DNA of 47,125 nt from Candidatus Methanoperedens nitratireducens (GTDB lineage: Archaea; Halobacteriota; Methanosarcinia; Methanosarcinales; Methanoperedenaceae), in the NCBI RefSeq assembly GCF_000685155.1, contig NZ_JMIY01000007.1:189816-236940 (forward strand), read 5' to 3'. Every line of letters starts with the position of its first letter. The first letter of the stretch is position 1. The notes under the pieces are model-generated. The model had not been told where the DNA came from. It worked only from the letters and a program-made list of their open reading frames with translations, and ran no database searches. The translations under genes were made by a program, and so were the position numbers. Positions 1-47,125 of this stretch are shown here, piece by piece.

Positions 1-184
1 AACTAAATATAATTATTATGTATTAAATACTTCGGTCAAATGGGGTTTTTCAAAATTCTCTTGAGTCTTTTCAACTGATCTGATTTAGCAAATTCAATTA
101 GATCAAAAAACTACATATCTAAAGATATAAAGATATTAAATTACATATAATATCGATAAAACTGCTTCAAGTTGGCGTTTGTCA

Positions 185-199
185 CAGAAATTATTTATA
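185..199 (+). promoter_or_regulatory. Putative promoter of the S-layer type gene
   Basis: The 305 bases before the surface-protein gene are very A+T-rich and contain no convincing gene. An AGAAATTATTTATAG stretch looks like an archaeal BRE/TATA box. Transcription would start near 222-226, leaving a leader of about 80 nt before the AGAGGA ribosome-binding site at 294-299. This is inference from sequence only. Confidence 0.35.
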
Positions 200-305
200 G
201 AATGAGTTCTTAGGAAACAACAGTCCTATAGGTATCGCATGTTTGTGATATGGTTTATTAGGTGAGGTATGAGGATAATAGAGATACGGTTTTCAGAGGA
301 AATAT

Positions 306-3300
306 ATGAGAATTAAGGGATTTATTACAGGGATTGCTTTTGTATTGTTGATGGTATTGAGCACGATATACTTAACAATGGCAGCGGCGCAAGATATAAC
401 TATAACAGTAATTTCGCCAGCCAATAATTCTGCTATAAATGGAACTTTTGAATTTTCAGCAACAGTAATCGACACACTTGATGATATAACAAAGGTTGAA
501 TTTTTTTATAAAAATGAATCTATACCTTGGATGAATTTTTTAACTAATACTACTGTTTTATCTCCAGGAACTTATAATTATAGTACTGCCCTTGATACAA
601 CAATTTTAGCAAATGGCACATACCAACTTAATGTAACCGTTACTGATGATAATTCCACCAACAACACGAAGAGTGATACCTCAACTTTCTTTGTTGTCGC
701 AAATGCGCCTCCTACAGCGGCACAAGAATCATTCAATTTTAGCATTACGGCAGATGCTGATAGTAAAACTACTAAACCAAACATAAATGCTACGTACACA
801 TTAACGATAAATCATACAGGGGATAATGAAACAGATATTATAGAGTTAGAAGTAACTAATGAAAATGCTGCTGCGATTGCGAGTTTAAGTGAAACTTCAA
901 TTACTTTAAGTAAAGGTGTGCCAGTAAACGTTTTCTTGAACGTAACCAATGAGTCTGAAGGTTCTTTTAAAGTTACTGTTAATGCAACATCAGCAGGCAA
1001 TCCTGCTATAGCTAAAAGTATTAGTACAACTACCAATGTAGTATCTCCTTTTAATGTTAGTTTAACTGTTGTTCCTCCATCAACTAAAATAGTACCCCCA
1101 GGGGTAAATGGTACTTACACGTTGACATTAACAAATATTGGAGAACAAACCGATTCATATAATCTCACGATTGAAAATAATCCAATTCAAGCAGTTTTGA
1201 GTCAATCTAATATAACTAACTTGGCTAATGGAAGCTCGATAGATATATCTTTAAATGTAAGTAGCCCTACTGATGGAACGTTCATTGTTAACGTCACAGC
1301 TACATCTATAAATAATCCGAACAAAACCGCAAGCGTGCTCACGACAACGGAAGTCAAAACAATCCATGATCTTGTGTTAGATGTAACTCCAGCACATAGG
1401 CAAGTATCTTTAAAAGAAAATGCGACTTTTACAATTGAAATTACCAACACAGGAAACGTGAACGACAATTTTACTATAACGACCAATGATACTAGAGCAA
1501 TTTTAAGTAAGGAAAACACTGGTAGCCTCCAGCCAAGCGAAAAAGGGACTCTAAGCATGAACTTCTCTAGCAGCACTTCTGGAAACTTTACAATAAGAAT
1601 AAACGCTACTTCTCAAGAAAATTCTAGCATATTTAAAACTCAAGACGTCACGATATTCGTCCCACCCAAATTCTTCTTCAAAGGCAACCGCATCTGGGAC
1701 GGCGGCAGGCCGGATGAGTTCTCTACCACCTATACATGGAATCCTATGAGCTTCTCCGGGTTCTATTATGATTTCAGGGATAATGTCGGCAGCGAGGAGA
1801 TTACGATAACGCTGGGTAATCACAATGATAGAAACATTGACAGGGATGATCTTACCTACACCACAAAGCCAGAAGAAGTGAGCTTCGGCTACTCCAATTT
1901 CGGCAAGTACGAGGTCATAGGCTTCATGGCAGAGAAGTATTTTGCAGGCTATACAGGCAACACCACTGTAGCCAACACAAGGCCGAGAACAAATTTTGAT
2001 GGAATAAGCGTGCTCTCCCAGGGACAGCTTCACAAGGTGCTTATAGATGACGATACCCAGCGCACCGTATCTGTAGGAAGCACTCTTACCCTGAAGGAGG
2101 GCTATGTCCTTAAGGCAAAGGACATTGACATGGGTGCAAGGACGATGCTTATATCCCTGCTAAAGGACGGGGACGAGGTGGATTCAACCCCGCTTTCAGC
2201 AGGTGAGACCTATGTATATACAAAGAGGGTGGGAAGTGTATCAGACCTTCCTTTAATAATCGCAAGATTCGATAATGTATTCTCAGGTCAGGAAATTCAG
2301 GCTGCATTCCTGAAGGGGATGTTCCAGATATCCGAGAGCGCTACCACAGTTAAGAATGGGAACAGGTTCGGCAGGATGGAGGTCACAAGCGTAGATAAGG
2401 ATAAAATAGAGATGAAGAATAAAGATACAATAAGCCTGAGTGAGGGGAGAACTGAGGATGTGATGGGCGATATAAAAATAGTTGTGGCAGGTAACAGCAG
2501 TGTTGTTCGCTTTGCCCTTTCTGTTGAAAAAACAGGGAAATTCGAGGTCAGAAGTACTGTCTATAGAGAAGATGACACTGTTGATATATGGACTCCTTAC
2601 AACTTCGGAATGAACATAGGCAAGACAAGCATAGGGTTTTACTATGACCTTGACGATGGTATAGGCAGTGAGAGCCTGAAACTCGATGAGCCATTAACTA
2701 GCAGGACAATAAAGGACGGAAAACTCATCTACACCACAAAGCCGGAAGAAGTGAGCTTTGGCTACTCCAATTTCGGCAAATATCAGGTTATAGGCTTTAT
2801 GGCAGAGAAATACTTTGCAGGCTATACAGGCAACACCGATATAGCCGATACAAGGCCAAGAACAAATTTTGCTGGAAAAAGCGTGCTCTCCCAGGGACAG
2901 CTTCACAAGGTGCTTATAGATGACGATACCCAGCGCACTATATCTGTGGGAGGCACTCTTACCCTGAAGGAGGGCTATGTCCTGAAGGCAAAGGACATAG
3001 ATATGGGTGCAAGGACAATGCTCATATCACTTCTAAAAGATGGGGGCGAGGTGGATTCAACCCCGCTTTCAGCAGGTGAGACCTATGTATATACAAAGAG
3101 GGTGGGAAGTGTATCAGACCTTCCTTTAATAATGGTGCGGTTTGAGAGCGTATTCTCAGGTCAGGAAATTCAGGCCGCATTCCTGAGGGGGATGTTCCAG
3201 ATATCCGAGAGCGCCACCACGATCAAAGGCGGGGATAAATTCGACAGAATGGAGGTCAGCAATGTAAATGAGAATGAGATAGAGATGAGCAATTATGGAA

Positions 3301-4415
3301 GTATAAGCCTGGATAAGGGCAGAACTGAGAACCTGATGGGTAACATTAAACTGAAGGTAGCAGATAGCGATACATTGAGGTTCTATTTTGCCGTGGACGT
3401 ATCCCCTGAGATGGTGGCAAATCAGCTTATAATAGATGCTCCTGCTAAAGCTACGGCCGGGGATGCCATTAAGATAAAGGTTACAGCCGGGGGGAATGTG
3501 GTCGAGGGCGCATCTATATCTATCGATCCGGTGATCGGACAGATCGCTGATAAGACCGACAGTGACGGGGTGCTTAACTATACCCTTCCAAGAACAATGA
3601 AAGGTACCTACAATATAACAGCAGACATGCTTGGCTACCTGAAGACAAGTAAGAGCATAGAGGTTCTGGAATATATTGAGCTCAGGCTGAGCATAGATGC
3701 CCCTGCAAAGGCAGACCAGTTCGAAACAATAACCATACGGGTCATGCACAACGGCACACCTGTCAGTGGTGCGACCGTGGCATATGATAATGTGACCATT
3801 GGCACAACTGATAGCGAAGGCACCCTGAACTACAAGCTAGAGACAAGCGGAACACATACTATATCTGCATCAAAGGATGGTTATATCACAGTCTCCAGAG
3901 ATATCGAAGTCAGGATGCCGTTCTCTGAGTATAAGGCCCTTGATATCAACGTCACACCAGATGTTGTTTTCACTAATCAGGAAGTCGTAATAAGATCAAA
4001 TATCACAAACACAGGTACTAAAGCTGATACACTTCCTGTGGACCTTATCATTAACAACACTGTTGTGGATACCATGTCTGTTACTCTTGCTCCGGGTGAT
4101 ATAAAGGAGATCAACTTTACACGAAAAGCAAAGAGATTAATCTCATCAGAAGAGGATACTCTGCCGGGAAATTATACGATCGAGATCCTGGGGCAGAAAG
4201 GACTGGTAGAGGTTAAGGAAGAACCCACAAACTACCTCCTGATCGGTATAATAGCAACAGGCCTGGGAGTAATTATAATCTATATATTGACTGCAAAAAA
4301 TATGATAGACCTTGAAACAATAAGAAGCAACATGAACATGGAAACAATAAGACGAAAATTAAATCTTGATGCGGTTAAAGAATTGCTGGTCAGATCTGGA
4401 AAGAAAGGAGCCTGA
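306..4415 (+). CDS. S-layer type surface glycoprotein with two S-layer domains
   Basis: A 1369-residue exported protein. A signal peptide covers about residues 1-28. Residues 30-450 form Ig-like and NEW3-like beta-sandwich repeats rich in Asn-x-Thr/Ser sequons. Two copies of the Methanosarcinales S-layer domain (DUF1608 type) follow at about 455-745 and 746-1030. Two carboxypeptidase-regulatory/Ig-like domains and a CARDB-like domain come next. A membrane helix at about 1310-1331 and a basic cytoplasmic tail end the protein. It is anchored by this helix; I see no PGF-CTERM motif. The two S-layer domains are nearly identical over long stretches at DNA level, offset by 873 bp. The part before about 1650 is clearly more A+T-rich than the rest, which suggests a chimera. 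The ATG at 306 has an AGAGGA site just upstream. It could be the main S-layer protein or an accessory adhesin-like surface protein. Confidence 0.85.
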   Translation: MRIKGFITGIAFVLLMVLSTIYLTMAAAQDITITVISPANNSAINGTFEFSATVIDTLDDITKVEFFYKNESIPWMNFLTNTTVLSPGTYNYSTALDTTILANGTYQLNVTVTDDNSTNNTKSDTSTFFVVANAPPTAAQESFNFSITADADSKTTKPNINATYTLTINHTGDNETDIIELEVTNENAAAIASLSETSITLSKGVPVNVFLNVTNESEGSFKVTVNATSAGNPAIAKSISTTTNVVSPFNVSLTVVPPSTKIVPPGVNGTYTLTLTNIGEQTDSYNLTIENNPIQAVLSQSNITNLANGSSIDISLNVSSPTDGTFIVNVTATSINNPNKTASVLTTTEVKTIHDLVLDVTPAHRQVSLKENATFTIEITNTGNVNDNFTITTNDTRAILSKENTGSLQPSEKGTLSMNFSSSTSGNFTIRINATSQENSSIFKTQDVTIFVPPKFFFKGNRIWDGGRPDEFSTTYTWNPMSFSGFYYDFRDNVGSEEITITLGNHNDRNIDRDDLTYTTKPEEVSFGYSNFGKYEVIGFMAEKYFAGYTGNTTVANTRPRTNFDGISVLSQGQLHKVLIDDDTQRTVSVGSTLTLKEGYVLKAKDIDMGARTMLISLLKDGDEVDSTPLSAGETYVYTKRVGSVSDLPLIIARFDNVFSGQEIQAAFLKGMFQISESATTVKNGNRFGRMEVTSVDKDKIEMKNKDTISLSEGRTEDVMGDIKIVVAGNSSVVRFALSVEKTGKFEVRSTVYREDDTVDIWTPYNFGMNIGKTSIGFYYDLDDGIGSESLKLDEPLTSRTIKDGKLIYTTKPEEVSFGYSNFGKYQVIGFMAEKYFAGYTGNTDIADTRPRTNFAGKSVLSQGQLHKVLIDDDTQRTISVGGTLTLKEGYVLKAKDIDMGARTMLISLLKDGGEVDSTPLSAGETYVYTKRVGSVSDLPLIMVRFESVFSGQEIQAAFLRGMFQISESATTIKGGDKFDRMEVSNVNENEIEMSNYGSISLDKGRTENLMGNIKLKVADSDTLRFYFAVDVSPEMVANQLIIDAPAKATAGDAIKIKVTAGGNVVEGASISIDPVIGQIADKTDSDGVLNYTLPRTMKGTYNITADMLGYLKTSKSIEVLEYIELRLSIDAPAKADQFETITIRVMHNGTPVSGATVAYDNVTIGTTDSEGTLNYKLETSGTHTISASKDGYITVSRDIEVRMPFSEYKALDINVTPDVVFTNQEVVIRSNITNTGTKADTLPVDLIINNTVVDTMSVTLAPGDIKEINFTRKAKRLISSEEDTLPGNYTIEILGQKGLVEVKEEPTNYLLIGIIATGLGVIIIYILTAKNMIDLETIRSNMNMETIRRKLNLDAVKELLVRSGKKGA

Positions 4416-4830
4416 TCATGACCCTGTCCTGTGCCGCCCTGGCGACATCCTCTGGGTCGGGATGACCCCCGGGATCAAGCCTCACCTTGAAGTATCTGCC
4501 ATACTGGGGAACCTTTTGCAGATACTTCATTAATTCTTTTTCCACGCTCTCATAGTCCTCAATAACATCCCCTTCAGCCTCCAGGCTTCGGCCGCGCAGG
4601 CGCACAATGACATGAGCACCTCCCCGCAGGTTCCTCCACCAGGTGCGGCTGCGCAGGCTTACGATGTAAAGGACATCGCCGTCAGGCACATAATTGACTG
4701 GAGTGGTGTATGATTTGCCGCTCTTGCGCCCTGTAAAGGTTATGAGCAGCGTACTTTTACTGGCCAGCATGTGGAGAGGTGAGCGCAGGAGCAAAATCAT
4801 GAAAGGGTTGAAAATATTGGTCAGTATCAT
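4390..4830 (-). CDS. Deazaflavin (F420)-dependent nitroreductase family protein
   Basis: 146 residues with the split beta-barrel pattern of the Ddn/deazaflavin-dependent oxidoreductase family. Residues 28-48 (the segment with TFTGRKSGK, then TTPVNYV) and the RTWWRNLRGG motif near residue 60 match the cofactor-binding region. The family binds F420H2 and reduces or isomerises diverse substrates; the substrate here is unknown. It is convergent with the surface-protein gene and overlaps its 3' end by 26 bp. It has no operon partner. Confidence 0.8.
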   Translation of the reverse strand: MILTNIFNPFMILLLRSPLHMLASKSTLLITFTGRKSGKSYTTPVNYVPDGDVLYIVSLRSRTWWRNLRGGAHVIVRLRGRSLEAEGDVIEDYESVEKELMKYLQKVPQYGRYFKVRLDPGGHPDPEDVARAAQDRVMIRLLSFQI

Positions 4831-4978
4831 TGGATATCACTGGATCATGAATTAATCCACGGGTATAAGTCCCTAATGATTACATTATTTATTTATTATC
4901 CTATTACTTATTGTCATTATTAACCATGATAAATTTTAAGTACTATGACCGCTATTTACTATAAGTAGGAGGAACTTT

Positions 4979-5395
4979 ATGAGCGAGATCGTAAATGTTG
5001 TTTCCCGTGACACCGGGAAGCTAGACAGAAAAAAAGTTAGAGCATCGCCATATGAATTCACAATAGCCACAAGGGCAAAATGGGAGATGGTAATCGCAAA
5101 CGAGGATATTACCATAGGTGCGGGGAAACTTGAGCGCATAAAGGTAAAGGAGATCAAGGTACAGAAGGATATGCTTGCGATGCCCTGCGCTTTTAGCCAT
5201 CATGCACTGGTATCGGTAATAAAGGTGGGGGCTAAGGAAGGTCCGGCACCTGTGGAGATCGATCGTGTCATAGATACGGCTTATATACTGGGGCAGGAAT
5301 CTGGCGAGATCAAAAAAGGGGATCTTCTCTCTGTACTGAACCTGTATCCCATAATGTTCACACGTGAAGCTACTAAACCTTTACAGGTCGGGTGA
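4979..5395 (+). CDS. DUF22 family protein
   Basis: 138 residues, no membrane segment and no signal peptide. The sequence resembles the archaeal DUF22 family, small conserved proteins of unknown function found in methanogens. A GGAGGA site lies 7 bases before the ATG, and an AAATTTTAAG TATA-like box sits near 4931, giving a short leader. The last codons overlap the region that supplies the ribosome-binding site of the next gene (GGGTGA at 5389-5394), so the two are probably co-translated. No function can be stated. Confidence 0.65.
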   Translation: MSEIVNVVSRDTGKLDRKKVRASPYEFTIATRAKWEMVIANEDITIGAGKLERIKVKEIKVQKDMLAMPCAFSHHALVSVIKVGAKEGPAPVEIDRVIDTAYILGQESGEIKKGDLLSVLNLYPIMFTREATKPLQVG

Positions 5396-5400
5396 GGATA

Positions 5401-5907
5401 ATGGAAACTTGCAAAATATGCAAGGGCGATCAGGACTCAAAACACTATGAAGACCATAACATATGCACCGAATGCGCCGATCTAATGGAAGACCTGATGA
5501 GTGAATACTTCCTTAGAACACTGAGATACGAGGGCTCCAGTACAAAAGCAGGTTATCTGAGATATCTTGAGAACAGAAAGCAGTTCATCAGTGATTATCA
5601 GCGGATAAGAAAACACAGCAAGCGCCATATCAAATCCATGGAAGAGCGTGTGTTTGAGGAGATGCGAAAAGGTGCTGAAGGTGGAAAACAGAGGTATCTT
5701 GAGAGACTTCTTCAGACGATCAACTGGCTTGAGCGCTATCCTTCGTTCTATAACTACTATTTCAAGAGATACTGTGTCTGTCCCAATTGCGGTACATCTA
5801 TATTCGATCATTATGATAAACAGGATGTAGGCGACTGGCTCATGATAACATGCGGTAGATGTGATACTGTTATCAAAAAGTATTTCTCACCAAAGTTTGT
5901 GAGCTAG
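5401..5907 (+). CDS. Conserved zinc-binding protein of unknown function
   Basis: 168 residues from the ATG at 5401, chosen because GGGTGA lies 6 bases upstream; a GTG at 5392 is possible. An N-terminal CKIC...CTEC pair (about residues 3-24) and a C-terminal CPNC...CGRC pair (about 126-150) look like two zinc sites, separated by a charged helical middle of about 100 residues. I do not recognise the family. Such double-ribbon proteins often act in nucleic-acid or protein-complex assembly, but nothing here shows which. It forms an apparent two-gene operon with the DUF22 gene. Confidence 0.7.
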   Translation: METCKICKGDQDSKHYEDHNICTECADLMEDLMSEYFLRTLRYEGSSTKAGYLRYLENRKQFISDYQRIRKHSKRHIKSMEERVFEEMRKGAEGGKQRYLERLLQTINWLERYPSFYNYYFKRYCVCPNCGTSIFDHYDKQDVGDWLMITCGRCDTVIKKYFSPKFVS

Positions 5908-5957
5908 TCCCTCTTTTTACTTTTATTTATCTATTATAATTAGAAAAAGATATGAGT

Positions 5958-6389
5958 TTATTGTATAGTTGCTTTTAGAATCTTGTCCCCCTTTCTGATC
6001 TTTGCAACGACATCCTGACCTTCGATCACCTGTCCGAATACTGCATAGTTCTTATCCAGGAACTTTGCATCTTCAATACAGATATAGAACTGAGAGCTTG
6101 CACTATTCGGGTCCTGCGAGCGCGCCATTCCTACTGCGCCTTTCCTGTGGGTGAGTGATGGAGCTATCTCAAGAGGGATTGTCTTTCCTGAGCCTCCTGT
6201 ACCATCTCCTTTTGGATCGCCGCCCTGAATCACAAATCCTGGCTCAACCCTGTGGAAGGTCAGGCCGTTATAGAACCCATTCTGGGTCAGGTCTATGAAG
6301 TTCTTTGTAGTAATTGGCGCTTCTTTTTCGTAAAGTTCGAATTTTATTGTTCCTTTTACAGTTTCCAAGATTGTAGTTCTGTTTGGCAT
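5958..6389 (-). CDS. Cyclophilin-type peptidyl-prolyl cis-trans isomerase
   Basis: A 143-residue single-domain cyclophilin that isomerises Xaa-Pro bonds during protein folding. Diagnostic segments are [19 protein letters not shown] (active-site FHR), [15 protein letters not shown], and [11 protein letters not shown]. The GMAR segment after the GAVG motif matches the substrate pocket. I chose the ATG at 6389 rather than the in-frame GTG at 6398, because GTGAT upstream can serve as the ribosome-binding site. It is cytoplasmic, with no signal peptide. It is transcribed alone, downstream of the VapBC pair. Confidence 0.92.
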
Positions 6390-6492
6390 AGGTATCACTT
6401 TTAACTGGAAGTTTCTTATAATTATTGGTCATGTAAAACAGGCAAAGTTAGAATTAAAAATTCTCATCTATTTTTTCTGGCATGATTTATGC

Positions 6493-6915
6493 TCACATTT
6501 CATCTTGTTTGATATCTAACAAATCGATAGCTTCTTTTGGATTTATTATCTTAATATTCCCATATTCTTTCAAATCAAGTAGATGTTTATCGCCTGAAAC
6601 TATATACGAAGCACAGCATGCGACCGCACATTCCAGTATTTTATTATCATCGGAATCTGATTTTATAACATCCAGTTTAATTCCAGGATTTATAATTTCG
6701 GAGAATGACAAAATAGCTTCAATAGCTGTATCTATTCTTTCATCCGAAAAGCCGAATTTTTCTCTTGAAATTACACCTTCCAGTTCGCTGAGTATTTCTT
6801 TTGAGATATAGAGAGAGTAATTTTCCCCGGCAGCATCCAGTAGTAGGGCAGGATTGCTTTTGGCTGAGATTAAAGCTGAAACTAACACGTTAGTATCAAG
6901 AACTAATTTTATCAT
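6493..6915 (-). CDS. PIN-domain toxin (VapC-like)
   Basis: A 140-residue PIN-domain ribonuclease of the COG1569 'putative toxin component' type. The first catalytic Asp is D7 in LVLDTNVLVSAL. The DSDDNKILECA segment and the later SGDKHLL segment supply the other acidic residues of the Mg-binding site. It lies 9 bp after the AbrB-type antitoxin gene, so the two form a type II toxin-antitoxin operon. The toxin is expected to cut RNA when not held by its partner. All key acids are present, so it looks functional. Confidence 0.85.
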   Translation of the reverse strand: MIKLVLDTNVLVSALISAKSNPALLLDAAGENYSLYISKEILSELEGVISREKFGFSDERIDTAIEAILSFSEIINPGIKLDVIKSDSDDNKILECAVACCASYIVSGDKHLLDLKEYGNIKIINPKEAIDLLDIKQDEM

Positions 6916-6924
6916 TCAGACTTC

Positions 6925-7188
6925 TCACGCTCTATAAGCTTTGATCTCTTCTTCTACATCTTTCTCAGTAAGACCTCTGGCTTCTGCTTCCTTGCGAACA
7001 GGCATCAATATCTCCCTTAAACTCTTCTCAAGCATTTCAGGTTTGATCTTCTTTAAAAGGATGTTTTCTCCCTTGCTGAAAATCAATAACTTATCCTGCT
7101 CCTTCAATCCAAGTGCTTTCAGTATCTTCTTGGGAATTACTATCTGGCCCTTTGAGGATATAGTTACCATATCAATTGTTGTGCTCAT
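6925..7188 (-). CDS. AbrB/SpoVT-type antitoxin (VapB-like)
   Basis: An 87-residue antitoxin. Residues 7-50 are a swapped-hairpin AbrB DNA-binding domain (VTISSKGQIVIPKKI, then LGLKEQDKLLIF). The remaining charged helix would wrap around the PIN toxin encoded next. Such antitoxins repress their own promoter. A 5-bp dyad (GTCTT, 6 bases, AAGAC) at 7199-7214 lies just before the ATG and overlaps a TATA-like AAGTTTATG; it is a candidate operator. Confidence 0.85.
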   Translation of the reverse strand: MSTTIDMVTISSKGQIVIPKKILKALGLKEQDKLLIFSKGENILLKKIKPEMLEKSLREILMPVRKEAEARGLTEKDVEEEIKAYRA

Positions 7189-7198
7189 GGTAAGTCTT

Positions 7199-7214
7199 GT
7201 CTTGTTTGTAAGAC
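7199..7214 (-). promoter_or_regulatory. Candidate VapB operator
   Basis: GTCTT and AAGAC arms separated by 6 bases lie between a TATA-like element (about 7213-7224 on the minus strand) and the antitoxin start at 7188. AbrB-type antitoxins bind such palindromes to repress their own operon. The assignment is by position only. Confidence 0.35.
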
Positions 7215-7326
7215 ATAAACTTTTCGTTGAAACTATCTTAGCTACATTCCCAAATGGTCGTTCTTCAGGTGTGAAAATGATTCTATATTTACCTATATTG
7301 CCAACTACTGGAAAGGGCGGGGTGGT

Positions 7327-7761
7327 TCATCTCGCCACCAGCACTGTGCATCTGGCTTTCCTGACCACTGCTTCTGCCACGCTTCCAAGCTCAGGATTAA
7401 TCTCAGATTCACCCTTTCCGCCCATAACAATGGTATGCACCTTATACTTCCCGGCAGCATCCAGAATTGCGCGTGCGATCGTATCTGCGCGCACACCTAT
7501 CTTTGGCATACGCTGCATACTTACTCCAACCAGGATCTTCTGCACATCAACACCCATCCTGGCTCCAGTCTCTACAACGCGGCTCAATACTTCTTCACCC
7601 TTAGCTACGAGTTCCTCACGCTCTGAGTCTTTGTGGGCAACGGCAACGTAGATGGCTGCCATGTGGATGTTATAAGATCTTGTGATTTTCATAGCCGCGA
7701 TTTCTGCCTTCCTTGCGTAATCAGAACCATCCGTAGCTGCCAATATCTCATATCGTGTCAT
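7327..7761 (-). CDS. Universal stress protein, UspA family
   Basis: A 144-residue UspA-fold protein. The N-terminus (EILAATDGSDYARKA) and the C-terminal ATP motif (G-x2-G-x9-G-S, in GGKGESEINPELGSVAE) show the ATP-binding subclass. Its start overlaps the stop of the hydrogenase-like small subunit by 4 nt, so it is the last gene of the Ehr-type operon and is probably translated with it. Usp proteins bind nucleotides and often tune the activity of membrane energy complexes; a link to the Ehr complex is inferred from the overlap alone. Confidence 0.88.
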   Translation of the reverse strand: MTRYEILAATDGSDYARKAEIAAMKITRSYNIHMAAIYVAVAHKDSEREELVAKGEEVLSRVVETGARMGVDVQKILVGVSMQRMPKIGVRADTIARAILDAAGKYKVHTIVMGGKGESEINPELGSVAEAVVRKARCTVLVAR

Positions 7762-8246
7762 GTTTTTGCCTCTGTTTTTCTTATTTTTTGCTCAAGCTTA
7801 TCAATAGCTACCATCAGGCCAAATATAACAGCCTGCGGCCTGGGCGGACATCCAGGAATATACACATCCACAGGGATGAACCTATCAACACCGCCACCGC
7901 TTGCATAAGTATCCCCGAATATCCCCCCACAGCAGGCGCACGATCCCATTGCAGCCACAAGTTTAGGTGAGGGCGTGGCATTATATGTTTTAAGAAGAGC
8001 AAGCTCCATGTTCCGCGTCACAGGGCCTGTGACCAATAACATATCTGCATGGCGTGGAGACGCCACAATGTGAAGGCCAAAGCGCTCAATATCATATATC
8101 GGGTTTGAGAGTGAGGTCACTTCAACCTCACAGGCGTTGCATGAACCCGCATCCACCTCACGTATGTGCAGTGAGCGCCCGAAGATGTTCTTTATCCTGT
8201 AATTTAGGCGCTGCCCCATGATCTCGATCTCATCCTCTACTTTCAT
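7758..8246 (-). CDS. Ehr/group 4 hydrogenase-like small subunit (NuoB/HyfI-like)
   Basis: 162 residues, the family length for the HyfI/NuoB subunit that carries the proximal [4Fe-4S] cluster. All four cluster ligands are visible: CNAC near residues 35-38 (two Cys), the SCACCGG segment near 102, and PGCPPRP near 131. This subunit passes electrons between the ferredoxin-like subunit and the large-subunit site. It is the seventh gene of the complex and overlaps the start of the HyfH-like gene stop by 4 nt. The intact cluster site means the complex is not simply decaying. Confidence 0.88.
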   Translation of the reverse strand: MKVEDEIEIMGQRLNYRIKNIFGRSLHIREVDAGSCNACEVEVTSLSNPIYDIERFGLHIVASPRHADMLLVTGPVTRNMELALLKTYNATPSPKLVAAMGSCACCGGIFGDTYASGGGVDRFIPVDVYIPGCPPRPQAVIFGLMVAIDKLEQKIRKTEAKT

Positions 8247-8581
8247 AACTTCCTCCGTATTATAGTAAGTAGATCATCCTTTGTCTTTGATGCAATCTCA
8301 TACTCCCGTGTGAGTTTGATTGCACCGTAAGGGCAGACATCTTCGCATCTGCCGCAGAATATGCACCCGCAGTACGATAATGTGAGAATTTTCTCGCCAA
8401 TCTCCTCGGTCAGCCATATCACACCCGGCGGGCAGGCGTTCATACATTTGCCGCAGTACGTGCACATATCACTGAGGATCTCTGGTTTTCCGCGAAATCC
8501 CTCTGGAGCAATGTCGGGCTTTGCAGGATACCCTGTAGTTACTGTGCCTGTTTGGAGTCTTAGTTTCAGGATCTCAAGCAT
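8243..8581 (-). CDS. Ehr complex ferredoxin-like subunit (HyfH/NuoI-like)
   Basis: 112 residues with two [4Fe-4S] motifs, CTYCGKCMNACP at about residue 40 and CIFCGRCEDVCP at about 72. An extra Cys pair (YCGC) just before the second motif is usual for this family. It is a peripheral membrane electron-transfer subunit that links an external donor to the small subunit. It follows the large-subunit gene by 8 bp. No formate dehydrogenase or HyfA-like gene is nearby, so the donor is unknown; reduced ferredoxin is the likeliest candidate. Confidence 0.88.
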   Translation of the reverse strand: MLEILKLRLQTGTVTTGYPAKPDIAPEGFRGKPEILSDMCTYCGKCMNACPPGVIWLTEEIGEKILTLSYCGCIFCGRCEDVCPYGAIKLTREYEIASKTKDDLLTIIRRKL

Positions 8582-8589
8582 TTTCCCAC

Positions 8590-10158
8590 CTACATATCAT
8601 TACCTGAGTATGATAAGCTCAGGCTCTTGTTGATTATCGGAAAATCAGGGACTATATTATCAAGGACTGCATATTCTATAGCAAGCCAGTTGCAAAAGGA
8701 TGGATCCCGTACCTTGCATCTCTCTATCCTGTTTCCCTGCGTTATCACCCAGTAAATGGTCTCTCCTCTTGGTGCTTCTGTGTAGCCAAGTGCACAGCCA
8801 TCCGCGATCTCTTTGACCTCGGTTTTAATATCACCGTCCGGAAGCGACCGGAAAGCCTGCTCGATAATGCCTATGGATTCATGTACCTCATCTGCCCTTA
8901 ACTTTGTCCTTGCATACACATCCCCGCTCTTATGTACCGGTACTTTGAAGTTGAGTTCAGGATAGGCTGCATAGGGATGGTCGCGCCTTGTATCCCTGTC
9001 CATACCTGAGGCACGTCCTGCAGGTCCAACAACATGCAGTTCCTTTGCAATATCGTTATATATGCGTCCAGTTGTTTCAATTCTATCAACGACGGACGGC
9101 ATATCCATGAGAAGTTCCACAAGCTTCCTGAAATCCTGCTGGAGCGATGAGAGCTTAAGCAAAACATTGCCCTTTTTATCGCCGATATCCCGCCGCACAC
9201 CTCCTGTAGTGATCATTCCCCGCAGCAGCCTGCTTCCTGTAATGAACTCATTTAGCTGTAATACGTCCTCCTTAAGCCTGCTGGCATGAGCTGCGCCGAA
9301 GGCAAAAGCAACATCAGTTGCTATACCGGCAATATCACCCAGATGGTTATACAGCCGCTCAAGTTCAAGCAGGATAGTCCTTATATATTTTGCGCGGGAC
9401 GGGATTGCGATGCCTGCTATCTTTTCAACGGCCTGGCAGAAAGCCACTGCATGTGCTACCGAGCTGTCGCCTGAGATTCTCTCTGCAAGAAATACTGCTT
9501 TATCGATTGGTATGTTCTCAAACAGTTTCTCTATACCCTTATGGGTATAGAAATGTCTTATCTCAAGATTGAGGATAGGTTCACCCGCCACACTGAACCT
9601 GAAGTGCCCTGGTTCTATGACCCCTGCATGCACAGGTCCGACAGGAATCTCAAAAACACCTTCACCCTCCACCCTGCGGTAGATATATTCGCCTTGTATG
9701 CGCTCTGGTTTTGTCTTAATATTAAAATCCTTCCTGAGTGGATATAAACCTGCTGGCCAGTCCTCAAACAATACAAGGCGTCTTGGGTCTGGATGCCCCT
9801 GCGGAACCAAACCGAACATATCCTGTATCTCACGCTCATACCAGTTGGCAGCCGGTACCCTGTGGGTAAGGGACTTATACCGGGGTACCCTTTCTTCAAT
9901 ATTTACTTTTATTATTATGAAGGCATCTTCCTCATCAACTGAAAAAACATAGTGTACCTTAAAGCACCCGTCCTTTTCTCTCTCATCTGTAGCGAACATC
10001 AAAATTAAAGGAAATTTGAGATGGTGGTATAAGTAATCACATATCTTTACATTCGCATCTTTTTTTACTGTGAGGTAGGTCTCATTCTGAGAAAACGTTT
10101 CTTCTATAATAAGCTCTGTGAATTCTTTCCTTATAGCATCCACATATCCATTTCTCAT
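8590..10158 (-). CDS. Ehr-type large subunit, NuoCD/HyfG-like, without [NiFe] cysteines
   Basis: 522 residues. Residues 1-145 match the 30-kDa NuoC domain (RVPAANWYEREIQDMFG). Residues 165-522 match the 49-kDa/hydrogenase large subunit (GPVHAGVIEPGHFRF, HKGIEKLFE). The first nickel-binding motif of group 4 hydrogenases (RICGICS-type) is replaced by ERISGDSS at 226-233, and the C-terminal DPCxxC motif by DPSFCN at 485-490. All four nickel-ligand cysteines are therefore absent. The protein is full length and its partners are intact, so this is an energy-converting hydrogenase-related (Ehr) catalytic subunit rather than a hydrogenase. It may bind a quinone-like carrier, methanophenazine or no substrate; the sequence does not say. 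Confidence 0.88.
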   Translation of the reverse strand: MRNGYVDAIRKEFTELIIEETFSQNETYLTVKKDANVKICDYLYHHLKFPLILMFATDEREKDGCFKVHYVFSVDEEDAFIIIKVNIEERVPRYKSLTHRVPAANWYEREIQDMFGLVPQGHPDPRRLVLFEDWPAGLYPLRKDFNIKTKPERIQGEYIYRRVEGEGVFEIPVGPVHAGVIEPGHFRFSVAGEPILNLEIRHFYTHKGIEKLFENIPIDKAVFLAERISGDSSVAHAVAFCQAVEKIAGIAIPSRAKYIRTILLELERLYNHLGDIAGIATDVAFAFGAAHASRLKEDVLQLNEFITGSRLLRGMITTGGVRRDIGDKKGNVLLKLSSLQQDFRKLVELLMDMPSVVDRIETTGRIYNDIAKELHVVGPAGRASGMDRDTRRDHPYAAYPELNFKVPVHKSGDVYARTKLRADEVHESIGIIEQAFRSLPDGDIKTEVKEIADGCALGYTEAPRGETIYWVITQGNRIERCKVRDPSFCNWLAIEYAVLDNIVPDFPIINKSLSLSYSGNDM

Positions 10159-10162
10159 TGTA

Positions 10163-11626
10163 TCACCTCACAACATTAACGACTTTCATAAGCATTTCAT
10201 AAAAATACGGAGGTATGTAAACACCGAGTACGAACATGAACACGATCAATACCGCCATTGCACCCAGCATCCACCTGCTCACTTCCCCGGTCTTTATCTC
10301 AGGTTTTGGTACCCCGAGCACCATCCTGCTGATATGATAGAAAAAGCCTGCAAATATTATTATTATAAATAGGAGGAACAGGACTGAAGAGACTATATAT
10401 CCCCGCGAGAAACCTGCTGCAAGTATGGTGAATTCGCTTATGAATATGCTAAAAGGCGGTGAGCCTGTTATGGCAAGCCCCCCTATGATCAGCATTGGAC
10501 CTGTAAAAGGCATTGATTTTAGGGTCCCGGATACCTTATCTATCTCTTTGGTCTTGTGCTTTAACAGCACATTTCCCGCACCAAAGAACATGAATGACTT
10601 TGTCATTGCATGGTTGAACATGTGAAGTATTGCACCAAACACACCGAAGATGCCGCCAAAACCTATCCCGAGTGCAACTATGCCCATATGCTCTACACTG
10701 CTGTATGCCAGGAGCCGTTTATAATCCTCCTGCAGAAGTATAAATGGCACCGCTATGCCAATAGATAAAAGCCCGAATACGATAAGAAGGTTGCTTGAGA
10801 ACTCCGTGCCTGTTGATCTTGAGGCTATTGTATTAAAGCGTATGATGCCGTACATGGCGCAGTTAAGAAGAACGCCTGAGAGTAGCGCGCTTACAGGCGT
10901 GGGAGCCTCGCTGTGGGCATCGGGAAGCCATGTATGCATGGGGGCAAGCCCGGCTTTGGTGCCGTAGCCTATGAGAATAAAAATGAATGCAAGCCTCATT
11001 ATAGCAGGATCGAACTGGTCTGCAACAGCAAGAAGGGATGTCCAGTTAAGCGCTTCTCCGGTCTCTCCTAAAATATTTACTGAGGCATAGTAGGTGAGTA
11101 TAGTACCAAAGAGTGCAAACGTAATACCTACTGTACATATTATCATGTATTTCCATGCCGCCTCAATAGAGGATTTCCTGGAATAAAGGATCATAAGAAG
11201 AGCTGAGACAAGGGTTGTCATCTCTATTGCAATCCAGAGACCCAGGTTGTTCGTCACCCCTACAAGAAGCATGGTGAACATGAAAACGTGAAAAAGGGCA
11301 TAGTATATTCTCAATTTTCTAAGATCAATGATTCTGTGCTCTAATTCATGTCCCATGTAACCGGTCGAGTATATCGAGGCTACAAAACCCACTATGGAAA
11401 CGATCAGGACAATGAATGCGCTGAAGGCATCAGCAAATAATGCATTTTGCCATGAAATGATAATATCATACCTGTACACCTGCACCACCAGTATCAAGCC
11501 AAGGAGAAGTGTGATTATCGAGCCTGTTAAGCTTACAACCTCAACCTGTTTTCGCGTTTTTGTGAAAAGGCATAATATGCCTGTAATAACCGGAGCAAGA
11601 AGTAGATACTCGATCATGTTAATCAA
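10163..11626 (-). CDS. Ehr complex antiporter-like subunit (HyfF/NuoN-like)
   Basis: 487 residues with about 14 membrane helices. Antiporter-family signatures are visible: TMTLVSALLM-like E/K helices, GTKAGLAPMHTWLPDAHSEAP (Lys in the discontinuous helix region) and the LAYSSVEHMG segment. This subunit is thought to move H+ or Na+. It overlaps the HyfE-like gene by 4 nt and lies 4 bp before the large-subunit gene. The conserved Lys in KAGLAP and His in MHTW are present. Confidence 0.87.
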   Translation of the reverse strand: MINMIEYLLLAPVITGILCLFTKTRKQVEVVSLTGSIITLLLGLILVVQVYRYDIIISWQNALFADAFSAFIVLIVSIVGFVASIYSTGYMGHELEHRIIDLRKLRIYYALFHVFMFTMLLVGVTNNLGLWIAIEMTTLVSALLMILYSRKSSIEAAWKYMIICTVGITFALFGTILTYYASVNILGETGEALNWTSLLAVADQFDPAIMRLAFIFILIGYGTKAGLAPMHTWLPDAHSEAPTPVSALLSGVLLNCAMYGIIRFNTIASRSTGTEFSSNLLIVFGLLSIGIAVPFILLQEDYKRLLAYSSVEHMGIVALGIGFGGIFGVFGAILHMFNHAMTKSFMFFGAGNVLLKHKTKEIDKVSGTLKSMPFTGPMLIIGGLAITGSPPFSIFISEFTILAAGFSRGYIVSSVLFLLFIIIIFAGFFYHISRMVLGVPKPEIKTGEVSRWMLGAMAVLIVFMFVLGVYIPPYFYEMLMKVVNVVR

Positions 11627-12282
11627 CCTATCAATGTTTTGAGCATATCTGTATCAATACACTCGAAGGTCTTATTTATCCTGAATATCAGTATGCCCAT
11701 GATAAGAACACCTATCAGGACATCAAAGAATATTCCAAGCTCAACCAGTAATGGCATTCCATGCGTCAGTGATATGGCGCCAAGGAAAAGCCCGTTTTCC
11801 ATTATCAGGATGCCAAGCATCTGCATTATAGCTTTTTTCCGTGAGATCATAATGAAAAGTCCGATTGATACCAGCGACATGGATGCTGAGAGGGCAAAAC
11901 TTGAGAGCTCTGTCCTGATGTTTATCGAGCGTATAAGGTAATACGAAATAACAATAAGCACGCCTCCGATTATAAGTGAGGGTGATATATTGACATAGAG
12001 ATCGATTTCCCTTTTAACTTTGATCTCACGGATTATATAAATAAAAATATACGGGATTACCGCTGCTTTTATAACCAGTGTAAGAAGGGCGATAATATAG
12101 ATCTCATATCTTCCTGTCGAGTACGCTACTATACCTGCCACGCTTGCCAGTAAAAATGACTGGATCCCAAAGGCTCTCACGCATGAATAAAGCCGTGTCG
12201 AGCCCAGGATCATAAAGGTCGAAACCAGTATCAATGCGATTATCAACTGCATAATTTTAGAACCGAAAACAAGTTCTGACAT
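11623..12282 (-). CDS. Ehr complex membrane subunit (HyfE-like)
   Basis: 219 residues with seven predicted membrane helices. Length, position and the MQMLGILIMENGLFLGAISL segment match HyfE, the NuoK-related subunit of group 4 hydrogenases; the Glu in MENG corresponds to the conserved NuoK glutamate. It lies between the NuoH-like and NuoN-like genes in the usual hyf order and starts 3 bp after its upstream neighbour. It would form part of the ion path. Confidence 0.83.
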   Translation of the reverse strand: MSELVFGSKIMQLIIALILVSTFMILGSTRLYSCVRAFGIQSFLLASVAGIVAYSTGRYEIYIIALLTLVIKAAVIPYIFIYIIREIKVKREIDLYVNISPSLIIGGVLIVISYYLIRSINIRTELSSFALSASMSLVSIGLFIMISRKKAIMQMLGILIMENGLFLGAISLTHGMPLLVELGIFFDVLIGVLIMGILIFRINKTFECIDTDMLKTLIG

Positions 12283-12285
12283 ATC

Positions 12286-13233
12286 CTATCCTCCTTTTAC
12301 AATAATAAACGAAACAAGCGCAAGGAACGAGAGCATCAGAGAGATCGAAAGCAAATTGGGTAATCTGAACAATCTCCATTTTGCGGTCGAAGTCTCAAGC
12401 ATCGCCATACATGCCCCCAGAAACACGATCTTGATGAGATAAACTATAAGAGATATGACTATCCCAATACCAAAGCCCGATGATATGCCCCAGGGGAAGA
12501 AAATGTTGGCAAGCAGTGAGAAAACCAGCAGTTGTTTTATCATTACTCCAAGTTCGATTATGGCCAGTTGCTTCCCGGAGTACTCAAGTATCATGGCCTC
12601 ATGGATCATTGTCAGTTCAAGATGCGTGGCAGGGTTATCTACAGGTATTCTTCCAGTCTCTGCGATTGCAATAATAAACAGGGCTACAAATGCAAGCAGA
12701 TGATACGGCGAGACTGCATCAATACCAGCCATTGAAATGGTCTGTGAAATATAGCTTAGATTTGTTGAACCCACATTGAGCGCTATCGCGAATACAGAAA
12801 GCATTAAAGCAGGCTCAACCATGGATGCGATGAACATCTCCCTGCTTGCACCCATTCCACCAAAGGAACTCCCAGTATCCAGCGACGCAAGAGCAGTAAA
12901 AAACCGCGCCAGGGCAAAGAGGTAAACAACAGCGATCAGGTCTCCTGCAAAATCAAAAGGCATATCTGAAATATAGATCGGAATAAGAAGACCTGCTGTC
13001 AGTATGGCGGCAAACGAGATCGCTGGCGCAGCATGGAATACCCATGAGACATTCTCAGATACCACCGATTCCTTACGCAGAAGTTTTGCAATATCGTAAT
13101 AAGGCTGGAAGATGCTCGGGCCTTTGCGTATCTGGAAGAACGCCTTTATCTTTTTGATTATACCGCTTAAAAGAGGTGCAAGCGCAAGGATGATAAGTAC
13201 CTGGAGAAGTACAATGCCAGCCTGTATGAGCAT
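12286..13233 (-). CDS. Ehr complex membrane anchor (HyfC/NuoH-like)
   Basis: 315 residues, about eight membrane helices. Motifs of the NuoH/HyfC family are clear: FFQIRKGPSIFQPYYDIAKLL near the N-terminus, GASREMFIASMVEPAL at about 130, and the AETGRIPVDNPATHLELTM loop at about 190, which faces the large subunit. It anchors the peripheral arm and couples redox change to ion movement. It follows the NuoL-like gene directly, with no gap. Confidence 0.9.
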   Translation of the reverse strand: MLIQAGIVLLQVLIILALAPLLSGIIKKIKAFFQIRKGPSIFQPYYDIAKLLRKESVVSENVSWVFHAAPAISFAAILTAGLLIPIYISDMPFDFAGDLIAVVYLFALARFFTALASLDTGSSFGGMGASREMFIASMVEPALMLSVFAIALNVGSTNLSYISQTISMAGIDAVSPYHLLAFVALFIIAIAETGRIPVDNPATHLELTMIHEAMILEYSGKQLAIIELGVMIKQLLVFSLLANIFFPWGISSGFGIGIVISLIVYLIKIVFLGACMAMLETSTAKWRLFRLPNLLSISLMLSFLALVSFIIVKGG

Positions 13234-15261
13234 TTAGCCGCCTCCTGATATCACGAAAGCGAAAAGAATTATCAGCGTTATAAAGATATAGGCAAGGTAT
13301 GCATGGATGCTGCCTGTCTGTATAACCCTCAATATCCTTGATACTGAAACCACAAGTCCTGCAACAGGCTCATACATATATTTCTCGAAGATTGGCTCGA
13401 CCTGTGCATCGAAAGTTAGTCTCTCCTTGAAGTAAGGCGAGCCTGCATAGGTAATCTGTATCTCCCTGTGAGGGCGGTAGATATTGCCAAGCCACATGCG
13501 TATCGGCTTTGAGAAAGCGGTAGCTGTATATTCGTTCCGTGCTGTTGTGACTGGCTGTCCACATCCCCATGTATCATATGTTTTCGTTGGTGTCCTTCCA
13601 CCGACTGCAAGTGCCAGAATGAACGGGAGGGATAAGAATATGAACAGCATCAGGAACAGCCACATCGTAGAGATGCTCTCTGATCTGAGGCTGAACACAG
13701 CAAGAGATAGATCAAATGTGACTTTTGATATTGTTGTGCCCACAAGAGGTGCTGCAATTGAATTAAGAACTGGCACAAAGTAGAAAGGTAATACGCCAAG
13801 GATAATACAGAGAAGCGAAAGTGTACCCATACCGAAAAGCATGCTTTTTGGCCCCTCTTTTGCGTGCTCTACCGCCTTACTGCGCGGGAGGGCAAGGAAG
13901 CTTATCCCGAACGCTTTGACAAAACACGCGGCTGCAAGAGCGCTTGTAAGGGCAAGGGCTGCGCCGCTGGATAATACTGCTATCTTTATGATGTTATCTG
14001 AGAGATTAATGCTCAGCAGTTGTGCCTGGAAGGTGAGCCACTCGCTCACAAAGCCGTTAAGAGGTGGAAGCGCAGAGATGGATATTGAACCAACCAGGAA
14101 AAACAGACCTGTCCAGGGCATCTTTTTAAGCAGACCGCCCATATCTTCCATGTTCCTTGTATGGGTTGAGTATATCAGTGAACCAGCCCCCATGAAAAGT
14201 AAGGATTTGAACACAGCATGGTTTACTGTATGGTATAATCCTGCGATCAATCCGAATGCAGCAAGCTCAGTATACCCTGAAGATACGAATATCATTGATA
14301 CACTGATGCCGATAAGGATGATCCCGATGTTTTCGACGCTGTGGTACGCAAGGAGGCGCTTTATGTCGTGTTCCATGAGAGCATACATCACCCCGAGAAG
14401 TGCGGATGCTGATGCCAGGATCAATACTAATACACCCCACCACAGCACACCCGCGCCAAGGAAATCAAAGAAGACTCGGATCAGCATATAAATCGCAGTC
14501 TTAATCATAACCCCGGACATGAGCGCGGATACATTGCTTGGCGCTGCAGGATGCGCATAAGGGAGCCAGATATGAAGAGGCACTATACCTGCCTTTGCCC
14601 CAAAACCTATCAAAGCGAACAGGAAAACGAGGTCTTTGAGCATCTGCGGCATCGCCGCGCCTGTAGAGCTGAAGGTTTCGAAATCGAAACTGCCGCTTCC
14701 GCTTGCCAGGATCAGGAATGAGAGGATTATAAATCCGGTTCCGATATGGGTCATCACGATATAGATAAAGCCCGCCTTCCTGACCTCTGGTTTCTCATGT
14801 TCATATACCACAAGAAAATAAGAGATCACAGACATCAATTCCCAGACTATCAGGAACATGACAGCATTATTAGCTGTAACTACGAGAATCATTGAGAGAA
14901 TGAATATGTTATACAGGAAACCAAGATAGCCGATATTCTTTTTTCCGAAATACTCTTTTGCATACCCGATTGAGTAGATCGAGACTGCAAAGACGGCAAT
15001 CGATATCAAAAGAATGAAGAATGCAGATAGCCTGTCCACAAAAAAGCCGAAATTCAAAAACGATGAGCTCGATAGAGTGAAGGTAAAGGTTTCACCAAAA
15101 ACTACGGACAATGAAAGAATAATCCCAAAAACTGATGCTATTGATGCGCTTATGAAAGCGGCACAGGCGCAGAGATGATCCTTTTTATTCAGTATGATTG
15201 ATGATGCAGCGCCAATCAGATAAGAGATGATAAGTCCAATAAGTAAGTAAGTATATTCCAT
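13234..15261 (-). CDS. Ehr complex antiporter-like subunit (HyfB/NuoL-like)
   Basis: 675 residues from the ATG at 15261, chosen because GGTGGTG lies 4 bases upstream; a TTG at 15279 would add six residues. It has about 16 membrane helices. The conserved Glu of FLIVWELMSV and Lys of GFGAKAGIVPLHIWLPYAHP mark an ion-pumping antiporter subunit. The C-terminal extension after residue 540 contains the TWGCGQP segment seen in HyfB-type proteins. This is the first gene of a seven-gene cluster in the order hyfB-C-E-F-G-H-I, followed by uspA. No hyfA-like or formate dehydrogenase gene is present. Confidence 0.88.
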   Translation of the reverse strand: MEYTYLLIGLIISYLIGAASSIILNKKDHLCACAAFISASIASVFGIILSLSVVFGETFTFTLSSSSFLNFGFFVDRLSAFFILLISIAVFAVSIYSIGYAKEYFGKKNIGYLGFLYNIFILSMILVVTANNAVMFLIVWELMSVISYFLVVYEHEKPEVRKAGFIYIVMTHIGTGFIILSFLILASGSGSFDFETFSSTGAAMPQMLKDLVFLFALIGFGAKAGIVPLHIWLPYAHPAAPSNVSALMSGVMIKTAIYMLIRVFFDFLGAGVLWWGVLVLILASASALLGVMYALMEHDIKRLLAYHSVENIGIILIGISVSMIFVSSGYTELAAFGLIAGLYHTVNHAVFKSLLFMGAGSLIYSTHTRNMEDMGGLLKKMPWTGLFFLVGSISISALPPLNGFVSEWLTFQAQLLSINLSDNIIKIAVLSSGAALALTSALAAACFVKAFGISFLALPRSKAVEHAKEGPKSMLFGMGTLSLLCIILGVLPFYFVPVLNSIAAPLVGTTISKVTFDLSLAVFSLRSESISTMWLFLMLFIFLSLPFILALAVGGRTPTKTYDTWGCGQPVTTARNEYTATAFSKPIRMWLGNIYRPHREIQITYAGSPYFKERLTFDAQVEPIFEKYMYEPVAGLVVSVSRILRVIQTGSIHAYLAYIFITLIILFAFVISGGG

Positions 15262-15415
15262 AAACACCACCAGAAGCAATCAATTCTATCGCCCTACGGT
15301 TTTAACCGCAAACACGAATGACATTTTTAGTACCTGCTTTTTAATTTTTAATTTATGAGCAACAGAGCCTCCCATTACCTACGTGTTTGTATTTAAGTTT
15401 AACCTGAGAAAAATA

Positions 15416-17902
15416 TCATCCCACAGGATTATCCTGAATCAGTGGCCTCTCCTTCCTGTAGTCCTTAAGCCTTCTGATTATAACCTCGCCTAAAAACAGG
15501 ATAAGGGCTGCAAGAAGGAATGGCTCTTTTTTGCTCACTGGCTCCTGAACAGTCCTTATTGCCCTCTCTTTAATATCCATCAGCAGTAGACCTTCAACTT
15601 CATTCTCGCTATATACGCGCCCGCCGCTTGATGCAATAGCAGTGCTCAGTTTCTCATTGAAGCCTATCTCCCTGTATTCAAGCGGATAGTTCACGGCTAT
15701 CCCGTATCCTGAGAGATCATGGAACCCCTCTTTATCAGGATTGATCGAGGCTTCGTATGTTACCGGCCCTGTGCGGGAAAGATCAAGTGCCGTTCCATCG
15801 AGTCTGACCTGCGGCAGGGTATCGGACGTGATAATAACCCTGCCAGGAGTGCCGGCCCAGATATCCTCGGCCTGTATGACCACGCCTTCTTTTGGCCTCG
15901 GGTCTCCGATCGCCCAGTTGATCATGGAGGGGATGAGGCGCGAGTTCTCACCGCTGTAAACTGCTGGAGCCCAGCGCGTCTCACCTGCGCCGTTATCTGT
16001 GGTGAATGCAGCCACCCTGCCCAGGCCGAAGCTCCACACCGTAAGTATAGGCTTGTATCCCGGGGATGTTGCAACCAGCTCATCTGCCCCTAATTTCGGA
16101 ATAACTTCATTGTAACCCGTTATATCGGCTGAGAGATTGATATATCTTGTAATAAAATGGCCAGTGTCGATTGGTTCGATATTATACTGACGGTAGTCTG
16201 GGGTGGGGGTTGGTGTGGGTGTTATTTCAGGCTGCTTCTCATCACCTTCAAGGCATGGTCTATTTTTTTCACATATTTTGTGCCCTGGATCCACGACCTT
16301 TGCATTCTCACCAAAAATTTTAGCTAAATCATCATATAGTTTATCAGCCTTTGCATTTACTTCATAGGACAAAATTATCTGTATAAAAGTTATATGAATG
16401 CCTTTACTCTTTAAATCCTCTACAGTTTTTTTTGCCTCTTCAAACCCATCCGGATGTATCTGACCATCCGATATTACTATAATCTCCTTTGTACCGCTGA
16501 CTGAATTTAATAAATTTTCTGCAGCACGAAGTCCTTTGTCTATGTCAGTAGGATTTTCGCCACCTTTTGTATCTGGACCAATATCTCTTATGAATCGCTC
16601 AAGTTCAGCTCTATTGGCATCACTGCTCATTGACAGCATATCTGTTTCAGCTGTCACCCCACTAAATGCTGCAACGCCAATACGGCTGTCCCGTCCTATA
16701 TTCTGAACAATGCTTATGGCATTTGCATTAATAAGACCTATGAATGTTAGGCCAGTGGTGGCATCTCCTAAAATAGTGCTTCCAGAAGAATCAATTAAGA
16801 TTACAAGATTCCTTCCGCCCTTATACTCACCCGCCCTTGATATTATCGGCAATAGGGCTTCAACAGGTGAGTTATTGTAATTCCCTTTATCATATGATAT
16901 ATCCCCTCCCACCACTACAAGTCCTCCTCCGCCGCCCACGTATTCTCTCAGGACATCTGCACTTAACTGCGCCGCACCCCTGTTATCTATTATCACAGCC
17001 TTGTAACGGGAAAGGTCATCAGGCACTGTACTGGATCGGGTAACAGCATACAGGCTGTCTATTACGGTATAAAGCGGCGAGCCTGTATCATCCGTCACTG
17101 CCAGTACCTCTGGCTTTGGCACAACGAACACGGATTTGTAGAACACATTGTTATCCTTGAACCTGTCCTCACCCTCTGGTGTTATGGTCGCCGTTACCCT
17201 GTGCGTTCCAAGTGAATCGAAGGTATAGTATACCGAGGTGACATTGGTTCTCTCTGTCTGGGTAATCGCCTCGCTTTTCACAGGTGCGCCGTCTATATCC
17301 ACATCAAGCCTGTAGCTTATCTCACTTCCAGCCTGCCTTACAATGATATTGAATACATTCTCATTCCCGATTATCAGGTTCTTGGCGCTCTCGATCTCAA
17401 CACTGGCATCGTTGTGTATCGGTTCCTGTCTCACTGCATATACGCGCGTACCTGTGCCTGAGACAAAGGAAATGGCATCGAAGAGGTCTTTTCCGTAATT
17501 ACTATTTCCGTCGCTTACAAGTACGATATTGTTATTCTCAGCAGCACTGATCACCTCATCCCCGATGGGCGAGTTTACCCCGGCGAACTGCCTGTACGTT
17601 GTGGGTGTCCTTGATTTCAGGGATTCGAACAGTTTTTCACCCGTATCCATGTTAAATAAATCCATACTCATAGTCTTATCAGATACAACGGCAATCCTGG
17701 GGGCTTCGTCCCGGATCGTGCTCGTTCCGAGGGTGAAAGGCGAAGCAAGCGCTATTATCAGCAAACTCAGGATTATCACGCGCGAGATCACAAGGGGTCT
17801 GGATATACCTCTCCTTATGGCATACCATCCTGCAAGAGCCAGAGGACTTATGAGTAATAGAATAAGCGGGTTAGCGAACTGGGGAGGGGTAAGATCCATC
17901 AC
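15416..17902 (-). CDS. vWA-domain membrane protein (BatB/CoxE-like partner)
   Basis: 828 residues. Two N-terminal membrane helices (residues 10-30 and 38-55) and one near the C-terminus hold a large outer part. A glutamine-amidotransferase-like fold lies at about 60-330, with a von Willebrand A domain at about 360-545 whose MIDAS starts VILIDSSGS (DxSxS). A Thr-Pro repeat (TPTPTPTP) follows the vWA domain near residue 575. The start overlaps the stop of the upstream vWA gene by 4 nt. With MoxR and DUF58 it belongs to the MoxR-vWA type of chaperone-like assembly operons, where an AAA+ ATPase works on vWA proteins. The client is unknown. Confidence 0.82.
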   Translation of the reverse strand: MMDLTPPQFANPLILLLISPLALAGWYAIRRGISRPLVISRVIILSLLIIALASPFTLGTSTIRDEAPRIAVVSDKTMSMDLFNMDTGEKLFESLKSRTPTTYRQFAGVNSPIGDEVISAAENNNIVLVSDGNSNYGKDLFDAISFVSGTGTRVYAVRQEPIHNDASVEIESAKNLIIGNENVFNIIVRQAGSEISYRLDVDIDGAPVKSEAITQTERTNVTSVYYTFDSLGTHRVTATITPEGEDRFKDNNVFYKSVFVVPKPEVLAVTDDTGSPLYTVIDSLYAVTRSSTVPDDLSRYKAVIIDNRGAAQLSADVLREYVGGGGGLVVVGGDISYDKGNYNNSPVEALLPIISRAGEYKGGRNLVILIDSSGSTILGDATTGLTFIGLINANAISIVQNIGRDSRIGVAAFSGVTAETDMLSMSSDANRAELERFIRDIGPDTKGGENPTDIDKGLRAAENLLNSVSGTKEIIVISDGQIHPDGFEEAKKTVEDLKSKGIHITFIQIILSYEVNAKADKLYDDLAKIFGENAKVVDPGHKICEKNRPCLEGDEKQPEITPTPTPTPDYRQYNIEPIDTGHFITRYINLSADITGYNEVIPKLGADELVATSPGYKPILTVWSFGLGRVAAFTTDNGAGETRWAPAVYSGENSRLIPSMINWAIGDPRPKEGVVIQAEDIWAGTPGRVIITSDTLPQVRLDGTALDLSRTGPVTYEASINPDKEGFHDLSGYGIAVNYPLEYREIGFNEKLSTAIASSGGRVYSENEVEGLLLMDIKERAIRTVQEPVSKKEPFLLAALILFLGEVIIRRLKDYRKERPLIQDNPVG

Positions 17903-19764
17903 AGCTCACCTCTCCAGCGCAGGTAGTACAGCTCAAGGAACACAAGGAACATTGCCGCTATTATGAAATAGATATCAAGATATCTTGGAGATCGTATTAT
18001 CTGGGTAGTGACAGTCTCCTTTTCTCCTGGTATTGATGCTGATGAAGAGATACTGCCACCTGCCAGGTTTGATTCCCGTTCATCGTACAGGTTTACAGCC
18101 ACATCCTTATCAGACAGTTTATATATCCCGACCTCATCAAGCAGCAGCATATCTGTTGTAATGCTGTCAGCAGGAGTCTTTATGGTCTGGCGTGAGGGAA
18201 GTTTGATAAACTGTCCTGTCCTTGCGTTATACTCGCTAACATCAAGGCTTCCGCTTATCCATTCCATCATCTGTTTCCAGAATAAAGGATATTCAAGATG
18301 CGCATGGAAATCACTCCATACATTCTCATTGAGGGGATCGTAGATATTATCCCCCTGCGGGTCGGCAAGTCCTGAATAGATCACCATCCCGCTTCCTGAC
18401 TTCCAGTATGCGAGAATTGCGGATTTATCCCCTCCTTCAACAAGCGTCACTGCGCCCGTCTTTGCCGTGGCCTTAAAATGTTTTTTAACATCAACTTTTT
18501 CAATGCTGATGTCCTCTGTCATCCCGCTTGCCTTTACAATATTCAGCGATGTTCTAGTCGAGATAGGGCCAGGCTCAACAGGCAGTAGATCCATATCCTG
18601 TAGATCCGGTGATGCGATTATTACTGCGTTACCGCCAGCTTTAACGTAATCAGAAAGACTCTTTACCGCTTCAGATGGTAGTTGAGAACCAACAAAGACA
18701 GTCGAATACCCTGATAATGAAGGGATGCTCTTCGTATCTGCTCTCTTGACCGTGGTATGAGGAATAAGGCCAAGTGCAACGAGTGAAGGTGTTTTTGCAT
18801 TATCTGTAATATACAGGATATCATTTTTTACTGATCCTGGTATTATGATATAGGCATTGTTATCCAGGGAAAGCGCATCATTTACAGTAAGAGAGATCTT
18901 CGTTATCCCGGGTGTTAAGTTACTGATCGTGAAGTATTCACTGGATTGCCCTCGCAGGTTAAGTGTGCTTGAGAGTATATTCCGGTTATCTGTGGTAACA
19001 TCGATTTTTACGTCCTGTGCCTCTTTATTGAAATTTTTAATGTTGATCTTATAATCGCCAGATTCGAACCAGCCGCTCACTATACCGATATTATCCGTCC
19101 TTCCGCTTACTGTCACAAACTCAACATTGATACCATTGGCCTGCGCCAGTTTTTTTGCAACCAGGGGGTCATCGCCGCCCCAGCTTGCAAAATCTGAGAA
19201 AACCACAATTCTTCCGCCTTCGGGAAGCATCCGACGCCCCAGGAGAATGGCACTTGATATATCAGCGCCCGTGGCTTTTGCCTTCAATTTTTTCAGTGAA
19301 TCTGCTGCGCTGCTGGAAGGTGCCTCTTTTATCACCATTACAGGCACGCTCTGTGCAAGTATCACCGTGTTCTTTGCGCTCAGGAAATTACCTGCCTGTT
19401 CAACTGCCCGCTCAAACCTTCCATCAGCCTGCATGCTTGCAGAGGCATCAAGAATGATCACTGTATGTCCTCCTCCTATCTCCTCGTTCGCCATAATAAA
19501 AGGCGCAGCAAGTGCAAGTGAAATTATTGTAAGCACAAGCAGTTGAATAAGGAAGAGCGGGTCTTTGAGGAATTTCCTGAAAACGTTAAGCCTCTTCTTT
19601 CGCTCAATGTCCATAAGGAACATTAAAGAGGGGATCTTTATCTTAAGCGGTCTGGGGCGCAGTAAATATATAATTATAAGCGGGATGATAGAAAGAAGCG
19701 CATAGAGCCCGGCCTGGTTTGCGAATTGAAGCGGGTTTGTGTATAGTATATCTAAAATACCCAT
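17899..19764 (-). CDS. BatA/vWA-domain membrane protein
   Basis: 621 residues. The N-terminal BatA domain has membrane helices at about 18-36 and 70-90, with LRPRPLKIKIPSL between them. A vWA domain follows (IILDASASMQADG, MIDAS DxSxS, about residues 103-250). A CARDB-like and a GATase-like part fill the middle, and a helix near 595-615 ends the protein. It is translated just before the 828-residue vWA protein. The DUF58 gene of the same operon is now separated from it by the inserted HicAB remains. The pattern fits aerotolerance-type (Bat) operons, but the role in an anaerobic archaeon is unknown. Confidence 0.83.
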   Translation of the reverse strand: MGILDILYTNPLQFANQAGLYALLSIIPLIIIYLLRPRPLKIKIPSLMFLMDIERKKRLNVFRKFLKDPLFLIQLLVLTIISLALAAPFIMANEEIGGGHTVIILDASASMQADGRFERAVEQAGNFLSAKNTVILAQSVPVMVIKEAPSSSAADSLKKLKAKATGADISSAILLGRRMLPEGGRIVVFSDFASWGGDDPLVAKKLAQANGINVEFVTVSGRTDNIGIVSGWFESGDYKINIKNFNKEAQDVKIDVTTDNRNILSSTLNLRGQSSEYFTISNLTPGITKISLTVNDALSLDNNAYIIIPGSVKNDILYITDNAKTPSLVALGLIPHTTVKRADTKSIPSLSGYSTVFVGSQLPSEAVKSLSDYVKAGGNAVIIASPDLQDMDLLPVEPGPISTRTSLNIVKASGMTEDISIEKVDVKKHFKATAKTGAVTLVEGGDKSAILAYWKSGSGMVIYSGLADPQGDNIYDPLNENVWSDFHAHLEYPLFWKQMMEWISGSLDVSEYNARTGQFIKLPSRQTIKTPADSITTDMLLLDEVGIYKLSDKDVAVNLYDERESNLAGGSISSSASIPGEKETVTTQIIRSPRYLDIYFIIAAMFLVFLELYYLRWRGEL

Positions 19765-19826
19765 CTTAAACCTCTATTTTCCGAAAGCCTCTGGCGCATT
19801 TTTCTAAATTCCCAGATGACTGCTGG

Positions 19827-19900
19827 GTGGCATTGAAATCTCACTGCAGAGAACGCAAAGGTCGCAACTATTTTTATTGCTATGATGCGAAAATTCTGTA
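19827..19900. repeat. Degenerate dispersed repeat with AACGCAAAGGTCGCAA core
   Basis: This short stretch between BatA and HicB resembles the longer CGCAAAGGACGCAAAG repeats at 46193-46255 and 46745-46815. It is too decayed to define ends. It sits next to the HicAB insertion and may mark repeat-mediated insertion. Confidence 0.35.
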
Positions 19901-19915
19901 TAGTTGCATGGCTCC

Positions 19916-20185
19916 CTATTGTACGCTGACCCCCTTTGTACATGCATTGCTAAATGATGTCAGTTCCTCAACCACAACTCTCAAAAGTTCTTTTCCCGCG
20001 GGTTTGGGGATTTCTCTCCCCTCCTTTTTAGCGGTCTCCAGCCAGAGGTCAATTGCTATCTTAATCTCTTTCAATGCCTCTTCTTCTGTTTCCCCAAAAG
20101 CAGAGCATCCGGGGAGTTCTGGCACTATAGCAATATAACCCTCGTCTTCTTCGCTATAGAATATTTCTATTGCATATTTATACAT
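19916..20185 (-). CDS. HicB-family antitoxin
   Basis: 89 residues from the ATG at 20185, which has GAGGAGG five bases upstream; an upstream in-frame start at 20218 is less likely. The partial RNase H-like HicB fold is clear: YAIEIFYSEEDEGYIAIVPELPGC, then GETEEEALKEI. The C-terminus has no ribbon-helix-helix domain. It overlaps the end of the broken hicA by 8 nt. With the toxin frameshifted, the antitoxin may be an orphan. Confidence 0.85.
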   Translation of the reverse strand: MYKYAIEIFYSEEDEGYIAIVPELPGCSAFGETEEEALKEIKIAIDLWLETAKKEGREIPKPAGKELLRVVVEELTSFSNACTKGVSVQ

Positions 20186-20421
20186 TATTTTCCTCCTCCA
20201 GTAGATTATACTTATCAATAATTTTTAAAAGCTGTCTTACTTGATAAGGCTTTGCCCATCCGCCAACATTTTGGAAATTCAATGCCTCTCTTATTCCATT
20301 ACGCATGTATGTCCTGTGGCTGCCTTTTCCACCCGAATAACTCTGCTGCACTGCAGAGCCTATTATAACGTACATTCCTGGGATTTTCCTTTAATTCCTC
20401 GTAGATAACATTTTTATTCAT
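20178..20421 (-). pseudogene. HicA-like toxin gene, frameshifted
   Basis: Reading from the ATG at 20421 gives an N-terminal HicA-type segment (starts MNKNVIYEELKENPRN and reaches AELFGW), which then runs into a stop. The next frame continues with GGKGSHRTYMRNGI and ends in the helix KPYQVRQLLKII, typical of HicA C-termini. The join is at about 20325-20333, where one base seems lost. The catalytic His region (GSH) survives only in the second frame. The toxin is therefore probably inactive unless frameshifting occurs. The module lies inside the MoxR-vWA operon, between DUF58 and BatA. Confidence 0.7.
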
Positions 20422-20470
20422 TAAACACCTATAATTTGATTATAAAATTATAGATTTCGCACTTCATGCT

Positions 20471-21334
20471 CTATTTTTCCATCTTTACATCTTGCCTGCT
20501 TACAACCTGGAATATGGTATCAAAAATCGGCATATCCGTGGTTACAGTATGAAAATCAGCCCCGACCATAAGACAGGTCTCTTTTATTTTTGCTATGTGA
20601 TCGTTAAGGCGCCTCTCATATTCAGAACGAAGCTTCGGACTTGTATATATATCCATTTTATCATCAGTCTCAAGGTCGGTTAATCTTGCTTCCCCTCCAA
20701 GGTCAAGGTTTTTTTCCACAGGATCAAGAACCTGAATAAGTACAAACTCATGATCCCCGAGCCTGAAGATGCTGTTTTTTATAGAATCAATATCAGCCAT
20801 GAAATCAGAGATTATTATTACAAGCGACCTTGATTTTATAATGTGGGCATACTTTTCCATACAATAATCGAATCTGGTCTTTCCCGATAGTTCGATGTTA
20901 TTGAGAATATCGATGATCTGTGAAAGATATCTTCTTCCTCTCCTTGGTTTTGTGATATTTATCTCATCTCCAAAGGTAGATACCCCGAATTTCTCGTTAT
21001 CCTTGGTCACAAGATAGGCAAACCCGAGCGCAAGCATTGCAGCATATGTGAATTTATTTCGAAAATCCATACTCCTGCTGGTATCAAGGAGTATGTGTGT
21101 TGTCAGGCTCTTCTCTTCCTCAAATTCCTTGACATAGAGCTTCTCAGTACGTCCGTATACCTTCCAGTCAATTATTTTAAAATCATCTCCCTGTGTGTAC
21201 TCACGGTAGCTCACAGGCTCCATGCCCCTGCCTTTCAGGATCGAGCGCCGGCTGCCGCTGTAGGCTGTGGAGACGCGTTTGCGCACCATGAACGAGAAGC
21301 GGTCAAGCTCCTTGAAAAATGAAGTGTCTATCAT
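20471..21334 (-). CDS. DUF58 domain protein of the MoxR-vWA operon
   Basis: 287 residues, the usual length for a short DUF58 protein. The family signature REYTQGDDFKIIDWKVYGRTEKLYVKEFEEE spans residues 43-73, and a vWA-like TTHILLDTSRSMDF follows at about 78. It lies 177 bp after moxR on the same strand. Genomic pairing of DUF58 with MoxR ATPases is a standing feature of the family. The ATG is preceded by a GAGGTG site placed inside a small stem-loop (AAAGCGA-GGTG-TCGCTTT, 21334-21353), which could control its translation. Confidence 0.88.
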   Translation of the reverse strand: MIDTSFFKELDRFSFMVRKRVSTAYSGSRRSILKGRGMEPVSYREYTQGDDFKIIDWKVYGRTEKLYVKEFEEEKSLTTHILLDTSRSMDFRNKFTYAAMLALGFAYLVTKDNEKFGVSTFGDEINITKPRRGRRYLSQIIDILNNIELSGKTRFDYCMEKYAHIIKSRSLVIIISDFMADIDSIKNSIFRLGDHEFVLIQVLDPVEKNLDLGGEARLTDLETDDKMDIYTSPKLRSEYERRLNDHIAKIKETCLMVGADFHTVTTDMPIFDTIFQVVSRQDVKMEK

Positions 21335-21337
21335 AAA

Positions 21338-21480
21338 GCGACACCTCGCTTTATGCGGTCTAGGGGTATGGTCTTGCGACCATACCCCTTCGTTTGATAA
21401 ACCTTTCTCAAAGGTTTAGCGACACCTCGCTTTATGCGGTCTAGGGGTATGGTCTTGCGACCATACCCCTTCGTTTGATA
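21338..21480. repeat. 62-bp tandem repeat with strong hairpins
   Basis: Two identical 62-bp copies (21338-21399 and 21419-21480) are separated by 19 bp that form their own hairpin (AAACCTTT-ctc-AAAGGTTT, 21399-21417). Each copy has an 11-bp stem, GGGGTATGGTC facing GACCATACCCC with TTGC between. Each also carries the GAGGTG ribosome-binding site and flanking AGCGA/TCGCT arms seen in front of the DUF58 gene. They fill the moxR-DUF58 gap and would be transcribed. Whether they stop transcription, stabilise the mRNA or hide the start site is not known. Confidence 0.85.
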
Positions 21481-21510
21481 TGCGAAGTAAAGCGGCGCAA
21501 CGGTTTTCAT

Positions 21511-22458
21511 CTATTTCACGTTTTTCAGTATATCCGAGATCACCTGGTCGGTTGTCTTGCCTTTGCGCTCTGATTCGAACGTGAGAATGATGCGATGGCG
21601 CAGCACAGGGTAGGCCATGGCATCGATATCTTCTGCGCTTACGTAATTGCGCCCCTTGATCAGTGCCCTTGCCTTTGCTGCCAGGATAATACCGATAGAA
21701 GCCCTGGGGGACGCACCGTATTCGATATGTTCATTCTTTTCTCTGGTTGAGATCACGATTCTGATCGCCCTGTTCCTTATATCATCGGCTACAGGGACAT
21801 CGCGTGTAAGTTTCTGGAGCTCAAGGACATCGTTCTTTGTAACCACGCGGTTTAGCGAAGGTATGATGTTGCGCGTGTACCGGTGAACGATCTCTTTTTC
21901 ATCCTCAAATGTGGGGTAGTCCATTAATATCTTGAGCAGGAACCTATCCAGTTGTGCCTCAGGCAGCGGGTATGTACCCTCCATCTCAATCGGGTTCTGG
22001 GTAGCGAGTACAAAAAAGGGCTTATCCAGAGGATATGTCTTATTCCCTACCGTTACCTGTTTTTCCTGCATGGCCTCAAGCATCGCGCTCTGAGTCTTGG
22101 GCGATGCCCTGTTTATCTCATCTGCCAGTATAATATTTGCGAACACAGGTCCTGGCTCGAAACGGTACTGCTTCTTTCCGCCTATATCCTCGATGATGTA
22201 TGTGCCTGTGATATCTGAGGGCATAAGGTCAGGAGTACACTGGATCCTGCTAAATTTAAGGTCAAGCGCTTTTGAGATAGTGCTTATAGTGAGGGTCTTT
22301 GCAAGGCCAGGGTTACTTTCCACAAGCGCATGGCTGTTGCACAGGATCGCAATCAACATCTGCTCTATGGCTTCACGCTGTCCTACGATGACCTTCCCTA
22401 TTTCATCAAGGAGTTCTTTGAAGGTCCTGCTTGAGCCTGTGTATATATCATTGCTCAT
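21511..22458 (-). CDS. MoxR-family AAA+ ATPase
   Basis: 315 residues, normal for MoxR. The Walker A variant SNPGLAKT is at 48-55 and Walker B IILADE at 109-114. Sensor 1 lies in FVLATQNPIEMEGTYPLPEAQLDRF, and a sensor 2 arginine in YGASPRASI. MoxR proteins are chaperone-like ATPases that help assemble or activate protein complexes, usually through vWA partners. Both partner types follow here (DUF58 and two vWA genes). It starts 23 bp after the upstream membrane-protein gene. Confidence 0.93.
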   Translation of the reverse strand: MSNDIYTGSSRTFKELLDEIGKVIVGQREAIEQMLIAILCNSHALVESNPGLAKTLTISTISKALDLKFSRIQCTPDLMPSDITGTYIIEDIGGKKQYRFEPGPVFANIILADEINRASPKTQSAMLEAMQEKQVTVGNKTYPLDKPFFVLATQNPIEMEGTYPLPEAQLDRFLLKILMDYPTFEDEKEIVHRYTRNIIPSLNRVVTKNDVLELQKLTRDVPVADDIRNRAIRIVISTREKNEHIEYGASPRASIGIILAAKARALIKGRNYVSAEDIDAMAYPVLRHRIILTFESERKGKTTDQVISDILKNVK

Positions 22459-22481
22459 TTTTTAACCTCTTTCTTTTAACT

Positions 22482-23357
22482 TTAAATCTTGCTCCGTTCG
22501 ACTGCATATTTATTGATCAGCTCCTTTTCTGTTTCCGTTTTTTTCATAAGTGCGCCGTATCCTCCATCAGAGACATTTGAACCAAGGACATCCACAGGAA
22601 AATCCGCTGACCGGATAAACTGGTTTTTATCCGGGCTATACTCACTTATCGTACTACCTGCCCCTGAGCCCGAATCAAGAGACAGGTCAACAGGCTTGCC
22701 TTCAATAGGTGCAATATTCGGCTTGCCAAAGATGTCTCCCTGGCCGGTTGTTCCCACTTTATCGGTTTCAACGGGCGGGCCCTGGGCATTAAAAGTCTGA
22801 TTATTAATATTTTCGATAGTTTCATTCACGGTGCTGGTGATGTTAGTAAAAGTTTCGGGTGGAATAGCGTACTTATCAGGGTTTAAAGAAACCATAGCTG
22901 CACCTGAGATAAATATAACAGTTACCAGGATCTTTGTGATCAACATACCTGTTGCCAGAAGATGCGATGATGAAACACCTGTCAGTGAAACGGAAACATG
23001 ATCTTTTAATGAATCAACTATTATATTGTTCTCATTCCTGTTATCGTATGCGGTTCTTAGTCTCTCCTTTAATTCGGAATATTTATTTTCTATTAACAGA
23101 TTAATATTAATTTTATTATCTTTTCTATGCAGCAGTAAAGCACTGATTATAGCAGTAACAAACGCCAGAATTGGTAAAATGACTTCAATAGGAACTGGTA
23201 AAGAATATTTATCTAAAAAATCTGCAGCATGTTGAAAGATAATTAAGACTGCATATAATATGCTAAAAATAGAGATTAAATCCAGGATAAAGATTAACCG
23301 CATGCGTTTGAAATAGCCTGATTGAATTTTTAAGAGCTTATCCAGAAAATCGCCCAT
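22482..23357 (-). CDS. Membrane protein of the MoxR operon, family not recognised
   Basis: 291 residues. Three membrane helices are visible, at about residues 20-43, 55-78 and 130-155. A soluble, low-complexity Gly/Pro/Ser-rich tail follows, with conserved-looking motifs near the end (VDVLGSNVSDGGYGALMKKTE). It is the first gene of the operon with moxR, DUF58 and the two vWA genes. Many MoxR operons carry one or two such membrane proteins of low conservation. GGTGG lies before the ATG and a TATA-like box lies at 23399-23408. Confidence 0.7.
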   Translation of the reverse strand: MGDFLDKLLKIQSGYFKRMRLIFILDLISIFSILYAVLIIFQHAADFLDKYSLPVPIEVILPILAFVTAIISALLLHRKDNKININLLIENKYSELKERLRTAYDNRNENNIIVDSLKDHVSVSLTGVSSSHLLATGMLITKILVTVIFISGAAMVSLNPDKYAIPPETFTNITSTVNETIENINNQTFNAQGPPVETDKVGTTGQGDIFGKPNIAPIEGKPVDLSLDSGSGAGSTISEYSPDKNQFIRSADFPVDVLGSNVSDGGYGALMKKTETEKELINKYAVERSKI

Positions 23358-23398
23358 TCAGCCACCTTCTACCGGCTTTATTGATATTATTTATACCT

Positions 23399-23408
23399 TA
23401 ATATAAAT
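23399..23408 (-). promoter_or_regulatory. Putative promoter of the MoxR-vWA operon
   Basis: On the minus strand ATTTATATTA preceded by A-rich bases forms a BRE/TATA-like element. It would start transcription near 23375, just upstream of the GGTGG site of the first operon gene. No promoter-like element is evident in the short gaps between its genes except possibly at the HicAB insertion. Confidence 0.45.
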
Positions 23409-23594
23409 TTTTAAGACCTTTGCCATCATTTTAATTTGCAACCAATGTCTCTAACTTACACTGCTTACAATACTTATTAAACTTTCGAGTATTGAGAGCC
23501 CATACATGCAAGCTTATGCGCAACCCTGGTGTCTCTAGATCAAATACGAAAAATTTATTATACAATAGACCCCAGTTTAGATGGGGTGAAAGAA

Positions 23595-23978
23595 ATGGGA
23601 ACATATGAAGATACGCTTGAAGATATGGAGAAGACGCTGGGATCAGTTCCTGAATTTATTAGGTTTATTTCAGAGAGATCGATTGTTAACGACTGGACTT
23701 CATGGAAGGAGGTCGGAGAGATAGACCTTGAGAGGGCAAGATATCTATTAAGTACAGATGAGATAATAAGCGAATGGCTGGATAAGGCCCATACTGCCAG
23801 TATGAATGCAGAATTTAGCAGAAAGGCAAGAACAGTTTGCTGCAGAATGCTGGTTGATACAGATAAAGCGCAAATGGCAGTAACAAAAACAGGTGAACAA
23901 TTCCTTGTCTGCAATGATAACTGCAGAAGGTTTATTGAAACGGCAACTCCAGAACAGATAAAAGAGATTTCAGGATAA
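23595..23978 (+). CDS. Small YHS/TRASH-like metal-binding protein with a CMD-like N-terminus
   Basis: 127 residues from the ATG at 23595. This start has GGGGTGA upstream and a TATA-like AAATTTATTATA at 23548-23560; an upstream start at 23529 would place the promoter inside the gene. Residues 4-25 (DTLEDMEKTLGSVPEFIRF) resemble the first helix of carboxymuconolactone-decarboxylase/AhpD proteins. Residues 82-115 read C-C-R-M-L-V-D ... G-E-Q-F-L-V-C-N-D-N-C-R-R-F, the layout of YHS/TRASH metal domains (Cys83, Cys106, Cys110). A metal-sensing or metal-handling role is plausible. No regulated partner is next to it. Confidence 0.55.
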   Translation: MGTYEDTLEDMEKTLGSVPEFIRFISERSIVNDWTSWKEVGEIDLERARYLLSTDEIISEWLDKAHTASMNAEFSRKARTVCCRMLVDTDKAQMAVTKTGEQFLVCNDNCRRFIETATPEQIKEISG

Positions 23979-24050
23979 CCGCAAAGTAAGTGCAGAAAAA
24001 TCTAATTTTGAATCAAACCGAAAAGGGCCAAAACTAAGAGAGAGTATAAG

Positions 24051-24791
24051 ATGAGACTTGAGAATAAGGTTGCAATTATTACAGGAGCAGGAAGCGGTAT
24101 TGGCAGAGAAACGGCACTATTATTTGCCCGGGAAGGAGCTAAGGTTGTTGTAGCCGATATAAGCGAAAAAAATGGCAGGGATGTAGTAGAGGAGATTAAG
24201 AGATCGGGAGGCGAGGGATTCTTTATTAGGGTAGATGTATCCAGCAGGGAACAATCAAAACAGATGGCTAAAGATACACTGGAGAGATATGGTAGAATTG
24301 ATGTGATGATATTTAATGCAGGTATTGTTCAGGACTCTCTCCTAATAAAAATGACAGAAGAACAATGGGATAAGGTTATTGATATAAATCTCAAAGGGGC
24401 TTTTAATTGCAGTCAGGCAGTGCTTGACGCTATGATCAGCCAGGGTAGCGGTGTAATCCTCAATGCATCTTCTATCGTGGGACTATATGGCAATGTCGGC
24501 CAGGTCAATTATGCTGCGTCCAAGTCCGGGTTAATTGGAATGACAAAGACTTTAGCAAAGGAGCTTGGAAGGAAAGGGATAAGGGTCAATGCAGTGGCCC
24601 CGGGATTTATAGCTACCCCGATGACAGCAGGTGTACCTGAGAAGATTCTTGAGATGATGAGAGAGAAAACACCCCTGCGCAGGCTGGGTGAACCCAGTGA
24701 TATTGCATATGCATACCTGTATCTTGCTTCGGATGAGGCCAGGTTCGTTAATGGGGCAGTGCTCAGCGTGGATGGTGGACTGGTCATCTAA
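24051..24791 (+). CDS. SDR-family oxidoreductase, FabG-like
   Basis: 246 residues, the exact family length for FabG/3-oxoacyl reductases. The nucleotide motif TGAGSGIG is at 11-18, Asn113 is in INLKG, and Ser141, Tyr154 and Lys158 make the catalytic set. The C-terminus ends VLSVDGGLVI, as usual. It reduces a keto or 3-oxoacyl substrate with NAD(P)H. Archaeal lipids need no fatty-acid synthase, so a role in acetoacetyl-CoA reduction or another carbonyl reduction is more likely. No other acyl-chain genes are adjacent. A hairpin terminator follows at 24809-24840. Confidence 0.88.
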   Translation: MRLENKVAIITGAGSGIGRETALLFAREGAKVVVADISEKNGRDVVEEIKRSGGEGFFIRVDVSSREQSKQMAKDTLERYGRIDVMIFNAGIVQDSLLIKMTEEQWDKVIDINLKGAFNCSQAVLDAMISQGSGVILNASSIVGLYGNVGQVNYAASKSGLIGMTKTLAKELGRKGIRVNAVAPGFIATPMTAGVPEKILEMMREKTPLRRLGEPSDIAYAYLYLASDEARFVNGAVLSVDGGLVI

Positions 24792-24808
24792 TATTAATAT
24801 TAGTAACA

Positions 24809-24846
24809 GGGTAATCCATTGCTATTAACCAGATTACCCTTCTTTT
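24809..24846 (+). terminator. Hairpin terminator after the SDR gene
   Basis: GGGTAATC (24809-24816) and GATTACCC (24832-24839) form a perfect 8-bp stem with a 15-nt loop, followed by TTCTTTT. It lies 18 bp after the SDR stop codon. Confidence 0.5.
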
Positions 24847-24927
24847 AATCCTAAATGGTTATTCATTTTCAAATAGCTTTATACTGAATGCTGATTCTTT
24901 TTGTATATAACAGGAGGGGTGAAAAAT

Positions 24928-25083
24928 ATGGACATATTTGATGTATTGACTGCTATCTCAGAGAGAAAAACAGCAGCCATACGCATGGGTATGAACGAGT
25001 ATGATGCTCTAATGAAAGCTATATGTGATATATCTAAAGAATATCATATATCGTTACCTGATGTTAAAAAGTTAGTAGGATAG
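24928..25083 (+). CDS. Small conserved-looking protein, function unknown
   Basis: 51 residues from the ATG at 24928, which has a very strong GGAGGGGTGA site six bases upstream. The sequence is largely helical and charged (MDIFDVLTAISERKTAA, then ending LPDVKKLVG). It has no cysteines, signal or membrane segment. I do not recognise it. The strong ribosome-binding site and clean stop support a real small gene. It lies 266 bp before the acyl-CoA synthetase gene on the same strand, with a possible separate promoter for that gene. Confidence 0.55.
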   Translation: MDIFDVLTAISERKTAAIRMGMNEYDALMKAICDISKEYHISLPDVKKLVG

Positions 25084-25214
25084 TGATGCATTTGATTTTA
25101 AAATCACTTGCAGCCGGGTAAATTCCTTCGAGGCGTATTGCTTTGAGATACATTTAAGCCTTGAAGGGCCTATATAATCTAAAAAATCTTACTAAGAATA
25201 GTAAATAAAACTAA

Positions 25215-25245
25215 GAACATCAGCGAAGAATAGCGAATGTTCTCT
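25215..25245. promoter_or_regulatory. Inverted repeat upstream of the acyl-CoA synthetase gene
   Basis: AGAACAT and ATGTTCT arms are separated by about 17 bases in the gap between the 51-residue gene and the synthetase gene. It could be an operator or a stem-loop. A TATA-like AGTTTTATTT lies about 60 bp closer to the gene. Confidence 0.3.
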
Positions 25246-25349
25246 ATCCAGATATTATCTATCAATATTATGTATCGCCGACAATACCAATACGATACAA
25301 AGTTTTATTTGCGATGTGTTCATACCTCCGTACTTGGGGAGATATAATC

Positions 25350-28118
25350 ATGGTTACATCAAATCTCGACAAGATTTTTAATCCAAAAAGCATCGCGATA
25401 GTTGGAGCAAGCGATGAGGAGGGCTCTGTCGGATATATATTAATGAAGAATCTCATAGAACCGGGATATAAAGGCACTGTTTACCCTGTCAACATCCGCA
25501 AATCTGAGATTCTCGGCATCAGAGCATATCCATCTGTAGATCAGCTTCCAGAAGTCGTTGATCTTGCTATAATCGCTACCCCGGCTGAAACTGTTCCTGA
25601 TATAGTAGAGGAGTGTGGAAAAGCTAAAATAACAGGGATAATCATTATTTCGGCCGGCTTTAAAGAAGTTGGACCTGCTGGCAAAGCATTAGAGGACAGG
25701 ATTCTTGAGATAAAGAAGAAGTATAATCTTGATATTATAGGACCTAACTGTCTTGGCATTATCCACCCGGATATCAATCTTAATGCAACTTTTATATATA
25801 AAATGCCAAGAACAGGCAGTATCGCGTTTATTTCTCAGAGTGGCGCATTAGGTTCAGCCATTCTGGACATAGCCACCCATGAGAACATTGGCTTTAGCCA
25901 TTTCGTTTCAGTAGGCTCTATGATCGATGTTGACTTCGGGGATCTGATAGATTATTTTGGCACCGACCCAAAAACAACCAGCACATTGATGTATATCGAA
26001 GGACTAACCAATGCCAGAAAATTCATAAGTGCTGTGAGACACTTTGCAAGAACAAAACCAGTTATTGTGGTAAAATCCGGAAGGTTTGCTGAAAGTGCAA
26101 AGGCAGCAGCTTCACATACAGGGGCACTTACAGGCGAGGACATGGTATATGATGCAGCCTTTAAACGTGCAGGTGTGGTGCGTGTTGAGGGAATTGGTGA
26201 TCTATTCAATTGCGCTGAGGCTCTGGGCAGGCAGCCGCTTCCATTAGGACCAAACCTTGCCATCATTACTAACGCAGGCGGGCCAGGGGTAATGGCTGCG
26301 GATGCAATTATAGCCAAGGGTGGAAAGCTGGCCAAACTAAGTCCAGAAACGATAGAGACACTTAATAGCGTCTTACCTCCCTACTGGAGCAGAGGAAACC
26401 CGATCGATCTGCTGGGAGATGCAACGCCTGACCGTTATCGAATCACAGTGGAGGCATGCTTTAAGGATGATAACATTGATGGCGTGGTGATAATCTACAC
26501 TCCCCAGGGCGTAGCTGATCCTGCTGAAATTGCCAGAAGTACTGTGGGAATATGCAAGACTATGGGTTTTTGTAAGACATATCTTACATCCTTCATGGGT
26601 TATGAAGATGTGGAGGAGGCAAACCGTATCTTTACTGAAAACGGCATTCCTACATATTATACGCCAGAGCAGGCGGTTGATACGTTCATGTATATGTATC
26701 AGTATAAACGTAACCTTGAGTTACTCTATGAGACACCTGGAGAACTGCCTGCGGATACTGTTCCATCCAAACGTCCTCTTACAGTGATTATAAAAGACGC
26801 CGCAAGGGAAGACCGCGAGATATTGACTGAATCTGAGACAAAGCATATTCTTGACCATTATAATATTCCTGTCGCTAAAACATTAATTGCAAAGACTGGC
26901 GATGAAGCAGCTGCTTTTGCTTCACAGATAGGCTACCCTGTGGTTCTTAAGATTCTCTCGCCCCAGATAATCCATAAAACAGATGCAGGAGGGGTAGTAC
27001 TTGATATTAAGTCTGAGCCCGAAGTTCGAGCGGCTTTTGATAATATCATAAACAGGGCCAAAGAATATAATCCAGAAGCGCAGATCCAGGGTATCACGGT
27101 TCAACCCATGATCAGAAGAAGGGGCTATGAAGTTATTCTCGGTGCAAGAACTGATCCGCTTTTCGGTCCTGTAATCCTGTTTGGAAGGGGAGGTGTTGAG
27201 GTTGAGCTCTACAGGGACGTTGCTGTCGGACTTCCGCCACTGAACCGAACGTTAGCCAGAAGAATAATGGAGGAAACAAAGATCTACCAGATTCTGAAAG
27301 GCTATCGGGATCTGCCGCAGGCGAATATTAAGCTCCTGGAAGAGATAATGGTGCGTTTTTCTCAGATACTTGTGGATTTTCCACAGCTGAAGGAGTTTGA
27401 GATTAATCCATTATTAATAGATGAGAAAGAAGCTTTTGCTCTTGATGCCAGGGGTGTGATCGATAAAGAAAGTGTGTTTGCAAGGATTGAGCCGCATGCG
27501 CATCTTGTGATCAGTCCGTATCCTGAGAAGTATAGAACCCTCTGGAGGCTTCCTGATGGACGGGTTGTTCTGCTCAGGCCCATTAAACCTGAGGATGAAC
27601 CCCTGTGGCTTGAGATGTTCTATAGCCTCTCAGAGGAGTCCATACGCTACAGGTTCTTTGGTGCCATTAAGGTGCCTATAGCACATGAGTTCAGTTCCAG
27701 GTACACCAATATTGATTATGATCGAGAGATAGCCATTGCGGCAGAACTGGAGGAGGAAGGGCGAAGGAAAATGCTGGGTGTTGTCAGGCTTTTTGTGCAG
27801 CCTGATGGGAAAAGCGGCGAGATAGTCTTTGGTGTCGCTGATCCCTGGCAGCGCCTGGGTATAGGGTTAAAACTGGTGGATTACATAATTGAGATCGGCA
27901 GAGATAAAAAACTTGATATAATATATGCGGTAATGCTGCCTGATAACTATCGGGCGATCGGGCTTCTTAAGGAGATGGGATTCACCATTGATTTTACACC
28001 TGAAGGCACCGTCAGGGCTACTTTAAATCTGAAAGAGGAGGAAGAAGGAGGTCCGGGCGAAGTACAGAAAGGCATAGCGCCGGCAGCAGAGAAGGAAGCA
28101 GAGGCTGTACAGGAGTGA
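25350..28118 (+). CDS. Fused ADP-forming acyl-CoA synthetase with C-terminal GNAT acetyltransferase
   Basis: 922 residues from the ATG at 25350 (upstream in-frame starts lack a ribosome-binding site; GGGGAGAT is close). Residues 5-100 are a CoA-binding Rossmann domain (SIAIVGASDEEGSVG), about 150-460 the succinyl-CoA synthetase-like domains, and about 492-697 an ATP-grasp domain. Residues 730-885 are a GNAT domain with the acetyl-CoA motif QRLGIGLKL. The phosphohistidine of the synthetase, His256 in SHTGALTG, is present. The protein may therefore make ATP from an acyl-CoA, or acetylate proteins as the similarly built Pat-type enzymes do. A Glu-rich tail ends it. The order, alpha-beta-GNAT in one chain, is common in archaea and bacteria. 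Confidence 0.87.
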   Translation: MVTSNLDKIFNPKSIAIVGASDEEGSVGYILMKNLIEPGYKGTVYPVNIRKSEILGIRAYPSVDQLPEVVDLAIIATPAETVPDIVEECGKAKITGIIIISAGFKEVGPAGKALEDRILEIKKKYNLDIIGPNCLGIIHPDINLNATFIYKMPRTGSIAFISQSGALGSAILDIATHENIGFSHFVSVGSMIDVDFGDLIDYFGTDPKTTSTLMYIEGLTNARKFISAVRHFARTKPVIVVKSGRFAESAKAAASHTGALTGEDMVYDAAFKRAGVVRVEGIGDLFNCAEALGRQPLPLGPNLAIITNAGGPGVMAADAIIAKGGKLAKLSPETIETLNSVLPPYWSRGNPIDLLGDATPDRYRITVEACFKDDNIDGVVIIYTPQGVADPAEIARSTVGICKTMGFCKTYLTSFMGYEDVEEANRIFTENGIPTYYTPEQAVDTFMYMYQYKRNLELLYETPGELPADTVPSKRPLTVIIKDAAREDREILTESETKHILDHYNIPVAKTLIAKTGDEAAAFASQIGYPVVLKILSPQIIHKTDAGGVVLDIKSEPEVRAAFDNIINRAKEYNPEAQIQGITVQPMIRRRGYEVILGARTDPLFGPVILFGRGGVEVELYRDVAVGLPPLNRTLARRIMEETKIYQILKGYRDLPQANIKLLEEIMVRFSQILVDFPQLKEFEINPLLIDEKEAFALDARGVIDKESVFARIEPHAHLVISPYPEKYRTLWRLPDGRVVLLRPIKPEDEPLWLEMFYSLSEESIRYRFFGAIKVPIAHEFSSRYTNIDYDREIAIAAELEEEGRRKMLGVVRLFVQPDGKSGEIVFGVADPWQRLGIGLKLVDYIIEIGRDKKLDIIYAVMLPDNYRAIGLLKEMGFTIDFTPEGTVRATLNLKEEEEGGPGEVQKGIAPAAEKEAEAVQE

Positions 28119-28138
28119 TCAGCCTGCTGGTAAATTTA

Positions 28139-28224
28139 CGCCGAGGAAGGGATTTGAACCCTTGCTTACCTTTCGGTAAAACAGGTCTCGAGCCTGCCGC
28201 GTTAGTCCGCTCTGCCACCTCGGC
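28139..28224 (-). tRNA. tRNA-Ser(CGA)
   Basis: An 86-nt cloverleaf on the minus strand. The acceptor stem GCCGAGG pairs with CCTCGGC, and the discriminator is G. The anticodon loop CTCGAGA places CGA at positions 34-36 (28090-region complement 28090 is not involved; bases 28188-28190 here), decoding UCG. A long variable arm (TTACC-GAAA-GGTAA) is typical of serine tRNAs. The T arm has GGTTCAAATCC. No CCA is encoded and no intron is seen. Confidence 0.93.
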
Positions 28225-28306
28225 ACGGGTGTGGTTTTAATATAGTTCGTTAGCTATTAACCTCTGGAAATCATATAATATGATGCACTATATTATATAA
28301 GTATTT

Positions 28307-28975
28307 ATGAGGCTTGATTCTTATCTTGTAGAGATGGGTGATTTCAGTTCACGCGGGCGCGCAAAACGGGCTATTATTGAAGGTCACGTGAGAGTAAATG
28401 ATAGGATTATCACCAGGCCCTCGTATGATGTTGCCTATGCTGACAGGGTTGAGATAACGGGAGACCTGGATAAACCTGCAGGGTACTGGAAACTTAAGGA
28501 GATCCAGGAGAAGACCAATCTTATCAGGGAGGGCGATCGTGTACTGGATATAGGTTCAAGCGCAGGAGGTTTTCTACTATTCGCCTCTGAAATCGCCTCC
28601 CATGTCCACGGTATCGAGTTCAGCCGTGAGTTTCGCTCAGAACTCAAGAAACTTGCACATGAGCGCCCCAATATAACAATAGAATTCGGGGATGTGTTTA
28701 CAATGCCTGTTGATAGGGAGAAATTTGATGTTCTGCTTATGGATATCACTGCAAGTCCTTTATCTTCTATAAAGGCACTTGAGAACGTACTTCCTGCACT
28801 AAAAAGCAAAGGTCTACTGCTTCAGGTGCTGAAATTACCGAAAGAGAGAGAAAGAGAGCCTGTTCTCATGAGACTGTCATCACTGGGACTGGAGATTATT
28901 CAAATACTGGAACCCGAGAAAGAGGAAATATATATTATAGCAAAGAAATCTACAAAGTATTTTGAAAAATTGTAA
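28307..28975 (+). CDS. TlyA-like S4-domain rRNA methyltransferase
   Basis: 222 residues. The S4 RNA-binding domain covers residues 1-60 (RLDSYLVEMGDFSSRGRAKRAI, EGHVRVNDR). A Rossmann methyltransferase domain starts near 70, with the SAM motif VLDIGSSAGGF. TlyA/FtsJ-like proteins 2'-O-methylate ribosomal RNA; the target here is unproved. It starts 82 bp from the divergent tRNA-Ser gene. A hairpin and a T-run terminate it at 29010-29038. Confidence 0.85.
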   Translation: MRLDSYLVEMGDFSSRGRAKRAIIEGHVRVNDRIITRPSYDVAYADRVEITGDLDKPAGYWKLKEIQEKTNLIREGDRVLDIGSSAGGFLLFASEIASHVHGIEFSREFRSELKKLAHERPNITIEFGDVFTMPVDREKFDVLLMDITASPLSSIKALENVLPALKSKGLLLQVLKLPKEREREPVLMRLSSLGLEIIQILEPEKEEIYIIAKKSTKYFEKL

Positions 28976-29009
28976 TCTCCATAATATCCAACTTTCTTAA
29001 ACTTAACCT

Positions 29010-29038
29010 GTTTGAAGAGATTTTCAAACTTTTTCTTT
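29010..29038 (+). terminator. Intrinsic-type terminator after the TlyA-like gene
   Basis: GTTTGAA (29010-29016) and TTCAAAC (29023-29029) form a 7-bp stem with a 6-nt loop, followed by TTTTTCTTT, 34 bp after the stop codon. Confidence 0.55.
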
Positions 29039-29054
29039 CCTAAAGCCATATAAT

Positions 29055-29234
29055 TCATTGAATAAAATGCATGGTTAAAACCGATCGGCGTTTTTTGATG
29101 CTCAAAATGTTGAATACTACTTTTTCGGGATTCGGATACTCAAGAAAAAAGTAAAATGCTTGATCTTTGTGAATCCTTGCTTGAATAAACTTGGGTTTTG
29201 CTTTGAAAAATGAATCGGCAAAACCATTATCAAT
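29055..29234 (-). pseudogene. Decayed coding fragment after the TauE gene
   Basis: In a frame different from the preceding gene, the minus strand reads as an uninterrupted protein-like stretch of about 60 codons without its own start. It contains VIDNGFADSFFKAKPKF, HKDQAFYFFLEYPNPEKVVF and a stop at 29055. Amino-acid composition looks coding. I do not recognise the family. It is probably the tail of a truncated gene. Confidence 0.35.
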
Positions 29235-29236
29235 AA

Positions 29237-29968
29237 CTATAGCAAAAATAGTATCCCATCATAAATAAATCTCAAACTTATAAGTGCAATTGCACCGAGC
29301 ACAAGTCGTCTGAATGCACTTTGTGGAATCTTATAAACAATTTTTTTACCGGTATAAGAACCGGCAATGGCAATTATAAAAAGGAATGGAAGATAAACAT
29401 AAAATCGTGGCTCAAGGAATCCGCTTCCAAAATATATAGGAATTCTAGTCATATCTACTGCCAGCGCAATAGCTGCAGCCGTTGCAATGTAAACGGTTTT
29501 CTTCAAGTTAAAAGCTGAAAGGAAAGCGCCTCTTAAAGCTCCGCCAGTGCCAATTAAACCTGCCAGGAATCCAGATAAACCTCCTCCAATAACCGCATTT
29601 TTATTTGAAGGTTTGAATTTAAAATCTGGTTTCACAATCGATGTAATTGAGAAGACAAGTAAAAAGACACCCAAAACTAATTTTAACACATCCTGTGGAG
29701 TATAGTTCACTAACAGAGCGCCAATCACAGTTAAGATTATGCTGGGTATACCAAAAATCAAAATTAACTTTTTGTCCAGCCCATGCCTGAAAAACGTTAT
29801 TCTGCCAAGATTACCAAATATGTGGAAAAAGGCAACAAGGGTCAATGCTGTTTTGAAGTCCACAAAAAATAAAGCAAGAGGTAAAAATATAGTTGAAGAA
29901 CCAAATCCCACAATAGTTCCAATCACTTCTGCTATGAAAGCTGAAATGAAGAACAATAATTCTGCCAT
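29237..29968 (-). CDS. TauE/SafE family membrane exporter
   Basis: 243 residues, about eight membrane helices, no cytoplasmic domain of note. The family repeats are visible: GFGSSTIFLPLALFFVDFKTAL in the first half and GGGLSGFLAGLIGTGGALRGAF in the second. TauE/SafE proteins move sulfite, sulfonates or other anions out of the cell. The C-terminal LVLGAIALISLRFIYDG is typical. It lies just 3' of attC-like site A, at the end of the cassette array, and could be the last cassette or the flanking chromosome. Confidence 0.85.
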   Translation of the reverse strand: MAELLFFISAFIAEVIGTIVGFGSSTIFLPLALFFVDFKTALTLVAFFHIFGNLGRITFFRHGLDKKLILIFGIPSIILTVIGALLVNYTPQDVLKLVLGVFLLVFSITSIVKPDFKFKPSNKNAVIGGGLSGFLAGLIGTGGALRGAFLSAFNLKKTVYIATAAAIALAVDMTRIPIYFGSGFLEPRFYVYLPFLFIIAIAGSYTGKKIVYKIPQSAFRRLVLGAIALISLRFIYDGILFLL

Positions 29969-30031
29969 GCAGGATATATTTCAAATGTTCTATAAAAGCA
30001 TTTTGATTTATAGCAAGACAGAAGTGATTTC

Positions 30032-30086
30032 ACTTAACGTATGTCATATCTGAAGTCCCGGGGGAGCCAGATACGCTCTGTTAGGC
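30032..30086 (-). other. attC-like site A
   Basis: Minus strand: R'' box GCCTAAC (30086-30080) and R' core GTTAAGT (30038-30032). Both match the integron consensus RYYYAAC/GTTRRRY exactly. The TATCTG and CAGATA arms between them pair, giving a two-part stem with unpaired bases. The site is 55 nt. The core is followed by GAAATC, as in sites C and D. Confidence 0.6.
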
Positions 30087-30117
30087 GATGGATTTTGCCC
30101 ATTCATTTTGCTGATGT

Positions 30118-30315
30118 TCATCTCGTTAATTTTTCAATCAATTTTCTTCCTCTGCTTATCATGGCAGGACTGCCTGATTTCATCAGCTCTTTAAGTTTCT
30201 TGATTGAGAAAAATCTTTCGCCTAACGGCTGGCGTGTATGCGATGTTCCGCCGAAGGCGGAAATTTGGGTGAGCGATCGAAGGGAACGAACCGCAGTTAC
30301 CACAGCAATCACCAT
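30118..30315 (-). other. Small cassette-sized interval between attC-like sites A and B
   Basis: Only 133 bp separate sites A and B. The minus strand carries a short reading frame ending near 30118, with a helical tail (KKLKELMKSGSPAMISRGRKL). Its N-terminal part runs through site B, so a start inside the cassette would be needed. I cannot tell whether a peptide is made. It may be the remnant of a truncated cassette gene. Confidence 0.3.
30220..30302 (-). other. attC-like site B
   Basis: Minus strand: R' core GTTAGGC at 30226-30220 matches GTTRRRY. The outer R'' box is degenerate (TGGTAAC), though TAAC still pairs with GTTA. A perfect 7-bp hairpin, TTCCGCC-GAA-GGCGGAA, fills the centre. The site begins 28 bp after the stop of the 478-residue protein gene, where a cassette attC should be. 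Confidence 0.55.
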
Positions 30316-30329
30316 AATGCCAGTTTCTT

Positions 30330-31766
30330 TTATAGTTCTCTTAACTCCTCCAGAAGTGCAGGACGTTTCTTAAATTCTACTTTTAAATTGGAAAAACGCT
30401 GTTCCCATCTCGATTCTTCATTTAATATATCGATATAAATGTGTTTTACCATCCCCAGATATCTTGCTGCGGTACGATATGTTCCTCTGTTACCATTCTG
30501 GATGTTACTATATGCTTTTTGCCAGTAATATTCAATGATATCTTCTGGGAACTCTTCTTTTAACCGTTTTGCGAACTCATCAAAGTTGTATTCTTTTTCA
30601 AACACAAATCCGATGCCAGGTCGTTTTTTGGGTGGATTTAATAATATGTTTACCACTTCTTTTTTCATGTTTTTATCAAGACATATTCGTATATAGTCTT
30701 CCAGGTCTTTCCCTCGAACTTCCTGGATAATTTTCGGCTCGATATCTTTCCAATCTGCCTCAACCATGAACTGTTTCATTTTATTGTAGTGCGCATATGA
30801 TCTCACTTCGGGTATATATCCGGCTGCTTTCACATACTCGAATGCTTTTAGAAGTACTCTTTTTGCGTTTTCATAATCGTTCTCTGCTTTATAATATTCA
30901 AATAATCTATCCAGCATCTCTTTTTCGTCGCTTTTTTTCTTGATCGCGTACTGTACGACACGCTCCAGATTAGCGAGATCTCTGCTTTTTGCATAATGAT
31001 CAGACAAAAATTCAAACAATTCCGTCAGTCGCCCATCTCCTTTTAATAATCCCTCTTCTGCTATTTCCACGGCTTTCTTTCGCTCGCCTTTCTGGATATA
31101 AAATTCTGCCAGATCCCAGTAATCCATACCATAGTGGAGATCCTCTTTCCGCATTTTCAAATATGCATCATTATCCTTTAGATGTTTTTTCTGGATATCC
31201 ATGATCAGGTCTCTTCTCCACTCCGTTGGTCTTTCGTCAAGTTTTTTCACAAGATATTGCCATTCTTCTTTTGTCTTACAGAGTGTGAAGCATATATCCA
31301 TCATCTTATCCTCAAATCCGGAGTTCCCAATATTATACTCCTCAAAGAGTTCATCCATAAATTCAAATTTCGCCTCTGTTGAGATCTCACCTTTTTTAGC
31401 CAGTTCCTCGATATCATCAAGATAACTATAGCATTCACTTTCTTCGTCTTCCGGTCCACCACCATATTTGTTGAATTGTGAAATAATGGATTTAGCATCA
31501 TACCAATGTTCCCATAATAGTTCCTCGTTCAAAGCTCTTCTTTCTTGTTTTCTGTTAATATCTTCCATATCTTCTGACTTGTCCATAAACCATTTCAGAA
31601 TCGATTTCCGAACTTCCGGGTTTTTATTCAACAAAGTCTGCACTAAATCATACATGTCTTTGTTACTGAGAGTTCTCAGCTTTTCATCTAAAGAAAAATC
31701 CTGAATTTGTATCTCCTTTTCTTTTCGATATTCTTTATGCGATGGCACAGTATAACTCCTTCTCAT
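30330..31766 (-). CDS. Helical-repeat protein resembling the C-terminal part of SWIM zinc-finger proteins
   Basis: 478 residues, almost all alpha-helical. Residues 20-65 (LDEKLRTLSNKDMYDLVQTLL, NPEVRKSILKWF) match the segment that follows the zinc finger in SWIM-family proteins. TPR-like helices occupy about 210-330, and the last 60 residues (YRTAARYLGMVKHIYIDIL, RPALLEELREL) match the family's end. The SWIM zinc finger itself is absent, with no CxCx..CxH motif upstream in the same gene. The start overlaps a stop codon of an upstream frame (ATGA). It belongs to the cassette between sites B and C. Function is unknown; related proteins bind DNA. Confidence 0.6.
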   Translation of the reverse strand: MRRSYTVPSHKEYRKEKEIQIQDFSLDEKLRTLSNKDMYDLVQTLLNKNPEVRKSILKWFMDKSEDMEDINRKQERRALNEELLWEHWYDAKSIISQFNKYGGGPEDEESECYSYLDDIEELAKKGEISTEAKFEFMDELFEEYNIGNSGFEDKMMDICFTLCKTKEEWQYLVKKLDERPTEWRRDLIMDIQKKHLKDNDAYLKMRKEDLHYGMDYWDLAEFYIQKGERKKAVEIAEEGLLKGDGRLTELFEFLSDHYAKSRDLANLERVVQYAIKKKSDEKEMLDRLFEYYKAENDYENAKRVLLKAFEYVKAAGYIPEVRSYAHYNKMKQFMVEADWKDIEPKIIQEVRGKDLEDYIRICLDKNMKKEVVNILLNPPKKRPGIGFVFEKEYNFDEFAKRLKEEFPEDIIEYYWQKAYSNIQNGNRGTYRTAARYLGMVKHIYIDILNEESRWEQRFSNLKVEFKKRPALLEELREL

Positions 31767-31844
31767 TTATCCCGCAAAGAAAATTCAACGACACGTTGTA
31801 TTCCTTTCTTTCCGACACCGAGTGTGATGGGATTAATGTTCTAT

Positions 31845-32027
31845 TCAATCAATCCCTCCATCAAGCTCTGATGGATCAATCTCATAACTAACATAAAGTC
31901 CAGGTTTTATTTTGCCTTTTTTGGGAAGTTCAGGCAGTTTACTCAGTAATTCTTTTGTTCCACTTTCTTCTAATGCCCAATCCTGTAAATCTATAGCCTG
32001 ACCTCTACTAATTCGCCATCGAGACAT
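31845..32027 (-). CDS. Small hypothetical cassette protein
   Basis: 60 residues, starting MSRWRISRGQAIDLQDWALEESG. It is rich in charged residues and Pro/Lys in the middle and has no known motif. It lies between attC-like site C and the SWIM-like gene on the same strand, so it is the first gene of that cassette. I do not recognise it. A small antitoxin or an immunity-type partner is possible but unsupported. Confidence 0.45.
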   Translation of the reverse strand: MSRWRISRGQAIDLQDWALEESGTKELLSKLPELPKKGKIKPGLYVSYEIDPSELDGGID

Positions 32028-32078
32028 GGTTATTTACTTCTTTGTTTATTATCCTTAAATCTTTGCCCACACGATTTC

Positions 32079-32162
32079 ACTTAACATACGCTCATATCTG
32101 AAGTCCCGACCAAGTATTTGAGTCGGAGCGCAACGCCGCAGCAAGATATGAGCATGTTATCC
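32079..32162 (-). other. attC-like site C (best stem)
   Basis: Minus strand: R' core GTTAAGT at 32085-32079 matches GTTRRRY. The outer arm TAACATGCTCATATCT pairs with AGATATGAGC-GT-ATGTTA, a 16-bp stem with a two-base bulge on one side only. Such one-sided bulges are what integrases use to choose the attC strand. A further CCGAC/GTCGG hairpin lies inside. The R'' box is degenerate (GGATAAC). The site starts 52 bp after the stop of the nuclease-EVE gene. Confidence 0.65.
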
Positions 32163-32213
32163 GACCCGAAGGGCAAGATTGTAAAGCAAGCGCAGGGGCG
32201 TGAGTAAGGTCGA

Positions 32214-33209
32214 TCAAATCCTCTTTGTTAATTCATTCCAAATTTTATTCCCAGATTCTCTATCTACAGAAAAACATGTCATCATAAATCTATAATCAAT
32301 ACTTGTAATAGTTTTAATTTCAGTTGCAGTAAGTGGCTTTTTGATCTCGGAAAAAGACTTTAATTCCACATAATATTCTTCATCTATATCTTTAGGTTTA
32401 CCAGGGTAGTGGGATTTCTTAAGATCACTTTTCACTGTTCCCCTGGCAACTATACCGATACCAGATTGATAAAGAAAAACATAGTCTCCCCTTTGCAATC
32501 TTTTTACGTGATTCTTCCAGGGATGATAATAAGCTGCAGCTTTTTTATTTTCCAACATATCCTTATGGCATAAAGGGTTGTTACTATAGTTTGTATTTAC
32601 AATATAATAGCCCTCTTCAATATCTTCAAATGGATCGTCTACTGTTTTATAAGTGTTAAATTCCAAATAGATCTCACCAGATGTTGTTTGATAAATTCGA
32701 TAAATCCATCCTTTGATTTCTAATCCTTGTTTCTTCCAGTATAATATAGCTTCTCTCGTCTTGATATCAATTCCATTTGTCAAAACGATGTAATGTTGCT
32801 TCTTATTAAAATCACCCTCACAAATATTCGCGTCCGGAAATCTTTTTCTATGTGCCTCAATTAGGGTTTCCCTCGAGAAATTGGAAAATAAATTATTCAA
32901 TTGTTCATAATCATACTGGCCAAAAATCTGTCCATATCGCAATACTTGTAGCACATTAGAACTTTGAGTCTCCCATGCTTTTAGCTCAAAAATATAAAGA
33001 GATCCCTTCTCATCTATAGCCATTAAATCAGGTTCCTCTTGCCACCTTCTTGATTGCATTATTACTAATAGTTCCTCTTCTCTAATGACTCTATCAAGGT
33101 TTTCAAATAATAATTTTTGCAATTTTCTTTCATCCCAATTTAGATCCTTTAGATACACTCTTTTAACAATGTCTATGCACTCGTTTTTTGTATCCAACTT
33201 AAATAGCAT
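32214..33209 (-). CDS. PD-(D/E)XK nuclease fused to an EVE/PUA-like domain
   Basis: 331 residues. The N-terminal domain has the nuclease core EPD (Asp61) ... IFELKAW (Glu75-Leu-Lys77), like NucS/DUF91-type enzymes. From residue 201, YYIVNTNYSN through YHPW and RGDYVFLYQSG to GIVARG gives an EVE/PUA-like beta-barrel, a domain known to read modified bases. Such a pairing suggests a modification-dependent (type IV-like) restriction enzyme; this is inference. The gene lies alone between attC-like sites D and C, as a single cassette. It starts 40 bp from site D and has no obvious promoter of its own. Confidence 0.75.
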   Translation of the reverse strand: MLFKLDTKNECIDIVKRVYLKDLNWDERKLQKLLFENLDRVIREEELLVIMQSRRWQEEPDLMAIDEKGSLYIFELKAWETQSSNVLQVLRYGQIFGQYDYEQLNNLFSNFSRETLIEAHRKRFPDANICEGDFNKKQHYIVLTNGIDIKTREAILYWKKQGLEIKGWIYRIYQTTSGEIYLEFNTYKTVDDPFEDIEEGYYIVNTNYSNNPLCHKDMLENKKAAAYYHPWKNHVKRLQRGDYVFLYQSGIGIVARGTVKSDLKKSHYPGKPKDIDEEYYVELKSFSEIKKPLTATEIKTITSIDYRFMMTCFSVDRESGNKIWNELTKRI

Positions 33210-33248
33210 TTTTCACCTCGAATTAATTTTGATCTTACTCACGATTTC

Positions 33249-33312
33249 GCTTAACGACTGAGCGTATCTGGAGTTCCGAGCGAAGCGAGGAATTTGGGCG
33301 GTGTGACTAAGC
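33249..33312 (-). other. attC-like site D
   Basis: Minus strand: R' core GTTAAGC at 33255-33249 matches GTTRRRY and is followed by GAAATCG as in site C. GCTTA at the outer end pairs with TAAGC, but the R'' box is otherwise degenerate (GCTTAGT). The centre contains the CTCGCTTCGCTCG type of repeat common in integron attC loops. The site lies about 50 bp from the recombinase relic. Confidence 0.5.
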
Positions 33313-33361
33313 TCTGAAATATCTGGCATTAATGTCATCTATACCACCATTTGCCTGAACT

Positions 33362-33536
33362 TCATTCATTTTTTACCTCTGGATTTAATAAAAAGTCCAG
33401 TGAACTTTTTATCTCACCTAAATCTCTATATGAATATATATATTTCTGTGGTCTTACTGCTTTTATGCCCCAACAGTTCTTGAATATATCGAAAGGCTGT
33501 ACCATTTTCTATATTATCAGAATATCTACATCTGAG
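33362..33536 (-). pseudogene. Relic of a tyrosine recombinase C-terminus
   Basis: Minus strand, two frames. The first reads ENGTAFRYIQELLGHKSSK and TTEIY, which holds the conserved His of GHKS and the catalytic Tyr of EIY. After one frameshift it continues RDLGEIKSSLDFLLNPE and stops at 33362. The preceding LRCRYSDN looks like a damaged LRHSYATH box, which held the second conserved Arg. Nothing recognisable remains upstream. Such ends are typical of Xer/IntI-like integrases, so this may be the array's own integrase. It reads in the same direction as the cassettes. Confidence 0.75.
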
Positions 33537-33611
33537 GCATAAAATAAAAACTATTACATCATCATGGCCAGAATAATCTAAATTGTTGCACAATATCAAG
33601 AGGTTTAAAAC

Positions 33612-34027
33612 TTGTCAGAAAAAAATAGTTTGATCGAAAAAGTCGTGGACAATGCCATATCCGCTCAGAATGCAGCAGTATAGGCAATAAAGACCCACAG
33701 ATACGAGCATTTCCTGCTTGAGCACTCACGTCCCTATGTGAACGTCATCAAAGGCTTTGAGTGTTCATTGGAGCAATCAAAAGAAGCTATGGACTTATAC
33801 CAGAAAAGCCTGCTGCTCCATTATGATATCCTCGCCTCCCTCACAAAAACCATAACACCTCTGGACACTGCCTTTCTTGAGTGACAGCAGACGCCCGTCA
33901 CTCTTGAGATAATGTATGTATTCGACCCCTTGCGCCCGTGGAGATGTGCAAGAACTGCGCCACCTCAAGATACTTACCAGCGAAATGTGATTACTGCGTA
34001 TCTCCCGGATTGAACAGCACGCTCTGA
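33612..34027 (+). pseudogene. Broken gene for a helical protein with a C-terminal zinc ribbon
   Basis: From a TTG at 33612, preceded by GAGGT, the frame reads SEKNSLIEKVVDNAISAQNA and is broken by TAG at 33681-33683. It resumes with RYEHFLLEHSRPYVNVIKGF and is broken again by TGA at 33882-33884. After a +2 shift near 33930 it ends with a zinc ribbon, CKNCATSRYLPAKCDYC, and a stop at 34027. Three lesions in 416 bp mark a pseudogene. The family is not recognised. It is convergent with the Vms1-like gene. Confidence 0.6.
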
Positions 34028-34031
34028 TCAG

Positions 34032-34973
34032 TCACAACCCATACATCCTCACTGACATGATCTCTTTTAGCAGTTTCTCAGGCTGGTAATCCATTAGTTG
34101 ATTATTTATTATCAAAGGATAGTCGTATCCTTCCAGGATCATTCTTATTAATTTGCCCTCCCCGCCCGCAATAACATACTGTATATCCTTATGCTTCTCA
34201 ATTATCGTGCCAAGCGCTGCCCTTACCTTATCTGCATGGTGCCTGATATCCTCCTCGACCAGGCTCTGGAAGCGCTTCTGGCTCCAGCCCCCTTTTGAGT
34301 GTTTCCCCATCACACTGCTTCGTACTATATCATGCTCCACGAAAGTGTCCTGCTCCAGTATCCCTATAAATGTCTCACCTGCATGGGCATTGATCACCAG
34401 TACTTTATCGCTTATGAGGCTGTTTTTTAATGGTTCTATATTAAAGCGCCGATCAAGTGAGTACTCTGAGTGCGATACAGGAAAAACAGGGATAACCACT
34501 AATTTTACAATCCCGATTGTATCATAAAAAATAACCTTGCCTGTTTGCGAGTCTATTTTCTCGATAAGATACAGCGCAGAGCTTTCGATCTGGTCCTCTA
34601 TATCAGATATAATATTCTTAAGAATATCATCCCTTGCAAGATAAATAGTTATCAGAGTGGAAGTTTTCGATTGTAACGATTCAAGTAAAAAAAGAACATT
34701 CTCAAGTTTATTCCTGGATAAACTCTCAGAAAAATGGAAATTCAATTCACCGGATGATTCTTCTTTAAGTCTCTGTACCTCGTTCTCAAGCGAAGAGATT
34801 CTCTGCCTTGCCTCATTTAACTCACGGTCAACTTCCTGTTTGGTTGCTATTGTTCTCTTTGTTTTTTCACTCTTTTTCTCAAGCTGGAGCAGAAGTTTTT
34901 TGTTCTCTTCTTCAAGCTGCGTTATTCTTGCCTGCAGGGATTCTATCTTATCCTTCTTAAATAAATCAAACAA
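34032..34973 (-). CDS. Vms1/ANKZF1-like eRF1-type peptidyl-tRNA hydrolase
   Basis: 313 residues. A coiled coil covers about 8-75, followed by an eRF1-like domain. The loop GKHSKGGWSQKRFQ (Gln232) matches the catalytic Gln-bearing loop of Vms1 and ANKZF1, with the basic GKHSKGG context. Vms1-type proteins release nascent chains from peptidyl-tRNA on split, stalled ribosomes; an archaeal homologue would do the same in ribosome quality control. It overlaps the Brix gene by 8 nt, so it is the last gene of the exosome superoperon and is probably translated with it. Confidence 0.78.
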   Translation of the reverse strand: MFDLFKKDKIESLQARITQLEEENKKLLLQLEKKSEKTKRTIATKQEVDRELNEARQRISSLENEVQRLKEESSGELNFHFSESLSRNKLENVLFLLESLQSKTSTLITIYLARDDILKNIISDIEDQIESSALYLIEKIDSQTGKVIFYDTIGIVKLVVIPVFPVSHSEYSLDRRFNIEPLKNSLISDKVLVINAHAGETFIGILEQDTFVEHDIVRSSVMGKHSKGGWSQKRFQSLVEEDIRHHADKVRAALGTIIEKHKDIQYVIAGGEGKLIRMILEGYDYPLIINNQLMDYQPEKLLKEIMSVRMYGL

Positions 34974-35394
34974 TTACCTCACCTCTTCTCTCCAGCACTT
35001 TTAATACGATATACGGTACGTCCCTGTCAAGAAATCCGATGCTGTCATCAACACGGATCACCCTCTCTGAGCTTCCCCCTATCCTGAGCCCTGTCACTTT
35101 ACTAAGAGCAAGAGCTAAAGGAGTATTCCCTTCAATTATCGGCTCCTGCCCGGGTTTTGTCTCTTTAAGTAAAGAGACATTAGCATGGATTGAGAGAATG
35201 CATCTGCCGTCTATAAAGAAATTGAAGCTCCACGGATTCCCTTTAGATTCCCCAATCAATAAAAAAGGCTCATCTGCAAATGCTGACAGGCTGCTCTTTC
35301 CACGGTTAATATATTCCCAGCCTGTAAACCTGCTCAAATGCCTGCAAAATGTACGGGTCTTTGAAGAGGGTTTACGTGCTGTGGTAATGATCAT
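34966..35394 (-). CDS. Archaeal Brix-domain (Imp4-like) ribosome biogenesis protein
   Basis: 142 residues, the usual length of the minimal archaeal Brix/Mil proteins. Diagnostic features are the N-terminal [21 protein letters not shown] and the central [17 protein letters not shown] segment. Brix proteins bind pre-rRNA during ribosomal subunit assembly. The start overlaps the rpoP stop (ATGA) and the stop region overlaps the Vms1-like start, indicating tight translational coupling inside the superoperon. Confidence 0.85.
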
Positions 35395-35528
35395 TCAGCT
35401 TTAACACGTTTTACAAGCACCGGCCTTTCCTTAACAAGGATACGGTGACCGCAATAGGGGCAGCGGATGCCGCTGTATTGATAATCGATCTCAACCGGCC
35501 GCTTGCATCGTGTACATTTATATACCAT
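35391..35528 (-). CDS. rpoP: DNA-directed RNA polymerase subunit P
   Basis: 45 residues. The zinc ribbon CTRC...CPYCGHR, with [12 protein letters not shown] at the start and [14 protein letters not shown] at the end, is that of the archaeal Rpb12/RpoP subunit. RpoP joins the Rpb3/Rpb11-like assembly platform of RNA polymerase. The stop overlaps the Brix start by ATGA, and the gene lies 24 bp after the L37Ae gene. Confidence 0.93.
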
Positions 35529-35552
35529 AACCTGACCTTATATATTTAGTGC

Positions 35553-35837
35553 TCAGCTTACTCTGGATCTCTCAACCTGTACTGCTCTCATGACCGTCAG
35601 ATGAGCCGGAGTTTGAGGCACATATGAGCCGCCTGTAAACGTGGCTTCGCACTTGGTGCAGGTCCATATACCCGTGGCAGTTCTTCTAACTCTTTTAGCT
35701 CCACATCTTGAGCATGTGTATTCTGCATGCATCTTCTCCTCGATATCAGCCACGAGTTTTCTGCTCTTTGTACCGTACCTGACGCCGAATCTGCCAGCAG
35801 ATCTTGTTTTTCTTCCTTTTGCCTTAGTTTTTGCCAT
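35553..35837 (-). CDS. Large ribosomal subunit protein eL43 (L37Ae)
   Basis: 94 residues, the family length. The C4-type zinc finger CSRCGAKRVRRTATGIWTCTKCE is at about 39-61. The basic N-terminus (KTKAKGRKTRSAGRFG) binds 23S rRNA. The gene lies 2 bp downstream of rrp42, its usual place in the archaeal exosome superoperon. Confidence 0.95.
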   Translation of the reverse strand: MAKTKAKGRKTRSAGRFGVRYGTKSRKLVADIEEKMHAEYTCSRCGAKRVRRTATGIWTCTKCEATFTGGSYVPQTPAHLTVMRAVQVERSRVS

Positions 35838-35839
35838 AA

Positions 35840-36628
35840 TTATATCACCAGAAATTTCTCTCTTATTTCTTTTGCCTTATCAATTGCAATATCCACTATA
35901 TAAGATATCTGTTCAGTAGTAAGTGGGTGCACACCGCTTTTCTGCATGGCTGATATTGCTCCTTCCTGATTGGATGTAACAGTCAGCTTGGTTCCGGCTA
36001 TACTCTCTTCATCCAGTGATGGATCAAGCATTATTGTACCGCCTATATCAACCGCAGTTATAGATACAGGCACATCCCTCATCGGCACATCCATATCCTC
36101 CTCACCAATGTTAAAGCGCTTGGCAGGTACTTTAGCTGTCAGAAGTGAAGCTATAGCTCCAAGCGCTGCAGCATCCATTATATTTCCACCATCATCAAGA
36201 ACATGCACATCTATGAACACCATCCATACTTTTTCACCCGGTGTTATACACAGCTTTGAGAGGTCAATGGCTCCTGATTCACGAACACCCCTGTCAACCA
36301 CCCTTGCAAGCTCAATAGCGTCCTCCCTTGGAGGCCCTGCTTCAAATACCGGTGATGCCAGCGGGATAAGTTCAAGGTTGGTAATGATTACACCCTGATC
36401 CGGCGTATCAGGAAACGGTGCCCCTGGCTGGATTTTTACACCAACAACTAGAAGTGTGTCCCCCAGTTGCACGCGCGCAGATCCCTCTGCTCTTTCGATA
36501 ACATTCGTATCGATTGTTATTTCCCTGTACTGGTCAAATGCCCGTCCATCCTCTCGCTCTCCTTTAACCATAAGATTATAGATATAATCCTTGCGGAGTT
36601 CTGTCATTACCTCGTCACTCAATGACAT
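35840..36628 (-). CDS. rrp42: Exosome complex subunit Rrp42
   Basis: 262 residues from the ATG at 36628 ([19 protein letters not shown]). The open frame continues upstream, but that part overlaps rrp41 in another frame. It has the RNase PH fold and is the non-catalytic partner: it lacks the phosphate-binding residues of Rrp41 and binds RNA in the ring. Motifs are [37 protein letters not shown] and [10 protein letters not shown]. It overlaps rrp41 by 14 nt. The two form the hexameric exosome core. Confidence 0.93.
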
Positions 36629-37349
36629 CACCCCCCTCCATCTGCGAGGAGTACTTCTCAACAAGGGCAGCCCTCTGAAGTTCATAGATTGTCGTACATG
36701 CTCCCTTGGCCATCTCAAGGGCTTCCCTGAATTCATCCCTGGTGAGATGACCATCCATCTGCAGAAGTGTAATATTTCCATCAGGTGTCATTGCAACAGG
36801 CATATCTGCCTGGCCATAGTTATCCTCATCTTTATTTAGATCAAGAACCAGTGTATCATCTACTTTACCGACAGCGCATGATGAAACAAGGCTTTTCATC
36901 GGTATGCCTGCATCAGCCAGGGCTATGGAAGCTGCATTTATCCCTGCTGTCCTGGTACCTGCATCAGCCTGAAGCACCTCTACAAAAATATCGATAGCCG
37001 AGCGGGGAAAATATTCCTCGAATATAACTGGTTCCAGAGCCTCACGACTTACCTTTGATACCTCAATACTTCTTCTATCAGGTCCAGGGCGTTTACGTTC
37101 CTCAACAGAGAATGATGCCATGCTGTATCTGTACCGTACCACTGCACTGGTTGATTTCGCCATATGCCGCGGGTGCACTTCCCTCGGACCATAAACAGCG
37201 GCCATCACCTTATTTCCACCAAGTTCAAGGTAACATGAGCCATCTGCCCTGTTTAAAGCACCCACTTTGATTTTGATGGGTCTTAACTCATCAGGTCTTC
37301 TGCCATCAAGGCGAATGTCACCTTCAATTAATTTTTCCGGTCTATTCAT
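36615..37349 (-). CDS. rrp41: Exosome complex catalytic subunit Rrp41
   Basis: 244 residues with the RNase PH fold. The catalytic signatures are [37 protein letters not shown], the [18 protein letters not shown] phosphate/substrate loop and the acidic [19 protein letters not shown] segment. It degrades RNA 3' to 5' by phosphorolysis as part of the Rrp41-Rrp42 hexamer. Its 3' end overlaps rrp42 by 14 nt. Confidence 0.95.
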
Positions 37350-37401
37350 AAAAATTCCTCTTCTCTTCCTTTATCTTTATGCTCTAATAAAAAGATAACA
37401 A

Positions 37402-38199
37402 TTAATCATTCCCAAGGAGTTCGTCAAGGATTCCTCCTGATTTTCTCTCCTCAGCTTTTTCCCCCTCTACTGGCTGAGGCCCTTCTCTCTCTTCTATCTT
37501 CTCTTCTTCCCCTTTCGTTTCTCTCTCTGGTTCTTTTTCTCCCTCGCCTTTTTCTTCCTTTAAGAACCTGGTTATTCTATCAGTCAGGCCTGATATATGT
37601 GTCTCCCTTTCGATCTTGAGAATAGCCCTGGCTGCCAGGTCCATGCCTTTATCCTTTCCTGTTATCCAGATCCTGCCATTCTGCCCGATAAAGATACTGC
37701 AGCCAGTCTCGTTTTTCAGCATCGCTATCATAGAACCGCCACGGCCTATAAACCTTGGAACTTTAGAAGGTGTTACCTCGATGACACGCCCTTCTTTTAT
37801 AGGTCTTAGCCTCTGGTCACTCAGGGTGAGTTCCACCTTCATATTCGCGTCAACATCCTTAACAAGGGTCAGGATAGAATCGCCGATATTGAGGTATCTG
37901 GGCATGTCCTGACTCTCGATCCTTTTAGGATATTCTGATATATGCAGCAGTCCCTCATAAGGCGACCTGATATCTACGATCCAGTTAGAAAAAGTGATCT
38001 CTTTTATAACACCGACTATCAGGTCGCCCGGTTTTGGTATATATTTACCGGATAGTGGAGCGACCCGGATACGGTTTTTAAATGATGCTATACCGAATAC
38101 GGATGAGAATACCTTCCCGTTCTCAACATACGTGCCCTCATCTGCCAGTTTTGCATCATCGGACAGAAAATCACCTGGAATAACTAATGTTTTATCCAT
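37402..38199 (-). CDS. rrp4: Exosome RNA-binding cap subunit Rrp4
   Basis: 265 residues. An N-terminal Rrp4 domain is followed by an S1 domain (about 60-130) and a KH domain (VPRFIGRGGSMIAMLKNETGC, about 148-215). The cap subunit guides RNA into the exosome pore. After residue 215 there is a long charged Glu/Lys-rich tail (EEKGEGEKEPERE) that most Rrp4 proteins lack or have shorter; it is probably disordered. It lies 52 bp before rrp41. Confidence 0.93.
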   Translation of the reverse strand: MDKTLVIPGDFLSDDAKLADEGTYVENGKVFSSVFGIASFKNRIRVAPLSGKYIPKPGDLIVGVIKEITFSNWIVDIRSPYEGLLHISEYPKRIESQDMPRYLNIGDSILTLVKDVDANMKVELTLSDQRLRPIKEGRVIEVTPSKVPRFIGRGGSMIAMLKNETGCSIFIGQNGRIWITGKDKGMDLAARAILKIERETHISGLTDRITRFLKEEKGEGEKEPERETKGEEEKIEEREGPQPVEGEKAEERKSGGILDELLGND

Positions 38200-38203
38200 T
38201 TTA

Positions 38204-38899
38204 TCACTTTAAGAACTTTGTTTCTGCAGAGCCTTTTGTGAGCTGATTTAATAGACTGTATAGCTCATCCTGCATCCCTGCGGGTATTGAAATAACCCCT
38301 ATCCATGAGCCATCGTTCTGCCATTCCTGCTTTATCAGGTTCCCGAACTTTGCAACACTGCCGTATGCTTTTGCGGAATATTCAGGCGGAAGCTTGATTG
38401 CGATCTTTACCTCCTCAAAGCGTATCGGGATAATCGGCCTTATTGCCTTCATTGTGATATTAACCAGCTCATCCACGCTCTTCATGGGATCGATATGAAT
38501 ACCAGCCTCGTTCATTGCTGCTTCTATTCTGGCAGGAGGATGCGGAGCTTTTGTCTGAGGATTTATGGCATTCTGGGCAATAACCGTGATTACCTGCTTC
38601 TTCTTATCCTCCTGTATTTTCTTTTTCTGCTCTGTAGTAAGTTGAAGATCACCTTCACGGATGATCTTTTCTGCAATCTTAATTGCATCTGTAGTTCCGA
38701 ATGCATTGATGGTATCCTGCTCAGCCGGCCTATCCCCGCTCTTTGCATCAGAGAACACATCTTCAACTGCCAATATATTCTCAACTTTTACAGGGTCGCC
38801 TCTTCTAAGAGCCAGTGCTCCATCAGGATCTACAAAAACCTCAAACGTCTTGCCGTGGGTCTTAAGCCGTGCGATTATGGACTCATCGAGGGTGACCAT
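38204..38899 (-). CDS. SBDS/Sdo1 ribosome maturation protein
   Basis: 231 residues, three-domain SBDS layout: FYSH domain 1-90 (LKTHGKTFEVFVDPDGAL), a helical middle domain with HPPARIEAAMNEAGIHIDP at about 118-150, and a ferredoxin-like C-terminus. SBDS releases the anti-association factor aIF6 from new large subunits, with EF-2. It is translated 4 bp before rrp4 and 6 bp after psmA, in the standard superoperon order. Confidence 0.94.
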   Translation of the reverse strand: MVTLDESIIARLKTHGKTFEVFVDPDGALALRRGDPVKVENILAVEDVFSDAKSGDRPAEQDTINAFGTTDAIKIAEKIIREGDLQLTTEQKKKIQEDKKKQVITVIAQNAINPQTKAPHPPARIEAAMNEAGIHIDPMKSVDELVNITMKAIRPIIPIRFEEVKIAIKLPPEYSAKAYGSVAKFGNLIKQEWQNDGSWIGVISIPAGMQDELYSLLNQLTKGSAETKFLK

Positions 38900-38905
38900 A
38901 CCGAT

Positions 38906-39679
38906 TCACTCTTCTTTTTTCTTCTCCTTCCCTTTTCCCTTTGCTTCTGAGGCATGCATCTTTATAACCCTATCAACATATTTCTCGACTTCATCATTTT
39001 CGAGTTTTCTGAATTTTTTGGTCGCAAGATCGATCACTCCGATCTCGATGGTTGAAGCATTGAATACACCCTCTGAGGTACTGTGAAGGGCATCAAGTCC
39101 GAGGATAATAGCATCTTCTAATTTAATATCATCAGTATATTTTTTCTCGAAGACTTCCATCGTTTCTGTCCTTCCTGAGCCTATACCTGTGGCTTTGTAC
39201 TCAAGTAATGCTCCACTTGGGTCGGTCTCAAACAGCCGCGCCCTGCTGTCATCAACCCCTGCTATAAGAAGCGCGGTTCCGAACGGTCTTACGCCGCCGT
39301 ACTGTGTATATGTCTGTTTAAAGTCGCATATTTTCTTGGACAGTACCTCGACACCTATTGGCTCATCATATGTAACCTTGTTAATCTGGGCTTCAACACG
39401 GGCACGGTCGATCAGCGCCCTTGCATCAGCGACTAACCCCGATGTTGCTGCCCCTATATGGTCATCTATCTGGAATATCTTCTCTATAGATTCTGCTTCA
39501 AGGAGTTTGCTTGTAACCCGCTTGTCCACTAATAGAGCCACTCCATCTGTTGCTTTCACTCCTACTGCTGTTGTTCCCCGTTTTACTGCCTCTCGTGCAT
39601 ACTCTACCTGAAACAACCTTCCATCAGGGCTGAATACTGTTATCGCCCTGTCATATCCCATCTGTGGTGCCATTTGCAT
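38906..39679 (-). CDS. psmA: 20S proteasome alpha subunit
   Basis: 257 residues. The alpha-subunit signature [25 protein letters not shown] is at about 8-32, with [11 protein letters not shown] as the gate region. The core fold and [11 protein letters not shown] are clear. Alpha rings form the entry gate and bind activators such as PAN. The Lys/Glu-rich C-terminal tail is somewhat long. AGGAGATG lies before the start, and a TATA-like AAATATATAG at about 39713-39722 may give it its own promoter. Confidence 0.95.
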
Positions 39680-39797
39680 TATATCATCTCCTGGATATCA
39701 AAAATGTAATTCCTATATATTTGTGTTCTAACAATTTTTATTCTCACATTAAGAGGGTCTCTGGGAATATATCAATTTCGTTTTTATATGATTGATT

Positions 39798-40199
39798 TTA
39801 CTCCGCCAATATGCTGTTCATGTTTGTTAATTCTCTACTCTCTTCTCTCTTTCGAGACTCTTTATTGAGCAGCTTCTGTATAAACTTTTCCATTGCTCCT
39901 TTAATAGTGCCTGATATCCCGAGCACCAGAATTGAGACCCGGATCCCTCTAATTTTAGTTATGCAGGCAAGCGCTGCTCTTGTTTCCATAGTTTTCTCCT
40001 TTGCGCAGCGAATAATCCCGTATCTCCCATCGTAGGATAGAAGCCCTGCATTGATCTCGCTGCCCCCCGTATCGCCAAAGAGCGAGCATATCGAGTCCAT
40101 GATCTCCCTTGATAGCTCAGACCTGGTTATTGTTTTCTCAGATGTAACCTCAAATGCGATGTATCGTTTTTTTTCTCGTAAGGTGGGAAGAGAACTCAT
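39798..40199 (-). CDS. rnp2: Ribonuclease P protein component 2 (Pop5)
   Basis: 133 residues with the Pop5 signature: LREKKRYIAFEV at the N-terminus, LFGDTGGSEINAGLLSYD, and GIIRCAKEKTMETRAALACI. It binds the RNase P RNA catalytic domain together with Rpp30 to process tRNA 5' ends. The start overlaps the rpp30 stop (ATGA). Confidence 0.92.
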   Translation of the reverse strand: MSSLPTLREKKRYIAFEVTSEKTITRSELSREIMDSICSLFGDTGGSEINAGLLSYDGRYGIIRCAKEKTMETRAALACITKIRGIRVSILVLGISGTIKGAMEKFIQKLLNKESRKREESRELTNMNSILAE

Positions 40200-40870
40200 A
40201 CTATCTCAATGCCCTCCTGTATATACTCAGGGCTTTTTCGTCCCAGAATCCAGAGAGGAACTGCGCTCATGGCCTCAGCAGCCTCTTTTTCGGTCATACC
40301 AAAGAGGCTTGCAAGCGCTGCCATCTCTCTTGGTGAGCGAAGGTCGTAATGTGAATAAGGACTACCCGTCAGGATCATCTTTAAATCATACTTTCGTGCA
40401 TACTTCAGGTTTGTTCTCATTATCCTCAACTCCCTGATACGTGCTTCTCCTCTCATGTGAATAATAGAGCCTGTGTTAAAACCAATGACTATAGAGTTAT
40501 CACCTGCCATTCTTGCAATGATATGATTGAATCTCACTGGTTGCAAAAGGATATCAAGCCCTGCTGTTTCTACAGCCGCCCGATTGATCTCCTCGTTCTC
40601 ACCTTTAACGATCAATATATCTTTGCTCCCTCTGTATTTTTTAATCTCATCCCTGAGTCTTGAGGGTTTGGATGATATCTCAACTGCACCATATATTGAA
40701 AAATCCTCTGGTATATTGCCCATATCCAGTTCATCTATCTTTGAGTTGGCTATGGCGATCCCGGAATACCCATATCTTTTCGCCTGTAATGCAAATCTGG
40801 TGATTGAATCAGGGCTTTCGGAAACCAGATGGACATCAAAATCATAGAACCTGGTATCAAACAGTGACAT
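40196..40870 (-). CDS. rnp3: Ribonuclease P protein component 3 (Rpp30)
   Basis: 224 residues, a TIM-barrel/PHP-like fold. Indicative segments are DFDVHLVSESPDSITRFALQAKRYGYSGIAIAN, VRFNHIIARMAGDNSIVIGFNTG and MILTGSPYSHYDLRSPREMAALA. It pairs with Pop5 in archaeal RNase P. It is the first gene of the minus-strand superoperon in this window and is divergent from the thermosome gene; its promoter must lie in 40871-41030. Confidence 0.92.
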   Translation of the reverse strand: MSLFDTRFYDFDVHLVSESPDSITRFALQAKRYGYSGIAIANSKIDELDMGNIPEDFSIYGAVEISSKPSRLRDEIKKYRGSKDILIVKGENEEINRAAVETAGLDILLQPVRFNHIIARMAGDNSIVIGFNTGSIIHMRGEARIRELRIMRTNLKYARKYDLKMILTGSPYSHYDLRSPREMAALASLFGMTEKEAAEAMSAVPLWILGRKSPEYIQEGIEIV

Positions 40871-41030
40871 TCTCTGGCTTAATTGTTGAGGTATATTTTA
40901 TAGGTATTGTCGTACTGCTTTTATAGTCTTATTTTTTGTTAGTATGTTATACCGTTCCACCAGATATTAATATGTTTTAAAAACATATATTTTGTGCTTA
41001 CCCTGAGACCACCCGCCAATTCACCCGTCC

Positions 41031-41046
41031 CGAAATTTTTATATAG
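41031..41046 (+). promoter_or_regulatory. Thermosome promoter (BRE/TATA)
   Basis: CGAAATTTTTATATAG is a strong BRE-TATA match 100 bp before the ATG. Transcription should start near 41068-41071. A GTACAA / TTGTAC dyad at 41071-41091 lies at the expected start, so a stress regulator could bind there. This is inferred. Confidence 0.6.
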
Positions 41047-41070
41047 AATTACAAACAATGAGAACTCCTC

Positions 41071-41091
41071 GTACAAGCCTGGAGTTTGTAC
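41071..41091. promoter_or_regulatory. Dyad at the thermosome transcription start
   Basis: GTACAA (41071-41076) and TTGTAC (41086-41091) are perfect 6-bp arms with a 9-nt spacer. The position right at the predicted start is where archaeal repressors such as heat-shock regulators act. Confidence 0.35.
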
Positions 41092-41145
41092 ATACTATTA
41101 AAAATCAGATAAAATCAAACAATAAGATTTTAACGGAGGTTATTT

Positions 41146-42807
41146 ATGGCAGGACAATTAGCAGGACAGCCTATCCTGATTTTAAGAGAAGGCAGTCAGA
41201 GAACAAGAGGTAGAGAAGCACAGAGCAACAATATCATGGCTGCAAAAGCAGTCGCGGCCGCAGTAAGAACAACCCTTGGACCAAGAGGCATGGACAAGAT
41301 GCTTGTAGATTCACTCGGGGACATCGTAATCACAAACGACGGTGCCACCATTCTTAAGGAAATGGACATCGAGCACCCTGCAGCCAAGATGATAGTCGAG
41401 GTCTCAAAGACCCAGGACGACGAGGTCGGGGACGGAACAACAACAGCAGCAGTTCTTGCAGGTGAACTCCTCAAGAACGCAGAGGAACTTCTGGACCAGA
41501 ACGTGCATCCAACCGTAATCGCAAACGGATACAGGCTTGCATCAATAAAAGCAAAAGAGATCCTTGCGACCCTTGCAATGGACGTGCGCCCGGATAACAG
41601 GGATTTACTGGTTAAAATAGCCTCAACTGCAATAACAGGAAAAGGAGCTGAGTCATCCAAAGAGGCTTTTGCCAGCCTTGCTGTGAGTGCAGTACTGGCC
41701 GTCGTAAATACCGAGAACGGTAAGAACACTGTTGATGTTGATGACATCAAAGTCGAGAAGAAAGTGGGCGGAAGCGTGGAAGGATCACAATTGATAGAAG
41801 GCATGGTAATAGATAAAGAGCGGGTTCATACAAACATGCCAAAGAGAGTAAAGGACGCAAAGATCCTCCTTCTCAATGAAGCCCTTGAGATCAAAAAGAC
41901 AGAAGTGGATGCTGAGATATCAATAAAATCACCCGATCAGCTCCAGTTGTTCCTTGACCAGGAGGAGCAGATGCTGCACGACATGGTCAACAAGATCGTC
42001 GCAAGCGGTGCAAATATCGTGTTTGTGCAGAAAGGAATCGATGATATTGCACAGCACTACCTTGCAAAGGCAGGTATCTATGCTGCACGGCGTGTCAAGA
42101 AGAGCGATATGGAGAAGCTTGCACGCGCAACGGGTGCCAAGATACTCACAAGCCTGAAGGAGATCAATGAATCGGATCTCGGAAAGGCAGGACTGGTTGA
42201 GGAGAAAAAGATAGGCGAGGAGGCAATGACGTACGTCACAGAATGCCATAATCCCAAGGCGGTCTCGATCATCCTCCGCGGCGGAACTGAGCATGTGGTG
42301 GATGAGGCAGAGCGGGCACTGCATGATGCACTGCGTGTCGTCGGGGTTACGATAGAGGATGGAAAGCTTGTTGCAGGTGGAGGTTCGCCTGAGATCGAAC
42401 TGGCACTGAGATTGAGGGAGTATTCAGCAACGTTGACAGGCAGGGAGCAGCTTGCAGTGGGCAAGTTCGCTGAGGCGCTTGAGATCATACCGAGATCTCT
42501 TGCTGAGAATGCAGGTCTTGATACTATCAATATGCTTGTTGATATGAGAAGCCAGCATGAGAGAGGCAATAAGACGGCAGGGCTTAATGTGTTCAAAGGT
42601 CAGGTCGTGGACATGCTGGAGGAGGGCGTGGTTGAGCCTCTCAGGGTTAAGATGCAGGCAATAGATTCTGCTACTGAGGCAGCGACCATGATCCTGAGGA
42701 TCGATGATGTGCTATCAAGTAAGTCCGCACCTGGAGGAATGCCGCCAGGAGGACCGGGAGGCATGGGCGGAATGGGTGGAATGGGCGGAATGGAAGGAAT
42801 GGAATAA
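41146..42807 (+). CDS. Thermosome subunit (group II chaperonin)
   Basis: 553 residues. Signatures include [35 protein letters not shown], and the nucleotide motif at ITNDGATIL. The tail is the usual Gly-Met repeat ([12 protein letters not shown]). The chaperonin forms double rings that fold proteins in the cytoplasm with ATP. GGAGGT lies six bases before the ATG. The perfect hairpin after the stop separates it from the P-loop gene. Codon use is that of a highly expressed gene. Confidence 0.96.
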
Positions 42808-42850
42808 ACAGAAAATGGATAAAGCCTATAGTTGCGCCATTGAAAGGCCA

Positions 42851-42875
42851 CACGTATGCCCGGAGGGCATACGTG
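42851..42875 (+). terminator. Perfect 11-bp hairpin between thermosome and P-loop genes
   Basis: CACGTATGCCC (42851-42861) and GGGCATACGTG (42865-42875) pair perfectly around a 3-nt loop (GGA). No T-run follows. It lies 22 bp before the next start codon, so it may end the thermosome transcript, protect its 3' end or control translation of the P-loop gene. Confidence 0.5.
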
Positions 42876-42897
42876 GATTCTGCTCAGGGTTCTATTG

Positions 42898-44022
42898 ATG
42901 GATATTCTTGATACCTCTACGCACACAAAAGAAGAATCAGTCAGGATTCTCTCAGAAGAACTGGAAAAATACCCCATTTTAATATTTACCGGGCCGCAGG
43001 GAGGTGGAAAAACAACCCTGGCTATCCAGATGCTCTCAGAGAATACTGGAGCTATGTTTGAAGGGAGGGCGCGTTCAGCCCAGCCTGTGGTACTTATCAG
43101 GAAAGATTTTGTTGAAAGAATGAAAGGGGAGCTCTACGAAAAGAGAAAGCTTCCGATCTTTGAAGGCGATGAGCCTGTATTTGTCGATGTTTCGATCTAC
43201 GACCAGGTTAAATTGCTGGTCGAGAGCATATTCGATGTGATGGAGCTTGGAGAGCCTGAGTTAATCAAGCAGATATCGTTATTGACCCAGAAATTAGGCG
43301 CGGTACCAAAAGCAATTGAACTTACAGCCAGTGATGAGGAACTCATAAAAAGGAGACTTGCACGCCACCTTGATGCAAAAGAGCGGCTTTCTACCTTAAT
43401 TGAAAAAGAGAAGAAGTACGGGATAGAATCAAACCTGCTGGGCATTCAGGGAGCAAAGATCACTGATATCTTAAAGCGCGATGGTGTGGCAGATTATTCA
43501 GAGGATCAGATCTCAAGGACGATCAAGGATTTTGACAGGATAATCCCCACAATGGATATGTCCCTGGTTGATTGCTTGATAATGATGATCGAAATCTCAA
43601 ACAACGAGAATAAAGAGAGCGGTTTTATTGTACTTCACACGGATGAAGGTGAGAATATCATAAGCGACCTTGTTGTGGGAAAACATACCAATTCCCTCAT
43701 CGGCGTCACGCTCCTTGAGATATATGTGGGCTTCAGGCAGAACAGGTCTCTTTACCGTGCATACAAGCATGAAAAGGATGGAAAACTTGAGGTCATTCAC
43801 TCATATACTCCGACTCTTCAGGAGATGGAGTTCATGACAAATCCATGGACTCCGCCATGCGCTGATAATCCGATAATGTCATCTGCTGATGCTGCAGCAG
43901 CAGAGAGGTTTGATATCATGGTGTCTGTGGTTGAAGCTGACGGGAAAGTGGAGTCATCGAGTAAGAAGAGGAAAAAAGAGCTTGAAGAGATTGTTTCTGA
44001 TATGATGGAAATAGAAGAATAA
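42898..44022 (+). CDS. P-loop NTPase of unknown function
   Basis: 374 residues from the ATG at 42898; upstream in-frame codons run through the hairpin and look non-coding. The Walker A motif GPQGGGKTT is at 32-40 (FTGPQGGGKTTLAIQML). No clear Walker B or known family domain is visible. A charged helical middle part (about 130-240) and an Ala-rich stretch near the end (SADAAAAERFDIMVS) precede a Lys/Glu-rich tail. The gene follows the thermosome gene by 90 bp. A link to folding is speculative. Confidence 0.6.
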   Translation: MDILDTSTHTKEESVRILSEELEKYPILIFTGPQGGGKTTLAIQMLSENTGAMFEGRARSAQPVVLIRKDFVERMKGELYEKRKLPIFEGDEPVFVDVSIYDQVKLLVESIFDVMELGEPELIKQISLLTQKLGAVPKAIELTASDEELIKRRLARHLDAKERLSTLIEKEKKYGIESNLLGIQGAKITDILKRDGVADYSEDQISRTIKDFDRIIPTMDMSLVDCLIMMIEISNNENKESGFIVLHTDEGENIISDLVVGKHTNSLIGVTLLEIYVGFRQNRSLYRAYKHEKDGKLEVIHSYTPTLQEMEFMTNPWTPPCADNPIMSSADAAAAERFDIMVSVVEADGKVESSSKKRKKELEEIVSDMMEIEE

Positions 44023-44026
44023 ACTA

Positions 44027-44137
44027 CCATAATCACCCCATCGCTCACTACTATGCTCAAGTTTCCGTCGTGACCGGGGACGTCACATCACGATAAGGCC
44101 ACTTCTGGTTCACTTGCTGTTTTATGTTTCGAGGCAC
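44027..44137 (-). mobile_element. Truncated 5' fragment of the group II intron-like element (copy 1)
   Basis: From 44121 to 44027 it matches 45270-45176 at 92 of 95 positions. It starts with the same GTGCCTC end at 44137 (minus strand) and lacks the about 150-bp segment present in copy 2 between that end and the shared 95 bp. It stops abruptly 5 bp from the stop codon of the P-loop gene. No domain V follows. A CCGACC/GGTCGG hairpin (44152-44165) lies just outside the GTGCC end. Confidence 0.6.
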
Positions 44138-44283
44138 GCCAGTCACTACTCCCGACCGAGGTCGGAGGCATCAACGCACATGCTCGATGGTTTATTCCGT
44201 TGTTGGTTTACACTATTTCAGTGTTTTAATTCAGGCGCAGAAATTCAATAGAGAAACAAATGTTTGGAGTAAGCAGCTTGTCG

Positions 44284-44529
44284 TTAAGCCGTCTGCTCCA
44301 TATTTGATTTTTCAGCAACAGCAACATATTCTGCAAATGATTTTGATTCTGGAATAGGTAATTTATCCTCCAATAATCCCTTTATATGCATTTCAATAGC
44401 TTCATACATATTCTTTTCAGCTTCTTCGCGAGTGGCGCCTGTAGCCACGCATCCCGGTAAATCCGGCGAATATGCTGAATAGTTATTATTTACCTTTTCG
44501 ATCACTACAAGGAACCGATACATTTTCAC
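44284..44529 (-). CDS. HicB-family antitoxin
   Basis: 81 residues with the HicB partial RNase H-like fold: YRFLVVIEKVNNNYSAYSPDLPGC and GATREEAEKNMYEAIEMH. The overlap with the hicA stop (ATGA) shows that toxin and antitoxin are translated together, toxin first. Its stop codon is followed by the copy 1 group II intron-like region. Confidence 0.88.
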   Translation of the reverse strand: MKMYRFLVVIEKVNNNYSAYSPDLPGCVATGATREEAEKNMYEAIEMHIKGLLEDKLPIPESKSFAEYVAVAEKSNMEQTA

Positions 44530-44720
44530 TTCACCTTCTTCAATTGAGCTTGCTTTAATATACTGTTTAATGTTCCTGCCGACAAATCATCACTTGGATG
44601 ACCTGCGATTGTTACTCTGCCTGGTTTGGTTGGATGCTTATATTGTTGATGACTGCCTTTTGTAGTAACAAGATACCAACCGTCGGCTTTTAGCAATTTT
44701 ATGATTTCACGTATTTTCAT
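44526..44720 (-). CDS. HicA-family toxin
   Basis: 64 residues, full length. The HicA double-stranded RNA-binding fold is visible: REIIKLLKADGWYLVTTKGSHQQYKHPTKPGRVTIAGH, with the catalytic His in GSHQQ. HicA cuts mRNA when free of HicB. It lies upstream of hicB, the usual toxin-first order. A TTAAATATAC element about 35 bp upstream may be its promoter. Confidence 0.9.
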   Translation of the reverse strand: MKIREIIKLLKADGWYLVTTKGSHQQYKHPTKPGRVTIAGHPSDDLSAGTLNSILKQAQLKKVK

Positions 44721-44875
44721 TGTAATCTGTATTTATGTATATTTAACCATAACTCGATGTACTTTATAATTTTATGCTTTTTATATTCTTTCCTATTCGC
44801 ACCTGAATTTTAGCTTTTCATGTGGAGTTCTGGCTTTCCATCGCCAGTCAGGAGCATGAATCCGAGCGCGGAGAG

Positions 44876-45443
44876 GTAGAGTAAAGAGGAGGTCTTTCAA
44901 CCTCCGCCTCCTCATCAAACTGCACGGACGGATTTCCCGTATGCAGCTTTCGTCTGGCTTTTCCCTTTGCAAGATAGACTCAATTCTGATCAAATAGCAA
45001 TGGCTAAAGAACTTGGGATGAATCCAAAGAAGTTTGGAAGTTTAGCACCTAACAAATCAGAACCATGGAAGGGACCTTTGGGGGAATTCATCGAAGAATG
45101 TTATTGGAAAAGATTCAAAAAACGAGAGCTATTTAAAGATTAAAGCCTACAAGCGGTCACTCGCCGCCATCCCTGCCATGATCACCCCATCGCTCACTAC
45201 TCTGCTCAAGTTTCCGTCGTGACTGGGGACGTCACATCACGATAAGGCCACTTCTGGTTCACTTGCTGTTCAGGGCTGTGGTTTACGATACTTGGAACTC
45301 CGCACCATGCTTCACAGCATCGCACTTCCCGTTCTCTTCATTCGAGAGCAGACTCGAATGGTGGGATTTCAACCCCAGAGACATTTTGTTATTATTTTCT
45401 GATGTCTTATTTGTCATACCTTCTCTCTTATGTTTTGAGGCAC
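44876..45443 (-). mobile_element. Degenerate group II intron without reverse transcriptase (copy 2)
   Basis: The 3' end has a complete domain V at 44917-44949: lower stem AAGCTGCA with TGCAGTTT, the AGC catalytic triad, a bulge, and an upper stem with GAAA loop. A domain VI-like hairpin and a ...CTAC end follow at 44876. The 5' end GTGCC is at 45443, and structured sequence reaches to about 45150. Where domain IV should carry the reverse transcriptase there is only a reversed gene fragment (44970-45143). The whole is 568 nt. Ribozyme activity cannot be judged. A hairpin (CGAAAT/ATTTCG, 45459-45472) just upstream of the 5' end resembles class C targets. Confidence 0.6.
44970..45143 (+). pseudogene. 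Fragment of a conserved small bacterial-type protein inside the intron
   Basis: An open frame of about 57 codons (from 44970; ATG at 45000) reads RLNSDQIAMAKELGMNPKKFG, then EPWKGPLGEFIEECYWKRF. This matches the end of a widespread small conserved protein (AKELGMNPKKFG ... EPWK.PL..FIE..Y). The 5' part of the gene is missing; the fragment lies antisense inside the intron remnant. It probably was cut off when the intron or another element inserted. Confidence 0.55.
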
Positions 45444-45557
45444 GCCAGTAACGGACACCGAAATAAATTTCGATGCATCATTGCCCATGCTCGATACTTT
45501 TGCATCTTCTGATGGTTTCCTGTTCTTTATGTTTCTTTTCAGGCGCAGAATTATCTA

Positions 45558-45779
45558 TCACAACAACTTTTCAAATTCTTCCACAGTAAGCCCGGCAGCT
45601 TTAATCAAGTGCCTTAACAATCCTGGTTTTAATTCCTTATGCTTTGGAACAGATAACGTTACCTTAGATCCTTCTTTCCTTAGAACCACATGACTACCTA
45701 CCTGGCGATGAGGAATCCAGCCGACCTTGGAAAATGCCTTGATGGCTTCAATTCCTGAAATTATTGGGAGTTTGGGCAT
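45558..45779 (-). CDS. HicA-family toxin (YcfA-like)
   Basis: 73 residues, full length. HicA features are IEAIKAFSKVGWIPHRQVGSHVVLRKEG, with the catalytic His in GSHVV, and PKHKELKPGLLRHLIKAAGL at the end. It follows hicB with a TGATG overlap, so in this module the antitoxin is upstream, opposite to the 44.5-kb pair. The region 3' of it is the second group II intron-like copy. Confidence 0.9.
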   Translation of the reverse strand: MPKLPIISGIEAIKAFSKVGWIPHRQVGSHVVLRKEGSKVTLSVPKHKELKPGLLRHLIKAAGLTVEEFEKLL

Positions 45780-45997
45780 CAGGCAACCACATCAATTACT
45801 TGAGTTGAGGGCTTTGTCAAATACGACTTAATTTCATCTTCAGCAAGGGATTCAAGGCATGCCTGTATAGCTTCTTTGATGTTTTCCAGAGCCTCTTCTA
45901 CTGTTTCCCCCTGTGAAAAACAGCCAGGAAGGCTTGGACAGCTAACGACATAGCCTCCAACTTCTTCGTCTTTTTCTAGGACGACTTTAAAACGCAT
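45779..45997 (-). CDS. HicB-family antitoxin
   Basis: 72 residues: RFKVVLEKDEEVGGYVVSCPSLPGC and GETVEEALENIKEAIQACL are the HicB core. No separate DNA-binding domain is present, so any autoregulation would need the complex. It is the upstream gene of the hicBA pair and overlaps hicA by TGATG. Confidence 0.9.
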   Translation of the reverse strand: MRFKVVLEKDEEVGGYVVSCPSLPGCFSQGETVEEALENIKEAIQACLESLAEDEIKSYLTKPSTQVIDVVA

Positions 45998-46055
45998 ACC
46001 ATTCTTTATTAAAGTTTATGTTTAAATTCCTTATGCTTGTTGATATTTTAACTTG

Positions 46056-46473
46056 AACAGTAGTTGGCAATGTACGTAAATATAGGATCATTTTCAAACA
46101 TTTTAAAACTGATAAAGTCTTTTTTGTAGTTAAAGTAATTAGCCTCAAAGTTTAGCTTTAGTTTGCGTGATCAGTTGCAGCATATAGTAAACTCACCGCA
46201 AAGGACGCAAAGTTCGCAAAGGAATTTGCGGCTACTCTTTGTGTTCTTTGCGCTCTGGTATGAAAAAGTCCGTTACCGATACTTTTTCATGTTCATTTAT
46301 GAACAACAGTTCATGGCTAACTTTGCGGTGTTTAATCTAATCAATCCACAGAATATTTCAGAAGACTGCGGATATTTGAGCCTCCTATAATGGCTATAAT
46401 TCACGGTTAGTTACTATATATACAAGCAAATTATAACAATAAATAGAGTATTTCTACTTTGCCAACTACTGTT
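46056..46473. mobile_element. MITE-like element with 15-bp inverted ends
   Basis: AACAGTAGTTGGCAA (46056-46070) and its exact reverse complement (46459-46473) bound 418 bp without a credible gene. Flanking bases extend the match with a few mismatches. Inside lie a CGCAAAGGACGCAAAG / CTTTGTGTTCTTTGCG pair, GAAAAAGT/ACTTTTTC arms and TGTTCAT/ATGAACA arms, so most of it can fold. The end motif TTGCCAACTACTG recurs at 7298-7310. No flanking target duplication is evident. Confidence 0.5.
46193..46255. repeat. Dispersed CGCAAAGGACGCAAAG-type repeat
   Basis: Two near-palindromic halves face each other around 46215-46235. Related but shorter sequence occurs at 46745-46860 (sharing CTGGTATGAAAAAGT) and 19838-19870. 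No coding content. Such repeats are widespread in intergenic regions of many prokaryotes; the function is unknown. Confidence 0.5.
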
Positions 46474-46477
46474 TAAG

Positions 46478-46860
46478 GGTACAGGGCTTGTTAGCGTTTT
46501 TTGCCTATTAAGCTTTTTCGCCGCTAGTAAAGTTCTGGGTAGAAATGTATTTTTCAACCACTTCCCAGCCCTGCCCAACCGAGCCATGATAGCAACAAGG
46601 AACCCAGAGATGATCTTCAAATCTTTAAAAGTCGGCGCAGGGCTTCAATGTGGGGCGACTATAAAGGTACGCTGCAAGCCTTACCCACCTGGCTTGCCAT
46701 TTCCTTCGAAGTCACCTGCACCAGATAATGTTACGTGTATGATCTCATATAAGTAAGACGCAAAGAGACGTTATCACGATAAACATAGTTAAGAAATCCT
46801 TATTGTAGCCTCTGTGTTCTCTGTACCTGGTATGAAAAAGTTCAACTATATAGCATCTTA
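46478..46860. other. Gene-poor stretch with no supported gene
   Basis: The minus strand has a 68-codon open frame at 46414-46620, but it overlaps the inverted end of the MITE-like element and lacks a ribosome-binding site. No family is recognised in any frame. I see no gene here; the bases may be the remains of a decayed element. The degenerate CGCAAAG-type repeat occupies 46745-46860. Confidence 0.5.
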
Positions 46861-46890
46861 GACTCAGATGTGGTTGAGCTAATATAACAA

Positions 46891-46943
46891 CGAACTGGTA
46901 CAAACTCGATACGAACTCGGGCTGATGAGTTCGTACCAGTTCG
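46891..46943. repeat. Large imperfect hairpin with an internal duplication
   Basis: The arms CGAACTGGTAC (46891-46901) and GTACCAGTTCG (46933-46943) pair perfectly. An inner pair, ACGAACTC (46911-46918) with GAGTTCGT (46927-46934), shares bases with the outer arm. The 5' arm holds two copies of TAC[A/G]AACTCG, so an 11-nt bulge or alternative pairing results. It lies in noncoding sequence. An element end or an RNA structure is possible. Confidence 0.6.
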
Positions 46944-47125
46944 GTGCGACAAGAAAGCTATGCTATGAATTGCCAACGAGCTACCCCTTCCATCTGGGGT
47001 AATCTTACCGGGATGTGCTTTTGCAGTAATGCAGAGGTGCAAAGCTCCTGGGACAATGTGAAGACATCTAAAAATCCAATTTAGACAATTTGCTAAGATA
47101 AGGATGTCATGGAGAAGTTAAAATG

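Follow-up and report, generated by a model that had tools for sequence, protein, structure and literature searches.

A 47,125-nucleotide stretch of the Candidatus Methanoperedens nitratireducens genome, hereafter the window, carries on its minus strand a small gene array between two conserved flanks. The right flank is a VLRF1/eRF1-like gene (34032-34973), which closes a core operon shared by 28 of 31 members of the genus, and the left flank, at the downstream end of the array, is a TauE/SafE-family transporter gene (29237-29968; Pfam PF01925, 2e-34). Followed along the minus strand, the array begins with a frameshifted C-terminal relic of an array-associated tyrosine recombinase (33362-33550, upstream end approximate; TIGR02249 E=8.5e-4), of which about 50 amino acids are recognisable. 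A leader remnant (33320-33361, from an alignment to locus L093) lies between the recombinase stop and attI, and its homology to the leader of genome G006 ends at GCCAGATA. It is followed by site D (33249-33301), in which the attI leader is fused to an attC reduced to its 3′ half (CGCCCAAATT...CAGATACGCTCAGTC GTTAAGC). A cassette gene (32214-33209) then encodes a 331-aa protein with a C-terminal EVE domain (Pfam PF01878, 7e-6), the N-terminal part of which resembles the candidate defence family PDC-S11 (PADLOC, 5e-22). Behind it is site C (32079-32162), an intact attC with R″ GGATAAC, L″ GCTCATATCT, L′ AGATATGAGC and R′ GTTAAGT. The next cassette starts with a putative small ORF of 60 aa (31845-32027) and contains a gene for a 478-aa protein (30330-31766) of no confident family, for which Pfam gave only a sub-threshold match to Cut8 and PADLOC no match. 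Site B (30220-30301), an attC with a degenerate R″ (GGTAAC) and without most of its L″ arm, and site A (30032-30086), the last attC, with a short loop (55 nt), arms GCGTATCTG and CAGATAT and R′ GTTAAGT, complete the array. The small ORF, the arm loss in site B and the extent of the recombinase relic were determined by reading the sequence.

A first-pass annotation had proposed these four sites from their GTTRRRY cores and their placement 3′ of genes, and both the sites and the gene positions were confirmed. The R′ cores are GTTAAGT at 30032-30038 (A), GTTAGGC at 30220-30226 (B), GTTAAGT at 32079-32085 (C) and GTTAAGC at 33249-33255 (D), all on the minus strand. An independent profile, trained solely on sites from other genomes with the window and its sister species excluded, matched C (E=1.6e-12), D (9.6e-6), A (1.1e-5) and B (8.1e-5) and gave no further match in the window at E<1. 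For B and D, only the 3′ half was covered (positions 33-81 and 35-81 of 82, respectively). The covariance-model check suggested by the annotation also found sites when a family-specific model (R2) was used: site C scored 87.8 bits, being itself among the training sequences, and site A 33.5 bits (E=1.9e-4), while B was missed in the window scan. Exact copies of GTTAAGYGAAATC in the 3.2-Mb genome number three, at A, C and D. Used alone as a probe of related genomes, the same motif returned mostly chance matches in coding DNA and was abandoned.

The claim that the outer arms of the sites pair was borne out at C and in part at A. The fold of C is better than that of shuffled sequences (z=-3.9; one of 200 shuffles equally good), and C was the sole window match of a structure-only scan. 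At A the L arms pair and the loop is short, with z=-0.2 for the whole fold. The value for B (z=-2.1) comes from a central hairpin, not from the R and L arms, and at D (z=+0.7) the attC fold is absent. The attC anatomy of the family, an imperfect R″/L″/L′/R′ palindrome with a GTT core, is intact in the window solely at C and partly at A; the 5′ arm is gone from B and D.

Comparison with the sister species (G024), a check also named by the annotation, revealed a difference in cargo. The flanks are syntenic and 96.4-96.5% identical (blastn), and the region between them (30048-33982) differs, with 3.9 kb here and 0.95 kb in the sister species. The left break lies inside site A, at 30047/30048. The right break falls at no recognisable site, which counts against a cassette reading. 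The C-type attC stands behind different genes. The TauE/SafE-family protein is 95% identical to its G024 counterpart over residues 1-169. A search of 29 further members of the genus at E<=1e-30 gave no match, which confines the protein to the two species. An empty site was not found in other genus members, in all of which the DNA past the conserved operon is different.

What the annotation had called a gene relic before site D is real and is the broken C-terminal tail of a tyrosine recombinase. It shows 71% identity to the recombinase of genome G048, whose gene is followed by GTTAAGTGAAATC. The genome has its own separate host XerA (281 aa, contig C3, 117952-118743), which was rejected as the source of the relic as its identity is just 50%. 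The window retains only the tail, and the integron-integrase-specific I2 domain was examined in relatives: all array-associated recombinases aligned across the region have a 41-residue gap relative to IntI1 and three bona fide IntI proteins. With the integrase profile TIGR02249, array recombinases scored 228 and 215 bits, below the cut-off of 265 and with the match split into two stretches. With NF040815 (recomb_XerA_Arch) they scored 247.6 and 242.2 bits, above the cut-off of 220. In a phylogenetic tree, the array recombinases lie on one side of a branch, apart from host XerA (support 67/61 with divergent rows included; 100/100 for IntI and 100/98 for XerA). An AlphaFold model (pLDDT 76.5, pTM 0.58) resembles VchIntI (2A3V) and archaeal XerA (5HXY, 4A8E) alike. 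Judged by its sequence, the array recombinase is a XerA-family enzyme without the I2 domain. It is not the host XerA, which is conserved in single copy and acts at dif; the array family is mobile between phyla.

Related loci have an intact plan, in which the recombinase gene is followed about 40-180 nt 3′ by a conserved attI and then by cassettes, each with a terminal attC on the same strand. Searches around 39 recombinase genes of named archaea and bacteria gave 31 attC matches at E<=0.1, every one on the recombinase strand and 30 of them downstream of the gene. A structure-only scan that used no model gave 16 matches on the recombinase strand and none on the other (expectation 1.7 per strand). 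In relatives, attI has between one and three ATATRCGAA-n-TTCGGATATA dyads and terminates with GTTRnnY GnAAT. A core of this kind, selected by score, stands behind ATAT-rich dyads 3′ of the recombinase gene in 30 or more of the 40 loci. In the window, attI is degenerate and fused to the attC half. The family attC consensus has 11 contiguous L pairs, beyond which an extrahelical base is possible, a spacer of 1-2 nt on the 5′ side versus 4-6 nt on the 3′ side, and a loop of 25-60 nt between the pairing arms. Across 69 distinct sites, 147 cells were altered on both sides of a pair versus 50 in shuffles, and the covariation score was 0.40 versus 0.15 (reached by 0 of 500 shuffles; never above 0.11 after a shift of 1-3 columns), in an alignment that was built with the model and is biased towards it. 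The intact examples come mostly from metagenome bins, and some bacterial assignments may reflect misbinning.

A dispersed RNA or DNA hairpin at gene ends, such as a terminator, a REP-like element or a MITE, with no role in recombination, would also give stem-loops 3′ of genes. Several attC sites of the complete G036 chromosome are indeed solitary, which favours such an element and counts against a cassette system. However, this explanation is very improbable: the sites are strictly linked to a recombinase gene on their own strand, their non-pairing TAAC/GTTA ends are conserved, as is a GnAAT extension that attI shares, a scan with Rfam gave no family at them, and cargo was exchanged with a break at site A. 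Nor are the sites widespread without a link to gene ends, the outcome that the annotation had named as fatal to its reading: a same-strand ORF ends no more than 120 nt before 47 of 69 sites, versus 5 of 69 for antisense ORFs, and the genome studied here has only about four matches. In line with modularity, 277 of 363 pairwise homologies between sites end at -6 to +20 of the core. One G036 pair (L190/L200), with DNA 97% identical after the core, was considered as a case of cassette sharing and set aside, as a DDE transposase gene follows and an insertion sequence at attC fits equally.

Archaeal integrons with canonical IntI had already been reported in 2022 from metagenome-assembled genomes of nine phyla (Ghaly 2022, PMC9668308). 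The locus might be read as one of these, with ordinary attC sites, a true I2-bearing IntI located elsewhere or lost, and the Xer-type recombinase as a bystander. IntI integrons (class 1, the Vibrio superintegron and those of archaea) share with the family a recombinase gene, an adjoining attI (downstream of the integrase gene in archaea; PMC9668308), cassettes in one orientation that look promoter-less, and a 3′ attC with R″/L″/L′/R′ layout and a GTTRRRY-type core. Three genomes out of 150 examined in the order encode an IntI above the TIGR02249 cut-off, and two of these belong to the same genus. Nevertheless, this genome has none above the cut-off, and the other copies adjoin IS91-type transposases (G027 and G040) or lie on a 3.4-kb contig (G029), with no linked attC array given by the R2 or R3 searches; canonical IntI was therefore rejected as the array enzyme. 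Genes of the I2-less family, in contrast, have attI and attC immediately behind them in numerous independent loci, without exception on their own strand. The sites differ as well: the L stem runs for 11 bp without interruption and has no extrahelical G such as is conserved in the L″ box of IntI attC (PMC2727003), the central spacer is present but strongly asymmetric, good pairing in the R box is limited to its TAAC/GTTA part, and GnAAT is conserved after the core. The narrow covariance model R1, built on 17 class 1 attC sites from plasmids, gave site A as its best window match (10.9 bits, E=1.6, non-significant), did not find C and found none of the relatives' sites. It was discarded as a detector, being insensitive to the family, whose own model does not find class 1 sites either. 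A canonical integron is therefore an unlikely reading.

A second alternative is Xer-style exchange on double-stranded sites, in which the GTTA core and dyads would form a core site and no single-strand hairpin would be needed. Mobile pdif modules of Acinetobacter plasmids depend on XerC/D of the host, and their dif-like sites are double-stranded, 28 bp long and alternate in orientation. They share with the arrays genes flanked by Xer-type recombination sites and movement without a dedicated IntI, whereas the arrays have hairpin sites in one orientation, their own recombinase and an attI. No XerA-type enzyme is known to use folded single-strand sites, which counts against the integron-like reading. 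The single-strand recombination of IntI is attributed to the gain of the I2 helix, with no intermediates known (PMC7790495), and the absence of this helix from the XerA-family array enzyme favours double-stranded exchange, as do the dyads of attI. On the other hand, arms that vary yet pair across a 25-60 nt loop are hard to explain by recognition of a short double-stranded core alone, and intact attC sites keep their R″-L″ half. Systems of XerA or XerC/XerD with dif share the protein family and the lack of I2 but have one dif in place of multiple hairpin sites with cargo, and the array enzymes branch separately. We regard double-stranded exchange as possible but doubtful.

Site anatomy, arm covariation, orientation, linkage and the difference in cargo at the locus are observed. 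The system appears to work like an integron but fails as an IntI integron; therefore, the locus is probably what remains, in degraded form, of a cassette platform that resembles an integron and belongs to an I2-less class distinct from IntI integrons. The integron-like array of the annotation thus stands with respect to its gene-then-attC order in one orientation, its varying cargo, and the recombinase and attI linked to it in relatives, but not as an intact, canonical integron. Against this reading, many related loci also have a C-terminal recombinase fragment only. In the proposed mechanism, one attC strand would fold through the 11-bp L stem, the recombinase would bind this stem together with the R core, and strands would be exchanged after the G of GTTA with a double-stranded attI, so that new cassettes would enter beside the recombinase gene. 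In the window, the recombinase has been cut down to its tail, a deletion has fused attI and the first attC into site D, and B is without its 5′ arm; recombination could still take place at C and perhaps at A but at no other site, and only if the enzyme were provided in trans.

Close relatives in archaea and bacteria with a Xer-type recombinase lacking the integron-integrase domain suggest a class of integrons that has been overlooked and in which anti-virus genes are frequent; defence genes are found on many cassettes of related loci. We lean towards a widespread second class in archaea, bacteria and some viral contigs, in which I2-less XerA-type recombinases build and shuffle mostly defence cassettes by acting on single-strand attC hairpins without extrahelical bases. 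Such a class would be missed by IntI searches. Some of the archaeal attC clusters described as lacking an integrase may belong to it, and it could explain why an archaeal survey recorded 539 attC sites and only six IntI (PMC9668308). If so, it would represent an intermediate towards IntI or an independent solution, and would tie the capture of cassettes to defence against phages in archaea that oxidise methane and alkanes. A second remnant in the genome studied here comprises a recombinase tail, a degenerate attI, a type I restriction operon and an attC.

Four attC-like sites, A, B, C and D, lie on the minus strand of the window with their R' cores at 30032-30038, 30220-30226, 32079-32085 and 33249-33255, respectively. 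Read along this strand, a recombinase relic comes first, followed by site D and a 331-aa gene that has an EVE domain and matches candidate defence family PDC-S11; then come site C, a small ORF and a 478-aa gene, sites B and A, and a TauE gene. An independent nucleotide profile of 68 training sites, excluding the window and its sister species, recovered exactly these four sites (E = 1.6e-12 for C, 9.6e-6 for D, 1.1e-5 for A and 8.1e-5 for B) and no other match in the window at E < 1. The four sites are therefore not chance resemblances. A search of the whole G000 genome (3.2 Mb, 10 contigs), in which the window occupies C7:189816-236940, found exact copies of GTTAAGYGAAATC at sites A, C and D only. 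The pairing of outer arms proposed by the first-pass annotation holds for site C (fold z score −3.9), but not for B and D, whose profile matches begin only at profile position 33 or 35, indicating that both have lost the 5' arm (z = +0.7 for D; z = −2.1 for B, due to a central hairpin and not to the R/L arms); site A scores only −0.2. Rfam also matches the window to group II introns at two places, 44876-44951 (minus strand) and 46982-47092 (plus strand).

Relatives of site C were found by blastn across four families of the order. A covariance model (R2) built from nine of them had matches in 33 of 150 genomes, representing 13 of 24 genera; in the family taken as negative control (f5) it gave only two weak matches. 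The consensus of 71 aligned matches was RYYTAAC-A-GAGCGTATCTG...CGCCCAAATT...AACTT-CAGATACGCTC-GGAAC-GTTAnnY-GnAAT. Attachment-site folding is supported by covariation of the L arms, although the model itself guided the alignment, which biases the result in its favour: paired cells amounted to 90.7% (75.3% in shuffles) with 147 double changes (50 in shuffles), and the covariation score of 0.402 (0.148 in shuffles) was reached by none of 500 shuffles and fell to 0.11 or less after sliding by 1–3 columns. A model-free structure scan over 340 kb (TAAC, 11-bp complementarity, GTTR) detected 16 sites, every one of them on the strand of the recombinase, where chance would give 1.7 per strand. Known attC sites have extrahelical bases in L'', one G among them determining strand choice (PMC2727003), whereas 70 of the 71 sites here show 11 contiguous L pairs with a lopsided spacer (R''-L'' gap of 1–2 nt, L'-R' gap of 4–6 nt).

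The gene-then-attC order noticed in the window recurs across the family: 47 of 69 sites follow a same-strand ORF (≥70 aa) ending within 120 nt 5' of the site, against five with an antisense ORF by the same criterion. Pairwise homologies between sites stop between −6 and +20 relative to the core in 277 of 363 cases: the attC is a module, and the DNA beyond it is not common to the sites.

The relic upstream of site D shows 71% identity to the C-terminus of a recombinase of ex4572_44 (G048), a Methanosarcinales archaeon. This array recombinase is not an IntI. It scored 228 bits against TIGR02249 (cut-off 265) with a split match, and wholly lacks the IntI-specific insertion when aligned to IntI1 and three true IntI of the same order. 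It passes the XerA_Arch model NF040815 (247.6 bits, cut-off 220), yet in a tree the array recombinases fall together on one side of a modestly supported branch (67/61), apart from both the IntI group (100/100) and the host XerA group (100/98). Its predicted fold is that of a generic tyrosine recombinase, near both 2A3V and XerA. In the integron-like subgroup of Smyshlyaev et al. the insertion is not fully conserved (PMC8138268); members without it have thus been seen before, though not tied there to cassette arrays. IntI-like integrases do occur in archaeal bins beside IS91-type Y1/Y2 transposases (L143 on G040:C41 and L145 on G027:C5), where no linked attC array was found.

A scan of named genomes turned up 39 related recombinases, many of them 60–74% identical, spread over Methanosarcinales, Methanophagales, Methanocellales, Archaeoglobales, Altiarchaeota and several bacterial phyla; some bacterial loci may reflect misbinning. 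On these 39 loci, a further covariance model (R3) gave 31 attC matches at E ≤ 0.1; every one shares the strand of the recombinase, and 30 lie downstream of it. A rough control covering 782 kb, made up of 80 viral loci that surround more distant recombinases, yielded seven weak matches, five in one contig. The ex4572_44 gene and fragments of its relatives at many loci are followed by attI-like sites, in which a GTTRnnY GnAAT core comes after one to three ATATRCGAA-n-TTCGGATATA dyads. These usually lie 40–180 nt downstream of the point where the recombinase match ends, and occur in at least 30 of 40 loci, a somewhat generous count as the core was picked by score. The attI core of ex4572_44, GTTAAGTGAAATC, is also that of sites A and C. 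The homology of the window to the leader of a related genome (G006) ends at GCCAGATA; about 20 nt beyond this point starts the attC 3' half of site D. This arrangement suggests that attI and the first attC were fused here through a deletion. The G000 genome yielded no full-length recombinase of the array family, and the array is therefore probably frozen. Many C-terminal-only fragments of the recombinase were seen on contigs of three related genomes (G040, G044 and G056), several of them with attI and cassettes still downstream. In IMG/VR, two contigs (L272 and L273) carry recombinases 51–53% identical to the array enzyme, each with two or three attC-like hairpins downstream. A 169-kb viral or prophage contig (3300043411_001575; L286, 962-5150) has five to six such hairpins on one strand, with the geometry of the attC family and longer loops.

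By analogy with integrons, the attC would fold as a single strand, the array recombinase would presumably link the folded strand with attI after the G of GTTA, leaving a junction for the host to resolve by replication. The lopsided spacer could stand in for the extrahelical bases as a strand-choice signal, which would suit an enzyme without the IntI-specific additional domain (I2). Ghaly et al. described integrons from 75 MAGs of archaea, which together had 539 attC and six IntI, the latter having the additional domain (PMC9668308). Full-text searches of open-licence papers returned nothing about integrons of Methanoperedens or ANME archaea, and nothing about a class of integrons whose enzyme lacks I2.

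The sister species (G024) has flanks about 96% identical to those of the window. Homology reaches 30047 in the window, inside site A and beyond its R' core, and restarts at 33983; the right break coincides with no recognisable site. The span between the flanks is 3.9 kb in the window and 0.95 kb in the sister, and its cargo differs. The sole common stretch within it is a C-type attC (81% identity), which in the sister follows another gene (212 aa), so that at the same locus one attC type is found with different cargo. Products encoded by the first cassettes downstream of attI include an OLD/GajA-like ATPase, three SIR2-domain proteins, a PIN protein, a type I methylase, a type II methylase and an AccI endonuclease. 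A second remnant in G000, at about 99–109 kb of the same contig (L025 1999-9559, about 101.0–108.6 kb), comprises a recombinase tail and a degenerate attI, then a type I restriction operon whose last gene is followed, about 90 nt further on, by an attC.
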